DNA of 64,000 nucleotides from Sphingomonas sp. LT1P40 (GTDB lineage: Bacteria; Pseudomonadota; Alphaproteobacteria; Sphingomonadales; Sphingomonadaceae), in assembly GCF_036663835.1 (NCBI RefSeq), contig NZ_JAXOJT010000002.1, positions 62,001-126,000 of the forward strand, read 5' to 3'. The notes under the pieces are model-generated. The model had not been told where the DNA came from and did no database searches. It saw only the letters and a list, made by a program, of their open reading frames with translations. Each line of letters starts with the position of its first letter. Positions within the stretch are counted from its first letter, which is position 1. Position numbers and translations under genes: made by a program. Shown piece by piece: positions 1-64,000 of the stretch.

Positions 1-480
1 GGTCGCCCAGATCGGCCCGCTGATCGCCATCAGGCCCAAGCCGCTAATCATCACACCCAGCGCCAGCCCGCGCGACTTGTCGAACCGGCCCGTCACCATC
101 CGCGCGAACCCCGGCGGCGTCGTGCCGACACCCAGGATCGCGAGCAGGAACACGCCGGCGGCATAGAAGCCGAAACTCGACGGGATCAGGCCCAGCAACG
201 CGAAGGCGATCGCCTCCCCCACCACCGCGATCGAGACGACACGCAGCGCGCCGTAACGGTCCATCAGCACGCCCGCGAACGGCGCACACACCGCCACGCT
301 GGCCGACAGGATCAGGGTCGCCAGCGACATCTGGTCGCGCGTAAATCCGGCATCGCTGGTCAGCGCATGCGCGAACGCGCCGCTGGTATAGGCATGCAGC
401 CCGATCGTGCCGATCGATGCCGCGATGGTGCACCCCGCCAGCGTGCGCCAATGCTGGCGGAACTCGCCCGACCCGGTCAT
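1..480 (-). CDS. MFS transporter, N-terminal part (runs off the window)
   Basis: The reverse strand from 480 to the window edge is open for 160 codons. It begins MTGSGEFRQHWRTLAGC and shows about four hydrophobic helices. The loop after helix 2 reads LMDRYGALR, matching the major facilitator signature GxxxDRxGxR. The ATG at 478-480 follows a GGGAG ribosome site. It lies 24 bp downstream of a TonB receptor on the same strand, so the two probably form an uptake pair (outer-membrane and inner-membrane steps) for the compound degraded by the operon at 3.9-9.7 kb. The substrate is inferred from context only. The C-terminal half is outside the window. Confidence 0.85.
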   Translation of the reverse strand, partial: MTGSGEFRQHWRTLAGCTIAASIGTIGLHAYTSGAFAHALTSDAGFTRDQMSLATLILSASVAVCAPFAGVLMDRYGALRVVSIAVVGEAIAFALLGLIPSSFGFYAAGVFLLAILGVGTTPPGFARMVTGRFDKSRGLALGVMISGLGLMAISGPIWAT

Positions 481-504
481 CTGCTTCTCCCTCTCACCGC
501 CGCG

Positions 505-2730
505 TCAGAATTTGAACGCGGCGGATGCGCCGACCACACGCGGCTTGTTCAGTCCGACCTGCGGGTAGCTGAACGTGACCGCCGCGGTGTTGATGATCCG
601 CGCATTGGTCAGATTGGTGCCGAACAGCGAGAAAGACCAGCGCGCGCCATCGGGCTTAATCGTCAACCGCGCGCCAAGCTCGCCATTGGCCGGATCCTGC
701 CACGGCTGCACGGTCTGGTCGGTGAAGAAGAAATAGATTTTGTCGCGCCAGCGGTAATTCGCCTCCGCCGTCAGCATCAGATCGCTGCCGATCGCGAAAT
801 CCTGTTCAGCCTGGACGAAGAACTGCCATTCCGGCGTGCGCGGCAGCTTGTTGCCGGTCGCATCGACCGGCTGATCGAGCGTGTTGCGCGCGGTCGGGAA
901 ACTGGTGAAGCTGGCGTCGGTATAGGCCAGATTGCCGGTCAGCCGCGTCATCGGACCCGGTCGCGCGACCAGCTCCAGCTCGACGCCCTTGATCCGCGCT
1001 TCCGCCGCATTGGTGATGATCGCACCACCGGTCGGCACGCCCGCGCGCAGCTGAAGGTTCGAGTAATCGGACAGGAAGGCGGCGAACGAGAAGCTGAGCG
1101 CGCGGTCGGCAGTGGTGCCTTTTGCGCCCACTTCCCAGCTCTTGTTGACCTCGGGCTGGTAGGATGGCTGCACTGCGAACGGATTATAGCCGCCCGCGCG
1201 GAAACCACGCCCGTAACCGGCGAAGAACATCAGGTCGCGCGACGGCTGATAAACCAGTTTCGCGCGATAGGAGGTGTCGGTCCATGTCTCCGAAGGCGGC
1301 GAATAGACGGTGTTGGTGGTGACGTTGGTGTCGAGGTTGGTCGGGCGGATTACGGCGTCCAGCTTCTTGTCATCATGCGTATAGCGGATGCCGCCGATGA
1401 TGTGGAATTGCTCGGTCAGGCGGAAGGTCGCGTCGGCAAAGGCGGCATAGGATGTGGTGTAGAGATTGCCACGATATTTGGTGACGCCATTGGTCGGCAG
1501 CGAGAAGCGCAGATTATAGATATCGTCGTCATAATATTGGTTCTCGTCGAAGAAATAGAGGCCCAGAATCCACGAAAAGCGCTGGCTGCCCGAGGATTGC
1601 AGCCGTAGCTCCTGACTGACCTGGCTGCTCTCGGCATTGTTCTGGTTGTAGCCCATGCGCGCGGTGGCGAGGCCGTCGGAATCGTTCGTGCCGCGCACCA
1701 CCGCACGCCGCCAGCCGGTGACCGAGACCAGGTCCACGTTTCCGAACGAATATTCCATCTTCGCCGAAACGCCACCGGTCCGCACGGTCGTGTCGGTGCC
1801 GGGGTTCAGCGCGATGATATTGTCCTCGAAGATCGCGGCACGGTCGGCGGCGGTCAGGGGTGCGTTGGGGGTCGCGGTGCCGGCCGGGACCAGCGCGCCG
1901 GTCGCCAGCGGGCTGAAATTGGTATTGGCATAGCGGAAGATCGCGGGCTGATTGTTGGTCCAGCTGTAATCGCCGACGACGCGCGCGTTGAAATCGCCGG
2001 CATCGTAACGCAGCACCACGCGCGACTGGAAACTCTCCGCACCGCCGATATTCTCGTCGATCACCGGGTTATACGCCCAGCCGCGATCGTTGACATAGCC
2101 CGCCGCAGCGCGCGCGCTGAAGCCGTTACCCAGCGATCCCGAAATCGCGCCCTGCGTGCGAAACTCCAACGGATCGGCGACGCTCAGGTTGAAATAGCCG
2201 CTCAGCTCGTCGGTCGGGTCGGCGCTGCGGATCAGGATCGCGCCGGCGGTGGCGTTGCGGCCCTGAAGCGTGCCCTGCGGACCGCGCACGATCTCGATCC
2301 CGCCCATGTCGAGCAGGTCGGACATGCCGACGGTGACGCCGCGCGCGATATAGATGTCGTCGACATAGACCGCGACCGGCTCGTCACCGGTGTTGAGCGC
2401 CAGACCGGTCGCACCGCGCAGCGTGATATAGGTGCGCCCGCCGCCCGAATTGCCGTGGAAGAACACGCCCGGCACCACGCCCTGAAGCTCGGCAAAGTTG
2501 CGCGCATTGGTGCTTTCCAGCAGTTCCGGGCTGACCACGGTGATCGAGATCGGCACGTCCTGAAGCCGCTCGGTGCGCTTTTGTGCGGTGACGACGATTT
2601 CGTCCTCGCGCGGGGTCGCCGCTTCCGCTGCCTGATCCTGCGCCAGTGCCGGTGTTGCCGCCAGCGCGATCGCCAGTGCCGAACCCGCACTCACCATACG
2701 GACTCGTGCCGCCATGATTCCAGATGCCAT
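505..2730 (-). CDS. TonB-dependent receptor
   Basis: 741 residues with a signal peptide cut after ATPALAQ. A plug domain follows at about residues 40-160 (DEIVVTAQKRTERLQDVPISI, then VEIVRGPQGTLQGRNA-type text) and then a long beta-barrel ending in aromatic F (KF). It acts as a TonB-energised outer-membrane channel. This subgroup (IVVTAQKR with YVDDIYIARG) is common in sphingomonads and often sits beside catabolic genes for aromatics or terpenoids. The ATG at 2728-2730 has a GGGAGGGG ribosome site. It is transcribed away from the LysR gene at 2900 and is followed closely by an MFS permease gene. The substrate is not readable from sequence. Confidence 0.95.
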   Translation of the reverse strand: MASGIMAARVRMVSAGSALAIALAATPALAQDQAAEAATPREDEIVVTAQKRTERLQDVPISITVVSPELLESTNARNFAELQGVVPGVFFHGNSGGGRTYITLRGATGLALNTGDEPVAVYVDDIYIARGVTVGMSDLLDMGGIEIVRGPQGTLQGRNATAGAILIRSADPTDELSGYFNLSVADPLEFRTQGAISGSLGNGFSARAAAGYVNDRGWAYNPVIDENIGGAESFQSRVVLRYDAGDFNARVVGDYSWTNNQPAIFRYANTNFSPLATGALVPAGTATPNAPLTAADRAAIFEDNIIALNPGTDTTVRTGGVSAKMEYSFGNVDLVSVTGWRRAVVRGTNDSDGLATARMGYNQNNAESSQVSQELRLQSSGSQRFSWILGLYFFDENQYYDDDIYNLRFSLPTNGVTKYRGNLYTTSYAAFADATFRLTEQFHIIGGIRYTHDDKKLDAVIRPTNLDTNVTTNTVYSPPSETWTDTSYRAKLVYQPSRDLMFFAGYGRGFRAGGYNPFAVQPSYQPEVNKSWEVGAKGTTADRALSFSFAAFLSDYSNLQLRAGVPTGGAIITNAAEARIKGVELELVARPGPMTRLTGNLAYTDASFTSFPTARNTLDQPVDATGNKLPRTPEWQFFVQAEQDFAIGSDLMLTAEANYRWRDKIYFFFTDQTVQPWQDPANGELGARLTIKPDGARWSFSLFGTNLTNARIINTAAVTFSYPQVGLNKPRVVGASAAFKF

Positions 2731-2824
2731 GATCCCCTCCCTTATCGTCGTTTTATTTGATCGTGGTTCTGGACAGGTGGCCGGTCCCGAAAAATTGAAA
2801 CTTGCGCCCGGACCAATAGGCTCA

Positions 2825-2841
2825 GGTTATCGCCCATTGCC
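2825..2841. promoter_or_regulatory. candidate LysR-regulator site, copy 1
   Basis: GGTTATCGCCCATTGCC lies between the divergent TonB receptor and LysR genes. A 12-of-17 match, identical over GGTTATCG, lies at 3820-3836 in front of the FAD-hydroxylase operon. Two copies at the two promoter regions of the same locus suggest the binding site of the local LysR protein. The element is not strongly palindromic, so this is an inference from recurrence and position. Confidence 0.35.
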
Positions 2842-2899
2842 GAAACCCCCACTTCCCCTCATTATTTAATATCTGGAACAGCCGGTTGGGAGAGCAGCG

Positions 2900-3814
2900 A
2901 TGGACCTGAGAGTCCTGCGATATTTCATGGCGTGCGTCGAAAACAAGACGATGCATGCCGCCGCCGCCGCCGTGCATGTCTCACAGCCGGCGCTGAGCAA
3001 GGCAATCAACGGGCTGGAAGCCGAATTGGGTGTTCCGTTGCTCGACCGCCGCCCGCGCGGGGTGGAACCCACCCGGTTCGGCGAAGTGCTGTTCCGCTAT
3101 GCCAAGATGATCGACAGCGAGGTGCGCCGCGCGGTGGCGGAGATCGACGCGATGCGCGGGCTGACGCGCGGCACCATCGTCATCGGCGTGATCCCGACGA
3201 TGAGCGCGGTGATGGGCGAGGTCGCGCGACAGGTGATGGAGACGCTGCCCGGTCTGCGTCTGAAGCTGAAGATCGCCTTTTCTGCCGAACTGACCGCCGC
3301 GTTGCTCGACGGCGAACTCGACACTGCCCTGCTGTTGTTGCCCGCCGACAGCGGCCCGCTGGGGCTGGGGTTCGAGCCGCTGGTGGCGACCGGCCCGCGT
3401 CTGGCCGCACGTCCGGGGCATCCGCTGGCCGGGCGCGGCGACCTGTCGCTCGCCGATCTGGCGGGTTATCCGTGGCTGATCCCCGATTATCCGCCATCGC
3501 ACCGCGAGATTATCAACCGCGCGTTCCTCGACGCGGGGATGCCGCCGCCGCAAAGCGCGATCGACGTCAGCACGGTGATCCTGTTCGATACCGTCGTCCA
3601 GAATACCGACCTCATCACCGTCGTCCCCTCAACCCTGCTCAGCGCGCGCCAGTCGAATCTCGCCGCGCTCGATGTCGATTTCGCCTTTCCGCCCGAACAG
3701 GTCGGGCTCGCCTATCGCCAGCACAGTTCGCTGTTGCCGGGTGCGCGTGCGGTCATGCAGCTGATCCGCGACGCCTGTGCCACCCTGCCCGGTGCGATCG
3801 AAACGCCGCGATAA
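2900..3814 (+). CDS. LysR family transcriptional regulator
   Basis: 304 residues. An N-terminal winged helix-turn-helix (residues 1-65: MDLRVLRYFMACVE, then VSQPALSKAINGLEAELGVPLLDR) precedes a periplasmic-binding-like effector domain (about residues 90-295). The length is standard for the family. The ATG at 2900 follows GGGAGAG. It diverges from the TonB receptor gene and lies 118 bp upstream of the catabolic operon in the same direction, so it probably activates both in response to a substrate or intermediate. Inducer identity cannot be read from the sequence. Confidence 0.95.
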   Translation: MDLRVLRYFMACVENKTMHAAAAAVHVSQPALSKAINGLEAELGVPLLDRRPRGVEPTRFGEVLFRYAKMIDSEVRRAVAEIDAMRGLTRGTIVIGVIPTMSAVMGEVARQVMETLPGLRLKLKIAFSAELTAALLDGELDTALLLLPADSGPLGLGFEPLVATGPRLAARPGHPLAGRGDLSLADLAGYPWLIPDYPPSHREIINRAFLDAGMPPPQSAIDVSTVILFDTVVQNTDLITVVPSTLLSARQSNLAALDVDFAFPPEQVGLAYRQHSSLLPGARAVMQLIRDACATLPGAIETPR

Positions 3815-3819
3815 TCCAC

Positions 3820-3836
3820 GGTTATCGAAATTGGCC
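3820..3836. promoter_or_regulatory. candidate LysR-regulator site, copy 2
   Basis: GGTTATCGAAATTGGCC lies in the 118-bp gap before the FAD monooxygenase gene and shares its first eight bases with the element at 2825-2841. Taken together they look like a shared operator of the adjacent LysR protein. The evidence is recurrence only. Confidence 0.35.
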
Positions 3837-3932
3837 TCAACGGTCTTTGTCACTTAAGTCAGCCGCCGATAGCTCAAGATCAAACGGTCCCCGCCGCTCA
3901 AGCCGGGGGCATGCAGGGGTCGATGACGGGGC

Positions 3933-5456
3933 ATGGCAAGCGCGGGTGATTACGACATCGCCATCGTCGGGATGGGGCCGGTGGGTGCCGCCGCCGCGAA
4001 CCTTGCGGGACAGGCGGGCCTGCGCACCATCGTCATCGAACGCGGCGACGAACCCTATCGCCAGCCCCGCGCGATCGTGTTCGACGCCGAGATCATGCGC
4101 ATCTTCGCGTCGATCGGGCTGGCGGAGCAGATCGCGGCGGTGACGCGACCGCTGGGCGGATCGGTCTATCTGGGTGCCGATCTACAGCCCATCCGCACTT
4201 TCCGTGCGCCGCAACGCGCCGATCCGCTGATGTGGCATCCCAGCAACCTGTTCTATCAGCCGCAGCTGGAGGCGTTGCTGCGCGACGGCGTGTCGCGCTT
4301 CGCCAATGTCGAGGTCCGTACGGGTCATGACGTGACCAGCCTTGATGGTGAAACGATACGCATGCGCGGACCGGATGGTGACGCGACCGTCAGCGCCCGC
4401 TTCATCCTCGCCTGTGACGGCGCGAGCAGCATTGTGCGCAAGGCGCTGGGGGTGCCGCTGACCGATATCGGATTCGAGGAACGCTGGCTGGTGGCGGACA
4501 CGCTGGTCGACGGGCCGATGCGCTGGCCTGAGGATCACGGCATCCCGCCCGAGGTGCGCGACGGGCGCTATTCAATGATGGTGTGCGATCCCGCCAGACC
4601 GGCCACGCTGATCCCCGGTTCCGGCCGCCATCGCCGCTGGGAATATATGTTGCTGGCGGGTGAGGACGATGCTGAGGTCGTCACCGACCCATGGCTGTAC
4701 AGCCACATCGGCAAATGGATCGACCCCGCCGATGTCGATATCGTCCGCGCCGCCGTCTATCGCTTTCGCGCGCTGATCGCGGCGCGCTGGCGCGTCGGCA
4801 ATACCTTCCTGCTCGGTGATGCCGCGCACCAGACGCCGCCTTTTTACGGGCAGGGGATGTGCCACGGCATCCGCGACGCGGCGCAGCTTGTGTGGCGGCT
4901 GGCGCTGGTGCTGCGCGGCGCGGCGGGCGACGAACTGCTCGACAGTTATCAGCCGGAGCGCGAGCCGCATGTTCGCGCGATCGTGTCCGCATCGGTCGCG
5001 GCGGGGGCGGAGGTGTGCAAGCTCGACCCCGAGGCAGCGGCGCTGCGCGACGAGGCATTCCGCGAAGCCGAGCGTAACCGGAGCGGTGCGGTGGCGATGA
5101 CCGATGTGGTGCCGCCGATCCGCGCCGGTCTGGTCGATCGGGAAAGCGGCGGGATGCGCCTGCCCGAATTCATCGTCGAAACGCCTGAGGGACGGCGCCA
5201 TTTCGACCGGCTGCTCGACGGTCGCTTCGCACTGGTTGCAACATCGACGCTGACATGGCCGGACGGTTACGTGGTGGACGCCACCGATCCGGCCTTGCGC
5301 GACTGGCTCGCCCGACACAGCGCCGACTGGGCACTGGTTCGCCCCGACCGCTATGTCTTCGCCACCGGCACCGGCCAGCCCGCGCTCGACGCCGCGCTCG
5401 ACCGGCTCGCCGATCAACTTCACCTCACACCCGCGCCGACGGAGGCAGCCCCATGA
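3933..5456 (+). CDS. FAD-dependent aromatic-ring monooxygenase (MhpA/PheA-like)
   Basis: 507 residues. The N-terminal dinucleotide-binding motif is GMGPVGAAAANLAGQAG and the second FAD motif is GDAAHQTPPFYGQGMCHGIRDAAQLVWRL (about residues 288-315), both diagnostic for group A flavoprotein hydroxylases. A C-terminal thioredoxin-like region ends WALVRPDRYVFA. The family hydroxylates phenolic rings with NAD(P)H and O2. It is the first gene of an operon in which every next start overlaps or abuts the previous stop (ATGA at 5453-5456 here). With the following dioxygenase- and FAH-type genes it suggests hydroxylation, ring cleavage and hydrolysis of a phenolic compound. The exact substrate is unknown. 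Confidence 0.92.
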   Translation: MASAGDYDIAIVGMGPVGAAAANLAGQAGLRTIVIERGDEPYRQPRAIVFDAEIMRIFASIGLAEQIAAVTRPLGGSVYLGADLQPIRTFRAPQRADPLMWHPSNLFYQPQLEALLRDGVSRFANVEVRTGHDVTSLDGETIRMRGPDGDATVSARFILACDGASSIVRKALGVPLTDIGFEERWLVADTLVDGPMRWPEDHGIPPEVRDGRYSMMVCDPARPATLIPGSGRHRRWEYMLLAGEDDAEVVTDPWLYSHIGKWIDPADVDIVRAAVYRFRALIAARWRVGNTFLLGDAAHQTPPFYGQGMCHGIRDAAQLVWRLALVLRGAAGDELLDSYQPEREPHVRAIVSASVAAGAEVCKLDPEAAALRDEAFREAERNRSGAVAMTDVVPPIRAGLVDRESGGMRLPEFIVETPEGRRHFDRLLDGRFALVATSTLTWPDGYVVDATDPALRDWLARHSADWALVRPDRYVFATGTGQPALDAALDRLADQLHLTPAPTEAAP

Positions 5457-5986
5457 CCCGCATCAATTTCGCGCTCAACCATGTCGGCATCTATGTTATC
5501 GACATCGACGCGCAGACCGATTTCTACACCAGCTTTTTCGGCTTCATCGTCACCGACGAACGCACCGATATGAACCCGATCCGCTTCATGACGATGTCGC
5601 CCAACGAGCATCACCAGTTGCTGCTGGTATCGGGCCGCGCGCCCGATAGCCCATCGACCGTTGCGCAAATCTCTTTCCTGCTCGACGATTTCCAGCAGCT
5701 GCGCGCCGTCCACGAACGCGCCCATGCCGATCCGCGCATCACCAAGATCTGGACGCTGGATCACGGCAACAGCTGGACCGTCTATTTCCGCGATCCGGAG
5801 GACAATATCATCGAGACCTATGTCCACACGCCGTGGCATGTCAGCCAGCCGCATGGCACGCCGATCGACTTTGCGCTGTCGGACGAGGCGATTTATGCCG
5901 CGACCGAGGCGGCGGTGATGACCAACCCGACCTATATGTCCGCACCCGATTACCGCGCGCAGCTGGTCGAGCGGCTGGGGCAATGA
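5453..5986 (+). CDS. VOC-superfamily protein, probable extradiol ring-cleavage dioxygenase
   Basis: 177 residues, one glyoxalase/bleomycin-resistance/dioxygenase unit. Candidate metal ligands are His in FALNHVGIYV near the N terminus, His in TLDHGNSW and Glu in DNIIETYV, in the usual H...H...E order. The start codon ATG at 5453 overlaps the stop of the hydroxylase gene, so translation is likely coupled. A role in opening the ring made by the hydroxylase is inferred from the operon. One-domain VOC proteins can also be isomerases or lyases, so the reaction is not certain. Confidence 0.85.
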   Translation: MTRINFALNHVGIYVIDIDAQTDFYTSFFGFIVTDERTDMNPIRFMTMSPNEHHQLLLVSGRAPDSPSTVAQISFLLDDFQQLRAVHERAHADPRITKIWTLDHGNSWTVYFRDPEDNIIETYVHTPWHVSQPHGTPIDFALSDEAIYAATEAAVMTNPTYMSAPDYRAQLVERLGQ

Positions 5987-6834
5987 AGCTCGCATGCTAT
6001 CAAGGCGCAGCGGGGTTGCGCGTCGGCGTGGTGCGCCAGGACCGCATCTTCGCCGTCGATACGCCGTCGATGGAGGCGCTGCTGGCCGAGGGCGCGGCGG
6101 GCATGAAGCGGGCGGACGCCGTTGGCGGTTCGGGAGACGCGCTGGCCGATGTCCGCCTGGCCGCACCGGTCATGAACCCGCGCAAATTTCTGGGCATCGC
6201 GTCCAATTATCAAAGCCATATCGACGAGGTGCTGAGGTCGATGCCGGGCTATGTACCGCCCGGATATCAGCGCTGGTTCGTCAAGCTGCCGACGTCGATC
6301 AATGGCCCCTATGACCCGATTTTGATGCCGCCGCAGAGCGAGCAGCTCGACTGGGAGGTTGAGCTGGCGGTCGTCATCGGCCAGCGTTGTCGCCGCGTTA
6401 CCCCGGAGCGCGCGCATGAAGTCGTCGCGGGCTACACCATCTGCAACGACGTGTCGGTGCGCGACTGGCAGAAGCGCAGCCCGACGATCATGCTGGGCAA
6501 GTCGTTCGACACGCATGGTCCGCTCGGCCCGTGGATCGTCACGCCCGACGAGATCGGCGATCCACATGCGCTGCGCCTGCGCTGCCTGGTCAATGGCGAG
6601 GTGGTGCAGGATGGTTCGACGTCCGAAATGATCAACAATATCTGGGAGCAGATCGCCTATCTCTCCACCGTCTGCACGCTGGAGCCGGGCGACGTGCTGG
6701 CCACCGGCACGCCCAAGGGGACCGGCGGGTCGATGAAGCCGCCACGCTTTCTGAAAGTCGGCGACAAGGTACGATGCGAGGTCGAACATATCGGCGCGAT
6801 CGAGGGCGAAGTGCGGGCGGAGGGCGTGGCGTGA
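5983..6834 (+). CDS. fumarylacetoacetate hydrolase (FAH) family protein
   Basis: 283 residues. The catalytic core begins at about residue 65 (MNPRKFLGIASNYQSH). The acidic metal ligands lie in DWEVELAVVIG and the following YTICNDVSVRDWQ, then GKSFDTHGPLGPWIV and ATGTPKGTG, which is the standard FAH order. Members hydrolyse C-C bonds or hydrate and decarboxylate ring-fission products. ATG at 5983 overlaps the previous TGA. A second, more distant FAH protein closes the same operon (8707-9669), so the two probably act on successive intermediates. Confidence 0.92.
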   Translation: MKLACYQGAAGLRVGVVRQDRIFAVDTPSMEALLAEGAAGMKRADAVGGSGDALADVRLAAPVMNPRKFLGIASNYQSHIDEVLRSMPGYVPPGYQRWFVKLPTSINGPYDPILMPPQSEQLDWEVELAVVIGQRCRRVTPERAHEVVAGYTICNDVSVRDWQKRSPTIMLGKSFDTHGPLGPWIVTPDEIGDPHALRLRCLVNGEVVQDGSTSEMINNIWEQIAYLSTVCTLEPGDVLATGTPKGTGGSMKPPRFLKVGDKVRCEVEHIGAIEGEVRAEGVA

Positions 6835-7925
6835 ACGAGCTTGAGCGATATGCGGCAAAGCAGGAGATCCTCGACCTGCTGAACGCCCGCGCGCGCGGTG
6901 CCGACCGCTATGACCCCGTACTGATGAAGGCATGCCACCCGGTTGACGGCACCGACAATCACGGCACTTATCAGGGGCTGATGCACGGCTTTATCGACAG
7001 CCTGGAGGCGTCGCGGCTGAACGGCCCCGAATGCTTCTCGAAGCTGCACATCGTCGGCAATGCGCTGTTCGATTTCCGCGACGATAGCGACGTGTTCTGT
7101 GAAAGCTATCACGTCGCGCACGAGACGTTTGCGGATGGTGACGGCGGCAGGGTCTTTTTCCACATCGGCGGGCGCTATCTTGATACCTTCCGCCATGTCG
7201 CTGGCCGCTGGCTGATCCAGCACCGTGATATCGTCTATGACTGGTCGCGCGTCATGCCCGGCACGCCCCCCTTCTGGAATCCCGAAACCCAGCCCGCATA
7301 TCTGATGGGCAGCCGCACATCCGACGACCCGCTTTACGCGACCGGCAGCGCGACACGCGGTGCCCTGCTCTCCATCCGCAATATCAAGGAACCCAACGAC
7401 ATGGACGCCGCGATTCAGCAGTTGCTCGACAAACAGGCCATCGCCGAAATCCTATACAACCGCGCGCGCGCCGGGGACCGCAGCGACGCCGAACTCGCCC
7501 ACACCTGCTATCATCCCGGTGCGACCGAGCGGCATGGCGAATTCGACGGGCTGGCCACCGAGTTCATCGACGTGGTCTCCTTCACCCGCCCCAAGCCCGG
7601 CTCGCCGATCAAGGGCATGATGCACATGGTCACCAACATCCTGAGCGAGTTCAGCGATGCCGACCATGCCTTCGTCGAGAGCTATCACGTCGCCTGGTGC
7701 CAGATGACCGACGGGACGGACGCGGAGATCGGCGGGCGCTATCTCGACAAGTTCGAACGGCGCGACGGACGCTGGGGCATCGTCCACCGCGACGTCATCT
7801 TCGACTGGAGCCGGATGGAGCCGGAGACCGCGAAGTTCTGGGAACGCCACCCCGCCAAACCATTCCTGTTTGGGAAGCGTGGCGCGGAAGATCCGCTCTA
7901 TACTTACATCGAACGGGCGGTCTGA
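6831..7925 (+). CDS. tandem SnoaL-like (NTF2-fold) protein, two fused domains
   Basis: 364 residues that read as two copies of one domain. Copy 1 (about 1-185) and copy 2 (about 187-364) each contain a QxILxxLxxRARxGDR-like helix, a central AxxFxESYHVA motif (FCESYHVAHET and FVESYHVAWCQ), GGRYLDxFxxxxGRWxIxHRDxxxDWSR, and an end reading DPLY. The single-domain family (SnoaL_4-type) includes cyclases, dehydratases and isomerases with a cone-shaped pocket. The start is GTG at 6831, overlapping the previous stop; the next gene starts 2 bp after the stop. An internal Met at the copy 2 boundary (MDAAIQQLL) could mark an old gene fusion. Confidence 0.85.
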   Translation: MNELERYAAKQEILDLLNARARGADRYDPVLMKACHPVDGTDNHGTYQGLMHGFIDSLEASRLNGPECFSKLHIVGNALFDFRDDSDVFCESYHVAHETFADGDGGRVFFHIGGRYLDTFRHVAGRWLIQHRDIVYDWSRVMPGTPPFWNPETQPAYLMGSRTSDDPLYATGSATRGALLSIRNIKEPNDMDAAIQQLLDKQAIAEILYNRARAGDRSDAELAHTCYHPGATERHGEFDGLATEFIDVVSFTRPKPGSPIKGMMHMVTNILSEFSDADHAFVESYHVAWCQMTDGTDAEIGGRYLDKFERRDGRWGIVHRDVIFDWSRMEPETAKFWERHPAKPFLFGKRGAEDPLYTYIERAV

Positions 7926-7927
7926 TC

Positions 7928-8710
7928 GTGACGCGGCGCTTCGTCGATATCTCGGTTCCGCTGGAGAATGACGTGGCGTCGGACCCGGCGCCTTACCGTC
8001 CGAAGATCGAGTATTTCAGCCACAAGGACCAGGTCGGCGAACTGGCGAAATTCTTTCCCGGCCTGACCGCCGACCAGCTGCCCGACGAGGAGGCGTGGTC
8101 ATATGAACGCATCGATCTCATTACGCATAACGGCACGCATCTTGACGCCCCGTACCATTTCGCCTCGACCATGAATGGCGGCCAGCGCGCGATCGCGATC
8201 GACGAGGTACCGCTCGACTGGTGCTTCCGCCCCGGCGTAAAGCTGGATTTCCGCGACTTCGCCGACGGCCATGTCATCACCGCAGCCGAGGTCGAAGCGG
8301 AGCTGGACCGTATCGGTCACACGCTCCAGCCGTTCGACATCGTGGTGGTGAATACGCGCGCCGGACGCCGTTATGGTCATGACGACTACCTCGCCGCCGG
8401 GATCGGCATGGGGCGCGAGGCGACGCTGTACCTCCTCAAACGCGGCGTGCGCGTGACCGGCACCGATGCGTGGAGCTGGGACGCGCCGTTCAGCCACACC
8501 GCCCAAATTTATGCCGAAACCGGCGATGCCAGCGTGATCTGGGAAGGGCATAAGGTCGGCCGCGATATCGGCTACTGCCACCTGGAAAAGTTGCACAATC
8601 TTGAGGTGCTGCCGCCTACCGGCTTCACCATCTCCTGCTTCCCGGTGAAGATCCATGCGGCCTCCGCCGGGTGGACGCGCGCGGTGGCGATTTTCGAGGA
8701 CGGCGCATGA
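7928..8710 (+). CDS. cyclase family protein (kynurenine formamidase-like metal hydrolase)
   Basis: 260 residues of the PF04199 type. The signature HNGTHLDAPYHF (about residues 74-85) carries the metal-binding HxGTHxDxPxH pattern. A later His and Glu (AQIYAETGD, WEGHKVGRD) complete the usual set. The family hydrolyses amides or lactones and includes isatin hydrolase and arylformamidase. The start is GTG at 7928, two bases after the previous stop; the stop overlaps the next ATG. In this operon it could open a lactone or amide intermediate, which is an inference. Confidence 0.9.
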   Translation: MTRRFVDISVPLENDVASDPAPYRPKIEYFSHKDQVGELAKFFPGLTADQLPDEEAWSYERIDLITHNGTHLDAPYHFASTMNGGQRAIAIDEVPLDWCFRPGVKLDFRDFADGHVITAAEVEAELDRIGHTLQPFDIVVVNTRAGRRYGHDDYLAAGIGMGREATLYLLKRGVRVTGTDAWSWDAPFSHTAQIYAETGDASVIWEGHKVGRDIGYCHLEKLHNLEVLPPTGFTISCFPVKIHAASAGWTRAVAIFEDGA

Positions 8711-9669
8711 AACTCGCAACGCTGCGTACCGGCGGCGATGGACGGCTGCTGATCGTTTCGCGCGACCTGCAGCGCGGCACCTTCGCCCTCGGCGCAACCA
8801 CGCTTCAGGCCGCGCTCGACGATTGGGGGCGGGTCGCGCCGATGCTGCGCGAACAGGCGGGACAGCTGGAGGCAGCGACCGAGGAGGGCGTCGCGGTCGA
8901 TCCCGCCGCGCTTGACGCGGTACTGCCGCGCGGTTTCCAGTTTCTCGATGCCTCCGCGTTCCTCGCGCACAACCATATCCTTGCCGATGCCTGGGGGTTC
9001 GAGAAGCGTGGCGAGCACGAACCGCCGCTGATGTATCAGGGCATCTCGCACCGTTATTTTTCGCCGCACGAAGACGTGGCTTTCGTCAATGCCGCGCATG
9101 ACGTGGATTTCGAGGCGGAGATCGGAATTATCACGGACGCCGTGCCGATGGGCGTTACGCCCGACGCCGCGCTCGCCCATGTAAAGCTCATCGTCATCAT
9201 CAACGACTGGAGCCTGCGCGCCTTTGGCCCCGGCGAGATGAAGGGCGGGTTCGGTTTCATCCATGCCAAACCGCCCAGCACGCTCTCCGCATTCGCCTTA
9301 ACGCCCGACGAGCTGGGTGACGCGTGGCACGGCGGGCGGGTGCATCAGCCGCTGTCGGTGTGGCGCGGCGAAGCGCTGTTCGGCGCACCACAGGGTGGCG
9401 CGATGCATTTCGGTTTCGGCGAGCTGATCGCGCATGCCGCCGCCACCCGCGACCTGTGCGCGGGCACCGTCATTGGCTCCGGCACCGTGTCCAATTACGA
9501 TGCGGAAACCGTGGGATCGGGCTGTATCGCCGAACGCCGCGCGCTCGATACCATCGCGGGTCGCCCGGTGACGCCCTATCTGGCCGACGGCGAGCGGGTT
9601 CGCCTGAGTCTTGGCGATCCAGGCCTGCTTGGCGTGATCGATCAGCGGGTGCGCGTGGCTATGCCTTGA
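8707..9669 (+). CDS. fumarylacetoacetate hydrolase family protein
   Basis: 320 residues. An N-terminal FAH-like lobe (about 1-100) precedes the catalytic domain. Landmarks are PPLMYQGISHRYF, DFEAEIGIITD, IINDWSLRAFGPGEMKGGFGF, and VIGSGTVSNYDAETVGSGC. It is clearly paralogous to the protein at 61966-62916, which shares LPLMYQGMSHLF, LLINDWSLRAIAPVEMKTGFGW and IIGSGTVSNPEHETVGSTC. It is more distant from the FAH protein at 5983. ATG at 8707 overlaps the cyclase stop. It is the last intact gene of the operon. Confidence 0.92.
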   Translation: MKLATLRTGGDGRLLIVSRDLQRGTFALGATTLQAALDDWGRVAPMLREQAGQLEAATEEGVAVDPAALDAVLPRGFQFLDASAFLAHNHILADAWGFEKRGEHEPPLMYQGISHRYFSPHEDVAFVNAAHDVDFEAEIGIITDAVPMGVTPDAALAHVKLIVIINDWSLRAFGPGEMKGGFGFIHAKPPSTLSAFALTPDELGDAWHGGRVHQPLSVWRGEALFGAPQGGAMHFGFGELIAHAAATRDLCAGTVIGSGTVSNYDAETVGSGCIAERRALDTIAGRPVTPYLADGERVRLSLGDPGLLGVIDQRVRVAMP

Positions 9670-9728
9670 CCGCGATCACGGTCGCTCGCGTGACGTCATA
9701 GGGTTTCCGGAACAGGCATCGACATTGA

Positions 9729-10310
9729 TCCGCGCCATCCGGTCGAACAGGTCGGATGGTCGGCGCGCTGCTCCCGCTGATTTCCCGCGCGCCGCCGTTT
9801 CAGCGCAAGGCGTTTCACAACGCATCGCAACGCGCGATTTCCTATCCGGCGGGTGCATTCGTCGGCGGCGCATCGAATGCAAAGGTCGGCCCCGGCATGC
9901 GCGCGCCCGAAGCGCCGCTCGACATCGGAAAATCGATCTATGACCGGATCAGTGGCTATGGCTTCACCGCGCTGATCCTGTCGCGCCGTCCGCTGTCGTC
10001 CGCCGAAACCGAACAGGTCGAGGCATTGGGCATCCCCACGCACAGCCTGCGCGTGCGGCGACCCGCGCGCGTTCCTGCTCGGTCATGAATTCGCGCATGT
10101 CCATGTCGAGGATGACGGCAGCCTTCACGCGATCCTGCCCGAGCCGTTGCGCAGCGAGGCGATGGCAGAGCGCTGGGCCGAATCCCACCCGTCGCCGGAC
10201 AGCCAACCGTGTCGCTCGACACGGTGATGCTCTATGCGCCGCGCGACGCGAGCGAGGCGGCGATCATTGCCGCCCTTGTCCGCCGATCATGGCGCAATGC
10301 GCGCGCCTGA
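9729..10310 (+). pseudogene. frame-broken remnant: monooxygenase-like C-terminal text joined to a luciferase-like (DUF5519) tail
   Basis: No single frame is intact. Frame one (about 9756-10060) reads SQRAISYPAGAFVG, then GPGMRAPEAPL and SIYDRISGYGFTALIL, resembling the C-terminal part of FAD hydroxylases. A second frame (about 10061-10205) reads FLLGHEFAHVHVEDDGSLHA and ILPEPLRSEAMAERWAESHP. A third (about 10208-10310) reads VSLDTVMLYAPRDASEAAII. The last two segments together look like the end of a luciferase-like DUF5519 protein, so at least two frame changes are present. It sits at the end of the catabolic operon, converging on the crp-like gene 5 bp away. Sequencing error is a less likely alternative because no start is preserved. 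Confidence 0.55.
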
Positions 10311-10314
10311 CCGT

Positions 10315-11052
10315 TCAGGCGTTGGGTAAATGCAGATAGGCGGCATCGAAGTCGCCCGCCCGCGCCAGACCGTCCCAGTCGAGGATCGATACCGCGCGCT
10401 GCTTGCGCGAAATCAGCCCCGCCTGCTCCAGCGAGCGCAACATACGGTTGACGTGCACCGGCGTCAGCCCCGTACAATCGCCCAATTCCTGCTGCGACAT
10501 CGGCAATTCATAGGCGGTATGATCGCCCAGCCCCGCCGCCGCCATCCGCATGGCGAATTCGCACAGGATATGCGCCAGCCGGGTGCGCGCGTCGCGCCGC
10601 CCAATATTGGTGGTCCATTCCCGGAAGATCGCCGCATCGACCAGCGTGTCGTACCACATGGCCAACCCGACATTCGGTCGCCGGAACGCCAGCTCGATCA
10701 CCGCCTCGCGCGGGATCAATGCGGTATCGGCGCGGGTCAGGCATTGCACGCTGTGGTCCGCGACGATCAGCAACGAGTTTTGCAGATCGACCATATCGCC
10801 CGGCAGATGGATCGAACAAATCTGTCGCTCCCCTGTCCGCACGATCTTTTGACGGTAGGCGAAACCGGTGCGCAACAGGCATGAATGCGTCGCTATGTCG
10901 CCTTCGCGCACGACATAGCCATCTGCGTCATGCGATTTCAGTCGATACGGCAGCGCCAGCACCGCCGCGCGGTCCATATCGTCAAGCGTGCCCCGCGCGT
11001 TCAGCTTGGCCAGCATCGGTGCCAGCGGTTCATTGCCCGAAATCATCGTCAT
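10315..11052 (-). CDS. Crp/Fnr family transcriptional regulator
   Basis: 245 residues. A cyclic-nucleotide-binding-like beta barrel (about 25-145; HLPGDMVDLQNSLL is the phosphate-cassette region) is followed by a dimer helix and a winged helix-turn-helix (MSQQELGDCTGLTPVHVNRMLRSLEQAGLI, about 185-214). The cysteines do not form an Fnr-type iron-sulphur set, and the cNMP arginine pattern is not obvious. The class is common in sphingomonads as stress or nitrogen-related regulators. It diverges from the small gene at 11148. Its targets are unknown. Confidence 0.93.
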   Translation of the reverse strand: MTMISGNEPLAPMLAKLNARGTLDDMDRAAVLALPYRLKSHDADGYVVREGDIATHSCLLRTGFAYRQKIVRTGERQICSIHLPGDMVDLQNSLLIVADHSVQCLTRADTALIPREAVIELAFRRPNVGLAMWYDTLVDAAIFREWTTNIGRRDARTRLAHILCEFAMRMAAAGLGDHTAYELPMSQQELGDCTGLTPVHVNRMLRSLEQAGLISRKQRAVSILDWDGLARAGDFDAAYLHLPNA

Positions 11053-11147
11053 TCCCTACCCATGCCACGGCGCAATCGCGCATAACATCGTTCTTTGCGA
11101 GCACGCAGGTTAAAGCTGTCGTCCGATCAAGACGTTACGACGCCGCC

Positions 11148-11318
11148 ATGCACAGTTCGACCGATCAGGACTATTATCGGCGACGCGCGGCAAAGGCGCG
11201 TCAGCTTGCCGAGCAGGCGACCGATCCCGGCGTGCGTTTGATCCACCGACAGATGCTGGCGCGGTACGAGGCGCTTGCAGCGGGCGATCAGATCCGTCTC
11301 AACCGCGCTGGCGACTAA
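11148..11318 (+). CDS. small conserved-looking protein of unknown function
   Basis: 56 residues, MHSSTDQDYYRRRAAKAR at the start, rich in Arg, Ala and Gln and predicted helical. Short proteins of this pattern (DQDYYRxRAxxAR, then AxxATDPxVxxIH) are frequent in sphingomonad genomes, so I regard it as a real gene although no function can be stated. Its stop overlaps the convergent stop of the response-regulator gene by 4 bp. Confidence 0.6.
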   Translation: MHSSTDQDYYRRRAAKARQLAEQATDPGVRLIHRQMLARYEALAAGDQIRLNRAGD

Positions 11319-12643
11319 CCCTTTCGCCGATAATCGCCCGGCGTGATCCCCGCGCGTTGCATCTTGTCGTACAATGTCTTGCGCGGCACCTGAAGCAACG
11401 CCATCGCGCGGGTCACGCTGCCCCCGGTCAGCCCCAATGCCTCGCGCACCAGCATTTCCTCATAACGCCCGACCCGCTCGGCCAGCGACGGCGTCTCATC
11501 CCGCCAGTTTTGCGCATCCGCCACATCGAGCACGGCTGAGAAGGCAAAGTTGCGCAGTTCGCGGACATTGCCCGGCCAATCATGTTCGACCAGATGACGG
11601 CGCACGCCGTCGGTGATGCGGAATCCGTCCTGCCCGGTCTGCGCAATCGCTTCCGCCACGAACGACGCGAACAGCGGCGCGACATCGGTACGCCGCTCGC
11701 GCAAGGGCGGGATCGACAGCCGAACTACGTTCAGCCGAAAATACAGGTCGCTGCGAAACCGCCCCTCGGCGATCAGCACGTTCAGATCGTACTTCACCGA
11801 TGCGATCACGCGCAGGTCGAGCGGGATCGGGCGCTGCTCGCCAATCGGCAGCACCTCGCGCTCCTCGATCACCCGCAACAACCGCGACTGCACCGCCAGC
11901 GGCATGCCATCGATATCGTCGAGAAACAGCGACCCCCGGTTTGACGCCTCGATCCGGCCGGTGCGCGCGAAGCGGCCATTGGGGACCGCATCGGCGGCAT
12001 GGCCGAACAGTTCGATTTCGGCATAAGTCTCCGGCAACGCCGCGCAGTTAACCGCTACGAAGGGACGCGCGGCGCGCGGCGATCCGCGATGGAGCATTGC
12101 CGCGACCAGTTCCTTGCCGGTCCCCGTCTCCCCCTCGATCAGCACATCGATATCGGCGCGGGCGACTTGGGCGATCGTCTCGCGCAATCGCACCATCGCC
12201 GGGCTGTCGCCGATCAGCGGGCTGTCCTGTGGCGCGGCAGCCGCCTCACGCAACGCGCGATTGTCGAGCACCAGCGCACGGTGCGCCAGCGCGCGGTTGA
12301 CCGATGCGACCAGATGATCGCCGGCAAACGGCTTCGACAGGAAATCGAACGCGCCGTCGCGCAACGCACCCACCGCCATCGGCACATCGGCATGGCCCGT
12401 AATCAGGATCACCGGGATTTCAGGGTCGATCGCGCGCAGCCGGGCGAACAGCTGCAATCCGTCCATGCCCGGCATGCGGATATCGCTGACCACGACACCC
12501 GCGAAAGCCCGAGTGACCGCGCCCAGCGCCGTCTGCGCATCGGCAAAGGCCCGCACCGTGAGGCCCGCCAGTTCCAGCGTCTGAACATTGGCTTCAAGCA
12601 GCGCCGCGTCGTCGTCGACGAACAGGATTTGCGGATCAGCCAC
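11315..12643 (-). CDS. DctD-like response regulator with AAA+ domain and altered GAFTGA loop
   Basis: 442 residues. A receiver domain (1-120) has acidic residues FVDDD, phospho-acceptor Asp in VVSDIRMPGMDG and Lys in FLSKPF. An AAA+ domain (about 145-375) has Walker A GETGTGKE and Walker B GSLFLDDID. A C-terminal Fis-type helix-turn-helix contains SVTRAMALLQVPRKTLYDKM. Where sigma-54 activators normally have GAFTGA, this protein reads ELFGHAADAVPNGRFARTGR, so the sigma-54 contact loop is lost. The GTG start at 12641-12643 overlaps the kinase gene by 8 bp. Its position opposite dctA points to C4-dicarboxylate control. Confidence 0.88.
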   Translation of the reverse strand: MADPQILFVDDDAALLEANVQTLELAGLTVRAFADAQTALGAVTRAFAGVVVSDIRMPGMDGLQLFARLRAIDPEIPVILITGHADVPMAVGALRDGAFDFLSKPFAGDHLVASVNRALAHRALVLDNRALREAAAAPQDSPLIGDSPAMVRLRETIAQVARADIDVLIEGETGTGKELVAAMLHRGSPRAARPFVAVNCAALPETYAEIELFGHAADAVPNGRFARTGRIEASNRGSLFLDDIDGMPLAVQSRLLRVIEEREVLPIGEQRPIPLDLRVIASVKYDLNVLIAEGRFRSDLYFRLNVVRLSIPPLRERRTDVAPLFASFVAEAIAQTGQDGFRITDGVRRHLVEHDWPGNVRELRNFAFSAVLDVADAQNWRDETPSLAERVGRYEEMLVREALGLTGGSVTRAMALLQVPRKTLYDKMQRAGITPGDYRRKG

Positions 12644-14414
12644 GCGTCGCTTCCCGCAGTTCGATCCGGAACGCGGCACCGCCCAGCGGCGACGGCACCA
12701 GCGACAACTCACCGCCGAAATCGCGTGCGATGTTGCGCGCAATCGCCAGCCCCAAGCCCAGCCCCTCGTCCCGCCCGGTGACGAACGGCATGAACAATTC
12801 GTCGGCCAGCACAGCGGCGACGCCGGGGCCGTTATCGGCAACCTCGATCGCAACACCGTCCGGGTCGCGCGCCACGGCAATGCGGATCGCCGCACCATCG
12901 CGCCCCGCAAGCGCGTCGAGCGCGTTCTGGATCAGGTTGATAAGGATCTGCTCCAACCGTACCCGATCTGCGACCACGGCCACACCCTGATCGCCCGTCC
13001 GCTCCAGCGCCACGCCCTGTGTCCGCACCCGATCGCCGATCAGCAACAGCGTCGAATCGATCGCGTCGCCCACCTGCACCGCGCCGATTTCCGGCGTCCG
13101 CCGCCGCGCAAAGCCGCGCAGTTCGCCGGTGATCGTGCCGATCCGCTGGGTCAGTTCGACGATGCGGTCGAGGTTGCTGCCCGCCCGGTTGGCATCGCCC
13201 CGGATCAGGAAGCTGCGCGCATTCTCGGCAAAGCTGCGGATCGCCGCCACGGGCTGGTTGATCTCATGCGCGACACCCGCCGTGATCTGTCCCAGCGATC
13301 CCAATCGGCTGGCCTGCGCCAATTCTTCGCGCGCGGAACGATAACGTTGGTCGGCGCGCGCTCGCTCGGCACTCTCGGCCTCCAGTTGCGTGTTGCTCTC
13401 GCGCAGTTCCGCCGTACGCTCCGCCACCTCGACCTCCAACGCGCGTTGCGCCGCCGCTTGCAGCATCCCGCGTTCGCGTGCGCGCCACACCAGCAGCAGC
13501 ACGCCCGCAATTGCGATCAGCGCCGCCAGCATCATCAACCGCGCATTCGCATTGGCATTGGCCAAAGCCGGTGCCAGCGGCATCAACACGCGCAGCCGCG
13601 CCCCGGCCATCGGTGCCGTCGCTTCTGCGATCCGTCCTTCGGGCTCGCGCACGCCGCGCCCGTCCACCGTCAGCGGCAGGGGTTTGAGCGGAAGGTCGCC
13701 ATATTGCCGCGTCGCCCGGATCGCCTCGCGCGCCGTGGCGCTCAGCGGCCCCAGCGTCAGGAACCGCCAGTCCGGGCGGCTTGTAATAATCGCCACGCCG
13801 TGTCGGTCGGTGACGATCGTCGTCCCCGGTTGCCGCGCCCAGCCCGCCTGAATCGCCTCGAACTCGATTTTGACCACGATCACGCCCAGCGGGCGTGCGG
13901 CGTCGCCCACCCGCTGGGCAAGGTAAAGGCCGGGTCGCCCACTCACCGTCCCCAGCGCGAAAAGCTCCGCCTGTCCGCTTTTGAGCGCATCGCGGAAATA
14001 GGGCCGGAATCCGTAATTCTGGCCGACAAAGCTGGACGGGAGGCGGTAATTGCTCGCGGCGACCGTCAGCCCGTCCGCACCGATGACATAGATTGCGGCG
14101 GCATCGGTGCGCGCCGCCAGCAGTTCCAGCCGCGCATTAATCCGCTCCGCCGCTGCCGAATCGCGCGATTCCAGCATCGCGCGCACGTCGGGATATTGCG
14201 TCAACACCAGCGGCAGCAGCCGGAATTTCTGAAGCTCGCTCGTCAGCAGTCCGGCATTGCCCTGCGCCAGCTGCGTTGCCGCAGCGTCAGTCGCCGCAAT
14301 CGCCTGCCCGCGCGCCCATCGTGTTGCACCGAAGGCGACCGCCGCCATCAACACGAGAGCAATCGCGGCCATCACTGCCAGCCTGTTGCCCAAGCGAGTC
14401 GGTTCGCGTTGCAT
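12636..14414 (-). CDS. DctB-like sensor histidine kinase
   Basis: 592 residues from the ATG at 14412-14414. A membrane helix (about 10-33) is followed by a periplasmic sensor region of about 250 residues with [15 protein letters not shown] and [10 protein letters not shown], typical of DctB-type double-PAS sensors. Then come a second membrane helix ([18 protein letters not shown]), a coiled coil, the H box [19 protein letters not shown] and an ATPase domain ([32 protein letters not shown]). The frame extends upstream to 14498, but the later start fits better with the membrane helix near the N terminus. It forms an operon with the regulator at 11315. Confidence 0.88.
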
Positions 14415-14415
14415 T

Positions 14416-14432
14416 TGTGCGGAATACCACAC
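14416..14432. promoter_or_regulatory. inverted repeat 1 between dctB-like and dctA genes
   Basis: TGTGCGGAATACCACAC is an imperfect inverted repeat whose left half, GTGCGGA, is identical to the left half of the repeat 32 bp away. Rhizobial DctD binds tandem GTGCGG-type repeats upstream of dctA; this recollection and the position make it a likely activator site. It lies directly upstream of the chosen kinase start. Confidence 0.45.
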
Positions 14433-14448
14433 GATCGACAAATTGCAC

Positions 14449-14464
14449 GTGCGGATATTCGCAC
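14449..14464. promoter_or_regulatory. inverted repeat 2 between dctB-like and dctA genes
   Basis: GTGCGGATATTCGCAC has five-base arms (GTGCG/CGCAC) and matches repeat 1 at 11 of 16 positions. The 32-bp spacing is about three helical turns, so a regulator could bind both on one face. It lies about 170 bp upstream of dctA. I found no correctly spaced -24/-12 promoter between it and dctA. Confidence 0.5.
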
Positions 14465-14634
14465 AACTTAATGTGGCAAGATCACGCATTAAACTCATTA
14501 TGTTATTTTATATCAGGTACTTAGCTTTATTCTCCGCAGAAACTTGGGGCGCAACGCACTTATCCACGATAACCCTGCTGTCGCGTGAACCGCGGCCAGA
14601 TGACGCCGCGAACGGCGCATCGGAGGGGACTGAA

Positions 14635-15972
14635 ATGGCGATTGCACTCGATTATGCGGCGGAGCCCGCGCCGCCACGCGGCGGATGGTGGACGCAGCTC
14701 TATGTTCAGGTCCTGATCGCCATCGCGGCTGGGGTCACGATCGGCTATTTCTGGCCCGGCGTGGGTGAATCGCTGAAGCCGCTGGGCGACGGCTTTATCA
14801 AGCTGGTCAAGATGATTATCGCCCCGGTGATCTTCCTAACCCTCGTCACCGGCATCGCGGGCATGAGCGAGCTGCGCTCGGTCGGCCGCGTCGCGGGCAA
14901 GGCGTTCGCCTATTTCCTGTTCTTCTCGACCCTCGCGCTGATCGTCGGCCTGATCGTCGCCAATGTCATCCAGCCGGGCGCGGGGATGAACATCGACCCC
15001 GCCACGCTCGATACCGGCGCGGTCGATAATTATGTGCAAAAAGCCAAGGACAGCAGCCTGGTCGAGTTCGTGATGGCGATCATCCCGACGACCTTGTTGT
15101 CAGCGCTGACCGGTGACTCGCTGTTGCCCGTGCTACTCGTGTCGATCCTGTTCGGCATTTCGCTGTCGATCGTCGGTGAGCCCGCAGCACCCGTGCGCGA
15201 CATGCTGGAGCGCGTCGGGCTGGTGGTGTTCAAGCTCGTCGGCATTCTGATGCGCGCGGCCCCGGTCGGGGCGTTTGGGGCGATGGCCTTCACCATCGGC
15301 AAATACGGGATTGAATCGCTCGCCAATCTCGCCGGACTGGTGGCGACCTTTTACCTCACGTCGCTCATCTTCGTGCTCGTCGTGCTCGGCACCGTCGCGC
15401 GCCTGTCGGGCTTCTCGATCCTGAAGCTGATCCGCTATCTCAAGGCCGAATTACTGCTCGTGCTCGGCACCTCCTCATCCGAAAGCGCGCTGCCCAGCCT
15501 GATGGACAAAATGGAACGCGCCGGGTGCAAGAAATCGGTCGTCGGCCTCGTCGTCCCGACCGGCTATTCGTTCAACCTCGACGGCACCAACATCTATATG
15601 ACGCTGGCGGCGCTGTTCATCGCACAGGCGTGCAATGTCGACCTGTCGCTCGGCGACCAGATCGCGCTGCTGCTGATCGCCATGCTGTCGTCAAAGGGCG
15701 CGGCGGGCGTCACCGGCGCGGGCTTCATCACATTGGCCGCGACGCTGTCGATCGTGCCGTCGGTGCCGGTCGCGGGCATGGCGCTGATCCTGGGCATCGA
15801 CCGCTTTATGAGCGAATGCCGCAGCCTCACCAATTTCATCGGCAACGCGGTGGCGACGATCGTCGTCGCGCGCTGGGACAATGCGCTCGACCGCGATGCG
15901 CTCGCACGCGCCTTGAACGCCGAGCCTTCACCCGCCCCGGCAAGGGTCGCGGCGGAAACCGATCCGGACTGA
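14635..15972 (+). CDS. dctA: C4-dicarboxylate:cation symporter DctA
   Basis: 445 residues, the normal length for DctA. Multiple hydrophobic helices carry family motifs: [16 protein letters not shown] near the N terminus, the serine-rich re-entrant loop [13 protein letters not shown], then [22 protein letters not shown] and [19 protein letters not shown]. It imports succinate, fumarate and malate across the inner membrane using the cation gradient. The ATG at 14635 has a GGAGGGG ribosome site. It diverges from the DctB/DctD-like pair, the usual arrangement. A TonB receptor gene starts 49 bp after its stop on the same strand and may be cotranscribed. Confidence 0.95.
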
Positions 15973-16020
15973 ACATTGGGCGCGGGACGCAGAACCCGCC
16001 CCGCAACTGGGGAGTATGAG

Positions 16021-19000
16021 ATGACCGACCGCAACAGGCAATTCGCACTGCGCACCGGCACCGCGCTGATCGCGCTGATGATTGCGATTCCGGCGGCGGC
16101 GCAGGATGGCGTTGCCACCGAGGCGCAAGCCGAAGAACCGGTGCCGGCGGAAATCGTCGTGGTCGGAAGCCAGATCAAGGGCGCCGACATCACCGCCCTC
16201 CCCGTATCGGTGATCGACCGCAATCAGATCGATGCCACCGGCGCGCTGTCGGGCGACGATCTTATCCGATCGATTCCGCAGGCAGGCGACGTCACCTTCA
16301 ACGAAGCGAACAACCCGCAGACCAGCAACGCGGCGCGCGGCGACGTCAATTCGATCAATTTGCGGAATCTGGGCGTCGGCAACACGCTGACTTTGCTCAA
16401 CGGCCGCCGCATGGTCAATCACCCGACCAGCCAGGCGGGCGACGGCAACGTGCCGGTGCTGGGCTACAATTCCAACGCGCTTCCCGTCGCCGGGCTGGAG
16501 CGGCTGGAGATCCTGCGCGACGGTGCGTCGGCGATCTATGGCTCCGATGCCGTAGCAGGCGTGGTCAACACGGTGACGCGCAGCGACTATGACGGCGCGG
16601 AGCTCAATTTCCGCTATGGCTATGCCGAAGGCACCAACCGCAAGGAATATGAAGGCACCGCACTGGTCGGAAAGACGTTTGACGAGGGTCGCGGCAATTT
16701 CTCGCTGTTCGTCAATTACGTGAAGCGCACCGCGCAATTCGCCGAGGATCAGGACTATACCGCGACTGACAATCTGATGTCGTTCTTCGCCAACGACCCG
16801 GCATTTGCCGGAAACCTGACCGCCGACGGGCGCGCCACGCAAAGTCCGTGGGCAAACCTCGCGGTGGTCGGCGGCCCCGGCACGATCCGCCGCAGCCCGG
16901 GCAATCAGGCGCTGACATCGTCGGCGGGCGCGTTCCATACGCAATCGGCGCTCAACCCCGGCTGCGCGGTCACCATCAACACCGACGTCTGCTATGGGAC
17001 CGGCACGCGCGCGACCGCGACGACGTTGCGGTCCGAGCGGTTCGACACGCGTCCCGGCACCACCGTCACGCCGTCGTTCAACCGCTACAACGCGTTCTTC
17101 ACTGGCCGATACGAAGTCAGCGACAAGATCGAGCTTTATACCGAGCTCGGCTATTATCTCGCCGACACGCAACGCATTCAGCCGCCGACGATCAACCTCA
17201 ACGCGATCGTCATTCCGGCGTCGAATTACTGGAACCCGTTCGGCCCGGTGACCTTCGCCAACGGCCAAGCGAATCCGAACCGCATTCCCGGCCTGACCAA
17301 CGTGCCCGCCGCCGGCCTGCCGGTGCGCCTGTCCACCTATCGCTTCGTCGATGCCGGCAATCAGGTGGTGGATGTCGAAAACTGGCAGTCGCGCTTCCTG
17401 ATCGGTGCGCGCGGTGAGATCGGCATCTTCGATTATGACAGCGCATTGCTCTATTCGGAGGCACAGGCGCGCGACAGCTCGAACGCGATCGATATGACCG
17501 CGCTTCAGCGCAATCTCGCGCTGTCGACGCCGGACGCGTACAACCCGTTCAGCGGCGGCTGTTCGGCAACGCCTTCGCTCGGCGATTGCTCGCCCGCGAG
17601 CGCGGCGACGATCGACGCGATCAGCTTCAACCTCGTCCGCACATCGAAGACCAGCCTGCTGCTCGGCGATTTCAAGCTGTCCAGCAATCGGCTGCTCGAA
17701 CTCCCCGGCGGCAATCTCGGTATCGCCTTCGGAGTCGAGGGACGGCGCGAGACGCAGCAGGATATCCGCGATCCCAATCTGAATGGCCAGATTACCTTTA
17801 CTGACATGGTGACCGGTGAGACCAATTTGTCGAACACCGCCGCCGTCAGTCCGACCCCCTCGACCAGCGGCAGCCGTACCGTGCTTTCGGCCTTCGCCGA
17901 ACTGGCAGTCCCGGTGATCTCGCCCGAAATGAACGTGCCGCTGATCCACCGGCTCGACGTGCAGCTGGCCGGGCGGTTCGAGAATTACAGCGACTTCGGA
18001 TCGGTGGCGAAGCCGAAGATCGCCGCCGCATGGGACATCGTCGATGGGCTGCGTCTGCGCGGTTCGTGGTCACAGGGTTTCCGTGCGCCGAATCTGGAGC
18101 AGACAAAGACCGTCGCTTATTCCCGGCTCGGATCGAACACCGACTTTTACCGGTGCGAAGCCGATTTGCGCGCCAACCGCATCGCCAACTACTCGGCATG
18201 CGCGCGCGGCGTCAGCTACTCGATCTTCATCAGCGGCAACCCCGATCTGAAGCCGGAAGAAAGCACCAACTGGACCGTCGGCACGGTGATCGAGCCAAAG
18301 TTCATTCCGTCGGAATATGGTCGCCTCACCCTCACCGCTGATTTCTGGTCGATCCAGCAGACCGGCATCGTTGGCCAGTTCGGCGCACAAAATGCGCTGG
18401 TACTCGACTATCTGTTGCGGCTTCAGGGATCGAGCAATCCCAACGTCATCCGCGCCGCACCGACCAGCGACGACACCCCGGTATTCGCCGGGACCGGACT
18501 GGCAGCGGCGGGCGCGGTGACGCGCATCAACGACCAGTTCACCAACTTGCTGCCACAGACGGTACAGGGCGTCGATCTGGCGATCCTTTATAATGTCCGT
18601 ACCGGCTTCGGCCGGTTCGACGTCGCGCTCAATGCCGCGCGCCTGACCAAATTTTCGCGCCAGACACCGCCGGCGGTACAGGCGCTGTTCGACGCGCGCA
18701 GCGCCGGGACGATCAACCCCGCCACCCCGCTGACCGACGCCAGCGACCTGATCGAGGATCGCGGCAAGCCCAAATGGCGCGTCACCGGATCGCTGACGTG
18801 GAGCCACAAGGGGTTTCAGATCGGCGCGTTCGGCAATTATGTCGGGTCGGTGGATGACACCAACTTCCTCGATGCGAACGGCAATCCCTATCGGGTCGAG
18901 GGCAAGGCGTTCTTCAACTTGTACGGCCAGTATCGCGTCCGTTCCGGCCCGCTGGCGGACACGCGCTTCCGCATCGGCGCGCGAAACGTCTTCGATACCC

Positions 19001-19089
19001 AGCCTCCGATTACCGCCGATGGCTATCTGGGTTCGCTCTACGTGCCCTATGGCCGCTATCTTTATTTCTCGGTTGGCAAAAGGTTCTGA
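16021..19089 (+). CDS. TonB-dependent receptor (large, extended plug loops)
   Basis: 1022 residues starting at the ATG after GGGAGTATGAG. The signal peptide ends IPAAAQ. The plug (about 35-200) includes EIVVVGSQIKG, RNLGVGNTLTLLNGRRMV and LERLEILRDGASAIYGSDAVAGVVN. The barrel contains cysteine-containing loops and ends YLYFSVGKRF, with terminal Phe. The family is the large group abundant in sphingomonads and xanthomonads for oligosaccharides or other polymers. Neighbours are dctA upstream and a secreted esterase-like hydrolase 6 bp downstream, probably one operon. The ligand is unknown. Confidence 0.95.
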   Translation: MTDRNRQFALRTGTALIALMIAIPAAAQDGVATEAQAEEPVPAEIVVVGSQIKGADITALPVSVIDRNQIDATGALSGDDLIRSIPQAGDVTFNEANNPQTSNAARGDVNSINLRNLGVGNTLTLLNGRRMVNHPTSQAGDGNVPVLGYNSNALPVAGLERLEILRDGASAIYGSDAVAGVVNTVTRSDYDGAELNFRYGYAEGTNRKEYEGTALVGKTFDEGRGNFSLFVNYVKRTAQFAEDQDYTATDNLMSFFANDPAFAGNLTADGRATQSPWANLAVVGGPGTIRRSPGNQALTSSAGAFHTQSALNPGCAVTINTDVCYGTGTRATATTLRSERFDTRPGTTVTPSFNRYNAFFTGRYEVSDKIELYTELGYYLADTQRIQPPTINLNAIVIPASNYWNPFGPVTFANGQANPNRIPGLTNVPAAGLPVRLSTYRFVDAGNQVVDVENWQSRFLIGARGEIGIFDYDSALLYSEAQARDSSNAIDMTALQRNLALSTPDAYNPFSGGCSATPSLGDCSPASAATIDAISFNLVRTSKTSLLLGDFKLSSNRLLELPGGNLGIAFGVEGRRETQQDIRDPNLNGQITFTDMVTGETNLSNTAAVSPTPSTSGSRTVLSAFAELAVPVISPEMNVPLIHRLDVQLAGRFENYSDFGSVAKPKIAAAWDIVDGLRLRGSWSQGFRAPNLEQTKTVAYSRLGSNTDFYRCEADLRANRIANYSACARGVSYSIFISGNPDLKPEESTNWTVGTVIEPKFIPSEYGRLTLTADFWSIQQTGIVGQFGAQNALVLDYLLRLQGSSNPNVIRAAPTSDDTPVFAGTGLAAAGAVTRINDQFTNLLPQTVQGVDLAILYNVRTGFGRFDVALNAARLTKFSRQTPPAVQALFDARSAGTINPATPLTDASDLIEDRGKPKWRVTGSLTWSHKGFQIGAFGNYVGSVDDTNFLDANGNPYRVEGKAFFNLYGQYRVRSGPLADTRFRIGARNVFDTQPPITADGYLGSLYVPYGRYLYFSVGKRF

Positions 19090-19094
19090 AGGCA

Positions 19095-20030
19095 ATGACG
19101 ATGCGCTGGTTCATCGCTCTGGTGCTGTCGTTCCTCGCCGCCCCGGTGGCGGCGAAGGACGCGCCCGTCGAGACTTTCAACCTGTGGGCGAAGGCGATGC
19201 CGGGGTCCGGCGCGCCGACGGGTCCGGAGAAGGTCGGCAAAGCAGGTGCGGGCGAAGGTGCGGTGACGAACGTCACGGTGCCGCGCATGGCGATCTTTCG
19301 GCCCGCCAAGCCCAATGGCGCAGCCGTGCTGGTGATCGGAGGGGGCGGCTATTTCCGTATCCAGATCGCCAGTGCGGCAGTGCCGACCGCGAAGTGGCTG
19401 GCGGCACGCGGGATCACAGCAGTCGTACTCTATTACCGCCTGCCCGGTGACGGGTGGAACGCCGATGCGCCGTTTCAGGACGGGCAGCGCGCGATGCGAT
19501 TGCTGCGCAGCAATTCAAAGCGACTGAGTATCGATCCGAAGCGGATCGGCGTGCTGGGTTTCTCGGCGGGCGGGCATCTCGCTGGCACGCTGGCAACGCG
19601 CGGGGCGTTTGATTTCTATGCCCCCGCGGACGCCACCGACCGGATCAGCGCGGTGCCCGATTTCACCGCGATGATCTATCCGGTCGTCTCGATGCGCACG
19701 CCGATCGACACAACGCGCACGGCGCGTGAGCTGAAAGTGCTGCCCGCTTATCGCAATGCCTTCTCGGTCGAGGCGCATGTCACGCCCGCGACGCCGCCGG
19801 TTTTTCTGGCGCACGCAATGGACGATCCGATCGCCAATGTGGAGCATAGCAAGCGGATGCAGGCGGCGATGCAGGCGGCGGGGCGACCGGTCGAAATGCA
19901 TCTGTTCGAGTCTGGCGGGCATAGCTTCGGACTGGGCAAGCCCGGCACCCCGGTGGCGGCATGGCCGGGCCTGTTCTACAGCTGGGGCGTTAGAAACGGC
20001 TGGTTCGCCGCGACGTCAGTCAAGCCATAG
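19095..20030 (+). CDS. secreted alpha/beta hydrolase, acetylesterase-like
   Basis: 311 residues with signal peptide LVLSFLAAPVAAKD. The oxyanion-region motif is VIGGGGYFRI (HGGG-like), the nucleophile elbow is GFSAGGH (about residue 155), and candidate Asp and His are in HAMDDPIANVEHS and GGHSFGLG. This matches BD-FAE or acetyl-xylan-esterase-like proteins that remove acetyl groups from polysaccharides. It follows the TonB receptor after 6 bp, and its 3' end overlaps the convergent lyase gene by 15 bp. The precise substrate is inferred from the surrounding polysaccharide genes. Confidence 0.85.
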   Translation: MTMRWFIALVLSFLAAPVAAKDAPVETFNLWAKAMPGSGAPTGPEKVGKAGAGEGAVTNVTVPRMAIFRPAKPNGAAVLVIGGGGYFRIQIASAAVPTAKWLAARGITAVVLYYRLPGDGWNADAPFQDGQRAMRLLRSNSKRLSIDPKRIGVLGFSAGGHLAGTLATRGAFDFYAPADATDRISAVPDFTAMIYPVVSMRTPIDTTRTARELKVLPAYRNAFSVEAHVTPATPPVFLAHAMDDPIANVEHSKRMQAAMQAAGRPVEMHLFESGGHSFGLGKPGTPVAAWPGLFYSWGVRNGWFAATSVKP

Positions 20031-21185
20031 CAAGGGCTGGCGTACCGGGAAGTTGCGGACGACTTCGGGCACCACCGGATCGGCATCGAGCCGTTGCCAG
20101 AGCGCGGTCCAGTCCGGTCGCTTCGCCGCGATGCCGCCGAACAGCAGCGCCGGATGCCGCACCGGGAAGTCGTCGAAATATTCGATGTCCCTGGCGAACG
20201 GCCATTTGCGCTTGTCCGCGATATAAGGCGCCATGAAAGCGATGGCCCCGGCGATCGAGCGGCCATCGGGCGTGCGCCAGCCGATCAGATCGCCGTCACG
20301 CTGCGACAACAACCACGCGCTCGTCGTCAACACATCGAGGTTGAACAGCGAATAAGCATAGGGTTTGGTCCGCGCCAGTTCGAGCGGCTGGCGACCATTC
20401 GGCGCGATCTGCGTCGGGATGAGCGTGGTTTTGAGGCGCGTTCGTGCGGCATCCAGGGTGGCTGTGTGGCGCGTTGCGCTGGCGAAGGCGGCCGCTTGCA
20501 ACAGCCAGCAGCTACCGTGATTATTCTTCTCGTCGCGCTCCGCAACCCCGAACGGCGATGTCGTGAGCCAGTCGAGATAGCGCGCGAACCAGTCCTCGAC
20601 CCCTGCCCGGATGCGGGCATAACTGGGTGCCCGTCTTTCAGCGAACAACGTCGCGGCGCGCGCGACCTCAATGATCTGGAGCGTGTCGATCACGCCGATT
20701 GCGCGACCCGTGTTGACCCCGATCACCGCCTGGCTGTGATTGAGGTGCGGGTTCATCCGCGTGGCAGGATCGACGAACCATGTATGCAGGTGCCGCATCG
20801 CAGCGGTGGCGAAGCGCGCCTCGCCGGTCAGCTTCCAAGCGACCGCGAGCATCGGCACGATGCGACCGAAAGCGATCAGCGCGTCGCGGTGACCATCGAA
20901 CTTGTCGGGGTTGGAACGCCCATCGCGGCGGATGTATGGGCCGCCCGGGTTCTTCGGATCGGGCCACCAATAGTCGCCCTCGGAATAATAGTCTTGCCGC
21001 CCGCCGGGGCTGCGCGGGGCGGGGATCGCGGCAATCGTGCGCGGCATCGCATCGAGCAGCGCGAGGGCGCGAGGGATGACGCGACGACGTTCGATTGCGG
21101 GGATGTCGAATCTGGCTTTCCCCGCGATTGCAGCGGTTGGCACAAGCAGCGCGGCGGCCAGCAATTCGCGGCGTGCGATCCTCAC
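20016..21185 (-). CDS. alginate lyase family protein (PF05426-type), copy 1
   Basis: 389 residues from a GTG at 21183-21185 whose last bases overlap the stop of the upstream lyase gene. The signal sequence has an RIARRELLAAALLVP (Tat-like RR) start. Family motifs are DYYSEGDYWWPDPKNPGGPY, MNPHLNHSQAVIGVNTGRAIG and KNNHGSCWLL, where the Asn-His pair is the expected catalytic part of this alpha-toroid lyase fold. It is a homologue of the next gene. It probably cleaves a uronic-acid polymer by beta-elimination; alginate versus glucuronan cannot be decided here. A longer upstream reading of the frame overlaps the neighbour and was rejected. Confidence 0.88.
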   Translation of the reverse strand: MRIARRELLAAALLVPTAAIAGKARFDIPAIERRRVIPRALALLDAMPRTIAAIPAPRSPGGRQDYYSEGDYWWPDPKNPGGPYIRRDGRSNPDKFDGHRDALIAFGRIVPMLAVAWKLTGEARFATAAMRHLHTWFVDPATRMNPHLNHSQAVIGVNTGRAIGVIDTLQIIEVARAATLFAERRAPSYARIRAGVEDWFARYLDWLTTSPFGVAERDEKNNHGSCWLLQAAAFASATRHTATLDAARTRLKTTLIPTQIAPNGRQPLELARTKPYAYSLFNLDVLTTSAWLLSQRDGDLIGWRTPDGRSIAGAIAFMAPYIADKRKWPFARDIEYFDDFPVRHPALLFGGIAAKRPDWTALWQRLDADPVVPEVVRNFPVRQPLLWLD

Positions 21186-22420
21186 CGGCGATAGCGGAGC
21201 ACGACATCGCCCTTCGCCGCGCGCGGATAGACACCCGGTCCCCATGCCGCATCGGCGCGCGTCAGCAGATCGTCGAGGCCGTCGGCGGGCCAGGTCATTT
21301 CCTTGTAGCGCCACTCGGCCTGCCGCCCGCGATAGGGTGCAACGAAATCGGTCGCCTTGCGCAGCGAGCGCCCCTTCGGATCGGCATAGCCATAAAGATC
21401 GACGCCGAGGCACGCGGCGCTGTCGGCGACGTGATAGGCGGCTTGCAACGTGTAGAGCGAATAATGAAAGCTGCGGGTGCGAGCGAGTTCGTGCGGCAAT
21501 GCACCGGTCGGTTCGATCTGGCGCGCGATACGGTCTTTCGGAAATGCATCGACCGTGTGCATTGCCACATCGGGCCGCCGCGCGAACAAGGCAAACCGCG
21601 CGATCTGTGCATCGTACCACACCCCGTGATTGTTGCGGGCGGCGGCTTCCGCCTTGCCATTGGGGCTGCTGCGCATCCAGTCGATATAGCGCGAAAACCA
21701 GCTTTCGAGCACCTTGATCTCATCCGCCGTCAGCGCGCCGGTCGGGCCGATCAGCCCCGCCGCGTCGATCACCGCGATGAACGCGCTGGTATCAAGCACC
21801 CCTTCCGCGCGACCATTCTCACGCCCCGGCACCGCTTGCGCATAGTTCATATTGGGGTTCATCGCGGTTTCGGTCGTAATGAACCATGCGCGGATCACCG
21901 CCGCCGCCTTATCGGCGTATTTACGGTCGCCGCTATAGAAATAGGCCAGCCCCAGTGCATCCGCATCGCTCGCCATCCGCCCAAGCGCGGTGCGATCGAA
22001 ACGGTTGGTGTCGCGTTCCGGATTCACCTGTCCGTCGCGGCGCACATAGGGACCCTTGGGATTAGCCGGATCGGGCCACCAATAGGGGCCGATGCTGAGA
22101 TAGTCGCGGCGGTCGCCTGAGATCGGGATGGTGCGCTTGTCCATCACCGACCCAGGTTTGCGTGCCAATGCCTGATCGGCACGGGCGATCAGTCCGCGAT
22201 AGGCTTCGGTGAGCGCCGGATCGCCCGGCAGCGCCGCCTTGATCGCGTTGAGCGCGTCCGGACGCAGCGTGAAGGTGCGGCGACCGTCGAATGCGGCGGC
22301 ATAGCCCTCGCTACCCTTGCACACGCCAACCGGCGCAGAAGGAAAAGCCGCCGCCACGGGCGAACCCATGGCGGCGGTGGCGGCAAGGACCGAGAGAGGG
22401 GTGGTCCAGCCAAGCTGCAT
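21182..22420 (-). CDS. alginate lyase family protein (PF05426-type), copy 2
   Basis: 412 residues with signal peptide (SVLAATAAMGSPVAAA). Motifs are DYLSIGPYWWPDPANPKGPY, AMNPNMNYAQAVPGRENGRAEG and ARNNHGVWYDAQ, parallel to those of copy 1, so the two arose by duplication and now differ considerably. The ATG overlaps the TonB-receptor stop (TAATG at 22420), and its own stop overlaps the next start, giving a translationally coupled receptor-lyase-lyase operon. Predicted secreted endo- or exo-acting uronan lyase. Confidence 0.9.
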   Translation of the reverse strand: MQLGWTTPLSVLAATAAMGSPVAAAFPSAPVGVCKGSEGYAAAFDGRRTFTLRPDALNAIKAALPGDPALTEAYRGLIARADQALARKPGSVMDKRTIPISGDRRDYLSIGPYWWPDPANPKGPYVRRDGQVNPERDTNRFDRTALGRMASDADALGLAYFYSGDRKYADKAAAVIRAWFITTETAMNPNMNYAQAVPGRENGRAEGVLDTSAFIAVIDAAGLIGPTGALTADEIKVLESWFSRYIDWMRSSPNGKAEAAARNNHGVWYDAQIARFALFARRPDVAMHTVDAFPKDRIARQIEPTGALPHELARTRSFHYSLYTLQAAYHVADSAACLGVDLYGYADPKGRSLRKATDFVAPYRGRQAEWRYKEMTWPADGLDDLLTRADAAWGPGVYPRAAKGDVVLRYRR

Positions 22421-25356
22421 TACAGGCGCACCCGGAAGCCGGCGAAGTACTGGGTACCGCTGTTCGAGACTTCGGTGATGCTGTCGAACCCGCCCTTGTA
22501 CATCACGTCGGGCGTGCCGGTGACGTTGAGCGCCTGCAGCTTCAGCTGGACGTTCTTCGTCAGATTATATTGCGCTGACAGGTTCACATAAGTGCCGTCG
22601 CGGATCTCGCGGTTGGTGCCGCCATTGGGCTTGTAATAGTCCGAGCGGTAGCGGAGGTTTGCGCGCAGCGAGAGGCCCCATTTCTCGAAATAGACCGATC
22701 CGCTCGCCGTCCATTTGGATAGGCCGATCAGGTTCGCCGGATCGAGATAGGCGGCAATCGGCGAAGTATCGGGATATTCGAAATTGGCGAAGGCGCGGTT
22801 GACCGACCCCTGAAACCCAAACCCGTCGAGCGGCGAGGGCAGCCAGGTCAGGGCGTGGCTCACCGTCGCCTCGACGCCATAGAGATGGCGCGTTTCGAGA
22901 TCGTTGGCCGGGCCGACCGGACTGATCGTGAAGGTCTCGGTCGTCGGTGCCCCGCCGTCACGGATGGTGGTGACGGTGATGTCGGTCGGGCGGGGTTCAG
23001 AGCGGCCGATCACGGTGCCGGTGACCCATTTATAATAGCCCGCGATCGAAACCAGCGTATCCTTCGACGCATAGAGTTCGAGGCTGGCATCGGCATTCCA
23101 CGCGCGCAACGGCTTCAAGTTCGGATTGCCGGTGGTGGCATTGAAGATGATGTTGTTGACGCCGGCGGCATCGACCGTGGGGGTGAGGCTGATACCCGCA
23201 CCAAAGCTCTCGATGCCCGAACGCGCGATCGCGCGATAGGCACCGAGGCGCAGCTTCAGTTCCTGTGACAGATCGAACGCGATATTGGCGCTGGGCAGGA
23301 AGTAGTTGTAGCTGCCCCGCGTGGTATTGGTGAACAGCGGCTGCGTCGGATCGACCGCGATCGAATAGTCGTCGCCGACCGTGTCGATGGTCAGACGATA
23401 GGCCTGACGAAAGCCGACCGAGGTGATGTCGGTCTTGACCCAGCGCAGCCCGACATTTCCACTGAACGGAATGCTGCCCTCGTCCGACCGGAAATTGGCC
23501 ATCGCATAGGCGGCATAGATGCGTTCCTGCACGTCGATGTCGCTGGGATCGCGCCCGTCCGCAGGGACCGGCAACGCGTCGTCGCTGCCGGTAAAGGTGC
23601 GGAACAGACAGTCATTGTCGAACGTCGCCCAGCTCGTGACGTTGGTGCCGGTATCCGCCATGTACGAGCTGGTCGTGAAAGGCACGCGGCATTGCAGGTT
23701 GGCCTGACTGATAATCGCCGTCACCTGTGCCGCGGTGCCGGGGATCGTGTTCAGATCGTTGTTGCGGGCATTGTCGTTGGTGCGCTTGTGATCTGAGAAG
23801 CGCCCGCCGAACTTCACCGAGGTCAGGAACCCGTCGAACTCGCGCGTGATGTCGAGGCGGCCTGCCAGAATCTCGTCCTGGCGGTCGGTGACGAAACGGC
23901 GGCGGGCATAGACCGAGTTGTTCGCGGTGGTGATGAAATTGGCGTGGTTGGTGATGTCGTAATTGTCGAAATTGACCACCGGCACGACATTGTCGTCCTC
24001 ATAGGTCAGCGTATAGGCGACGCGGCGGTTCGATCGCATGCGCGTCTGCTTTTGCAATTCGGTGCGGTGGCTGCGTGAATAGGAACCGTCGAACGCGACG
24101 TTCCACCGATCCGGCGACCAGATCAGGCTGACGCCCCCGCCCATATATTCCTCGTCGCGCTGCCGCGTTTCGAGTTGGTTCTCCAGGTTCGAGTTACCGC
24201 GATAGCTCATCAGCGCGCCGGTGCTGTAACCGTTGCTGCCATTGCCGACCACGAGTGGTTGCAGACCGCGCAATCCCTCGGTGATCTGCAGGACGTTGCG
24301 GTCCTCCAGGCTGGCACGATTCGAATATTGCCCGTCGATCGAGATTTCAAAATCGGCATGCGGCCGCCATTGCAGCGCACCGATCAGGCCGTCGCGCACT
24401 TCGGAGGTCTGCTGCGTGCGGAAACTGCGCGAGGAGTTGGCGAAATACACGTCGCCGCGCGTCTCGCCGACCACAACCGGCGTTGCCCCGGTGCTTGGCG
24501 CGACCGACCGTGGACCCGTGGCAAGCGCACAGTTGGCGCCGGCCCCCGACGCGACCAGCGCCGCCGCAGTACCGGTCACCGCCGAGGAGTTGTTGGCAAT
24601 GGTGTTGCACGGCTGAAACACCGAATTGGTGTTGTAATAATCTTCCGGCGCGGTCGTGTCCTGCCGCTGATAGCCGATCGTGAAACCGATATCGCCAATG
24701 CCGGTGGAGAAGGTGTCGGTGTAGGAGAAATTGGCGCGATAGCCGAGGCCGTCATGCTGGTAGACGTCGTCGTCTTTCGGCTGGAAGTCGCCACGAATCT
24801 CGAACTGGATGCGCTGCTTGCCGTAATCGAGCGGTTTCATCGAACGCAACTCGATGATGCCGCCGACGCCGCCTTCAAGGAAGTCGGCGCGCTGCGTCTT
24901 GTACACCAGCACGCCGTTGACCAGCTCCGACGGGAACTGTTGAAACGCGACCGAACGGTCGGGACCAGCGGTCGAGACTTCGCGTCCGTTGAACGTCGAG
25001 AAGCTGAGCGTGGGACCCAGGCCGCGAACCGACAATTCATTGGCATTGCCCTTGAAGCGATCCGCCGAGACGCCGGTGATCCGCTCCAGCGTGTCGCCGA
25101 CCGAATTATCCGGGGTCGCGCCGATCTCGTCGCTCACCAGACCATCGACGACGACGTCCGCACTGCGCTTGAACTCGATTGAGGTGCGCTGCGTCGCGCG
25201 GGCACCGGTAACGAGAATTTCCTCGCCGCCCGTCGTCTCGTCGGCTGCTGCCGCAACCGGGTCAGCCGGCGCATCCTGTGCCCATGCCGGCGCGACCGCG
25301 ACCAGCGCCGCCGACGCGAGCAGGCTTCCCCGGACCATCATCTTCGTTTGCGACAT
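22420..25356 (-). CDS. TonB-dependent receptor of the Xanthomonas/Caulobacter type
   Basis: 978 residues. The signal peptide ends APAWAQD. The plug has EEILVTGARATQRTSIEFKR, TLSFSTFNGREVSTAGPDRS, and FPSELVNGVLVYKTQRADFLEGGVGG, the hallmark of the TonB-Xanth-Caul group. The barrel ends YFAGFRVRL. It is related to the receptor at 40900. This group usually imports plant or algal oligosaccharides. It leads the two lyase genes, and is preceded by a recognisable -35/-10 promoter and a palindrome just after the expected start point. Confidence 0.95.
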   Translation of the reverse strand: MSQTKMMVRGSLLASAALVAVAPAWAQDAPADPVAAAADETTGGEEILVTGARATQRTSIEFKRSADVVVDGLVSDEIGATPDNSVGDTLERITGVSADRFKGNANELSVRGLGPTLSFSTFNGREVSTAGPDRSVAFQQFPSELVNGVLVYKTQRADFLEGGVGGIIELRSMKPLDYGKQRIQFEIRGDFQPKDDDVYQHDGLGYRANFSYTDTFSTGIGDIGFTIGYQRQDTTAPEDYYNTNSVFQPCNTIANNSSAVTGTAAALVASGAGANCALATGPRSVAPSTGATPVVVGETRGDVYFANSSRSFRTQQTSEVRDGLIGALQWRPHADFEISIDGQYSNRASLEDRNVLQITEGLRGLQPLVVGNGSNGYSTGALMSYRGNSNLENQLETRQRDEEYMGGGVSLIWSPDRWNVAFDGSYSRSHRTELQKQTRMRSNRRVAYTLTYEDDNVVPVVNFDNYDITNHANFITTANNSVYARRRFVTDRQDEILAGRLDITREFDGFLTSVKFGGRFSDHKRTNDNARNNDLNTIPGTAAQVTAIISQANLQCRVPFTTSSYMADTGTNVTSWATFDNDCLFRTFTGSDDALPVPADGRDPSDIDVQERIYAAYAMANFRSDEGSIPFSGNVGLRWVKTDITSVGFRQAYRLTIDTVGDDYSIAVDPTQPLFTNTTRGSYNYFLPSANIAFDLSQELKLRLGAYRAIARSGIESFGAGISLTPTVDAAGVNNIIFNATTGNPNLKPLRAWNADASLELYASKDTLVSIAGYYKWVTGTVIGRSEPRPTDITVTTIRDGGAPTTETFTISPVGPANDLETRHLYGVEATVSHALTWLPSPLDGFGFQGSVNRAFANFEYPDTSPIAAYLDPANLIGLSKWTASGSVYFEKWGLSLRANLRYRSDYYKPNGGTNREIRDGTYVNLSAQYNLTKNVQLKLQALNVTGTPDVMYKGGFDSITEVSNSGTQYFAGFRVRL

Positions 25357-25404
25357 TCTTCTTCCTCCCCTCGGGCGTTCCGCAGACCGCCGGTTTCACC
25401 CGGC

Positions 25405-25418
25405 TGATACCGGTGTCA
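25405..25418. promoter_or_regulatory. palindromic operator candidate (LacI-type) at the TonB-receptor promoter
   Basis: TGATACCGGTGTCA is a near-perfect palindrome centred on ACCGGT, placed just downstream of the -10 element where a repressor would block transcription. An 11- to 12-base match lies at 30967-30980 by the GH3 gene. A LacI-family gene is at 33928. The regulator-site link is inferred. Confidence 0.45.
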
Positions 25419-25426
25419 TTTAATGT

Positions 25427-25454
25427 GTAATACAACTCTGTTCGGGTGAGTCAA
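25427..25454 (-). promoter_or_regulatory. sigma-70-type promoter for the receptor-lyase operon
   Basis: On the minus strand TTGACT (25454-25449) and TATTAC (25432-25427) are separated by 16 bp, and the receptor ATG follows about 70 bp later. The match is good for a high-G+C genome. Confidence 0.45.
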
Positions 25455-25466
25455 TCGTCAACCCGT

Positions 25467-27332
25467 TCAGTTGTAGGACAAATCCCATGTTAGCGCTATG
25501 ATGCTGCCGGTTGCAGCGGGCAGGGTTCGGCCGCAACGGACCAATGTGGCAAACGCGCCGGTCGGTGCCCGATAGACTGCATTATCCGGCTTCTGCGTTC
25601 GGCATGGACCATAGCCCTGCGCCGCGAAACGCCGGACTTCGCCGCGTCCAAAGCGCACTTCGCCAGCCTGTAGCTTCGCCGCGCCGGAGAAGCTCGCAAA
25701 CTCCATATCGATGCGTGCAATGCGCACGCCCGGTGCGGGCCGCAGCCGATCGCTGCGGACGATGCGGCCGGGGGTGAAGGTGTAGCGCGTTTCGATGCTG
25801 GCGCGGCGATCGGGGCGCGCGTCGTTCTTGCCCATCAGGTCCAACGCATCCTGTCGCCAGCTGACGGTCGTGGTCGCGCCGCGCCGAACGATCCGCACAT
25901 CCTTGAAGAAGGCGAGCGGCATCAGCACGCCACCGTCCGCCAGCGTGATTTTCGGCACCAGATGCGGATAGGGTGCGTCCGCCGACCCCTGCAACATGCC
26001 CGGCGCGAACGGCACGGGGAAATAGGGGTTGTGCATATGCTGCCCCTCCGCCCCGTTGATGATCGGCAGCCCGATCACCTTGCCGCGATCGCGCAGCGTC
26101 ACCACCGCGCGATCATATTCGCCACGCGCGAACCAGGTGGTGGTCACTTTCGGTAGCGTGTTCAGCCAGCGGGCATAGCCAGGATCGGGGGCCTTGCCGC
26201 GATAGCCTAGCCGGCTCCAGATCGCGCTGGTATAGCCATATTGGCGAGCGAGGCTGAGATTCTCGCCGAAGATGCGGTGGATGCCGCGATACGCATCGGT
26301 GCGCCGCCCCTGCGCCCACAGATCGACCGAACCGGTTTTGGGGTCGACCCAAAAGTCCATGTAGCGCGCGGCAATGCGGCTGGAAAAGGCATAGGCCATG
26401 CGCTCCTCCTGCGGCGTCAGCACCTTTAGCAATGCAGCGGCGGTGAGCACTTCCAGGAACGCGGTCTCGCCGTAAGCCCCGATGCTGCGACCATATTCAA
26501 ACCCCTCGCCGGTCAGGTTGAAGCGCGGGAGCAACACGTCGATTGACTTGCGCAGCCAGCCCTTGACCTCCGCCGAGGGGGTCATGCCGGTCTCGATCAA
26601 CCGATGCGCGATCTCGCCGATCAGCAGGACCGAATAACGGTCGAACCGACCCTTGCCTTCGGTCTCGTCGGCAAAGCCATATTCGCCGGAATATTTGCGA
26701 TAATGGTCGAGCGTGCGCGCGAGCAGCAGGTCGCCGCCGGTGGCATCCTCCCAGCCCATCAGATGCCGCAGCCGCGCGATCGAGAAGGCGACCCCGTAGT
26801 AATTGTTGGGTAGGTCGATCAGGGTGAGGTCGCTACGCACGAAGCGCCGCCAGTCGAGCTGCTGGCGCAATTTCGCCAGCGTCGCGGGACGCACGGCGCG
26901 GGTCAGCAGACCGCGTTCGTTGAGATCGTGCAGTGCGGAGACATAATAGTAGAGGCCCCAGCTTTCGTTGACGTCGCCCAGCGTGAGTTCGGCGATATCG
27001 GCAAAGTCGCGCAGCCGCTGATCCAGCCGTGCATCGCCCGGCGGCAGCGCGGTGATGCGCGTCGCCATCGCGGCGGCGATCTTGCCCGGCAGGAACTTGT
27101 CGCCGCTCTTGAACACCTCGACCCCGCCCAGTTTCATGCTGCGTTTTTCGCGCAGCAATTGTTCGAGCAACGCCTCGACTTGCGGCATCATCCGCGTGGT
27201 GACGGTGCGGTCCATCGGCGCGACCCTCGTGGCATAGACCGGCCCATGCGGCTGGCTGGCCCAGCGATCGGCGGGTGCAGCATTTCCGATGAGAAGTGCA
27301 GCAATTACGGGTACGCAAACATATTTTATCAT
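25467..27332 (-). CDS. secreted protein of unknown family in a polysaccharide locus
   Basis: 621 residues beginning MIKYVCVPVIAALLIGNAAPA, a signal peptide. The first about 380 residues look all-helical with repeated aromatic motifs (NESWGLYYYVSALHDLNERG, LPNNYYGVAFSIARLRHLMG, FDRYSVLLIGEIAHRLIETG, GEGFEYGRSIGAYGETAFLE). The last about 240 are beta-rich (TTTWFARGEYDRAVVTLRDR, GAEGQHMHNPYFPVPFAPGM). A helical toroid followed by a beta-sandwich is the layout of several polysaccharide-lyase families, but I cannot assign it to one. ATG at 27330-27332 overlaps the GH105 stop. A new lyase or epimerase-like family is possible; function is not assigned. Confidence 0.8.
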   Translation of the reverse strand: MIKYVCVPVIAALLIGNAAPADRWASQPHGPVYATRVAPMDRTVTTRMMPQVEALLEQLLREKRSMKLGGVEVFKSGDKFLPGKIAAAMATRITALPPGDARLDQRLRDFADIAELTLGDVNESWGLYYYVSALHDLNERGLLTRAVRPATLAKLRQQLDWRRFVRSDLTLIDLPNNYYGVAFSIARLRHLMGWEDATGGDLLLARTLDHYRKYSGEYGFADETEGKGRFDRYSVLLIGEIAHRLIETGMTPSAEVKGWLRKSIDVLLPRFNLTGEGFEYGRSIGAYGETAFLEVLTAAALLKVLTPQEERMAYAFSSRIAARYMDFWVDPKTGSVDLWAQGRRTDAYRGIHRIFGENLSLARQYGYTSAIWSRLGYRGKAPDPGYARWLNTLPKVTTTWFARGEYDRAVVTLRDRGKVIGLPIINGAEGQHMHNPYFPVPFAPGMLQGSADAPYPHLVPKITLADGGVLMPLAFFKDVRIVRRGATTTVSWRQDALDLMGKNDARPDRRASIETRYTFTPGRIVRSDRLRPAPGVRIARIDMEFASFSGAAKLQAGEVRFGRGEVRRFAAQGYGPCRTQKPDNAVYRAPTGAFATLVRCGRTLPAATGSIIALTWDLSYN

Positions 27333-28474
27333 CAGTTTTTCGCCTTGCGCGCCAGATCGACCATCGCGGTTCCGGCGAGCAGAAATGCGCCGGAGCCGTA
27401 GAATTGCGTTTCCTTTGCCGACACACTGTCGGGCCGGTCGCCGACCTGCTGCACCCAGCCGAGCATGCCGTCGGGCTGTACCGCACGAACCGATGCGTTC
27501 CAGCCCTTGATCGCCGCCGGTTGATACATCGCGCGATCGAGCAGCCCCGCATTGACGCCCCAGGCAAAAGCATAGGTGAAGAAGGCGGTCCCGCTCGATT
27601 CCGCCGGGGTGCCGGGATCGCCGTCGAGCAGCGACGCGGGCCAATAGCCGTCCGCCTTTTGCAGGGTCAGCAGCTTCGCCGACATGTCGCGGAACAGCTT
27701 GGTGTAATAAGGCCGCTTGGGGTCCTTGCGGTCCATCACTTGCAGCATGCGAACGAGGCCGCCCATCACCCAGCCATTGCCGCGACTCCAGAACAGCTTG
27801 CGCCCCTTGCCGTCGCGCATGTCGAAGAAACGGCTGTCGCGGAAATAGAGCTGTTCGCTCGGGTCGAACAGATAATCGGTCGTCGCCTTGAACTCGGCAT
27901 GCGCGAACTCGGCATAGCGCTGGTCGCCGGTTGCTTTCGCAAGTTGCATCAATGTCGGCGGCGCCATGAACAGCGCATCGCACCAGCACCAGCGATCGGT
28001 GCATTTCGACGTGCCCTTGCCCGGCGCGACGGGAATGAATTCGAGACTGCCAATTGGGCGGTTGGCGAGCACATTGTCGAAATAGGCCACTGTCGGCGCG
28101 ATCACCGACTTCCCCGCCCCGTTGCGCGCCGCCCACAGCCACGCCTGCGCGATCAGTTGATCGTCGGCGTGAAAAGGATTGTCGCCGAGCTTCCATGAAA
28201 CGTCGCGGCCAAGATCGAGCAGCGGCTTCGCATAACGCCTGTCGCGATTGGCCAGTTCGCTTAGCGCGATCCAGAAGGTCGCCTGTTGCCAGTCGCGCGG
28301 GTTCTGCACGCTTTTTCGCGCGGCGGGCATCGTCGCCCAGTTGGTGCGGTTGGCCAGCTGCCAGTCCGCGACGCGCCGCGTCTCGGCGAGGATGGCGGCT
28401 GGGCGCGGCATTGATGGCTGTACCTCGACGATGGCAGCAGGCGCAGCGGTGAGGGCGAGGAAGATCAGGGACAT
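27332..28474 (-). CDS. glycoside hydrolase family 105/88, unsaturated uronyl hydrolase
   Basis: 380 residues with a short signal peptide (MSLIFLALTAAPAA). Family motifs are DDQLIAQAWLWA, WCDALFMAPPTLMQLAKATGD, LFWSRGNGWVMGGLVRML and SGTAFFTYAFAWGVNAGLLD, with the WCDA and ESSGTA regions bearing the expected acidic catalytic residues. These enzymes hydrate the 4,5-double bond of the unsaturated uronic acid left by a lyase and release it. Its start overlaps the GH3 stop by 10 bp, and its own TGA overlaps the next ATG. It therefore complements the lyases of this locus. Confidence 0.92.
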   Translation of the reverse strand: MSLIFLALTAAPAAIVEVQPSMPRPAAILAETRRVADWQLANRTNWATMPAARKSVQNPRDWQQATFWIALSELANRDRRYAKPLLDLGRDVSWKLGDNPFHADDQLIAQAWLWAARNGAGKSVIAPTVAYFDNVLANRPIGSLEFIPVAPGKGTSKCTDRWCWCDALFMAPPTLMQLAKATGDQRYAEFAHAEFKATTDYLFDPSEQLYFRDSRFFDMRDGKGRKLFWSRGNGWVMGGLVRMLQVMDRKDPKRPYYTKLFRDMSAKLLTLQKADGYWPASLLDGDPGTPAESSGTAFFTYAFAWGVNAGLLDRAMYQPAAIKGWNASVRAVQPDGMLGWVQQVGDRPDSVSAKETQFYGSGAFLLAGTAMVDLARKAKN

Positions 28475-30981
28475 GTCGATTCCTTTGTCGGCATGAGAGC
28501 AACGGTGCCGAGCGTCAGGCGCAGGCGACCGCCGGTGGAAAGCACGAAGGGCGCGGTGACCTTGTTCAGCCGCGCGTCGCCCAGACAGGCCAGCGGCACG
28601 CTCACCGTCTGCCACCCCTTGCCGACGATCGCTGCAAGACGGGTGGTAAGGTCGAGCCGCGCAAGGCAGCCCGGCCCGCATTTGATCTCGACCATGACCG
28701 GCGCGGCGGGTGCTTCATCGACCTTCAGCTCGATCGTCAGCGCCAGTGGCCCTGCGGCGGTGAGGTCGGCGGCACGCGGGCTGACGATTTGAAGCGTACC
28801 GCGCGACTTGCCCGACCAGACGATCTCGCGCGCATCCTCCTGCGCGTCACGATCGACCGGGCGCACGGCGATGGCACCGTTATCGGCGGCACCGGTAATC
28901 ACCTGCGCACTGTCGTTCGCGCCGTCGATCTGGAGCAAGCGAGTGCCGACCGCGCGACCGCGCGCGAAGATCGGGCCGGTGGCGGGCTGCTCGGTGACGA
29001 TGCCGGGGTCTTCAGACAGGGCCGCAGCGCCCCCGCGATCCTTAAGCGTCAGGCCATAGCCATAAGCGTAAAGCGGCTTGCCCCCTTCGCCGATGTTGAG
29101 CGGCGCGCCCTTGGCATCGGCAGGCCAGGAGAAGGGCAGTTTGCCCCGAAAATCCGCCTTGCCGAACAGGACATCGGCAACGCCGCCGCCCTCCGATCCC
29201 GGCAGCCACGCCGTGACGAATGCATCGGCGGCATTGATGTGGCGGTTCACCCATAATGGCCGCCCGGTCAGGAACACCGCGACCACCGGCACGCCCGCCG
29301 CCTTCAACCGCTGCATCGTCGCCAGACTGCCACGCGGATCGTCGAAATACAGGTCGGTGCGATCTCCCTGAAACTCGGCATAGGGGTCTTCGCCGAACAC
29401 GACGATCGCGGCGTCGGGCTTTTGCGTGAAGCTGCCCGCGACCGACAATTTGGCGCTCCCGCCGCCCGCCTTCACGGCATCGCGCACGCCTGCCCAGATC
29501 GTGGTCGCACCGTGGAAATGTTCGGGCTTCGTCCCGGTCCCCTGCCACGTCAGCGTCCAGCCGCCCGATTGCTTGGCGACATCGTCCGCCCCGTCGCCCG
29601 CGACCAGAATGCGTGCGCCGGCCTTGAGCGGCAGCGTCCCGTTGTTCTTCAGCAGCACCAGCGATTCGCGCACCGCCTGTCGCGCCACCGAGCGATGCTC
29701 TGGCGCACCGAGTAATTCATAACGTCCGGCAAATTCGCGAGTCGATGGCTTGGCTGCGTCGAGTAGCCCCGCACGCGCCTTCACCCGCAGAATGCGGCGC
29801 ACCGCATCGTCGAGCCGCGCCATCGGTAGCGTGCCCGATTTCACCGCCGCCAGCGTGGTTTCGTACAGCCCCTTCCAGCTCGCCGGACCCATGAACATGT
29901 CGAGGCCCGACGCGATTGCCGCCGGGCAATCGGCCGGTGTGCAACCGGTGACCTTGGCATGTCCGTCCCAGTCGCCGACGACGAAGCCGTCGAACCCCCA
30001 CCGCTGCTTCAGCACGCCGGTCAGCAGGCTTTGGTTGCCGTGCATTTTGACGCCCTGCCAGCCGGAGAAGCTGGCCATCACGCTTTGCACCCCGGCATCG
30101 ATCGCGGCGACATAGCCGGGGGCGTGGAGGCGAATCAGCTCGCTCTCGGGAATTTTCGCATCGCCCCGGTCGCGCCCGTCCAGCGTCCCGCCATCGGCGA
30201 TGAAATGCTTGGCGGTGGCGATGATGTGCGGCCCGCGCAACCAGTCCTTGTCACCGCGCCGCCCCTGCAACCCATGTACGAACGCGGTGGCATAATCCCG
30301 CACGATCGCCGGGTCTTCGGCAAAACTTTCATAGGTGCGGCCCCAGCGATCGTCGCGCGCGACCGCGATGGTCGGGGCGAAGGTCCAGTCGAGCCCGGTG
30401 ACGCGCATCTCGATCGCGGTCGCCTGTCCGATCTTTTCCATCAGCGCCGGATTCCGCGCCGCGCCCAGTCCGATATTGTGCGGAAACAGCGTGGCGCCGA
30501 CAATATTATTGTGGCCGTGAACCGCGTCCGATCCCCACATCACGGGAATGCGCGGCAGACTTCCATTGGGCCGCATCGACGCCTCGTAATAGGCGTCCGC
30601 CGCCGCCACCCAGGCCGACGCCGGACCGAATTCGTCGCCGCCGGGGGATGAGCTGCCGCCATTGAGCACCGATCCGAGGTGGTATTTGGCGACATCCTCC
30701 GGCGTGGTGCTCGCGATATCGCCCTGCACGACCTGCCCGACCTTCTGCTCCAGCGACATCGCGGCGATGAGCGCGTCGACCCGGCGTTCGATTGCGGCGT
30801 CTGGTGTCGGCGCGGTCAGTGCGGGCCAGTTGGCCGGATTTGCGACACCCTTGTCCTGCGCCTGCGCGCTGACAGCCATCGCAGCCAGCGCGGCAAACCC
30901 CGTAAACGCCAGCAATGCCGCTCGCCGCACACCCATCTCCTGAACGATTCGATTGCGTGTCATGCTTGACACCGGTGACAT
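28465..30981 (-). CDS. glycoside hydrolase family 3 (beta-glucosidase/xylosidase type)
   Basis: 838 residues from the ATG at 30979-30981, which has an AAAGGAAAG ribosome site; the longer frame to 31074 has none. The signal region ends AVSAQAQD. GH3 N-domain motifs are MSLEQKVGQ, PVMWGSDAVHGHNN, and DWTFAPTIAVARDDRWGR. The nucleophile Asp is in FVVGDWDGH. The (alpha/beta) sandwich domain contains GEDPYAEFQGDR and a C-terminal beta domain completes it. Exo-acting beta-glycosidase, probably on oligosaccharides freed by the lyases. First gene of the GH3-GH105-unknown operon, divergent from manD. A broken relative lies at 58156-58405. Confidence 0.94.
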   Translation of the reverse strand: MSPVSSMTRNRIVQEMGVRRAALLAFTGFAALAAMAVSAQAQDKGVANPANWPALTAPTPDAAIERRVDALIAAMSLEQKVGQVVQGDIASTTPEDVAKYHLGSVLNGGSSSPGGDEFGPASAWVAAADAYYEASMRPNGSLPRIPVMWGSDAVHGHNNIVGATLFPHNIGLGAARNPALMEKIGQATAIEMRVTGLDWTFAPTIAVARDDRWGRTYESFAEDPAIVRDYATAFVHGLQGRRGDKDWLRGPHIIATAKHFIADGGTLDGRDRGDAKIPESELIRLHAPGYVAAIDAGVQSVMASFSGWQGVKMHGNQSLLTGVLKQRWGFDGFVVGDWDGHAKVTGCTPADCPAAIASGLDMFMGPASWKGLYETTLAAVKSGTLPMARLDDAVRRILRVKARAGLLDAAKPSTREFAGRYELLGAPEHRSVARQAVRESLVLLKNNGTLPLKAGARILVAGDGADDVAKQSGGWTLTWQGTGTKPEHFHGATTIWAGVRDAVKAGGGSAKLSVAGSFTQKPDAAIVVFGEDPYAEFQGDRTDLYFDDPRGSLATMQRLKAAGVPVVAVFLTGRPLWVNRHINAADAFVTAWLPGSEGGGVADVLFGKADFRGKLPFSWPADAKGAPLNIGEGGKPLYAYGYGLTLKDRGGAAALSEDPGIVTEQPATGPIFARGRAVGTRLLQIDGANDSAQVITGAADNGAIAVRPVDRDAQEDAREIVWSGKSRGTLQIVSPRAADLTAAGPLALTIELKVDEAPAAPVMVEIKCGPGCLARLDLTTRLAAIVGKGWQTVSVPLACLGDARLNKVTAPFVLSTGGRLRLTLGTVALMPTKESTCP
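30967..30980. promoter_or_regulatory. palindromic operator candidate overlapping the GH3 start
   Basis: TGACACCGGTGACA is nearly palindromic and matches the element at 25405-25418 over ACCGGTG and its flanks. It covers the first codons of the GH3 gene in the GH3/manD intergenic region, an unusual but workable repressor position. Chance similarity is possible. Confidence 0.35.
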
Positions 30982-31052
30982 AGCTCTTTCCTTTTCCGGC
31001 GATCCTGTCAATAAGGTTGTCACACAACTAATCGTTGTACTGAGGGGATGGA

Positions 31053-32264
31053 ATGCCGAAGATCGTGTCTGCACGGGTGATCGTGAGTTGTCCGGGCCGT
31101 AACTTCGTCACACTGAAGATCGAATGCGACGATGGCACCACCGGTATCGGCGATGCGACGCTGAACGGGCGCGAACTGGCGGTGGCGAGTTACCTGTCCG
31201 AGCATGTCGTCCCCTGCCTGATCGGGCGCGATGCGCACCGGATCGAGGACATCTGGCAGTATCTCTACAAGGGCGCTTACTGGCGCCGTGGCCCGGTGAC
31301 GATGACCGCGATCGCGGCGGTCGATATGGCGCTGTGGGACATCAAGGGGAAAATCGCGGGCCTTCCGGTCTATCAGCTGTTGGGCGGTGCAGCGCGCGAT
31401 GCGTGCATGGTCTATGGCCATGCCAATGGCGCGGACGTTGACGCGACGATCGCGGCCGCGCTGGACTATCAGCGACAGGGTTACAAGGCGATCCGGCTGC
31501 AATGCGGCGTGCCGGGGATGCCGTCGACCTATGGCGTGTCGAACGACAAATATTTCTACGAGCCCGCCGATGGCGCGCTGCCGACCGAGAATGTCTGGTC
31601 GACCGCGAAATATCTGCGCGTGGTGCCCGAATTGTTTGCGGCGGCGCGTGAGGCACTGGGCTGGGACGTGCATTTGCTGCACGATATCCATCATCGTCTG
31701 ACCCCGATCGAAGCCGGACGACTGGGCAAGGATCTGGAGCCGTATCGCCCCTTTTGGCTGGAGGATGCGACCCCGGCGGAGGATCAGGACGCATTTCGCC
31801 TGATCCGGCAACACACCACCACCCCGCTGGCGGTGGGCGAAATCTTCAACTCGATCTGGGATTGCAAGGCGCTGATCGAGAATCAGCTGATCGATTATAT
31901 TCGTGCGACCGTGGTGCACGCCGGCGGGATCACGCATTTGCGGCGGATCGCCGCGCTGGCTGATCTCTACCAGATCCGCACCGGCTGTCATGGCGCGACC
32001 GACCTGTCGCCGGTGGCGATGGCCGCGGCGCTGCATTTCGGGCTGTCGGTGCCCAATTTCGGCATTCAGGAATATATGCGGCACACGCCGGAGACCGACG
32101 CGGTGTTCCCGCATGCCTACAGCTTTGCCGAGGGCATGCTGCATCCGGGCGATGCACCGGGGCTGGGCGTCGAGATCGACGAGACGCTGGCCGAGGGTCA
32201 TCCCTATAAGCGCGCTTACCTGCCGGTGAACCGGCTGGAAGACGGCACGATGTGGAACTGGTGA
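31053..32264 (+). CDS. manD: D-mannonate dehydratase, enolase superfamily (ManD)
   Basis: 403 residues, the length of Novosphingobium-type ManD. The N-terminal capping domain reads [26 protein letters not shown]. The barrel shows [37 protein letters not shown] and LAVGEIFNS (successive metal ligands Asp, Glu, Glu), and [19 protein letters not shown], with a C-terminal end [11 protein letters not shown]. It dehydrates D-mannonate to 2-keto-3-deoxygluconate, linking glucuronate released in this locus to the Entner-Doudoroff route. Some homologues act on gluconate. The stop overlaps the next ATG (TGATG). Confidence 0.93.
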
Positions 32265-33157
32265 TGCGTATCGCCGGTCTCTTGCTGGCGTTCGTTGCGA
32301 GCGCGGCGCTGGCACAGGAGCGCACGCCGATGCGGGCCGCAACAGACGTGGAGAAGCAGGCCCGCACCGCCGTAGTCATCGCCGATTACCGCTATGGCGA
32401 TCTGCTATGGGAAAACGATCGGATCGCGCACCGCATCTACGCGCGGGCGCTCGAAAAGGAAGAACCGCCCTCCTCCTCGGGCGTCGACGCCTGGGGCAAG
32501 CGGGTTCGCTGGCCCTATATGGACCGTCAGTTGCGCACCGGCGACCAGCATGCCGATCATGGCGAGGGGCTGGATTTTTATAATGTCGGCACCGGGCGCG
32601 GAACCGGCGGCCTGGGCATCTGGCACGACAACAAGCTGTGGGTGTCGCGCAACTACACGCGCCCGCGCATCCACAATTCCGGGCCGCAAGTAGCGGATTT
32701 CACCGTCGATTACGACGCCTGGCCAGTGGATGTGGCGCGCACGGTGTCGGAGACGCGACGCTTTACCCTGCCCGCCGGCACCAATTTCACGCGCATGACG
32801 TCGACGCTGCGATCAAACCGCCGGGGCGTCATGATCGTCGGGATCGGCATCTCCAAACGCCCGATCCCGCCCGGACAGCTGGGCAAGATCACGAAGGACG
32901 CCGCCCGCGCCCGCTTAAGCTGGTGGGGACCGACCGATCCGGCCAAGGGCACGATGGCGGCGGCGGTAGTCGTCGATCCGGCGGCGTTCGCGGGTTTTAC
33001 GGAGGATGCCGACAATTATCTGATCCTCGTCCGAGTCCAGCCCGGCAAGCCGTTTGTCTATTACAGCGGCGCGGCATGGGATCGCGGCTCTGATTTCAAA
33101 ACCGCCGCCGAATGGCAGAACTATGTCGATGAACAGCGCCCCGATTTCAGGCCCTAG
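32264..33157 (+). CDS. DUF4861-family secreted protein
   Basis: 297 residues with signal peptide LLLAFVASAALAQ. The central text YGDLLWENDRIAHRIYARAL and GLDFYNVGTGRGTGGLGIW, with VSRNYTRPRIHNSGPQ, matches the DUF4861 domain found in pectin, ulvan and rhamnogalacturonan loci. The biochemical role of the family is not established to my knowledge. ATG at 32264 overlaps the manD stop, so it belongs to the same operon as manD. Confidence 0.82.
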   Translation: MRIAGLLLAFVASAALAQERTPMRAATDVEKQARTAVVIADYRYGDLLWENDRIAHRIYARALEKEEPPSSSGVDAWGKRVRWPYMDRQLRTGDQHADHGEGLDFYNVGTGRGTGGLGIWHDNKLWVSRNYTRPRIHNSGPQVADFTVDYDAWPVDVARTVSETRRFTLPAGTNFTRMTSTLRSNRRGVMIVGIGISKRPIPPGQLGKITKDAARARLSWWGPTDPAKGTMAAAVVVDPAAFAGFTEDADNYLILVRVQPGKPFVYYSGAAWDRGSDFKTAAEWQNYVDEQRPDFRP

Positions 33158-33191
33158 CCAGCATCCGCACCGCAATGGTAACGCTCACGTC

Positions 33192-33926
33192 ATGGCGGTA
33201 ACCAAGGCGGCGTCGCTGGCAGATGATCTGGTCCAGCGTTTCGAGCAACAGATAGAACGGGGCGAAATGCCCCCCGGATCGCGCTTCCCGACGGAGAAGG
33301 CGATCACGGAATCCTTCGGCGTCAGCCGAACCGTGGTGCGCGAGGCGTATTCGCGACTGGCTGCACGCGGCCTGCTGGTGTCGCGCCGGGGCTCGGGTGC
33401 GTTTGTTGCCGACGGCGCGCAATATCGCGCGTTTCAGGTGATGCCGGACGAGATCAGCGAGATCGACGACGTGCTGGGGCTCCTGGAGATGCGCATGGGG
33501 CTTGAGGTCGAGATGGCCGAACTTGCCGCGCTTCGCCGCACAGAGGCCGATCTTGCCGCGATCCGGCGCGCGCTGGCGGCGATGGATGCCAGTATCGAGG
33601 TCGATACGTCGGTGTCGGCCGACGCCGCGTTCCACGCCGCGATCGCGGGCGCGACCGGCAATCCCTATTTCCTGCGCTTCACCCAGTTTCTCGGGGTCCG
33701 GCTCGTCCCCTCGCGGCGGCTGTATCTGCAGGGCAGCGACGCGCGGCGGCATCAACGCTATGCCCGCACGATCAACCGCGACCATGAGGCGATCTATGCC
33801 GCGATCGAGGCGGGCGACGCCAACGCAGCACGCCGCGCCGCGCGCAAGCACATGATGAAATCGATCAAACGCTATCAGGATCTGAAGGCTGCAGGACTGT
33901 CGACGACGATCCCGGACAGCGAATGA
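33192..33926 (+). CDS. GntR family (FadR/FCD subfamily) transcriptional regulator
   Basis: 244 residues. A winged helix-turn-helix (about 1-75: PPGSRFPTEKAITESFGVSRTVVREAYSRLAARGLLVSRRGSG) is followed by an all-helical FCD ligand domain (DVLGLLEMRMGLEVEMAELA, DAAFHAAIAGATGNPY, NRDHEAIYAAIEAGDANAARRAARKHM), with the Asp and three His of FCD metal sites. UxuR/ExuR-like sugar-acid sensors belong here. It follows manD/DUF4861 and lies 1 bp before the LacI gene. It probably senses a uronate or aldonate intermediate. Confidence 0.93.
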   Translation: MAVTKAASLADDLVQRFEQQIERGEMPPGSRFPTEKAITESFGVSRTVVREAYSRLAARGLLVSRRGSGAFVADGAQYRAFQVMPDEISEIDDVLGLLEMRMGLEVEMAELAALRRTEADLAAIRRALAAMDASIEVDTSVSADAAFHAAIAGATGNPYFLRFTQFLGVRLVPSRRLYLQGSDARRHQRYARTINRDHEAIYAAIEAGDANAARRAARKHMMKSIKRYQDLKAAGLSTTIPDSE

Positions 33927-33927
33927 A

Positions 33928-34980
33928 ATGAGCCGCTCGGCGCGCAGGACTCAGGGGGGCGCGACCGTACAGGACGTGGCACGCGCGGCGGGCGTGTCCG
34001 CCATGACCGTATCGCGCGTGGTGAATGGCGGCAGCAATGTCCGTGAGGCGACCCGCAAGGCCGTTCTCGCCGCGGTCGCAGAACTCAGCTATCGCCCCAA
34101 CACCGCCGCACGCTCGCTCGCGGCGGGCGGCGCGACCCAGATCGGCCTGCTCTATTCCAACCCTTCGGCGGGCTATCTTGGCCAGTTCCTGATCGGCGCG
34201 CTGGAGAGCGCCCGCCGTGTTGGCTGTCACCTAGTGCTCGAGGCATGTGCCGACGACAGCCCCGCCGCTCAGACCGAGGCCGTGCGCCAGCTGATCGATG
34301 CTGCGGTGGGGGGTGTGATCCTGCCCCCGCCCTTGTCCGAATCCGCCACGGTACAGGCCGCGCTGGCCGATGCGGAGATCCCGTGGGCGGCCATCGCGAT
34401 GGGGGCGCAGGGACCCGGCACGCTTAACGTGCGGATCGACGATCATGCGGCGGCGCGGGCGATGACATTGCACCTGATCGATCTCGGTCACCGCGACATC
34501 GCCTTTATCAGGGGGCATTCAAACCAGCTGGCGAGTGCGAAGCGCGAACGCGGGTTCCTTGCCGCGATGGCCGAGCGCGGTATCGACACCGCGGACCTGA
34601 CGATCGAGCAGGGCTGGTTCACTTATCGTTCGGGCATCGACGCCGCGACCCGGATTCTTGGCGGCAAGCGGCGGCCGACGGCGATCTTCGCGTCCAATGA
34701 CGATATGGCGGCGGCGGCGGTCGGCGTCGCGCACCGGCACGGCCTGCACGTGCCGGACGACCTCAGCATCGTCGGCTTCGACGACACCGCCATCGCCACC
34801 AGCATCTGGCCCGAGCTGACCACGATCCGCCAGCCGATCGCCGACATGGCGGAAGCCGCCATTACCATGCTTCTCTACCGTTTGCGCGAGCGGGACGGTG
34901 AGGATCGCGCGGCAGAGGAAGAAGTGCTGCCCCATTTGCTGATCATACGCGATTCCTCGGCACCGCCTCCGGCGCGATAG
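33928..34980 (+). CDS. LacI family transcriptional regulator
   Basis: 350 residues. The headpiece VQDVARAAGVSAMTVSRVVNGGSNV is followed by the hinge NTAARSLAAGG, and a periplasmic-binding-like core has GGVILPPPLSE, HRDIAFIRGHSNQLASAKRERG and TAIFASNDDMAAAAVGVAHRHG. Start is ATG at 33928, two bases after the GntR stop. It is the likely reader of the palindromes at 25405, 30967 or 38274, though which is not decided by the sequence. Typical effector is a sugar or sugar acid. Confidence 0.94.
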   Translation: MSRSARRTQGGATVQDVARAAGVSAMTVSRVVNGGSNVREATRKAVLAAVAELSYRPNTAARSLAAGGATQIGLLYSNPSAGYLGQFLIGALESARRVGCHLVLEACADDSPAAQTEAVRQLIDAAVGGVILPPPLSESATVQAALADAEIPWAAIAMGAQGPGTLNVRIDDHAAARAMTLHLIDLGHRDIAFIRGHSNQLASAKRERGFLAAMAERGIDTADLTIEQGWFTYRSGIDAATRILGGKRRPTAIFASNDDMAAAAVGVAHRHGLHVPDDLSIVGFDDTAIATSIWPELTTIRQPIADMAEAAITMLLYRLRERDGEDRAAEEEVLPHLLIIRDSSAPPPAR

Positions 34981-35031
34981 CCCCCGACCGGACCTAGCCA
35001 GACGACCAAATGACGCGGCATGGAGGGCGGG

Positions 35032-35518
35032 ATGAACGAGGCAATCGACAGCCGTGCGAATTTCGGGCTGATCGTCGCCATCGTCGCGGGGGCGACGATC
35101 GGCGGCCTGTTGTTCGGCTATGACAGCGGCGTGGTGAACGGCACGCAGGACGGTCTGAAATCGGCATTCGCGCTGAGCGAAGGGGGTCTTAGCTTTACCG
35201 TCGGCTCGCTGCTGATCGGCTGTTTCATCGGCGCGTTTCTGGCCGGGCGGCTTGCCGATGTCATCGGCCGTCGCAATGTGATGATGCTCGCCGCCATCCT
35301 GTTACTGATCGGCGCGATCGTTCAGGGTTTTGCCGACAGCCAGTTCGTGTTCGTCGCGGCACGCATCGCGGGCGGGATGGCGGTCGGTGCTGGCGGCGGG
35401 GCTGGGTCTGGCCGTCAGCTATAGTTTCTTCGCCGTCGCTGCGGTCGTCAGCTTCATCCTCGCCCGGAAATTCATTCACGAGACCAAGGGTAAGGAACTG
35501 GAGGAGATGCAGGGGTAA
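35032..35518 (+). pseudogene. sugar MFS transporter with the middle deleted
   Basis: The 5' part (ATG 35032 after GGAGGGCGGG) encodes helices 1-4 of a sugar porter: GGLLFGYDSGVVNGTQ, then GRLADVIGRRNVMM and ARIAGGMAVGAG. It then hits a stop at 35424. The 3' part in another frame gives the last helix and signature AVSYSFFAVAAVVSF and FIHETKGKELEEMQG, ending TAA at 35518. Intact relatives have about 450-480 residues, so roughly 300 codons are missing and the junction (about 35385-35400) is out of frame. The gene lies after the LacI regulator, where a permease for the locus would be expected. Confidence 0.85.
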
Positions 35519-35520
35519 AG

Positions 35521-36354
35521 TCAGCGAATAGCGAGCGTCATTTCTAGCGTCATGGTTTCGTCGGGTTGAAGCAGTGTCATCCCGCCACGATTGATCGCAT
35601 CGGGCAGGTGACTGACCGCCTCGAAGCAGAAGAAATCCACACCGGGCGGGCGGTAGAGATGAAACACCGGTGCGCCGCGTGCGGTCAGGTCGATGCTGCC
35701 CCAATGCTGATCGATCCGGGCGAGGCCGTCCCAGCCGTCATAGGCATTGTCGATCAGCGTCTCGCCCGCGACCGCCGCGCCCGTTCGCCAGTCCCCGAAC
35801 TGCGCCGCATCGGCTGGTTCATCCGGCAGTAGTGTCTCGTCCGTGCGCCACACGCGGTCGGCATATCCCGTCAGCCGCGTTGCCGCATCGCACGGGAAAT
35901 AGGGATGCAGCCCAAGCCCGCCCGGCACAGGCTCGTCCGCCAGGCTGGTCAGCGAAATCGCCAGGGTCGCAGCACCAAGCGCTAGTGTGAAGCGCTGTTC
36001 CGCGCGATATGGCCAGGGCCAGCCCGCACCACCATCATGGCCATGCGCCAGCGTCACGGCGCTGTCCGAAATGTCAGTGACCGCCCATACCGCCTGCCAC
36101 CCCAGACCGTGCAGGCTGTGCGGATGATCCGCAAAATTGAGCGGCAGCGAATGGACCTGCCCTCCAAAGTGGAAGCGGCCACGCGCGATGCGGTTGGCAT
36201 AGGGCACCAGCGGGAAACAGGCAGTCGCCAGCGGATCGGTCGTGCCGTCCGGCGCAGGCCGAAGCATGTCGCGCCTTTCATGCCGAAGCGCCCCGACCGC
36301 CCCGCCGAGTTCGGGTAGCACCACCAGCTCCCAGTCATGCGCGGCAACATCCAT
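35521..36354 (-). CDS. aldose 1-epimerase (mutarotase) family protein
   Basis: 277 residues starting at an ATG overlapping the SDR stop (ATGA at 36354). Motifs are PYANRIARGRFHFGG, DHPHSLHGLGWQAVW (conserved His), GGLGLHPYFP (conserved His) and FEAVSHLPDAIN (Glu base). It interconverts alpha and beta anomers of a sugar, here probably the one oxidised by the downstream-encoded dehydrogenase. It is the last gene of the XylX-XylB-mutarotase operon and converges on the permease remnant 2 bp away. Confidence 0.9.
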   Translation of the reverse strand: MDVAAHDWELVVLPELGGAVGALRHERRDMLRPAPDGTTDPLATACFPLVPYANRIARGRFHFGGQVHSLPLNFADHPHSLHGLGWQAVWAVTDISDSAVTLAHGHDGGAGWPWPYRAEQRFTLALGAATLAISLTSLADEPVPGGLGLHPYFPCDAATRLTGYADRVWRTDETLLPDEPADAAQFGDWRTGAAVAGETLIDNAYDGWDGLARIDQHWGSIDLTARGAPVFHLYRPPGVDFFCFEAVSHLPDAINRGGMTLLQPDETMTLEMTLAIR

Positions 36355-37100
36355 CAGCGCCAGCCCGCATCCACGAAATAGCTGTGTCCGGTGACCAGCC
36401 GGGCATCGTCGGAAGCAAGGTAGAGGATCATCGCCGCAACGTCCTCCGGCGCGAGACGCCCGTCCAAGCATTGCGCCGCGACGATATCGGCCTCGCCCTC
36501 TGGCGTGTACCATTTCCGTTGCCGGGGGGTGCGGACATTGCCGGGGATCACGCACGTCGCGCGAATGCCGTCGCCGCCCAGATCGCGCGCGAGGCTGCGC
36601 GTCAGCCCCTCGATCGCTGCCTTGCAGGTTTGATAGAGGATCAGGTCGTTGAGCCCCAGATGCCATGAGATCGAACCCAGATTGACGATCGCCCCGCCGC
36701 CCCTGGCGCGCATCGCCGTGACCACTGCCTGCGCAGCGAAGAACATATGCTTCAGGTTGACCGCGAAACGCTCGTCCCAATAGACTTCGGTGACGTCGTC
36801 GATGCTGTGGCGTTCGTCATTGGCGGCATTGTAGACGAGGATGTCGAACCCGCCGCCGGTCTCGATCAGCCGCGCAATCGCCGTTTGCAGCGCCGCGATA
36901 TCGGTCAGATCGACGCGCTCGAACGCGGCCCCGCTCGTGTCCGCCAATGCGCGCGAATCCGCCTCGGCAATGTCGAAGAACACCACATCCGCGCCCTGCC
37001 GCGCAAACCCCTCGACAATCCCCGCGCCGATTCCCGATCCACCGCCGGTAACCAGCACGCGCTTGCCCGCAAGACTGGGATAGACGGCGCGCAGGTCCAT
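36354..37100 (-). CDS. xylB: short-chain dehydrogenase, D-xylose 1-dehydrogenase-like (XylB)
   Basis: 248 residues from the ATG at 37098-37100, which overlaps the stop of the gene upstream. It begins MDLRAVYPSLAGKRVLVTGG, with TGGGSGIGAG cofactor site, catalytic NxS-Y-K in GSISWHLGLNDLILYQTCKAA, and PGNVRTPRQRKWYTPEGEA, ending VTGHSYFVDAGWR. As I recall the sequence, Caulobacter XylB has almost the same pattern (SISWHLGLEDL, RQEKWYTPEGEAQIVAAQCL). It would oxidise D-xylose (or L-arabinose) to its lactone with NAD+. No lactonase or xylonate dehydratase gene is nearby. Confidence 0.85.
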   Translation of the reverse strand: MDLRAVYPSLAGKRVLVTGGGSGIGAGIVEGFARQGADVVFFDIAEADSRALADTSGAAFERVDLTDIAALQTAIARLIETGGGFDILVYNAANDERHSIDDVTEVYWDERFAVNLKHMFFAAQAVVTAMRARGGGAIVNLGSISWHLGLNDLILYQTCKAAIEGLTRSLARDLGGDGIRATCVIPGNVRTPRQRKWYTPEGEADIVAAQCLDGRLAPEDVAAMILYLASDDARLVTGHSYFVDAGWR

Positions 37101-38227
37101 CAAACGGCATGCCGTCCGGCAAGCGCGCGATAGAGATCGCGGATGCCAAACGTCCACGGCTCGGCTTCCTTCGAGGTCGTTACCGGGTTCAGCAGTGTGC
37201 CCAGCTTTGGTGAATGGATGCGAACGGTGTCGCCCACTTTGTGCGTGAACCCGCGCCCCGCTTCGTCACGATCCTGTACCGGCGCGAACAGCGTTCCCAG
37301 AAACAGCGCGAAGCCATCGGGATATTGATGTTCCGACAGCGTCTGCGCGACCAGATCGAGCGGGTCGCGGCTGATCTGGTTCATCGAACTATGCCCCTCC
37401 AGCCGATAACTCTCCGGCCCGTCGATGGTCAGATCGAGTTCGGCATTTCGCACATCGTCGATGCCGAAACCCGCGTCGAACAGCCGCACGAACGGGCCGA
37501 GCGCACAGGCGGCGTTATTGTCCTTCGCCTTGCCCAGCAACAGCGCGCTGCGCCCCTCGAAATCGCGCAGATTGACGTCATTGCCGAGCGTCGCGCCGAC
37601 CACACGCCCAAGCGCATTGACGATCAGCACGACCTCCGGCTCGGGGTTGTTCCAGCTCGAATCCGAACGGATGCCGACCGGATCGCCCCAGCCGATCGAG
37701 GACAGGACCGGCGCCTTGGTGAACACTTCCGCGTCGGGGCCGATCGCAACCTCAAGATATTGCGACCACATGCCCGCCTCGATCAGCGCAGCCTTTAGTT
37801 TCGCCGCCTCGTCGCTGGCCGGAACCACCGACCGGATACCGCCGCCGATCTTGTCCTCAAGCTCGGCACGGATGGCTGCCGCCGCGCCGGAATCGCCGCG
37901 CGCGCGCTCTTCGATCACCCGCTCGATCGCGGATATGGCAAAGGTCACGCCACATGCCTTGACGCATTGCAGGTCGATCGGCGCGATCAGCCGGTAGTCA
38001 CCGCCGCCGATGGTCAAGTCCTCGACGCCGCACAGATCGCGGCCCGAAATCGCGGCGGGATCGGGCAGGTCGAACCAGTCGGCGGTCGTCGATGCGCTGC
38101 CCGACACATCGAACACACGGCCATTCCGAACGAGCACCGGTACGGGTCCATCGGCGAGCATCACCCGCCCCGCCAGCACCGCCCGCGCATGGTCGATGGG
38201 AAGTGCAGTGGTATCGAAAGCCTTCAC
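37100..38227 (-). CDS. xylX: FAH-family 2-keto-3-deoxy-pentonate dehydratase-like (XylX)
   Basis: 375 residues from a GTG at 38225-38227 after GGGAGAG. An N-terminal domain of about 100 residues precedes the FAH core (CGVTFAISAIERVIEER, EVFTKAPVLSSIGWGDPVGI, NNPEPEVVLIVNALGRVVGATLGNDVNLRDFEGRS). The size and the fused N domain match Caulobacter XylX, which dehydrates 2-keto-3-deoxy-D-xylonate to alpha-ketoglutarate semialdehyde in the Weimberg pathway. The next gene is a XylB-like dehydrogenase and the gene before is a semialdehyde dehydrogenase, so three of the pathway's steps are adjacent. Confidence 0.82.
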   Translation of the reverse strand: MKAFDTTALPIDHARAVLAGRVMLADGPVPVLVRNGRVFDVSGSASTTADWFDLPDPAAISGRDLCGVEDLTIGGGDYRLIAPIDLQCVKACGVTFAISAIERVIEERARGDSGAAAAIRAELEDKIGGGIRSVVPASDEAAKLKAALIEAGMWSQYLEVAIGPDAEVFTKAPVLSSIGWGDPVGIRSDSSWNNPEPEVVLIVNALGRVVGATLGNDVNLRDFEGRSALLLGKAKDNNAACALGPFVRLFDAGFGIDDVRNAELDLTIDGPESYRLEGHSSMNQISRDPLDLVAQTLSEHQYPDGFALFLGTLFAPVQDRDEAGRGFTHKVGDTVRIHSPKLGTLLNPVTTSKEAEPWTFGIRDLYRALAGRHAV

Positions 38228-38273
38228 AGTCTCTCCCTTCCCGCCGGTCGCCGCATCGCGCCGCCCACGGTTG

Positions 38274-38289
38274 ATGATAGCGCTATCAT
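38274..38289. promoter_or_regulatory. perfect palindrome, LacI-type operator for the xylX operon
   Basis: ATGATAGCGCTATCAT is a perfect 16-bp palindrome 47 bp upstream of the xylX start codon. Its core TAGCGCTA is the centre of many LacI-family operators and of the Caulobacter XylR operator as I remember it. This supports repression of the xylX-xylB-mutarotase unit by a LacI protein, possibly the one at 33928. Confidence 0.6.
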
Positions 38290-38296
38290 TCAGTCA

Positions 38297-38314
38297 TCCC
38301 GCTCGCAAGCGGGA
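38297..38314 (-). terminator. hairpin after the semialdehyde dehydrogenase gene
   Basis: TCCCGCT-CGCA-AGCGGGA forms a seven-pair stem with a four-base loop, 6 bp after the aldehyde dehydrogenase stop. There is no T-run, so it is a weak or stabilising terminator that separates this gene from the xylX operon. Confidence 0.4.
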
Positions 38315-38320
38315 CGATCC

Positions 38321-39895
38321 CTACAGTTTCCAGTCGCCGTCTATCCGCGCGACGACGCCGCTTTGCCCGCCCTCGCGCAACGCCTGGGGCAACAGCGCCT
38401 CGGGCAGATCCTGATAGCTGACCGGGCGCAGGAAACGGTCGATCGCAAGGCTGCCGACCGACGTGCTGCGCGGGTCCGAGGTCGCCGGATAGGGGCCGCC
38501 ATGCACCATCGCATGCCCGACCTCGACGCCGGTCGGCCAGCCATTGGCGATCACGCGACCGACGGTGCGCTCAAGCACGGGCAACAGCGCGCGGGCAGCG
38601 TCGTAATCACCCGCATCGACCTGCAACGTCGCGGTCAGCTGTCCCTCGAGTTCGCCCAGCACCGCGCTCAGTTCGGCGATATCGGCACAGCGCACGATCA
38701 CCGACGACACCCCGAACACCTCATGCAGATGCACCGGATCGGCGAGGAAATCCTTGCCCGCCACGCTGAACAAAGCGGCACGACCGCGGTTCGGACCCTC
38801 AGCCTCGGCACCCTGTGCCAGCGTCGTTACATGTGCGCTGGCGGCGAGCTTCGCCTTGCCGCTCTCGAACGCGTCCCAGATACCGTCGGTCAGCATCACC
38901 TGGGCGGGCTGCCCTGACAGCACTTCGCTGGCACGCGCGACGAAGGCGTCGAGATCGGGGCCGTCCACGCCCATCACCAGACCGGGATTGGTGCAGAACT
39001 GACCCGCGCCCATCGCCAGACTCGCGACGAACCCCTCGGCCAGCGCGGTCCCGCGTGCCTTCAGCGCTTCGGGCAACAGGATGACCGGGTTGATCGCCGA
39101 CATTTCGGCATAAACCGGGATCGGGCGCGGACGTGCGGCGGCGATCTTCATCAGCGCCTCGCCCCCGCCGCGCGATCCGGTGAAGCCCACCGCCTGAATG
39201 CGCGGATCGGCAACCAATGCTTCGCCGACCCGGCGCGAGGTGCCGTTGACGAGGCTGAACACGCCCGCCGGCATGCCGGTCTTTTCGGCGGCGCTGGCAA
39301 TGGCGCTGGCGATCAGCTCGGCGGTGCCGGGATGCGCGCGGTGCCCCTTCATCACCACCGGACATCCGGCGGCGAGCGCGGAGGCAGTGTCGCCCCCTGC
39401 CGTCGAGAAAGCCAAGGGGAAGTTGGACGCCCCGAACACGGCGACCGGGCCGACCGGCACCATCCGCAGCCGCAGATCAGGCTTGGGCGGGGTGCGTGCG
39501 GGATCGGCATGGTCAATGCGCAGTTTCTGCCACTGGCCGTCGCGCACTTCCCGCGCGAACAGGCGCAGCTGGCCGGTGGTGCGACCGCGTTCGCCAGTAA
39601 TGCGCGCGGACGGAAGCCCGGACTCGCGGCATGCGCGTTCGATCAGCTCGTCGCCCAATGCTTCGATTTCGTCCGCAACGGCGTCGAGAAACGCGGCGCG
39701 TTCGGCCAGCGGACGAGTCGAATAGGGAATGAACGCAGCGTCGGCCGCAGCACAGGCATCGGCGACATCCTGCTCGGTCGCCCCGGCGAATCCGACATCG
39801 GCAATCTCTGCCCCGGCGGCGGGATCATAGGCGTGAAAGCGGTCGGCGGCGGCACGGCGTTCGCCGCCGATGAACAGGTTTCCGGTCAATATCAT
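38321..39895 (-). CDS. alpha-ketoglutarate semialdehyde dehydrogenase-like aldehyde dehydrogenase
   Basis: 524 residues. The ATG at 39893-39895 ([14 protein letters not shown]) has a GGAG site 8 bp ahead; an upstream TTG in frame was rejected. Motifs are [41 protein letters not shown], the Glu in [11 protein letters not shown] and the catalytic Cys in [11 protein letters not shown]. This long, distinctive ALDH subgroup oxidises 2,5-dioxopentanoate to alpha-ketoglutarate, the last Weimberg step, and also serves hydroxyproline or sugar-acid pathways. It is upstream of xylX and 109 bp after a GntR gene, same strand. Confidence 0.9.
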
Positions 39896-40004
39896 CGTCT
39901 TCTCCGCAACCGACAATACAGGCGATTGCGGGGGCGCGCGCCTGATCGTTACGCGCCCTACCTAGAAACATCATACAAATTTACAAGGGCAGCGAAGCCG
40001 CGAC

Positions 40005-40748
40005 TCAGCTCAACCGCGCACTCATCAGAAAGCGTTCGCGGCTCTCCGCCGACTTGCGCCGAAGCTCCAGGATTTCGCGCTCCTCGGTCGCGTCCAGCAT
40101 CGCTTCCAGCAACCGGTTGAAATGCTGCCGCATCGCAATTCGCGCCGCCGCCGGATCGTTGGCGCGCAGTGCATCGACGATCGCGCCATGTTCGCGCCGC
40201 CGCGTGCGTCCGTCATGCTGACACACGCTGGCATAGGTATGGCGCACTTCGGGCACCTCGGTGCGCATCCGCCATAGCGACTGGATGACGTGAATGATCG
40301 CCTGATTGCCCGACGCCGACGCGATCAGCAGATGGAACTCCTGATCCGCCTCGGTCGATTTCTCATCGTCGCTGTCGTCGCGCCCCATGATTTCGAGCAA
40401 TTCGCCGAGCCGCGTCAGCATTTGCGGCGTCACCGTCGATGCCGCCAGCGCCGCCGCTTCCGATTCGAACAGCGAGCGCGCCTCGGTCAGCTCGAACGCG
40501 CTGACCGCTGGCGGTTCGTCGGTCCGTACCGCCGTGCGGTCCGTCACATAGACGCCGGATCCAGTCTTGATGCGAATGCGACCGATCGCCTGAAGCGCGA
40601 TCTCCGCCTCCCGGATCGTCACGCGGCTAACGCCGAACTGCTCGGCCAGCTCGCGCTCGCCGGGCAGGCGCGATCCGACCGGGAACACGCCCTGATCGAT
40701 CAGGTCGGTAATCTGATCGGCGATGCTCTGGTATAGCCGGTCAGCCAT
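40005..40748 (-). CDS. GntR family (FadR/FCD subfamily) transcriptional regulator
   Basis: 247 residues from the ATG at 40746-40748 (MADRLYQSIADQITDLIDQG); a TTG five codons upstream was rejected. The DNA-binding part reads GSRLPGERELAEQFGVSRVTIREAEIALQAIGRI, followed by the FCD domain (EADQEFHLLIASASGNQAI, RREHGAIVDALRANDPAAARIAMRQHF). It lies between a TonB receptor gene and the semialdehyde dehydrogenase gene, all on one strand. It is a candidate for binding the ATTGGT...ACCAAT elements at 43857 and 51165, which resemble UxuR/ExuR sites. Confidence 0.93.
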   Translation of the reverse strand: MADRLYQSIADQITDLIDQGVFPVGSRLPGERELAEQFGVSRVTIREAEIALQAIGRIRIKTGSGVYVTDRTAVRTDEPPAVSAFELTEARSLFESEAAALAASTVTPQMLTRLGELLEIMGRDDSDDEKSTEADQEFHLLIASASGNQAIIHVIQSLWRMRTEVPEVRHTYASVCQHDGRTRRREHGAIVDALRANDPAAARIAMRQHFNRLLEAMLDATEEREILELRRKSAESRERFLMSARLS

Positions 40749-40899
40749 TGCGGTCCTCACCAATTCCTTTGCAGCCGATCCTTATTGGCTTCGCTCCAAA
40801 GCGCAAGCGCCGGACAGCGGTTGGCCCGCACATCCGACCGATCGCCCTTGGGGAGGGGGGAGCGGCGATCATCGGATCTGCGGGCCGGTCGCGGACGGA

Positions 40900-43770
40900 C
40901 TAGAGCCGGAAGCGCGCGCCGAGGAAGTAGCGCGGCCCGTAATAATGATATTGGCGGCTGCTGCCGACCACCGGCATGTCGGTCACCTTTGGCGCATCCA
41001 GGATGTTGGTCGCCTCGAATCGCAGCGAGATGTTGCGGTTGACGTCGTATGACGCACGCATGTCGAACGTCTCGTTGCCACGCACATAACGCAGCTGCGA
41101 ATTGCCGCCGACGAAATCCTGATAATATTGCGAGCGGTAGTTATAGATGCCCTGGATCGAGAAGCCGCCCAGCTGATAATAAAGCTGTGCCGAGACGACG
41201 TGCTTCGAAAAACCCGACATGCCGGCGGGCGGGATGATCCCCTCCGTCGTCGTATCGGTTACCGGATCGTAGAGGTCGCCGAGCAGAATGTCCTCATTCT
41301 CGAAATTGGTGTCGGCGTAGTTATAGCTGAGCTTGCCGCCGAATCCGTCGAGCGGCCTGGGCAGCCACGAGAAGCGGTTGGCGAGCGTGATTTCGACGCC
41401 CCACAACTGACTCTTCGTGTCGCTATTAGCGGTCTGGATCACCGGGACGCTGACATCGCGCCCGCCGATCGAGAAATTCTCGTTGGTCACGAACGGGATG
41501 AAGCCGCCGCTGAACTCCTTGAAGTACAGCGTCGCCGAAAACAGTGAATCCCGGTTGGGATAATATTCCAGCGCGAGGTCGCCGTTCCACGACATCAGCG
41601 GCTTCAGATTCGGGCTGCCATTGGCGCGGATTTCGTTGATCGAATCCTCGATCGTCGTCCCGCTGGTGTCGAGCAAAAAGGTGCGACCCGCACCCAGCGC
41701 GCTTGGCGCGGGACGCGACATTGCGCGATAGGCGGCGGCGCGCAGCAACAGGCGATTTGGCTCCAGCTCGAAGATCGCGTTCAGGCTGGGCAGAAAGCGG
41801 GTATTCTCGCTGTCGATCGTCACGCTGTCGAACGTGCCGGGGGTCGGCGTCAGCGAGATCGAGCCATCGGGATTGTTGACGACGGTGAACGCGCTGCGCA
41901 ACCCGATCGAGCGCACCTTCGTATTCACCGCGCGCACGCCGAAATTGCCGCGCACCGGCATGCTGCCCAGATCGCTGCCATATTCGGCCATCACGTAACC
42001 GGCCAGCACCCGTTCGGTGACATCGCGGTTCGCAGGCGAGCGGAGTTCGGCGGGACGACCGGGATCTTCCGAACCGGTATATTCGCGGATGAGGCAAAGC
42101 GGATCGAACGTCGCCCAGCTGGTGATGTTGTTGCCGGGGGCATGATCGAGGAAATCGGTCTGCGGGAATTGCGTCCGGCACAGCTGGTTGATGCGCGCAT
42201 CCTCACGGCCCGCGGGCGGCGCGGTCGGGTTGAGGTTAAGCTCGTTACGCGCATCAAAATCGCGATAGGTCTGTTCGGACCAGCGCCCGCCGATAGCGAT
42301 GTTCTTCAGGAAACCGTCGAGCTTGTAATCGGCATCCAGCCGCACCCCCATAATCTCGTTTCGGCGCTCGCTCTCGTCACGCCGCACGCGCGCATCGTCC
42401 CAGAACAATGCGTGGTTGTTCGGGTCGAATCGCGGATCGAAGGTGACGGTCGGCGCAAAATTCCCCGGCAGAATTTCATAGGTATAGGGGATGCGCATAT
42501 TGTTGATCGCGGTGCGCACGCCGTTCATGTCGAGCGGGTCGGTGCGCAGGCGAACCTGGCGCTCGATCTCGGTGCGGATCGTGCGCGAATAGGAGCCGTC
42601 GAGGCTGAGCGTCAGCCGCTCGCTCGCGTCCCAGCGCAGATTGGCGCCACCGCCCAGATATTCCTCCGAACGGGCGAGATTGACTGCGGTCGATTCGACC
42701 GAGCTGATCCCGTTCATCCGCGTGATGATGTGGTTTTCATCATATTGAACGTTGGTCAGCCCGTACCGCAGCTCCGACAAATTGAGGTCGCGGCGATTCT
42801 CGACAAAGGTGCGATCCGAATATTGCGCGTCGATGTTCAGCTCGACCCGGTCCGAAAAGCGCCATTGCAGCGCACCGAACACCGCGTCGCGGCGATCGGT
42901 CTCACTGATCTGACGATAGGTCAGCGAATTTGGGACGAGGTAGAATGGCGTGCCGGCATTGCCCTGTTGTCGGGTGATCGCCTGACAATTATTGTTGGCG
43001 ACGATGATTGTCGCGTTGCACGCAGTCCAGGTGGTGCTGGCGGCGACGGTTTCCTCGGGATTGCTGACGTCGTTGCGCTGGGCGCCGATGGCGATGCCGA
43101 CTTCGCCCAGCCCGCCCAGATCATATTGATCGACATAGCTGATCGTGCCGCGCAGCCCCCAGGCCGACGATCCGATGATCTTGTCCTGATAGGGGCTGTA
43201 ATTGGTCTTGATCTCGCCCTGAATGCGGGTCTTGCCGAAATCGAGCGGGCGCAGCGTGCCAATGTCGATCGATCCCGCAACGCCGCCCTCGACCAGATCG
43301 GCCTGCTGCGTCTTGTAGATCTTGATGTTGTTGACCAGCTCCGACGGGAACTGGTTGAAATTGACCGAGCGGTCGCCCGAGCCATTGGTGGCTTCGCGCC
43401 CGTTGAAGGTCGAGTTGCTCAGGAACGGACCAAGGCCACGCAGCGCGATTTCGGAGGCGCCGCCCTTTTCGCGGTGTGTGGTCGCACCTGTGATCGTCTG
43501 GATCGCCTCGCCCACCGACAATGCGGGCAGGTCGCCGATCTCGTCGGTCGATAGCGCATCGACGATCGCGGTCTCGCGCTTCTTGACATCGATCGAGGTG
43601 CGCAGCGTCTCGCGGATACCGCTGACGACGATTTCCTCCTCGTCCGCCGGGGCGGCTTCGGGCGCGGCGTCCTGCGCCATCGCCTGCGTCGCAACGAACA
43701 GCGCCGCGCTGCCCAGCAACCATTTGCGGATCATACGCGCCGATCCAACGACACCAGCCGACTTTGTCAT
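40900..43770 (-). CDS. TonB-dependent receptor of the Xanthomonas/Caulobacter type
   Basis: 956 residues from the ATG at 43768-43770, preceded by GGAGAGGGCG; upstream in-frame codons lack a ribosome site. Signal peptide ends ATQAMAQD. Plug text includes EEIVVSGIRETLRTSIDVKK, FLSNSTFNGREATNGSGDRS and FPSELVNNIKIYKTQQADLV. The barrel ends GPRYFLGARFRL. It is homologous to the receptor at 22420. It lies after the alginate operon with a 105-bp promoter region carrying a GntR-like operator, so import of oligo-alginate or related oligouronates is the likely job. Confidence 0.95.
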   Translation of the reverse strand: MTKSAGVVGSARMIRKWLLGSAALFVATQAMAQDAAPEAAPADEEEIVVSGIRETLRTSIDVKKRETAIVDALSTDEIGDLPALSVGEAIQTITGATTHREKGGASEIALRGLGPFLSNSTFNGREATNGSGDRSVNFNQFPSELVNNIKIYKTQQADLVEGGVAGSIDIGTLRPLDFGKTRIQGEIKTNYSPYQDKIIGSSAWGLRGTISYVDQYDLGGLGEVGIAIGAQRNDVSNPEETVAASTTWTACNATIIVANNNCQAITRQQGNAGTPFYLVPNSLTYRQISETDRRDAVFGALQWRFSDRVELNIDAQYSDRTFVENRRDLNLSELRYGLTNVQYDENHIITRMNGISSVESTAVNLARSEEYLGGGANLRWDASERLTLSLDGSYSRTIRTEIERQVRLRTDPLDMNGVRTAINNMRIPYTYEILPGNFAPTVTFDPRFDPNNHALFWDDARVRRDESERRNEIMGVRLDADYKLDGFLKNIAIGGRWSEQTYRDFDARNELNLNPTAPPAGREDARINQLCRTQFPQTDFLDHAPGNNITSWATFDPLCLIREYTGSEDPGRPAELRSPANRDVTERVLAGYVMAEYGSDLGSMPVRGNFGVRAVNTKVRSIGLRSAFTVVNNPDGSISLTPTPGTFDSVTIDSENTRFLPSLNAIFELEPNRLLLRAAAYRAMSRPAPSALGAGRTFLLDTSGTTIEDSINEIRANGSPNLKPLMSWNGDLALEYYPNRDSLFSATLYFKEFSGGFIPFVTNENFSIGGRDVSVPVIQTANSDTKSQLWGVEITLANRFSWLPRPLDGFGGKLSYNYADTNFENEDILLGDLYDPVTDTTTEGIIPPAGMSGFSKHVVSAQLYYQLGGFSIQGIYNYRSQYYQDFVGGNSQLRYVRGNETFDMRASYDVNRNISLRFEATNILDAPKVTDMPVVGSSRQYHYYGPRYFLGARFRL

Positions 43771-43856
43771 TCGCCCTCTCCCGAGTCCAATTCTTATGCG
43801 ATCACCTTGCCGCTTGACCACAAGTTGTCAACCTAAGTCTTATGCCTTTATTAGAT

Positions 43857-43873
43857 AATTGGTCCTACCAATT
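43857..43873. promoter_or_regulatory. GntR/UxuR-type operator upstream of the TonB receptor gene
   Basis: AATTGGTCCTACCAATT is a perfect inverted repeat with 7-base arms and a 3-base spacer. It follows the TTGGTNNNACCAA pattern of UxuR/ExuR-like FadR-family regulators of uronate genes. It lies in the intergenic region before the receptor gene and 2 bp after the esterase gene's stop. Confidence 0.6.
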
Positions 43874-43875
43874 TG

Positions 43876-44727
43876 TCAGGGCACAAGCTGGGCTGCCAGT
43901 GGCGGCACGGCGCGGGCGAGATCTTCGGCGACCAGTTTGGCGAACACGGTCGCGCCGGTGTCACCAACATGGGTGTAGTCGAACTTCAGCGTCTGCTGAC
44001 CGCGCGGCCCACCGGGCTTGGTCGGTGCAGGCGGAAGCCGGGCCTCTTCGGCAGAGCGGGGTTTCAGCGTGGTGCCGGCCTTTGCCGCCGCCCGTTCCTC
44101 CGCCGTCGGCTCTGCCTGGGCGAGCGCCATCGACTCCTCCGCACCCAGCCGCTGCACCACCGCCGCGCTGCGCCGGTTGAGATCGACCAAAGGCACCTTC
44201 AGTTCGGTCGCGACCTTGCGCACTTCGTCCGACCATTCGGCCAGCGTGTTGTCGAGCTTGCCGTCCTTGAACTGGCGGCGGGTGAGCGGGGTCACCAGCA
44301 CCGGGACGGCACCCGCCGCACGCACATCCTCGACCATCTTGCGCAAATTCGCCGGGAATTCGGTGGTGCGGTCGGTCCAGCGTTCGGGATTGCTCGACTG
44401 GTCGTTATGCCCGAACTGGATCAGCACATAACTGGCCTTGTACCCCGGCACTTTCGCCTCGGCGAGCGCGATCGCCCATGACCTTTCCTGAACGTAGCTG
44501 CGCGTCGATCGCCCGCCACGCCCCAGATTGAGGCAGGCGACCGACGATTTCACATGCCGCGCGCAGAACATCGATGCCCAGCCGCTGGCCACCGCCATCG
44601 TCGAATCGCCGACCAGCACGATCTTGTAAGGCTCGATCGGCGGTACGTCGGTGCGCTCGCGCGCCGTCTGCGCCAGAGCGGCGGGTGCCAGCACGAGCGC
44701 GGCGGCGGCGAGCGCAAGGCGGCTCAT
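43876..44727 (-). CDS. SGNH/GDSL-type acetylesterase (rhamnogalacturonan acetylesterase-like)
   Basis: 283 residues with signal peptide (LALAAAALVLAPAALAQ). SGNH blocks are VLVGDSTM (Ser), NLGRGGRST (Gly), IQFGHNDQ (Asn) and a C-terminal DYTHVGD (Asp and His). This is the CE12 layout. It removes acetyl esters from uronic acid polymers; bacterial alginate is often acetylated, which fits the operon. A charged Ala/Glu-rich insert lies before the last block. ATG overlaps the SDR stop (44724-44727). Last gene of the PL6-PL17-MFS-SDR-esterase operon. Confidence 0.88.
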   Translation of the reverse strand: MSRLALAAAALVLAPAALAQTARERTDVPPIEPYKIVLVGDSTMAVASGWASMFCARHVKSSVACLNLGRGGRSTRSYVQERSWAIALAEAKVPGYKASYVLIQFGHNDQSSNPERWTDRTTEFPANLRKMVEDVRAAGAVPVLVTPLTRRQFKDGKLDNTLAEWSDEVRKVATELKVPLVDLNRRSAAVVQRLGAEESMALAQAEPTAEERAAAKAGTTLKPRSAEEARLPPAPTKPGGPRGQQTLKFDYTHVGDTGATVFAKLVAEDLARAVPPLAAQLVP

Positions 44728-45470
44728 GAGAAAGCCAGCCCGCCATTGATGTCGACATTGGTGCCGGTCAGGAACGACGCATCGCCCGAGGCGAGGAATG
44801 CCACCGCCGCTGCGACCTCGTCCGGATGCCCTTCGCGGCGCAACGGCGTGTTGCCGGCCACGGCGGCGCGCCCCTCGGGCTTCGAGAAGATGTCGTGGAA
44901 CGACGTGCCGATCAGGCCGGGGTTCAGCGCGTTGACGCGGATGCCCTGCGGCCCCAGTTCCTTTGCCCAGCTACGCGTCAGCGTCATCAGCGCGCCCTTT
45001 GACGCGGCATAGATGCTGGCACCCGGCCCGCCGCCGTCGCGCCCGGCCTGTGACGCGATGTTCACGATAGCGGCACCCTTGGCGAGATGCGGCAGCGCTG
45101 CCTTCGTCACCAGAAACGCGGACTTCAGGTTCAGGTCCATGACCGTGTCGAAGAACGCTTCGTCCATCTCCGCCAGCGTTTTGCGGGCGACCATCCCGCC
45201 CGCGCAGTTTACCAGCACGTCGATCTGCCCGACCGCCGCCGCCGCTTCGATCAGCCCGGCGACCTCGGCCGCCTGCGTCACATCCGCGCGGTACAGCAGC
45301 GCGGTGCCGCCCGCGCCCTCGATCTCCGCCAGTGTGGCCTGAGCCGCTGCCTCGTCGCTGCGATAATTGATGACGACCTTCGCCCCCTCGGCGGCGAGGC
45401 GCACCGAGATCGAACGCCCGATGTCACGTCCGCCGCCGGTGACGATGGCGACCTTGTCCTTGAAACGCAT
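44724..45470 (-). CDS. SDR oxidoreductase, likely DEH (unsaturated uronate) reductase
   Basis: 248 residues. Cofactor motif is TGGGRDIGRS, then NCAGGMVARKTLAEMDEAFF and catalytic Ser-Tyr-Lys in NIASQAGRDGGGPGASIYAASKGAL, ending SFLTGTNVDINGG. The text AGGxVxRKxLxExDxxFxDxVMD and the GGGPGA segment resemble the Sphingomonas A1-R reductase as I recall it, which reduces DEH from alginate to 2-keto-3-deoxygluconate. The operon (PL6, PL17, permease) supports this. A generic FabG-like annotation is the fallback. Confidence 0.8.
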   Translation of the reverse strand: MRFKDKVAIVTGGGRDIGRSISVRLAAEGAKVVINYRSDEAAAQATLAEIEGAGGTALLYRADVTQAAEVAGLIEAAAAVGQIDVLVNCAGGMVARKTLAEMDEAFFDTVMDLNLKSAFLVTKAALPHLAKGAAIVNIASQAGRDGGGPGASIYAASKGALMTLTRSWAKELGPQGIRVNALNPGLIGTSFHDIFSKPEGRAAVAGNTPLRREGHPDEVAAAVAFLASGDASFLTGTNVDINGGLAFS

Positions 45471-45479
45471 GAAAGCCCC

Positions 45480-46748
45480 TTAATTCTGTTTGGGTTGAAC
45501 GGGCTCGATCCGGCCACCCAGCCAGATCGATATGAGCGAGAGCGGCACCAGCGCGGCACCCAGAATGAAGATCGGCGCGAAGCTCACCGCGGTCATCGAC
45601 GGCACCAGCCAGGTGGTGATGAGCGTCCCCGCCACCGCAGCCGTGCCGCTGATCCCGGCAAGCGATCCGACCGCGCCGCCGCCGAACCAGTCGCTGGGCA
45701 AGGTCTGGATATTGTTGATCGCCACCTGAAAGCCGAACAGGATCGCCGCGATCAGCAGCACCGCATAGAGCGGGGTCGCGGCGGTCGCGGTGAGCAGCAA
45801 GGCGGGCAGCATGATGACGCAACCGATCGTGATCGCGGTCTTGCGTGCCTTGTCGGTGCTCCAGCCACGCTTGATGAGCGCGCCCGACAGCCACCCGCCC
45901 GACAGCGATCCGGCCATCGCGCCGACGAACGGCACCCATGCGAACATGCCGATCTGCTTGACGTCGAAGCCGAAGCTTTCGTTGAGGTAGATCGGCAGCC
46001 ACGACACAAACAGCCACCAGATCGGGTCGAGAAAGAAGCGCCCGGCGAGCAGTGCCCAGCTCTGACGATGGCGCAGCAACTGACCCATCGTCGGCGCATA
46101 ACCATCCGGCTTGGCGTTGGCATCGACGCGCTCGTTCGCGCCCGCGATATGCGCGCGCTCGGCCTTGCTCAGCCATGGATGCGCGTCGGGATCGGATTTA
46201 TAGACCCACAGCCACGGCAACAGCCACAGGAACCCCAACACGCCGATAATGGCGAAGGTCATGCGCCAGCCGACAAAGCCGAACAGGATGGCGATCAGCG
46301 GCGCCGAAACGATCGCGCCCATCGACGCGCCCGCGTTGAAGATACCCTGAGCGAAGGCACGCTCGGAACGGGGAAACCAGGTCGCATTGGCTTTCGCAGC
46401 GCCGGGCCAGTTGCCTGCTTCGCTGACGCCCAGCAACCCGCGCAGCGCGCCCAGCACCAGCATCGACCGTACCAGCGAATGCGCGGCGATCGACAGCGAC
46501 CAGACCACGATCGAGATGGCGAACCCCATGCGGGTGCCGACCACGTCGAAGATCTTGCCGAACAGCGACTGGCCGATCGCGTAGAAGACCATGAAGATGG
46601 TCACCAGCAGCGCATAGTCTTCCTTGGTCGCGCCGATGTCCTTGGCGACTTCGGGCCACATCACCGCCAGCGCGTTGCGGTCGATATAATTGATCACGGT
46701 GGCGAGCGCGATCAGCGCGATGATCCACCAGCGGAAACCCGATTTCAT
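45480..46748 (-). CDS. MFS transporter, hexuronate/DEH permease (ACS/ExuT type)
   Basis: 422 residues, twelve predicted helices. It begins with RWWIIALIALATVINYIDRNALAVMWPEV (the ExuT-like NYIDR motif), then GKIFDVVGTRMGF, RGLLGVSEAGNWPGAAKANATWFP, GIFNAGASMGAIVSAP and WWLFVSWLPIYLNE. This anion:cation symporter subfamily imports hexuronates. ATG overlaps the PL17 stop. In this operon the expected cargo is the unsaturated monouronate DEH or free uronates made by the PL17 enzyme in the periplasm. Confidence 0.92.
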   Translation of the reverse strand: MKSGFRWWIIALIALATVINYIDRNALAVMWPEVAKDIGATKEDYALLVTIFMVFYAIGQSLFGKIFDVVGTRMGFAISIVVWSLSIAAHSLVRSMLVLGALRGLLGVSEAGNWPGAAKANATWFPRSERAFAQGIFNAGASMGAIVSAPLIAILFGFVGWRMTFAIIGVLGFLWLLPWLWVYKSDPDAHPWLSKAERAHIAGANERVDANAKPDGYAPTMGQLLRHRQSWALLAGRFFLDPIWWLFVSWLPIYLNESFGFDVKQIGMFAWVPFVGAMAGSLSGGWLSGALIKRGWSTDKARKTAITIGCVIMLPALLLTATAATPLYAVLLIAAILFGFQVAINNIQTLPSDWFGGGAVGSLAGISGTAAVAGTLITTWLVPSMTAVSFAPIFILGAALVPLSLISIWLGGRIEPVQPKQN

Positions 46749-48925
46749 TTACCTGCTCCTGAACCGGCGTCGAAGCGGCCGACGGCTCCGCGCCATTCGA
46801 GCTTGCGCCCGTTCACGGTGACGCTGTGCGCCTTGTCCGCTGTCGTGTCCGCCGCGATGGCAATGACGATCTGTCGCCCGCCGGTCAGCGCGATCGTGGC
46901 AATCCGCGCGCCGCCAGCTTCGGCCATCGTCAGGCCGGTTACGGCGCTGCGACTGTTGGTGGTCGTCTCGCTCGATGCGTCATAGCGGCCATGCGGCTCG
47001 ATCAGGCTCAGGAAGGCGGCGTCGCCCGCGCCGGTCAGTCGCTGAATCATCACCGGTTCGCGGCGCAAATTGAAGCGCGGATCATTGGCACCGCTTTCGG
47101 CCAGAATCACCTGTGCTCCGGCCGCCGCCATGCGATAGGTGTAGAAGCGCCCGTCATTGATCCACGTCACCCGCCCCTGCCCGTTTACGAGTGGCGCGGT
47201 CGCATCGACCCATAGGTGCTGATAACCATTGGCCTTGCCCAACACCGGACGCGTGGTGACGTTCGGAGCCAGCTTCAGATCGGTGTCGATGATGTGCCCG
47301 CCAAAGTGCAGCGGCAGATCATAAGTCGCCTTGGCCCCGCCCTTCACGGTCAGCAGGTCGAGCACGAGCGGCGACGCCTTCGTCCCCATATCGATCTGCA
47401 CCAGCGCACGGCGAAACACGACGCCCGGATAGGCCCCCGCCATCTCACCGATCGAATATCGGGCCGGTCCTTCGCCCTGAAACGCCAACTGGACCGGCGC
47501 GGCTTTTTCGGCCGGCGCGAGTTTCGTGTCGAAATGACTGGTCTCGTTCACGACCAGCGTGTTGTGCGCGACCGTCTGCTGCGCCCAGCTGTCATTCTCG
47601 GGCAGATAGCGCCCGCCGTCCTTCGCTTCGATATTCAGGAAACGCGCCGCGCCGTAGTCGGTGACGATCGCGTTGCCATTATCGTAGAGCAGCCAGTTGA
47701 GCTTGTCGAAATGGCCATGGCCCATGCCCTGGGCGGTGTTCTTGGCGACCACCACCTGGGCCTTGTCCTGCGGTCCCGAGCGCAGAATGGCGAGCGCACC
47801 GTCCCTGCCGTCCGGCCCGTCGCGCAACAGCGTCGAGGCGAAGGCGAACGGCTTCGCCTTGCCCGCTGCGAGGTCGCGCGCGACCGCGAAACCCTGTGGC
47901 GAGAGCGCGACCTGACCCTGCCATTCGGCGATGGCGAGTAGGCCCGTATCGCCACTCGCCGCATAGCCAATGGCGACGCCCTGATAGAGCTCCTCGGTGC
48001 GCAACGTCTTGTCCGGCATCGCGTCATTGATCGGGAAGAATGCGCCGGCATAAGTGGTCTGGATCGCGGTGCGGATCGCCTTCAGCACGATGCCGTCACG
48101 GTACTCGAAGATCTTGCGGCTCGGCTCATTGTCCGCAATCGCCTGCGAGAACACGACGAAGGGCTGGAGCGCGTAACGCTGATAGTACGGCCCCTCGGCA
48201 TAATAGCCGTCTGGCGAGAAGAGGAGGTCGAGCTGGCGCAGGAACCCGACCTTGCCGCTGCGGTCGCTGCCCTTTAGCGCCTGTTCGACCAGAATCTTGT
48301 CGCGCAGGACATATCCGGTCATGCCGACCCCGGCATTGGCCCAGGTCGAGTGATTGTGGATGCGGTCGAACGTCGTCGGCTCGCCGGTCAGGAACGCGGC
48401 CATGCGGCGAAAGACATCGTCGTCGATGGTCTTGCGCTCGGCGGGCGTCAGGTCGGCGCGGACTGCATCGTAACCCTGAATTGCGTGGACCAGCCACACG
48501 CTGTCGTTGAGCGATTGCCAGAATAGTCGCCCCGGCACCTGATTGGCGGCGGCGGGATGCTTGCCGAGCGTGGGGTAGAGCTTGGCATAGGCCAGCAGCA
48601 TATCGCGGACATAGCTCGCGTAGCGCTTGTCGCTGGTCAGGCGATAGAGCGCGCCCGCGCTTTGGATCAGCTTGTAATTCGCCTTGTGCCGCTCATGCGT
48701 CGGCCCGCCGCCGCGATCCTTGGGCACCGGCGCGTCGATGCCTGCGCGGATGCCGGCATCGACCATGCGGCGTGCGGATGCGAGTTCGCGGGCAAATAGC
48801 GGCGCGCGCGCGCCTCCGCTCGCCATCGTGCGATAGGCATCGGCGCTGGCGAGAACCGGGGCGGCGTTCTGGGCAAAAGCCGAGGTTCCGAGGAGCAACG
48901 CGAGGGCGAGGGCGATATATTTCAC
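46745..48925 (-). CDS. PL17-family oligoalginate lyase
   Basis: 726 residues, signal peptide ALALLLGTSAFAQ. An alpha-toroid alginate-lyase domain (about 60-370) is followed by a heparinase II/III-like beta-sandwich (about 390-700). Expected PL17 catalytic features are visible: Asn-His in IHNHSTWANAGVGMTGY, Tyr in GYYAEGPYYQRYALQPF, and the GHGHFDKLNWLLYDNG and AHNTLVVNE motifs of the second domain. It converts oligo-alginate to unsaturated monouronate. Start is GTG at 48923-48925 overlapping the PL6 stop; the stop overlaps the permease start. The operon order follows the degradation pathway. Confidence 0.92.
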   Translation of the reverse strand: MKYIALALALLLGTSAFAQNAAPVLASADAYRTMASGGARAPLFARELASARRMVDAGIRAGIDAPVPKDRGGGPTHERHKANYKLIQSAGALYRLTSDKRYASYVRDMLLAYAKLYPTLGKHPAAANQVPGRLFWQSLNDSVWLVHAIQGYDAVRADLTPAERKTIDDDVFRRMAAFLTGEPTTFDRIHNHSTWANAGVGMTGYVLRDKILVEQALKGSDRSGKVGFLRQLDLLFSPDGYYAEGPYYQRYALQPFVVFSQAIADNEPSRKIFEYRDGIVLKAIRTAIQTTYAGAFFPINDAMPDKTLRTEELYQGVAIGYAASGDTGLLAIAEWQGQVALSPQGFAVARDLAAGKAKPFAFASTLLRDGPDGRDGALAILRSGPQDKAQVVVAKNTAQGMGHGHFDKLNWLLYDNGNAIVTDYGAARFLNIEAKDGGRYLPENDSWAQQTVAHNTLVVNETSHFDTKLAPAEKAAPVQLAFQGEGPARYSIGEMAGAYPGVVFRRALVQIDMGTKASPLVLDLLTVKGGAKATYDLPLHFGGHIIDTDLKLAPNVTTRPVLGKANGYQHLWVDATAPLVNGQGRVTWINDGRFYTYRMAAAGAQVILAESGANDPRFNLRREPVMIQRLTGAGDAAFLSLIEPHGRYDASSETTTNSRSAVTGLTMAEAGGARIATIALTGGRQIVIAIAADTTADKAHSVTVNGRKLEWRGAVGRFDAGSGAGK

Positions 48926-51135
48926 GGGCGGCCCTCAACGGTGTTTCCGGCCAGCTCGACCACTGGCGACCCTTGTGGATACAGCTTGGCGATGCGCGGC
49001 TCCGGCGTCGCGGCAAAACGGTTGCCGGTTATCCGCGTGACTGGCGCGCCAACGCTGTGCGCCACCTCGATTCCCCCCGCGCGATCAAAGCGATTGTCGG
49101 CGATCGTCGTGCTCTGGACGCCCGACAAGCGCACCGCTGCGCGGCCCGCGACGCCGCCGGTGACGCGGTTGCCGGTCATGACAACCCACGGGCCGAACGT
49201 GCTTTCGTCGGTGCCAAGCCGCGCGACATCGGCAATCGTCCCGACATTGGCGAACTCGCTGTCGGCGATCTCGACCCGCTCGGCGCTGTAGAGGCCCTTG
49301 CTGCCGGTTTCGGCTGCAGCGGCAATCACGGTTCCGGAGATATTAGCAAAGCTCGCTCCCCGGATTGCGATGCGATCGGCAAAGGTCGCTGGCGTGGTGG
49401 CGATCACGTCGAAGCCGGGCGCGGTCAGGTTGCGCACCGCGACCTTGTCCAGCGTCACGGCATAGTTGGTGGTGCTGACGGCCAGCGGCGCACGGACCAG
49501 CGCGTTGCCCGCGATCGCCGGTGCCGCACTGCCCAACAGGCTGACGCCGCGAACGGTGAGGCTGCCGCCCGGAAGGAGCTGGAACAATGTCGGCGTGGCG
49601 GCCTCGATCACCGCGTCACGCGGCCCCGCGACGGTGAGTGCATGGGCAACCGGAATTGGCTGTGTCACACGGTGGGTGCCGGGGGCGACTTGCACGATGT
49701 CGCCAGCCGCCGCCGATGCCACTGCATCGGCCAGCGCACCCGCGCGTGCCAGGGCGTTGATCGTGCGTCCGGCAGTCGGAGCGGGGGCATCCATGGGATA
49801 CCAGGCGGGACCGGCTTCGTCGCGCTTCAGCGGCTTCAAGTCGCGCGGCGCGCCGACATTCAGTGCAGGATCGGCGGGGTAGAGCAGGCCATTTGCAGCG
49901 CGAACCAGCTTAACCGGTGCTTGCGTAAACCCGCGCGCTACATCGGCGGCGACCGGCGCGGTCTGCACGTTGCCGGCCATCGCAAGGCCCGCAATATCGC
50001 CCTCGGCGCGCACGATGCCCCTGCCCGATCCGTTGACGATCAGATTGGCGTCGAACCGGCTGTCCACTGGCGACGCACTGCGTTCGGCATCCGCGCCCGC
50101 ACCGAACGTGATCCGCGCCGCTTCGACGATCGTGTTGCGCTCGATCACCGTGCCACTAACCTGATGATAGCGGTTCACCTTCGAGTTCGGCACGCCGTTC
50201 ATCACCGCGACCGCACTCAGGAACGACGTCCCGGTGACACCCTCCAGATAATTGTGGCGCACGATCTGGTCGCGGTTGATGACGCGGATGCCGCCGGTGC
50301 TGGGCTTGCCACGCCCCATGAAGATGTTGCGCTCGACCCGATTGCCGTTGCCGTGGCGCAGGACCAGCGAGCCCTGTGACTCCACGAACATATTCTCACG
50401 GACGATGTTGCCGCCCGATTTGACCGAGACGATCTCGACCTCGCCGTCGCATTTCTCGAACCAGTTGCGCTCGATGATGGTCTTGGAGTCGCTCAGCGAT
50501 TCGTCGCTGGTGCCAATGCGGATGGTCTCGCCGCCGTTCGAGCCAAGCGGGGGGCGGGGGCCGAAATAATTGTGATCGATGCGCGCGCGGTTCTCGCCTG
50601 GCTGACCCTTGGGCCGGATCACCGCGAGCGTGACGCCGCCATTGCCCTTGCCCGCGAACCAGCTGTGATCGACGCGGTTATCGGTGCCATAGATCGCAAC
50701 CCAGATATCCTCGGCGCGGCGATCTGGGTTGGTGAAATTGTCGATCACGATCTGCGTCAGCCGCACGTTGCGCGACACGGTTTTCGAATCGCGGCGGAAC
50801 GAAATCAGCTCCTTGGTCGGCGACCACCCGCCCCGGAACACCAGGCCCGACACGATCAGATGCTCGCCCCCGATGCGCAGGTTCGACTGGCCGGAAATGA
50901 CGACCTTGCCCGGTGTCTGCGCGGCAAGCGTGATCGGCTTCGCTACGGTTCCCCGTGTGTGCAGCACGATCTGGAAATCGCGCCACTCGCCATCGGCCAG
51001 CAGGATGCGATCGCCGGGCGCGGCTTTCTTGACGGCGGCGGCATAGCCGGCCTGATCGCGGACCAGATGATCGGCGGCCAAGGCAGGCATGGGGATCGCC
51101 AAAAAGGCGACAGCCATCATTCCCAGCCCACGCAT
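48922..51135 (-). CDS. PL6-family alginate lyase (two parallel beta-helix domains)
   Basis: 737 residues from the ATG at 51133-51135 (GGGAG site); a TTG five codons upstream was rejected. Signal peptide ends IPMPALAAD. Domain 1 (about 25-400) has the chondroitinase B/alginate lyase pattern: NGGETIRIGTSDESLSD, then the likely catalytic Lys in EIVSVKSGGN and Arg in LVLRHGNGNRVERN. Domain 2 (about 460-737) is a second right-handed beta-helix with repeated short turns (NRVTGGVAGRAAVRLSG). The two-domain form is a known PL6 subtype. It makes oligosaccharides for PL17. First gene of the alginate operon. Confidence 0.93.
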   Translation of the reverse strand: MRGLGMMAVAFLAIPMPALAADHLVRDQAGYAAAVKKAAPGDRILLADGEWRDFQIVLHTRGTVAKPITLAAQTPGKVVISGQSNLRIGGEHLIVSGLVFRGGWSPTKELISFRRDSKTVSRNVRLTQIVIDNFTNPDRRAEDIWVAIYGTDNRVDHSWFAGKGNGGVTLAVIRPKGQPGENRARIDHNYFGPRPPLGSNGGETIRIGTSDESLSDSKTIIERNWFEKCDGEVEIVSVKSGGNIVRENMFVESQGSLVLRHGNGNRVERNIFMGRGKPSTGGIRVINRDQIVRHNYLEGVTGTSFLSAVAVMNGVPNSKVNRYHQVSGTVIERNTIVEAARITFGAGADAERSASPVDSRFDANLIVNGSGRGIVRAEGDIAGLAMAGNVQTAPVAADVARGFTQAPVKLVRAANGLLYPADPALNVGAPRDLKPLKRDEAGPAWYPMDAPAPTAGRTINALARAGALADAVASAAAGDIVQVAPGTHRVTQPIPVAHALTVAGPRDAVIEAATPTLFQLLPGGSLTVRGVSLLGSAAPAIAGNALVRAPLAVSTTNYAVTLDKVAVRNLTAPGFDVIATTPATFADRIAIRGASFANISGTVIAAAAETGSKGLYSAERVEIADSEFANVGTIADVARLGTDESTFGPWVVMTGNRVTGGVAGRAAVRLSGVQSTTIADNRFDRAGGIEVAHSVGAPVTRITGNRFAATPEPRIAKLYPQGSPVVELAGNTVEGRP

Positions 51136-51164
51136 CCGCCACTCCCACAATTATCGTTCTACCC

Positions 51165-51179
51165 ATTGGACTAATCAAT
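51165..51179. promoter_or_regulatory. GntR/UxuR-like operator upstream of the alginate operon
   Basis: ATTGGACTAATCAAT has ATTG/CAAT arms and matches the core of the perfect repeat at 43857-43873 at 11 of 15 positions. It lies 30 bp upstream of the PL6 start, where a repressor would act. A common GntR regulator for the receptor and the lyase operon is the natural reading. Confidence 0.45.
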
Positions 51180-51201
51180 TGGCATGAATGATTCAAGTGG
51201 T

Positions 51202-51232
51202 GATTATACCAGTCAGCGAAACTGGTATGATC
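51202..51232 (-). terminator. long inverted repeat between rtcA and the alginate operon
   Basis: GATTATACCAGT and ACTGGTATGATC form 12-base arms with one mismatch (a G-U pair in RNA) and a 7-base spacer. It begins 13 bp after the rtcA stop on the minus strand. It is strong enough to stop transcription of the RNA-repair operon, although no T-run follows. A palindromic operator is an alternative. Confidence 0.45.
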
Positions 51233-51244
51233 CATGGTGTAGCG

Positions 51245-52270
51245 TCAGCGTGCCAACCGCACCAGATGGCTGCCGCCCGCCTGCTCGAACACCCAGCGCT
51301 GGCCGGTGAAACGCTGAATGATGTCGGCAGCGGTACGGGCATGCTGGCTAGGCTTGACGGTGGTAAAGCTGCCGCCGCCCGCCCCGCCATTGCTCAGCGC
51401 GAACGGCAGCAGCAGCTGATCCGCCAGATACGGCCCGGCAAACGCATCGCTGGCGAGGAACCCCGCCATGCGCTGCCCCGCCTGTTTCGCCAACGACTGG
51501 GCCGACACGCCCAGCCGCCCGAAACCCGTGACGATCTCGGTCGCATGCTCGAACTGCGCCTCCAGCAACAGCGCATTGCCGGGTCCGCATTCGGCGGGCA
51601 GCTCGCGGATGGCGAAAGCGCGCTCGGGCCAGTCGAACAGCTTTCGCACCGTTTCGATCTCGCGCTCGGCAATATCCAACTGAAGGCCCGCGATCAACGC
51701 AGTCGCCGACACGTCGGTCAGCGACCCGCGATCAACGCAGTCGACCGGCGTCAGTTCACCCGGCACGATATCGACCTCGATCCGCCCGCCGCCGCGCGGA
51801 TAGAAGCCGTGGCGGATCAGCCGCATCTCGACCTGCGCACCCATGCGGCGCAGCACCGGCACGAACGCACGCGCGATGAAGTCGAACGGCGGCGCCAGCA
51901 TATTGTGCGTGCCACCCTCCAGCACCAGCCGCGACGGTCCATCCGCCAGCAACAGCGGCATCAATACGGTTTGCAGCACCAGCCCCGTGCTTCCAGCCGT
52001 CCCGACCGCAAAGCGATACTCGCCCGGCGTCACCCGCCCCGGCGTGAAGGCGATCTCCGACGACCCGACCGCCACCCCCTCGGCATGTGCGCCACCGATC
52101 GCCAGCGCGGCCTCGATCGCGGTAACATGCTGACGCATCAGCCCCGGCTTTTCGCGCTTGCCGCGTACATTGGTGATGCGAAACGGCTGCCCGGTGACGA
52201 GCGACAGCGCGCACGCATTGCGCACGACCTGCCCCCCGCCTTCGCCCTCCGATCCGTCGATGATAATCAC
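51245..52270 (-). CDS. rtcA: RNA 3'-terminal phosphate cyclase RtcA
   Basis: 341 residues from a GTG at 52268-52270. Motifs are IDGSEGEGGGQVVRNACALS, ITNVRGKREKPGLMRQH, GSTGLVLQTVLMPLLL, GGTHNMLAPPFDFI, and HGFYPRGGG, with the C-terminal His in FTTVKPSQHARTAAD expected to be the adenylated residue. RtcA converts RNA 3'-phosphate to 2',3'-cyclic phosphate using ATP, which makes ends usable by RtcB. Last gene of the rsr/Y-RNA/rtcB operon; GTGA overlap with the unknown gene before it. Confidence 0.96.
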   Translation of the reverse strand: MIIIDGSEGEGGGQVVRNACALSLVTGQPFRITNVRGKREKPGLMRQHVTAIEAALAIGGAHAEGVAVGSSEIAFTPGRVTPGEYRFAVGTAGSTGLVLQTVLMPLLLADGPSRLVLEGGTHNMLAPPFDFIARAFVPVLRRMGAQVEMRLIRHGFYPRGGGRIEVDIVPGELTPVDCVDRGSLTDVSATALIAGLQLDIAEREIETVRKLFDWPERAFAIRELPAECGPGNALLLEAQFEHATEIVTGFGRLGVSAQSLAKQAGQRMAGFLASDAFAGPYLADQLLLPFALSNGGAGGGSFTTVKPSQHARTAADIIQRFTGQRWVFEQAGGSHLVRLAR

Positions 52271-52731
52271 AATCGTTTCCCGTCATAATAATTGATGTCC
52301 GACATCCACCAGAACATCCAGCTTGCCGCTTTCTTGGCGGGCGATATCCCGAAATCTCCGTCACCAACTTCCACAGCGGCGACAGCCGCTGACAAAGCAT
52401 GCGCCCGTCTTGCATCCGTAGTCAGGATCAGCGCGTCGCCGTCAGGCTCAATGTGCAAATTCTCAAAGGTCGGAAAATACTCAATCCGTACTTTCTCAAA
52501 GTGGCCGTGAGCTTTCTGACCATAATTGGGCACATTGAGTATCGTGTCGGTCACTGCGTTCAGCTTCAAGGTGCGATAGCAAGGCTCTCCGCCCCGCATT
52601 CGATCAAGCAGATTTCGGATTGAGCGACACCCAACAGGGTCGGCGCTGAATTGCCAGCCATGCTTCGGGTTAGCGTAGCGCCAAAGGTAAAGACGGCCCT
52701 CCTGACGCCATTCATTGACTCCATGCATCAT
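52267..52731 (-). CDS. uncharacterised protein between rtcB and rtcA
   Basis: 154 residues from the ATG at 52729-52731 (a GGAAAA site precedes). Text includes GRLYLWRYANPKHGWQFSADPVGCRSI, LLDRMRGGEPCYRTLKLN, PNYGQKAHGHFEKVRIEYFP and a C-terminal WMFWWMSDINYYDGKRL rich in Trp and Tyr. No signal peptide or membrane helix. I do not recognise the family. Its codon use is less G+C-rich at third positions than its neighbours, hinting at later acquisition. Its TGA overlaps the rtcA GTG, so it is coupled to rtcA and is a structural member of the RNA-repair operon. Confidence 0.75.
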   Translation of the reverse strand: MMHGVNEWRQEGRLYLWRYANPKHGWQFSADPVGCRSIRNLLDRMRGGEPCYRTLKLNAVTDTILNVPNYGQKAHGHFEKVRIEYFPTFENLHIEPDGDALILTTDARRAHALSAAVAAVEVGDGDFGISPAKKAASWMFWWMSDINYYDGKRL

Positions 52732-52766
52732 GGTGTTTTCCGGAATGGGACGGTGCGCGCCAAGGG

Positions 52767-53993
52767 TCACCCCTTGACGCACACTACCTGCTTCAGCGTG
52801 TGGACGATCTCGACCAGATCGGCCTGCGCGGCCATCACTGCCTCGATCGGCTTGTACGCGCGCGGCGTCTCGTCGATCACGCTCGCGTCCTTGCGGCACT
52901 CGACGCCCGCCGTGTCGGCGATGTGTTCGTCGAGCGTCACCAGCTTCTTGGCGGCAGTGCGCGACATCACGCGCCCCGCACCGTGCGAGCAGCTGTCGAA
53001 CGATTCCGGGTTGCCTAACCCGCGCACGATGAAGCTCTTCGCGCCCATCGAACCCGGGATGATCCCCATCACGCCCTTGGCCGCGCGCACCGCGCCCTTG
53101 CGCGTCACCAGCACATTCTCACCGAAGTGATTCTCGCGCTGGACGTAATTGTGGTGGCAGTTCACCGCCTCCAGTTCCGCGTCGAACGGCTTGGCGATCT
53201 GGCCCCGCAGCGCGCGGATGACGTTGGTCATCATCATGCGGCGGTTGAGCGCGGCGAAATCCTGAGCCCAGCCGACCGCCTCGACATAGTCGTCGAAATG
53301 GTCGGTCCCTTCCGGGAAGTACGCCAGATCCTGATCGGGCAAATTGATGTGCCACTTGCGCATGTCCTGCTTGGCCAGTTCGATGAAGAACGTGCCGATC
53401 GCATTGCCCACGCCGCGCGACCCCGAATGCAGCATCACCCACACGCGCTGGTCCTGATCCAGGCACAGCTCGATAAAGTGGTTGCCGGTCCCCAGCGTGC
53501 CGAGATGCACGAGGTTGTTCGTGTTCTTCATCCGCGGATGCTTGTCGCACAGCCGGTCGAAGCGCTGGACGAGCGTCGCCCATGCCTCGACGATCGCCGG
53601 GGGCGGATCGCCCCACGAACCGGTGTCGCGCTTGTTGCGGTTCATCGATCGCCCGTGTGGCACCGCCCGCTCGATCGCCGAGCGAATGCCCTCTAGATTG
53701 TCGGGCAGATCGCTTGCCACCAGCGAGGTGCGCGCGGCCATCATGCCGCATCCGATATCCACGCCCACCGCCGCTGGAATCACCGCGCCCTTGGTCGGGA
53801 TCACCGAGCCGACGGTGGCGCCGATGCCGATATGCACGTCGGGCATCACCGCCACATGCTTGAACACGAACGGCATCTGCGCCGCACGGGCGAGCTGGGC
53901 GCGTGCGCCATCCTCGACCGGTACGCCGCGCGTCCACATCTTGATCGGCACGCCGCCTTCGACATGCTGGTAGTCGTAATTCACTTCGGTCAT
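52767..53993 (-). CDS. rtcB: RNA-splicing ligase RtcB
   Basis: 408 residues from the ATG at 53991-53993 with a strong GAGGAGG site; the frame reads on upstream only through the Y-RNA array. Signatures are VAVMPDVHIGIGATVGSVIP, VGVDIGCGMMAAR (metal ligands Asp, Cys), LGTLGTGNHFIELC, LHSGSRGVGN, NCHHNYVQRENH and the GMP-accepting His in DSCSHGAGRVMSR. It joins 2',3'-cyclic phosphate or 3'-phosphate ends to 5'-OH ends with GTP. It follows five Y RNA genes, the last ending 40 nt before its start codon. Confidence 0.97.
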   Translation of the reverse strand: MTEVNYDYQHVEGGVPIKMWTRGVPVEDGARAQLARAAQMPFVFKHVAVMPDVHIGIGATVGSVIPTKGAVIPAAVGVDIGCGMMAARTSLVASDLPDNLEGIRSAIERAVPHGRSMNRNKRDTGSWGDPPPAIVEAWATLVQRFDRLCDKHPRMKNTNNLVHLGTLGTGNHFIELCLDQDQRVWVMLHSGSRGVGNAIGTFFIELAKQDMRKWHINLPDQDLAYFPEGTDHFDDYVEAVGWAQDFAALNRRMMMTNVIRALRGQIAKPFDAELEAVNCHHNYVQRENHFGENVLVTRKGAVRAAKGVMGIIPGSMGAKSFIVRGLGNPESFDSCSHGAGRVMSRTAAKKLVTLDEHIADTAGVECRKDASVIDETPRAYKPIEAVMAAQADLVEIVHTLKQVVCVKG

Positions 53994-54032
53994 CACGACC
54001 TCCTCTTCGCTATTCGTATCAGTGCAACCTCG

Positions 54033-54133
54033 GCACGGCGACGATGGAGTGACGGGACGTTTTCCGGCGTATGCGGCCGGCGAGGGAGTCGAACCCTCCA
54101 TTACCCGTGTAGTCCCGTTGGCATTCGCCGCGC
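54033..54133 (-). ncRNA. Y RNA 5 (YrlA-like, T arm kept, D arm lost)
   Basis: The 5' strand GCGCGGCGA (54133-54125) pairs with TCGCCGTGC at the 3' end (54041-54033), with one G-U. The inner stem pairs ACGGGAC with GTCCCGT and carries the bulged TAC of the shared motif GGCGAATGC-N5-GGACTACA. The enclosed module has a normal T arm (GAGGG-TTCGACT-CCCTC) followed by a loose CCGG...CCGG stem, but no TAGCTCAG D arm. Nearest the rtcB start, it may also influence its translation. Ends are inferred from pairing. Confidence 0.75.
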
Positions 54134-54145
54134 TTCGGTCAGTAT

Positions 54146-54268
54146 CTGGCGACGAGCGGTGGCGAGACATTTTACTGAGCTACGCGGTTTCCCGCGGGTG
54201 GAGTCGAACCGCCGACCTCCTGCCTTTCGGCAGGTGCTCTCTCCTGTAGTCCCGCCGGCATTCGCCAG
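54146..54268 (-). ncRNA. Y RNA 4 (YrlA-like, with extra GAAA hairpin)
   Basis: Terminal stem CTGGCGA/TCGCCAG, shared 5' motif GGCGAATGC-N5-GGACTACA and 3' strand TGTCTCGCC. The effector module contains an additional hairpin CCTGCC-GAAA-GGCAGG, a T arm (GGCGG-TTCGACT-CCACC, with a C-A mismatch), an acceptor-like stem closed by a tetraloop (CGCGG-GAAA-CCGCG), and a shortened D arm TAGCTCAGTAAA. This order, T arm, closed acceptor, D arm, is a circularly permuted tRNA as in known bacterial YrlA RNAs. Confidence 0.82.
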
Positions 54269-54280
54269 CATTGAGTTTGG

Positions 54281-54410
54281 TCATGGCGACCAGTATTTTG
54301 ACGGACATTCCCGCTCTAACCGCTGAGCTACGGGTCCGAAAACCCGGCGGGAGTCGAACCCGCGACCTGGTGATTAGCAATCAATGTAGTCCGTCAGGCA
54401 TTCGCCATGA
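54281..54410 (-). ncRNA. Y RNA 3 (YrlA-like, most complete tRNA mimic)
   Basis: Terminal stem TCATGGCGA/TCGCCATGA (9 bp, perfect). Inner Ro-type stem TGACGGAC/GTCCGTCA is perfect with a bulged TAC. The module holds an anticodon-arm-like hairpin with loop TTGCTAA (a Ser GCU-like anticodon), T arm GCGGG-TTCGACT-CCCGC, closed acceptor CGGGT-TTTCGG-ACCCG and D arm TAGCTCAGCGGTTAGAGC. Read linearly it looks like a tRNA interrupted by about 60 nt, but 5' and 3' acceptor strands are joined, so it is a permuted mimic and not a working tRNA gene. Confidence 0.87.
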
Positions 54411-54420
54411 TGTTGTTGGC

Positions 54421-54526
54421 CACGGCGACAAGATGTTGGAGGACATGCTCTACCACTGAGCTACCCGCTTGCGCGGAGCGGGACTCGAACCCGCGACACC
54501 ATGTAGTCCTACCGGCATTCGCCGTG
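54421..54526 (-). ncRNA. Y RNA 2 (YrlA-like tRNA mimic)
   Basis: Terminal stem CACGGCGA/TCGCCGTG, shared motif GGCGAATGC-N5-GGACTACA, and 3' strand ATGTCCTCC. The module has T arm GCGGG-TTCGAGT-CCCGC, closed acceptor TCCGC-GCAA-GCGGG (GNRA tetraloop), and D arm GTAGCTCAGTGGTAGAGC. Arrangement is that of bacterial YrlA RNAs. Lies between Y RNA 1 and Y RNA 3 with 10-nt spacers. Confidence 0.85.
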
Positions 54527-54536
54527 ATATTCTCGC

Positions 54537-54635
54537 GGGTCGTGGCGACAAGGTTTCGGTGAGACATTCACCGACGCGGGCACAACCCGCAGCTTCGGTC
54601 CCTGGATGTAGTCCCACCAGCATTCGCCACGACCC
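54537..54635 (-). ncRNA. Y RNA 1 (Ro-stem present, tRNA-like module replaced by hairpin)
   Basis: The longest terminal stem of the array, GGGTCGTGGCGA with TCGCCACGACCC, 12 perfect pairs, starting 7 nt after the rsr stop codon. The inner stem GGTGGGAC/GTCTCACC carries the same bulged TAC. The enclosed part is a single hairpin (ACCGA, then GCGGG-TTGTG-CCCGC, then TCGGT) in which the T loop TTCGANT is lost and no D arm or acceptor stem is present. It is therefore a Y RNA without tRNA mimicry, probably processed from the rsr transcript. Confidence 0.78.
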
Positions 54636-54642
54636 TTGTTCT

Positions 54643-56190
54643 TCATATCTCCACTTGCTTGACGACCTCGACCCAATCGCGCGTCTCGCCGGTGGCAAAG
54701 CGTGCGACGGTGTCGAACACCGCGTCGGAGAAACCCCCGACATTCAGGATGTCGGCACGCCCCTTGGCCTGCGTCGTCCCGTAGGGCTGAATGTCGATGC
54801 AGACGAGCTTCGCATCCGGATTCCGGCGCTTTAGCTTGTCCCATTCGCGCATCGTCGCCGTCGCGCCGTAGCGAGTGGCATCGACCCAGGACTCATTGTC
54901 CGAAACGATGACCACCAGATCGACCTTCGCGCGCTCCGCATTCAGCATCGCCAGCGGTGCCGAGACATTCGTCCCGCCCCCGCCGACACCCGCCAGCTTC
55001 GCCGCATTCACGGCGACACGGGCGTTGGCATCCAGCTTCATCCGCACGACGTCCTGCTCGAATGGCAGCACGCGGGCATCGCGGTTGGTGCGCAGCATCG
55101 CGGCTGCGACCAGTGCCGCGACATCGATGCACCGCACCTTCGACGAGGCACCCTTGCGGTACCCGGTCGCGGGCGAAGTCATCGACCCCGACACGTCGGG
55201 GCACACGACCACCCGGCCCGGCACCGTTGGTACGTTCCGGAGCGAGAACTCCAGCGCGTCCTCTAACGCCTCCTTCACCGCCAGCGGCACACCCTCGCCA
55301 GCCTGACCCAATGCCACCATCAACTGATAGGGCATCGGGCCGACCTTCGCGATCGCGTCACGATCCGTCAGCCGCGCGGCAACCGCCTGCGTCACCCCCT
55401 CCACCGCAAACGCGCCATTGCGCGCCAGCGTGTTGAGGTTCATGCGCAGCGCCTGCCACCCGATCCGCATCGCCAGCTCAGCCCAATTCTCCGCCGAAAG
55501 CGGGAATGCGGTGAACCACTCGAACGGCACCGGCGGCAGCGGCAGCGAATTGTCCGCCTTCCACGCCTCGAACGCGGCGATCTCGACTGGCAGCGCGGCA
55601 ACGTCATAAGGACGCCCGATCAGCCAGCCATAAAACGCCTTGCGCGACGCATCCGCCGGACGCGGGTGAACCATGCGCACGATGTCCGCCAACGACGGAT
55701 CCTTGCCCGTCGCCGCCGCCATCAACTGAGGCATCGAGGCCTGCTCCAGCCAAAGCTGGACCAGTCGCTTCGGCCGCGAGCCGAGCGAGGTGCGCCCGAC
55801 CTGCCCCGAACGCATGATCTGCACAAAGTTGCGCAGCATCCGTCCATTGTCGATCACCCGTCCAAAGACCGGAACCGCCAGATCGGGATCGACGACCGTC
55901 AGATACGCCGCCAGCAATGCCGGCATGTCCTTCATCGCACCGGATGTGCGGGCGTAGATCGCCGCCTGCGCCACGAAATACGGATCGACCGCCTTCGCGG
56001 CCTCCAGCACATTGGCCAGTTGCGTCTCCGCCGCGCCATAAAATGTGTCCGCCAGCGTGCCGGTCGCGGCCAGCTGCGCCAGCTTCGCCTCCGGCCCATA
56101 GCCATAGGCCGGAGCGCCTTCGCGATTCACGCTGTCCGTGCGCGGCAGCAGCTTTGCGATCGCCGAGGCGAAAAGTCCCTTATTGGCCAT
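54643..56190 (-). CDS. rsr: Rsr, bacterial Ro60 orthologue (TROVE and vWA domains)
   Basis: 515 residues from the ATG at 56188-56190 (AAGGGAAG site); the longer frame runs into the tRNA-like leader. The HEAT-repeat TROVE ring (about 1-340: VVDPDLAVPVFGRVIDNGRMLRNF, MRSGQVGRTSLGSRPKRLVQ) is followed by a von Willebrand A domain (about 345-515) with the MIDAS motif DVSGSM, and GGGGTNVSAPLAML and VIVSDNESW. Ro60 proteins bind Y RNAs on the outer ring surface and misfolded RNA in the hole. First coding gene of the sigma-54 operon; the Y RNA array begins 7 nt after its stop. Confidence 0.96.
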   Translation of the reverse strand: MANKGLFASAIAKLLPRTDSVNREGAPAYGYGPEAKLAQLAATGTLADTFYGAAETQLANVLEAAKAVDPYFVAQAAIYARTSGAMKDMPALLAAYLTVVDPDLAVPVFGRVIDNGRMLRNFVQIMRSGQVGRTSLGSRPKRLVQLWLEQASMPQLMAAATGKDPSLADIVRMVHPRPADASRKAFYGWLIGRPYDVAALPVEIAAFEAWKADNSLPLPPVPFEWFTAFPLSAENWAELAMRIGWQALRMNLNTLARNGAFAVEGVTQAVAARLTDRDAIAKVGPMPYQLMVALGQAGEGVPLAVKEALEDALEFSLRNVPTVPGRVVVCPDVSGSMTSPATGYRKGASSKVRCIDVAALVAAAMLRTNRDARVLPFEQDVVRMKLDANARVAVNAAKLAGVGGGGTNVSAPLAMLNAERAKVDLVVIVSDNESWVDATRYGATATMREWDKLKRRNPDAKLVCIDIQPYGTTQAKGRADILNVGGFSDAVFDTVARFATGETRDWVEVVKQVEI

Positions 56191-56213
56191 GATCTTCCCT
56201 TTCTCATTCGGGG

Positions 56214-56286
56214 TGGCACCGGTGGCTGGAATCGAACCAGCAGGTGGTGGATTTGGAATCCAGACCGCGCCCATGCGCTCACCGAT
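56214..56286 (-). ncRNA. tRNA(Trp)-like element with encoded CCA in the rsr leader
   Basis: Exactly 73 nt. Acceptor ATCGGTG pairs with CACCGGT (one G-U), followed by discriminator G and CCA. The T arm GCTGG-TTCGATT-CCAGC is perfect. The anticodon arm has loop TTCCAAA (anticodon CCA, Trp) on a four-pair stem. The D region is only 14 nt with no standard GG loop, so it is not a normal tRNA and does not look like the usual bacterial tRNA(Trp). It sits between the -24/-12 promoter and the rsr start, so it is carried by the operon transcript. Role unknown: decoy, RtcB substrate or sensor element. Confidence 0.65.
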
Positions 56287-56316
56287 ATGCAACCACGACA
56301 ATTCACTGCGGGTTCG

Positions 56317-56344
56317 GGGGCGACCGGCCCATTCCGGCCGCCCC
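56317..56344 (-). other. strong leader hairpin upstream of the tRNA-like element
   Basis: GGGGCG and CCGG pair with CCGG and CGCCCC across CCCATT, giving about 11 pairs (one G-U in the minus-strand RNA). It lies in the transcribed leader between the expected start site (about 56388) and the tRNA-like element. It may shield the leader 5' end or attenuate. Confidence 0.5.
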
Positions 56345-56398
56345 TGCTCCGCCTGTCGGACAGTGGTTCGACCGCACCGCCTGACATCCAACCCTATC

Positions 56399-56413
56399 GC
56401 AGGAGGCGTGCCA
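56399..56413 (-). promoter_or_regulatory. sigma-54 (-24/-12) promoter of the rsr/Y-RNA/rtc operon
   Basis: On the minus strand the text is TGGCACGCCTCCTGC: GG and GC separated by exactly 10 bases, with a full TGGCACG -24 box. The expected start is about 56388, about 200 nt before rsr. The divergent gene encodes the matching activator RtcR. Confidence 0.82.
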
Positions 56414-56428
56414 ATTTGAGGGGATAGG

Positions 56429-56452
56429 CAATGATATTCTTTTATATCATTG
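56429..56452. promoter_or_regulatory. inverted repeat, candidate RtcR upstream activator site 1
   Basis: CAATGATAT and ATATCATTG are perfect 9-base arms separated by TCTTTT, 16 bp upstream of the -24 box. The surrounding 150 bp are markedly A+T-rich compared with the rest of the window, typical of an enhancer region. Confidence 0.5.
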
Positions 56453-56456
56453 TTTT

Positions 56457-56482
56457 AATGTGATTTTATACACAATCGCATT
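56457..56482. promoter_or_regulatory. inverted repeat, candidate RtcR upstream activator site 2
   Basis: AATGTGATT and AATCGCATT (one mismatch) flank an 8-base spacer. It shares the CAATG-type half-site with the repeat at 56429, whose centre is about 29 bp away. Tandem sites suit a hexameric sigma-54 activator. Confidence 0.4.
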
Positions 56483-56560
56483 GCACAGCGGTAGGCAACA
56501 AGAATACAGAGGCACAATTTTACTATCGTCATAGATCGCTTCTTATCCTATGATCTAACC

Positions 56561-58159
56561 ATGAAACCACTAACCGTCATCGGGTTCCTTGGCTCCACGC
56601 TCGACGCCAGCAAGTTCGGACCGTCACGCTGGAACAAGTGGCGGCCCTCGGTCGCGCTAACGATGCATGAGGATTTGCGCGTCGATCGCTTCGTGCTGCT
56701 CCACGGCACCCCGCATGCCCGGCTCGCCGACTCGATCGCGGCGGACATCATGTCGGTGTCGCCCGAAACGACCGTCGAACTGCGCCTGCTCGACTTCGCC
56801 GATCCGTGGGATTTCGAGGAGGTTTACGGCAAGCTGCTGGACTTCGCCCGCGCCGAGCCGTTCGATCCGGAGGTCGAAGACTACCTCGTCCACATCACCA
56901 CCGGCACGCATGTCGCGCAAATCTGCATGTTCCTGCTGACCGAGGCGCGCTATCTGCCCGGCCGCCTGCTCCAGACCCAGCCAGCCAAACGCGCTGACGA
57001 TGGCGGCGCGCCGGGGCGCTGGACCACGATCGACCTCGATCTCTCGCGCTATGACAGCATCGCCACGCGCTTCGCCGTCGCCAGTGCGGAAAGCACCTCG
57101 TTCCTGAAATCGGGCATCGACACGCATAACGCCGCGTTCAACCGCATGATCGACGAGATCGAACAGGTCGCGCTGCGTTCGAAAGCACCCATCCTGCTGA
57201 TGGGGCCGACCGGCGCGGGCAAGAGCCTGCTCGCGCGCCGCATTTATGAACTCAAACGCCTGAAGCACCAGATCGCTGGGCCGTTCGTCGAGGTGAATTG
57301 CGCGACGCTGAAAGGCGACAGCGCGATGTCGGCGCTGTTCGGCCACCGCAAGGGGGCGTTCACCGGTGCCGCCGCCGACCGGCCCGGGCTGCTGCGTGCC
57401 GCCGACAAGGGCATGTTGTTCCTCGACGAGATCGGTGAGCTTGGGCTGGACGAACAGGCGATGATCCTGCGCGCGATCGAGGACAAGCGCTTCCTGCCTG
57501 TTGGGTCGGACAAGGAAGCGGCGTCCGATTTCCAGCTGATCGCCGGCACCAACCGCGATCTGGGTGAAGCGGTCGCGGCGGGGCGGTTTCGCGACGACCT
57601 TTACGCGCGGCTGAACCTGTGGACCTTCACCTTGCCGGGATTGGCGGAGCGGCGTGAGGATATCGAACCTAATCTGGACTATGAACTCGACCGCTTTGCC
57701 GAGCGCGAGGGCGACCGTGCGAGCTTCAACAAGGAAGCCCGCCAGCGCTACCTCGCCTTCGCCACCGCGCCCGACGCGCGCTGGCCCGGCAATTTCCGCG
57801 ACCTCGCCGCCAGCGTCACGCGCATGGCCACGCTCAGCCCGAAAGGCCGCATCGACCTGGAATGCGTCGAGGCGGAAATCGTGAGACTGAAACGATTATG
57901 GTCGGGACAGGTCGACGACGGCGCAGGCGTGCTGGCCGAAATGCTGAGTGAGGTGGCACTCGCCGACATCGACCCGTTCGATCGCGTCCAGCTCGCCGAG
58001 ACGATCCGCGTGTGCCGCGCCAGCCGCTCGCTCTCCGAAGCGGGCCGCACGCTCTTCGCTGCCTCCCGCACCCGTCGCAGCACCGCTAACGATGCCGACC
58101 GGCTGCGCAAATATCTCGCGCGGTTCGGCTTGGACTGGAACGGTGTCGCAGCCCGCTAG
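56561..58159 (+). CDS. rtcR: RtcR, sigma-54-dependent activator with CARF domain
   Basis: 532 residues. N-terminal CARF-type ligand domain (about 1-180: [67 protein letters not shown]). AAA+ domain with Walker A GPTGAGKS, intact GAFTGA ([17 protein letters not shown]), Walker [10 protein letters not shown] and the arginine-finger region [12 protein letters not shown]. The C-terminal domain is helical. The CARF domain is thought to sense RNA ends or cyclic oligonucleotides from RNA damage. Divergent from the operon it controls. Confidence 0.97.
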
Positions 58160-58405
58160 GTGCCGCAGGTCACCGACGGCGTGTCGGACCGGCCAATCCG
58201 CACATCCGACAGCGTCAGCGTCAACGCGTCTGCCGTCGCCAGCCTGAAGGGGCGTTCGACCGATTTCAGATCGAATCCGCCCGATCCGAAACGGCGCAGC
58301 GGAATACTGATCGGCTGCCATGCTCCGAACGCGTCGGCGGCGTTGATCTCGGCATTCGTCCACATCGGCCGGCCCGACAGAAAGACCGCGACGACCGGCG
58401 GCGAG
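58156..58405 (-). pseudogene. GH3 remnant with large internal deletion
   Basis: The frame reads PVVAVFLSGRPMWTNAEINA then ADAFGAWQPISIPLRRF, SVERPFRLATADALTLTLSD and ends at 58156. The first segment matches the GH3 protein at 28465 (VPVVAVFLTGRPLWVNRHIN), and the second matches its extreme C-terminal beta domain (WQTVSVPL...VTAPFVLSTGGRLRLTL). About 190 codons that should separate them are missing, and the catalytic N domain is absent. It overlaps the last 4 bp of rtcR and is fused upstream to a GH2 fragment. Confidence 0.8.
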
Positions 58406-58630
58406 CGTCCGCAGGAACGCGTTGCGCGCGGGCGAATCGGGTGTCTCGTTGGCAATGCTCCAGATCGCGATCGAGGCGCGGTTGCGGTCGCGCACGATAT
58501 TCTCCGCGAGCATCCGGCGCACGGCCGGCAGCGGGCAGCGGGCAGCGGGCAGCGGGCAGCGGGCAGCGGGCAGCGTCGCGGGATTGTCCCACGCGATCAG
58601 CCAGTAAACCGAAATCTCGCTCCACACCTG
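58400..58630 (-). pseudogene. GH2 (beta-glucuronidase/galactosidase-like) fragment
   Basis: Reading down from about 58630 the frame gives VWSEISVYWLIAWDNPATL, then a repeat-coded stretch, then RRMLAENIVRDRNRASIAIW and SIANETPDSPARNAFLRTLA. These are the WSEIPVYW and RDRNRAS-IWS-NETP motifs before and around the GH2 acid/base Glu (NE). It has no start and no remaining domains. At about 58400 it runs into the GH3 remnant in another frame, so two glycosidase genes were joined by deletion. The sequence upstream to 58860 has open frames I cannot assign. Confidence 0.75.
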
Positions 58631-58863
58631 TCGCATTTGCATCGCGCCCGACTTTCCGCGCGGATGACTCGAAATTCCGGCTGCGTCGTACAGCTTTCGC
58701 TGATCGCGCCGCACAGGCCCGCGAAGCGCCTTCGCAGCATATTGCTCGATCCATCCGACCGTCTTCGCCAGCCCGCCGAACGGATAGAAATGGCGCCGCG
58801 CGGCACCATGGTCCTGCCTCAGGCCAGCGTGCGACATGCGCAAACATCGTGAACGCAAAGCTT
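58406..58863. other. degenerate intergenic stretch outside the GH2/GH3 remnants
   Basis: Apart from the GH2 fragment and its tandem repeat (to about 58630), the part from 58631 to 58863 contains open frames on both strands (for example minus-strand HFYPFGGLAKTVGWIEQYAAK) with coding-like text but no start, ribosome site or family I can name. It is probably more debris of the same lost glycosidase locus. Confidence 0.4.
58527..58575. repeat. seven perfect copies of a 7-bp unit
   Basis: GGCAGCG is repeated seven times without error (49 bp) inside the GH2 fragment. One copy would read NPATL-PAV-RRMLAENI in the GH2 frame. Six extra copies add 42 bp, which is 14 codons, so the frame is the same on both sides. 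This suggests slipped-strand expansion within a former coding sequence. Confidence 0.9.
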
Positions 58864-59772
58864 CTAGCCTGGTCGAGCGGTTTGAGTCCGAATGGTGTCG
58901 ATGAGCCAGCGCAGGCCCGGATCGTTGGCCCGGGTCACGTGATATTGCGCCATCTCGATCAGGGGCGGAATGGATACCGGCGGCGGTATGAGCGCAATGG
59001 CGAAATTGCGGGCCATCAATCGCGCCAGTCGCCCCTGCATCAGCGTAAGCCAATCGGTTTCCTGAAGCAGCCACGGCAACATCGCAAAATTAGGTGCAGT
59101 CACTGCAACGCGCCGCTGAACCCCGACCCGTTCCAGATAGGCATCCCCGAAGCTGGGCAGTCGCTCCTCACCGATCGCCACAACGACATGTTCATAGGCC
59201 AGCATATGTTCCAGCGTGACATCGGTGACCAATGCCGGATGGCCCGTACGGCCGACGAGCCAATATTCATCCTCCAGCAGGAAATCGGATGGCAACTCGG
59301 GCGTCAGATACGCTTGGAGCGTGATGAGCAAGTCGATACCGCCGCTGTCGAGCAATTCGATCCGCCGCTGGCTGGGAAGGAGCAGCTCGATGCGGACGCC
59401 GGGCGCGATGTGGGCCAGGCGAGTGATGATCGGGAACAGGACTGCCGTCGCGATATAGTCAGAAGCCATCACGCGAAACGTGCGGCTTGAACTCGCGGGG
59501 GCGAAATGACGGGACGTTGCGACCACCCCCTCCATCGTCGCCAGCGCCGCCTGAACCTGGGGCAGCAGGGTTTCCGCAAAGGATGTCGGGTACATGCGTT
59601 TGCTGTGCGCGATCAGAAGCTCGTCGCCAAAATAAATGCGTAGTCGGGCCAACGCATTGCTCATGGCGGGCTGACTCAAATTCACGCGCTCTGCAGCACG
59701 CGAAACGCTGCGCTCATTCATTAGCGCATCGAAGGCGACGAGCAGGTTGAGATCGAGACCCTTGAAACGCAC
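58864..59772 (-). CDS. LysR family regulator, NodD-like subgroup
   Basis: 302 residues from a GTG at 59770-59772 (then RFKGLDLNLLVAFDALM), chosen because GGAGAG lies 5 bp ahead and NodD-type proteins usually begin MRFKGLDLNLLVALD; an ATG four codons upstream (59784) is the alternative. DNA-binding text is RSVSRAAERVNLSQPAMSNALARLRIYFGD. The effector domain follows (FRVMASDYIATAVLFPIITR, LDSGGIDLLITLQ). It diverges from the second aromatic cluster and probably activates it. Confidence 0.92.
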   Translation of the reverse strand: MRFKGLDLNLLVAFDALMNERSVSRAAERVNLSQPAMSNALARLRIYFGDELLIAHSKRMYPTSFAETLLPQVQAALATMEGVVATSRHFAPASSSRTFRVMASDYIATAVLFPIITRLAHIAPGVRIELLLPSQRRIELLDSGGIDLLITLQAYLTPELPSDFLLEDEYWLVGRTGHPALVTDVTLEHMLAYEHVVVAIGEERLPSFGDAYLERVGVQRRVAVTAPNFAMLPWLLQETDWLTLMQGRLARLMARNFAIALIPPPVSIPPLIEMAQYHVTRANDPGLRWLIDTIRTQTARPG

Positions 59773-59782
59773 CGTACTCTCC

Positions 59783-59797
59783 ATTCACGCAATGAAT
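59783..59797. promoter_or_regulatory. LysR box between the NodD-like regulator and the dioxygenase operon
   Basis: ATTCACGCAATGAAT is a perfect inverted repeat (ATTCA/TGAAT, 5-base spacer) and fits the T-N11-A rule. It lies just upstream of the GTG start of the regulator and about 107 bp before the operon start, as expected for shared control. Confidence 0.55.
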
Positions 59798-59903
59798 GAA
59801 AATGGATCAAAACAATAACTTTTTCAATCGAAGGCGCGGTGGCTATCAGGATCGGATACCGCCGGCTGCGAACCGGCCAGATCGTTCTGGAGCAGGATTG
59901 CCA

Positions 59904-60806
59904 ATGAGCCGCGTCACCGAAATCCGCTTTGTCGGCTATGCCGTTACCGACCTTGCCGCCGAACACGCCTTTTACAGCAACGTGTGGGGGCTCAAAGAGG
60001 TCGGCCAACAGGATGGCATGATCCATTTCGCCGCAGAAGGGCATGACGAACATCACGTCATTCGCTTGCGCAAGGCCGATGAAAAGCGCGTCGATGTGAT
60101 CGCGCTCGCCGCAGACAGCCGCGCTGATGTCGATGCGCTGCACGACAAGGTCATCGGCGCTGGCTGTCGCATCATCTTCGCGCCGCGCGCCCTGACCAGC
60201 TTCGGCGGCGGCTATGGCTTTCGCTTCTTCACGCCCGACGGCCTGCCGTTCGAAATTTCGAGCGATGTCGCACGTGGCACCTCGCGTCCGATGGTGCGCT
60301 GGGACGGGGTGCCGCAAAAGATCAGCCACATCGTCCTCCACTCGCCCGATCACAAGGCGATGGTGCAGTTCTTCGTCGATGTGCTCGGCTTCCGCGTCAG
60401 CGACTGGCTGGGGGACTTCATGTGCTTCCTGCGCTGCAACAGCGCGCATCACCGGATTGCATTTTTGCCTGGGCCGCCCTGCCTCAACCATGTCGCCTAT
60501 GACATGCTGACCGTGGACGACATGATGCGTGGCATCAGCCGGCTGCGCAAACGCGGCACCGACATCCTCTGGGGCCCCGGCCGGCACACTGCGGGCAACA
60601 ACACGTTCAGCTATTTCACCACACCGAATGGCTTTGCGGTCGAATATACGTCCGAGCTGGAGGACGTGGATTTCGAACATCATGTCGATCAGGTGCATGT
60701 GCCCGGACCCACCGTGATGGACCAATGGGGCGTCGGCATCGGCGGCCCGCAGACGATGCCGCATCCCGAGGCCGATAAGGGCCTGTTCCAGCCGGTCGAG
60801 GCATAA
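59904..60806 (+). CDS. two-domain VOC extradiol dioxygenase
   Basis: 300 residues, ATG at 59904. Two glyoxalase-type modules are present (about 5-125 and 135-270). In the second, metal ligands are seen as His in QKISHIVLHSPDH, His in PCLNHVAYDML and Glu in NGFAVEYTSELE, the 2-His-1-carboxylate set of type I extradiol dioxygenases; HHRIAFLPGP also fits. It would meta-cleave a catechol-type ring. It precedes a C-C hydrolase-like gene by 2 bp, the usual order in meta-cleavage pathways. Confidence 0.9.
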   Translation: MSRVTEIRFVGYAVTDLAAEHAFYSNVWGLKEVGQQDGMIHFAAEGHDEHHVIRLRKADEKRVDVIALAADSRADVDALHDKVIGAGCRIIFAPRALTSFGGGYGFRFFTPDGLPFEISSDVARGTSRPMVRWDGVPQKISHIVLHSPDHKAMVQFFVDVLGFRVSDWLGDFMCFLRCNSAHHRIAFLPGPPCLNHVAYDMLTVDDMMRGISRLRKRGTDILWGPGRHTAGNNTFSYFTTPNGFAVEYTSELEDVDFEHHVDQVHVPGPTVMDQWGVGIGGPQTMPHPEADKGLFQPVEA

Positions 60807-60808
60807 TC

Positions 60809-61966
60809 ATGGCGCTGTTTGAGTATTTCCCGAACTATATCTGGAACCTGTCGGTTGCGATCGCGCTCGAAAGCGGCGGGCGGATCGGCGAGATCGTCGA
60901 TATGTGCCAGCCGATCAAGGATGCCGCCGCGTCGGGATCGGATGCCGGCACGCCGCAATTCATGGCGAAATGGGTCGAGATGGCCGACCGGCTGATCGGC
61001 CTGGCGGACGAGGACGATGCCGCCGGACGTGGCTTCTCGGCCTCGGACAAGCTCGAGCGCGCCGCGCTCTATCTGCTCGTCGCCGAGCGGATGCAGGGTC
61101 ATGGCCATCCGGGGCGTCAGGAAACCTATGCGCGGGCGCTGGCGACCTTCGCTCGTTCGACCCAACTCGGCTCGATCAACCGCGAACGCGTGGAAATCCC
61201 GCTCGCGACCGGCACGATGCCCGCGCTGTTCACCCGCGCCGCCGGACCGGGGCCGCATCCGGTCGTCGTCTATTGCAACGGGCTCGATAGCTGCAAGGAG
61301 CTGCTCTACTGGTCGCGCCTGCCCGAAGCGCTGGCGCGCCGTGGTATTTCGACGCTGAGCGTCGACCAGCCCGGCAGCGGCGAGGCGCTGCGTCTTCAGA
61401 ACCTCCCCGTCGACCCGCATAGCGAGAATTGGGCGAGCAAGGCGGTCGACTGGCTCGAAACCCAGAGCGACGTCGATCCCGCACGGATCGGCATGACCGG
61501 CATTTCCCTCGGCGGGCATTTCGCCCCGCGCGCGGTCGCCTATGAACCGCGCTTTGCAAGCGGCGCCTGCTGGGGCGCGAACCACAATTGGGCAGAGGTG
61601 CAGCAAAAGCGGCTCAATCGCGAGGGCGAAAACCCGGTGCCGCATTACTGGGCGCATGTCATGTGGGCGTTCGGTGCCGAGACGATGGAAGAATTTCTCG
61701 CCAAAGCCGACAACATGAACCTTAACGGTCATATGGGCGGCGTGAAGGTGCCGTTCCTGGTCACGCACGGTGCCAAGGACCGCCAGATCAGCGTCGACTA
61801 TGCGCATGACTGCTACGATCAGCTCGTCAATTCGCCGCGCCGCGAACTCAAGCTGTTCACCGAGCGCGAGGGCGGGGTCGAGCATGTCGGCGCCGACAAT
61901 ATGAGCTTTGGCCGCGACTATATCGCCGACTGGTTCGCCGATACGCTGGGCGGGCGGCTCGCCTGA
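60809..61966 (+). CDS. alpha/beta hydrolase, C-C hydrolase-like (DHPON hydrolase/FrsA type)
   Basis: 385 residues. A helical N-terminal cap (about 1-130) precedes the hydrolase fold. Nucleophile elbow is GMTGISLGGHFAPR (Ser about residue 235), preceded by YCNGLDSCKELLYWSR and VDQPGSGEALR; Asp in THGAKDRQI and His in GGVEHVGADN complete the triad. This resembles 2,6-dihydroxypseudooxynicotine hydrolase, which cleaves a C-C bond beside an aromatic ring. Following a ring dioxygenase, hydrolysis of a cleavage product is likely. Its TGA overlaps the next ATG. Confidence 0.88.
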   Translation: MALFEYFPNYIWNLSVAIALESGGRIGEIVDMCQPIKDAAASGSDAGTPQFMAKWVEMADRLIGLADEDDAAGRGFSASDKLERAALYLLVAERMQGHGHPGRQETYARALATFARSTQLGSINRERVEIPLATGTMPALFTRAAGPGPHPVVVYCNGLDSCKELLYWSRLPEALARRGISTLSVDQPGSGEALRLQNLPVDPHSENWASKAVDWLETQSDVDPARIGMTGISLGGHFAPRAVAYEPRFASGACWGANHNWAEVQQKRLNREGENPVPHYWAHVMWAFGAETMEEFLAKADNMNLNGHMGGVKVPFLVTHGAKDRQISVDYAHDCYDQLVNSPRRELKLFTEREGGVEHVGADNMSFGRDYIADWFADTLGGRLA

Positions 61967-62916
61967 TGCGCCTCGCCACGTTGAAGCGCGGCGGCCGCGA
62001 CGGTACTTTGGTCGTGGTCAGCGCCGACGGCGCGCGCGTCGCCCCGGTTCCGGGCTATGCCACCCTGCAATCGGCGCTGGACGAGTGGGATGCGGTGCAG
62101 GATGCACTGCGGGCCGCCGCCCACGCTGCCGAATCCGGCGAAACCGTCGCCCCCGATGACTTCGCCGCCCCGCTACCGCGCGCGTGGCAATGGCTCGACG
62201 GCTCGGCCTTCGCCAATCACGGCGCGTTGATGGAGACGGCGTTCAACATGCCGCCGATCGAGACCGAACTGCCGCTGATGTATCAGGGGATGAGCCACTT
62301 GTTTCTCGCCCCGACCGCCGATGTGCCGTTGCCGAGCGAAGCCGACGGGATCGATTTCGAGGGTGAGTTCGGGATCGTCACCGGCGACGTCCCGATGGGC
62401 TGTTCAGCCGAAAAGGCGTTGCAGCATGTCCGCCTAGTGCTGCTCATCAACGACTGGTCGCTCCGCGCGATTGCGCCAGTTGAAATGAAGACAGGTTTCG
62501 GCTGGATCCAGGCCAAGCCCGCGTGCAGCGTCGCGCCCTTCGCAATCACCCCCGACGAAATGGGCAATGCCTGGCGTGAAGGCCGCGTCTGCCTCCCGCT
62601 AACGGTCGAGGTCGATGGCCAATGGTTCGGCAGCCCCAGCGGCGCGGCGATGGGCTATGGCTTTCACGAGCTAATCGCCCACGCTGCCCGCTCGCGCTCG
62701 CTCCCCGCCGGGACGATCATTGGCTCGGGCACCGTGTCCAATCCTGAGCATGAGACCGTCGGCTCGACCTGCCTGTCCGAGCGCCGCGCGATCGAAATCA
62801 TCGCCCATGGCGCGCCCAGAACGCCGTTCCTCTCATTCGGAAGCCGCGTGGCAATGCGTGCAGGTGACGGCGTCTCGCCCTTCGGCGTCATCGATCAGCG
62901 CGTCGTCCCGGGATAA
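61966..62916 (+). CDS. fumarylacetoacetate hydrolase family protein, paralogue of 8707-9669
   Basis: 316 residues. Landmarks are ELPLMYQGMSHLFLAPT, DFEGEFGIVTGDVPMG, LLINDWSLRAIAPVEMKTGF, and TIIGSGTVSNPEHETVGSTC. The same landmarks in the same order occur in the protein at 8707, over the whole length, so the two are paralogues serving parallel pathways at the two ends of the window. It probably hydrolyses the linear acylpyruvate-like product of the dioxygenase and hydrolase steps. Confidence 0.92.
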   Translation: MRLATLKRGGRDGTLVVVSADGARVAPVPGYATLQSALDEWDAVQDALRAAAHAAESGETVAPDDFAAPLPRAWQWLDGSAFANHGALMETAFNMPPIETELPLMYQGMSHLFLAPTADVPLPSEADGIDFEGEFGIVTGDVPMGCSAEKALQHVRLVLLINDWSLRAIAPVEMKTGFGWIQAKPACSVAPFAITPDEMGNAWREGRVCLPLTVEVDGQWFGSPSGAAMGYGFHELIAHAARSRSLPAGTIIGSGTVSNPEHETVGSTCLSERRAIEIIAHGAPRTPFLSFGSRVAMRAGDGVSPFGVIDQRVVPG

Positions 62917-62922
62917 CCAAAG

Positions 62923-62941
62923 CCCCTCCCTTTCAGAGGGG
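62923..62941. terminator. hairpin between convergent genes
   Basis: CCCCTC-CCTTTCA-GAGGGG lies 7 bp after the FAH stop and 28 bp from the convergent epimerase stop. With the following GGGTGGGCTGGAGGG it resembles G-rich intergenic repeats often seen between genes in sphingomonads. It may act as a two-way terminator; no T-run is present. Confidence 0.4.
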
Positions 62942-62968
62942 GGTGGGCTGGAGGGATGTCCCCCGGCG

Positions 62969-63862
62969 TCAAAGCTCGGCGAACACCGCTTCCACCAACT
63001 GCTCCAGCGACCCGTCATGCCGAAAGCCCAATGCATCGGCGCGCGGGGTTGCCAGCGGCGGATAGCTGCCGAACATGGCGCGGATCGCCTTATCCTCGAC
63101 GAAGGTCAGCCCGCTGGTATCGCCATGACGGCCGAGTTCATCGACCAGATCGCCGATCCGCACGCGCAGCGCCGGAAACGTCACCGCGTCCCGAACCCTC
63201 GCCTCGCCCAGCGCCGCAGCCACCAAATTGGCGGCGCAGGTGCGGACCGACATCAACCAGCTGGTCGCATCGGGCGCGACCGGCACGCGATAGGGTGTTC
63301 CGGCCCTCGCCGCGTGAAAGACATCGCTCAGAAACGCCGAACCGAACCCGCCCGCCGTCGCAGGCCGCGCAACGATGCCCGGCAACCTCACCACCATCCC
63401 GCCAATCGCACCGCGCCGCATCGCATCGGCGAAGGCGAGTTCGACCATGCGTTTATGCGTGCCGTATACGCTGGCTGGGGCCGGCATCGTTTCATCATCG
63501 ACCTGCGCAGGGAGTTGCCCGCCGAATACGCCGATCGACCCGGCAATGACGAGCCTGCGACCGTGCATCGCCTCGATCAGTGCCAGCGGCACATCAAGAC
63601 CGATCGCACGCGACGCCCGTGGATCGCGCTCCGCCGCGCCGCCGGGCAAGGCCGCGAGATGAAGTACCGCGTCGATCCCGTCGCGGCAAAGCTCGCCGAT
63701 CATCGCCGGATCGGTCAGCTCGCCGGCCAGCGTCTCGAAACGCTGTTGCACGTCGAACGCCCGGTCGGCCAGCACCAGCTGAATCTCTGGATGATGGTCA
63801 GTGACGTACCGCGCGACGGCCAGGCCGACAAACCCCGCCGCGCCGGTGATCGCAATCCGCAT
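62969..63862 (-). CDS. NAD-dependent epimerase/dehydratase family protein
   Basis: 297 residues. N-terminal cofactor motif MRIAITGAAGFVGLAVARYV, then AVLHLAALPGGAAERDPRAS, Ser in IAGSIGVFG and catalytic YxxxK in SVYGTHKRMVELAF. The extended-SDR group includes D-erythronate dehydrogenase (DenD) and uronate dehydrogenases, which this resembles in length and pattern; the substrate is not determined. It starts directly after the stop of a cupin gene on the same strand. Confidence 0.88.
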   Translation of the reverse strand: MRIAITGAAGFVGLAVARYVTDHHPEIQLVLADRAFDVQQRFETLAGELTDPAMIGELCRDGIDAVLHLAALPGGAAERDPRASRAIGLDVPLALIEAMHGRRLVIAGSIGVFGGQLPAQVDDETMPAPASVYGTHKRMVELAFADAMRRGAIGGMVVRLPGIVARPATAGGFGSAFLSDVFHAARAGTPYRVPVAPDATSWLMSVRTCAANLVAAALGEARVRDAVTFPALRVRIGDLVDELGRHGDTSGLTFVEDKAIRAMFGSYPPLATPRADALGFRHDGSLEQLVEAVFAEL

Positions 63863-64000
63863 TTACGGTTTCAGATCGGCGTCGAACTTGCCGTCGATCA
63901 GGATGAACGCGATCCGACAATTGCGATCCGAACGGTTCGACCAGCCATGATTGGTACCGCGCTGGATCACCATATCGCCTGCGCGGACGGTCGTTTCGCC
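63863..64000 (-). CDS. cupin-domain protein, C-terminal part (runs off the window)
   Basis: The last 45 residues are readable: GETTVRAGDMVIQRGTNHGW, then SNRSDRNCRIAFILIDGKF and a TAA at 63863-63865. The GD(X)VIQRGTNHGW(X)N pattern is the second cupin motif with its conserved His. Small cupins of this kind accompany aromatic or sugar catabolic genes. The 5' part lies beyond the window. Confidence 0.8.
   Translation of the reverse strand, partial: GETTVRAGDMVIQRGTNHGWSNRSDRNCRIAFILIDGKFDADLKP

Follow-up and report, generated by a model that had tools for sequence, protein, structure and literature searches.

Organization of the rsr-rtcBA locus

The stretch analysed here, referred to as the window, covers 64,000 nucleotides of Sphingomonas sp. 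LT1P40 (contig NZ_JAXOJT010000002.1) and carries a putative RNA-repair operon. Along the minus strand, a sigma-54-like site is followed by a leader, rsr, five Y RNA (yrl) genes (54635-54033) that fill the rsr-rtcB gap, rtcB, an open reading frame (ORF) and rtcA, and rtcR lies divergently upstream. The features are listed below.

56561..58159, plus strand, divergent: rtcR, sigma-54 activator with RtcR N-terminal domain (NF038308 824 bits, cut-off 650; Pfam RtcR and Sigma54_activat)
56399..56414, minus strand: sigma-54 promoter-like site TTGGCACGCCTCCTGC, read directly from the sequence in the gap separating divergent rtcR from rsr
56317..56344, minus strand: conserved leader hairpin with an 11-bp stem and loop AATGGG, kept in relatives' leaders
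56214..56286, minus strand: tRNA-like element (ARAGORN) of the Trp(CCA) type as judged by its anticodon, CCA end encoded, abutting the rsr ribosome-binding site
54643..56190, minus strand: rsr, Ro60-like RNA-binding protein of 515 aa (Pfam vWA_Ro60; similarity to PDB 2nvo)
54537..54635, minus strand: yrl copy 1, type-A-like docking base without T-arm (RF02553 38.2 bits; 12-pair end stem)
54420..54527, minus strand: yrl copy 2, classic YrlA-like layout, apparently opened at the anticodon (RF02553 71.5 bits; cluster 58)
54281..54410, minus strand: yrl copy 3, type C, permuted tRNA-like body with anticodon-like arm, anticodon GCU (RF02553 74.6 bits)
54146..54268, minus strand: yrl copy 4, type E, apparently opened in the D-loop, with a short loop replacing the anticodon loop (RF02553 35.8 bits; cluster 26)
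54033..54133, minus strand: yrl copy 5, module without D-arm, made up of a T-arm and an acceptor-like hairpin (RF02553 31.6 bits; nearest kin L128.5 and L136.6)
52767..53993, minus strand: rtcB, RNA ligase (Pfam RtcB 428 bits, cut-off 27)
52267..52899, minus strand: ORF between rtcB and rtcA, no Pfam or NCBIfam match
51245..52270, minus strand: rtcA, RNA 3'-terminal phosphate cyclase (TIGR03399 354 bits, cut-off 250)

The rsr product scores 62.7 bits with Pfam vWA_Ro60 (cut-off 27.7), resembles the solved Rsr structure PDB 2nvo over residues 22-503 (E=2.7e-17) and shows likeness to Ro60 as well. With the NCBIfam Rsr equivalog NF041674 it reaches 67.6 bits, far under the cut-off of 900, so that the Rsr of the window belongs to a diverged branch. 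Rsr relatives (E<=1e-5) are found in 77 plasmid records, 44 of which are from Rhizobium, and in 305 phage records; the protein family therefore travels. For the ORF between rtcB and rtcA, a tblastn search with most of its length returned only short matches near the end of rtcB, in three of the relatives searched.

The features of an RtcR-controlled RNA-repair operon are present, namely rtcB, rtcA, divergent rtcR and a putative sigma-54 site, and from the layout we infer that the rsr-yrl-rtcB-rtcA genes form one transcript. Of the 107 relatives' stretches described below, 85 have a sigma-54-like site no more than 600 nt upstream of rsr. The order of rsr, Y RNAs, rtcB and rtcA, together with RtcR and sigma-54, is like that of the rsr-yrlBA-rtcBA operon of Salmonella Typhimurium, in which the operon name given in PMC7790460 points to yrlB and yrlA. 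Unlike the Salmonella operon, the window holds five YrlA-like genes and no YrlB, an ORF between rtcB and rtcA, and a leader with a hairpin and a tRNA-like element.

Identification of five YrlA-type Y RNA genes

The motif GGCGAATGC-N5-GGACTACA has five exact minus-strand matches, starting at 54628, 54523, 54406, 54266 and 54129, as compared with zero expected by chance (100 dinucleotide shuffles), and it occurs nowhere else in the 64-kb window when up to two mismatches are allowed. This bears out a preliminary description of this DNA, which had reported five minus-strand copies of a 16-17-base motif. As also described there, every copy is followed by ATGTC (ACGTC in copy 5) and then by TCGCC, which closes on GGCGA. 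The spacing given as 60-90 nt was only roughly right, since ATGTC follows at 39-76 nt when measured from the motif end and at 61-98 nt when measured from the motif start. Likewise, the end stems given as 12, 8, 9, 7 and 9 pairs had mixed two ways of counting: with G-U pairs, copies 1-5 have 12, 9, 9, 7 and 9 pairs, and with Watson-Crick pairs only, 12, 8, 9, 7 and 6. In either count, the Rsr-docking base with a closing end stem is found in five of five copies.

A search with a YrlA covariance model, the check that the preliminary description had suggested, recovered all five copies with Rfam RF02553, each across model positions 1-114; copies 3 and 2 (74.6 and 71.5 bits) lie over the curated cut-off of 69 bits, and copies 1, 4 and 5 (38.2, 35.8 and 31.6 bits) lie under it. 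The YrlB model (RF02565) reached at best 18.3 bits, on copy 1, against a cut-off of 97, and no YrlB was found in the array. Over the whole genome, only the five copies stand out with RF02553, and the four further matches (at most 20.9 bits) all overlap tRNA genes by coordinate. An Rfam tRNA match at 54339-54470 (30.4 bits), which spans copies 2 and 3, is read as a chance join of the D-arm of one copy and the T-arm of the next.

Judged by docking base and place, the five are YrlA-type Y RNA genes, a class itself known, and the preliminary assignment to this position between rsr and rtcB stands, with RF02553 matching all copies in an rsr-yrl-rtcB-rtcA operon beside divergent rtcR. Like YrlA (RF02553; Salmonella YrlA, PDB 6CU1), they have the docking base GGCGAAUGC...UCGCC and an operon shared with rsr and rtcBA, and copies 2 and 3, probably also copy 4, carry a tRNA-like module in what looks like circularly permuted order. 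Earlier papers describe the arms of YrlA as D-, T- and acceptor-like (PMC8394870) and their order as circularly permuted relative to tRNA (PMC11472068). Unlike YrlA, one type here has an anticodon-like arm, one is apparently opened in the D-loop, some are without D-arm, and several types are present in one operon.

That the copies are instead chance repeats or decayed tRNA genes has a negligible probability. Short tRNA stretches do occur in the modules, such as 18 nt that copy 2 shares with two tRNA-Val and one tRNA-Thr, but the docking base is shared by all copies, no motif matches were expected by chance, two copies exceed the curated Rfam cut-off, and the rsr-rtcB position is kept in relatives; in addition, the end stem (helix 1) covaries across relatives of copies 3 and 4, where covariation was tested, rather than between the five copies. 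Fresh copying from the genome's own tRNAs was also rejected as a source of the modules, as none of the 47 recovered tRNAs provides such a match and shared stretches are at most 26 nt.

Arrays in related genomes

Loci with rsr were found in 21 of 397 genomes of a family sample and in 7 of 385 genomes of a class sample (the own genome being in both). Named genomes supplied a further 257 candidate loci, of which the best 80 were added. In total, 108 stretches were examined, 107 of which have rsr; L-numbers label the relatives' loci. After duplicate removal, 91 distinct loci had usable copies, defined by a recognised 3' end and a length of 60-170 nt. The copies per locus number four in 36 loci, three in 24, five in 18, two in nine, one in three and six in one; these counts are minima, since extraction discarded any copy whose 3' partner could not be recognised, and 5 of 338 copies outside 60-170 nt were removed before clustering. 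L112 and L195 (cut by contig end) contributed no copies. In relatives the arrays also sit between rsr and rtcB, and because 79 of the 91 loci carry three to six copies, five copies are not exceptional in the lineage. The "marked expansion" seen in the preliminary description was therefore given up, the census ruling out five copies as a special expansion.

The occurrence of rsr is patchy, and none of the ten other genus members listed has it. Weak RF02553 matches were obtained in 52 of 249 relatives' genomes; the count was restricted to rsr-anchored loci because the three of them that were inspected with best scores of 31-36 bits (L081, L082 and L083) contain tandem tRNA genes and neither rsr nor the yrl motif. 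A single YrlA (72.8 bits, over the cut-off) was found at position 4189 of L070 (genome G011), between rtcR and rtcB in a stretch without rsr. Rsr gave no match in that genome either at E<=1e-10, so that this is a Y RNA without its protein partner.

Among 330 copies for which both comparisons were possible, the nearest relative was a copy of the same array in only three, and in six when the compared loci were limited to those with <75% Rsr identity. These counts rule out recent tandem duplication, and the array copies are old, distinct types. Most clusters hold about one copy per locus: type A has 41 copies in 41 loci, type E 40 in 40, type C 28 in 28, a classic type 33 in 33, and type D 31 in 29. 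Copy 2 of the window falls into cluster 58 (6 copies in 6 loci), copy 3 into type C and copy 4 into type E (cluster 26), and copies 1 and 5 are singletons at the clustering threshold used. By a rough feature rule, 65 of the 91 loci combine a classic anticodon-opened or type C copy with a type E or type A copy. The preliminary description had inferred that Rsr may be loaded with different effectors, and this idea has gained support at the sequence level because relatives carry recurring, distinct types; the differing permutations, the anticodon-like loop of type C, and the tRNA-like element and hairpin of the leader were absent from it. The types appear to join the docking stem to the tRNA at different points, and at least three copies look like rearranged tRNA imitations. 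D-, T- and acceptor-like arms are present in copies 2 and 3, and in copy 4 only if it is D-loop-opened; copy 5 is without D-arm and copy 1 without module.

Type C keeps an anticodon-like arm

Copy 2 looks like the known YrlA form opened at the anticodon, and its minimum free energy (MFE) fold displays T-, acceptor- and D-arms. Type C, represented by copy 3, has an extra hairpin preceding the T-arm, which in copy 3 is a 15-nt insert relative to RF02553. Pairs were counted in 22 of the 28 copies of cluster 54 (three near-duplicates and the longer L069, L168 and L179 being left out): 98.9% of cells are paired, 18 pairs changed on both sides, and none of 500 shuffles did as well. RNAalifold finds the anticodon-like stem unprompted; it has two variable pairs, one with 8 and one with 2 cells in which both sides changed. 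As in tRNA, a 7-nt loop stands on a stem of 5 bp and precedes a variable loop of 5 nt; the stem is made up of three base pairs and of two invariant C-G pairs with the strand after the D-arm, these two being based on complementarity only. The single-sequence MFE fold of copy 3 differs from the tRNA-like fold, which counts against the permuted-tRNA reading. On the comparative evidence, type C keeps an anticodon-like arm with a covarying stem and a changing anticodon.

In the type C loop, U33 is kept in 20 of 22 copies, A37 in 20 and A38 in 21, and positions 34 and 35 vary; the anticodon is not freely variable, since U36 is kept in 18 of 22. U36-A37 is the combination present in t6A-carrying tRNAs for ANN codons.

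The tRNA body was further traced by a doubling test, in which two copies of a module were placed end to end and ARAGORN was asked for a call across the join. For type C, tRNAs were called in 31 of 31 doubled modules, with 14 different anticodons, in none of the undoubled modules and in 0 of 620 letter shuffles. Clusters 54 and 52 together hold 35 copies, and the 31 modules are those selected by an extraction rule requiring the 3-bp stem and CC; because this rule demanded the stem, what the test demonstrates is the completeness of the remaining type C tRNA body rather than the stem. The test is not specific to type C, because the classic clusters 55, 56, 63 and 64 are called as well (24 of 33, 12 of 12, 6 of 6 and 6 of 7, with 13, 9, 1 and 1 abnormal anticodon loops; shuffles 0/660, 0/240, 0/120 and 0/140). 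In the classic clusters, however, it is the artificial join that creates the anticodon loop; in type C the loop is unbroken within the RNA. None of the 6 modules of cluster 58, which includes copy 2, was called; of the 39 type E modules, 4 were, and copy 4 is not one of them.

An anticodon-like loop could serve as bait for anticodon nucleases: the type C loop and the leader element would be cut, either sparing real tRNAs or giving cyclic-phosphate ends that RtcR senses. The kept U33, A37 and A38 around varying positions 34-35 and the switching of type C anticodons between loci fit such a role, and Hughes et al. suggested (PMC7790460) that YrlA could competitively inhibit an anticodon nuclease. 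However, Salmonella YrlA fragments are given as not detected in the same paper, U36 is kept, type E is without the usual anticodon loop, and type C is present in only 33 of 91 loci (feature rule). We consider baiting improbable.

Type E appears to be entered at the D-loop

When aligned with RF02553, copy 4 has some D-arm positions deleted. On its 5' side, the type E module runs from the 3' half of the D-arm through an anticodon-like hairpin, whose loop is short and varies, and a variable loop, which most rows show as AGGTC, to the T-arm and an acceptor-like hairpin capped by a small loop; on its 3' side it terminates in TAGCTCAG, the 5' half of the D-arm. RNAalifold pairs the two D-arm halves unprompted over the long range, and the MFE fold of copy 4 pairs them likewise. 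In 30 of 40 copies (near-duplicates left out; three rows clipped at the 3' end by extraction), 97.9% of cells are paired and 15 pairs changed on both sides, with 0 of 500 shuffles doing as well. The D-stem is invariant in 30 of 30 copies and, as it never varies, lies beyond the reach of covariation, so that it rests on pairing and the tRNA consensus. According to these alignments, the docking stem appears to enter the tRNA body at the D-loop in type E.

Type A, represented in the window by no more than the base of copy 1, may resemble type E; it is a less clear candidate for a D-loop permutation, since its D-stem is ambiguous and RNAalifold favours another pairing.

Reduced copies and the question of drift

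The first 29 nt of copy 1 are identical to those of the first copies in L068 and L143 (147 nt, long modules), so that copy 1 kept the base and lost the tRNA-like module. This condition is not unique, because the short copies inspected by sequence, L124.3, L126.4 and L136.4, are also without T-arm. Short Y RNAs (67-75 nt) recur among relatives, with 7 copies in 7 loci in cluster 3 (L123.3, L124.3, L126.4, L130.3, L133.4, L136.4 and L146.4).

The loss of the module in copy 1 would be in line with the copies being interchangeable tethers, all docking Rsr to PNPase, with the array serving dosage and module differences reflecting drift. Tethering of Rsr to PNPase by a Y RNA is the mechanism reported in Deinococcus (PMC7790460 and PMC8394870), and the copy number, which ranges from one to six, would also suit dosage. 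The window Rsr is by sequence a relative of the solved Rsr (PDB 2nvo), and the model of a Y RNA as tether is borrowed here, by analogy, from RYPER (Rsr-Y RNA-PNPase) of Deinococcus radiodurans. However, the types recur across loci, types C and E keep covarying structures, and drift after recent duplication predicts nearest kin within the same locus, as compared with the 3 of 330 observed. Interchangeable tethers therefore seem unlikely to us.

The operon leader carries a hairpin and a tRNA-like element

A leader hairpin of 10-12 bp is present in 81 of 92 distinct leaders, with the loop AATGGG in 62 of the 81 and a near variant in the others. Among the 11 leaders without hairpin by the same rule, ten belong to loci whose Rsr is at most 70% identical to that of the window. 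The hairpin was dismissed as a genome-wide motif, since it has one place only in the own genome with up to three mismatches allowed.

ARAGORN calls a sense tRNA-like element in 20 of the 92 leaders, the window included, which ends 17-25 nt before rsr in 19 leaders and 48 nt before it in L153. Thirteen are of the Pro(TGG) type, four of the Trp(CCA) type (the window, L124, L126 and L161) and three of others. The Rfam tRNA cut-off of 29 bits is passed by 11 of 14 scanned relatives' elements, and the three Trp-type ones fail; likewise, at this cut-off the window element (56214-56286) had no Rfam tRNA match in window and own-genome scans, despite the ARAGORN call. Its D-arm has a 4-bp stem and a 4-nt loop. 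It is "Trp" by anticodon only, because its best match among the own tRNAs is the T-arm of tRNA-Leu, and a fresh copy of an own tRNA was rejected as its origin, the element being not among the 47 recovered tRNAs and sharing only short stretches with them. The own genome has a normal tRNA-Trp(CCA). Automatic annotation may enter 56214-56286 as a second tRNA-Trp gene.

The Pro type was aligned in 14 rows, 13 of them distinct; L135, in which the anticodon loop lacks one base, was included. Pairing in this alignment is 100%, six pairs changed on both sides and 0 of 500 shuffles did as well. The corresponding figure for the Trp type is 101 of 500 shuffles, with four sequences only, which are too few. 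On a FastTree tree of 84 Rsr rows, in which 26 of 81 inner branches are open, the presence of the element requires 12 changes; types and remnants were labelled by eye, with remnants taken as absent and L183 and L153 as Pro type. Insertions were noted by eye in L139 (anticodon loop region) and L183 (between anticodon arm and T-arm), and decayed-looking remnants in L141, L186, L192, L193 and L177.

The element might also be a captured tRNA gene, or a processing signal for RNase P/Z that frees the rsr message, in both cases unlinked to the Y RNAs. This is a possible but not a favoured explanation: it agrees with the acceptor/T-arm stack and CCA end right before the ribosome-binding site, with the patchy presence and the 12 changes on the Rsr tree, and with SYK-6 (L078), in which the element is additional to a normal tRNA-Pro(TGG). 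However, two main types (Pro and Trp by anticodon) occupy the same operon spot, which capture alone leaves unexplained, and the Pro type keeps its full pairing with six pairs changed on both sides.

A proposed cassette of tRNA-like effector modules

We propose, with a probability of roughly 60%, that the locus is a cassette of five YrlA-family Y RNAs with a common Rsr docking base, each bearing a different effector module made from tRNA bodies opened differently. The proposal starts from what is seen in the sequences, namely the copies, the recurring types, the covariation of types C and E, and the operon. The tRNA body would be opened at the anticodon in copy 2, inside the anticodon stem with the loop kept in copy 3, and at the D-loop in copy 4, and it would be reduced in copy 5 and lost in copy 1.

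According to PMC7790460, broken tRNAs activate this kind of operon in Salmonella and bind the CARF domain of RtcR; against the proposal, tRNA fragments in E. coli bound the CARF domain, not full-length RtcR, and no activation in vitro was obtained (PMC9650030). In the Sphingomonas locus, broken tRNAs may switch on RtcR, upon which Rsr and the mixed RNA set would be made together and Rsr loaded with the set. Each RNA could then tether the Rsr ring to, or lure away, a different enzyme, such as PNPase, RtcB/RtcA, or tRNA-modifying or tRNA-cutting enzymes; different copies would attract different enzymes because the entry point of the stem decides which face of the tRNA mimic is exposed. The anticodon-bearing type and the leader element could be cut instead of tRNAs. 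In a bolder form, which we regard as speculative and improbable, Rsr would be a universal holder for re-permuted tRNA impostors, including a species-varying anticodon bait, and the leader a tRNA-like fuse whose breakage feeds the RtcR alarm.

Similar to tRNA and other tRNA-like structures (tmRNA, viral tRNA mimics), the elements described here have a cloverleaf-like design, a 7-nt anticodon-like loop (type C) and a 5-nt variable loop. Unlike in those structures, the acceptor end of the Y RNA module is closed by a loop, and there is consequently no free 3' CCA to charge. The range of types, the permutations that bear an anticodon or appear opened at the D-loop, and the elements in the leader look new; in the literature searched, which lay outside the main Y RNA survey, review and structure papers, no mention of multi-copy arrays, anticodon-bearing types or the leader element was seen.

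Several types per operon represent natural variants, with the same Rsr, the same docking base and a different exposed tRNA face, through which recruitment by effector modules, beyond the PNPase tethering of Deinococcus, becomes directly testable. Cutting of the anticodon-bearing type or of the leader element in stress would tie the Y RNAs to the damaged-tRNA signal thought to activate the operon. With the mixed set, a single protein may be able to handle or to sense tRNA damage of several kinds.
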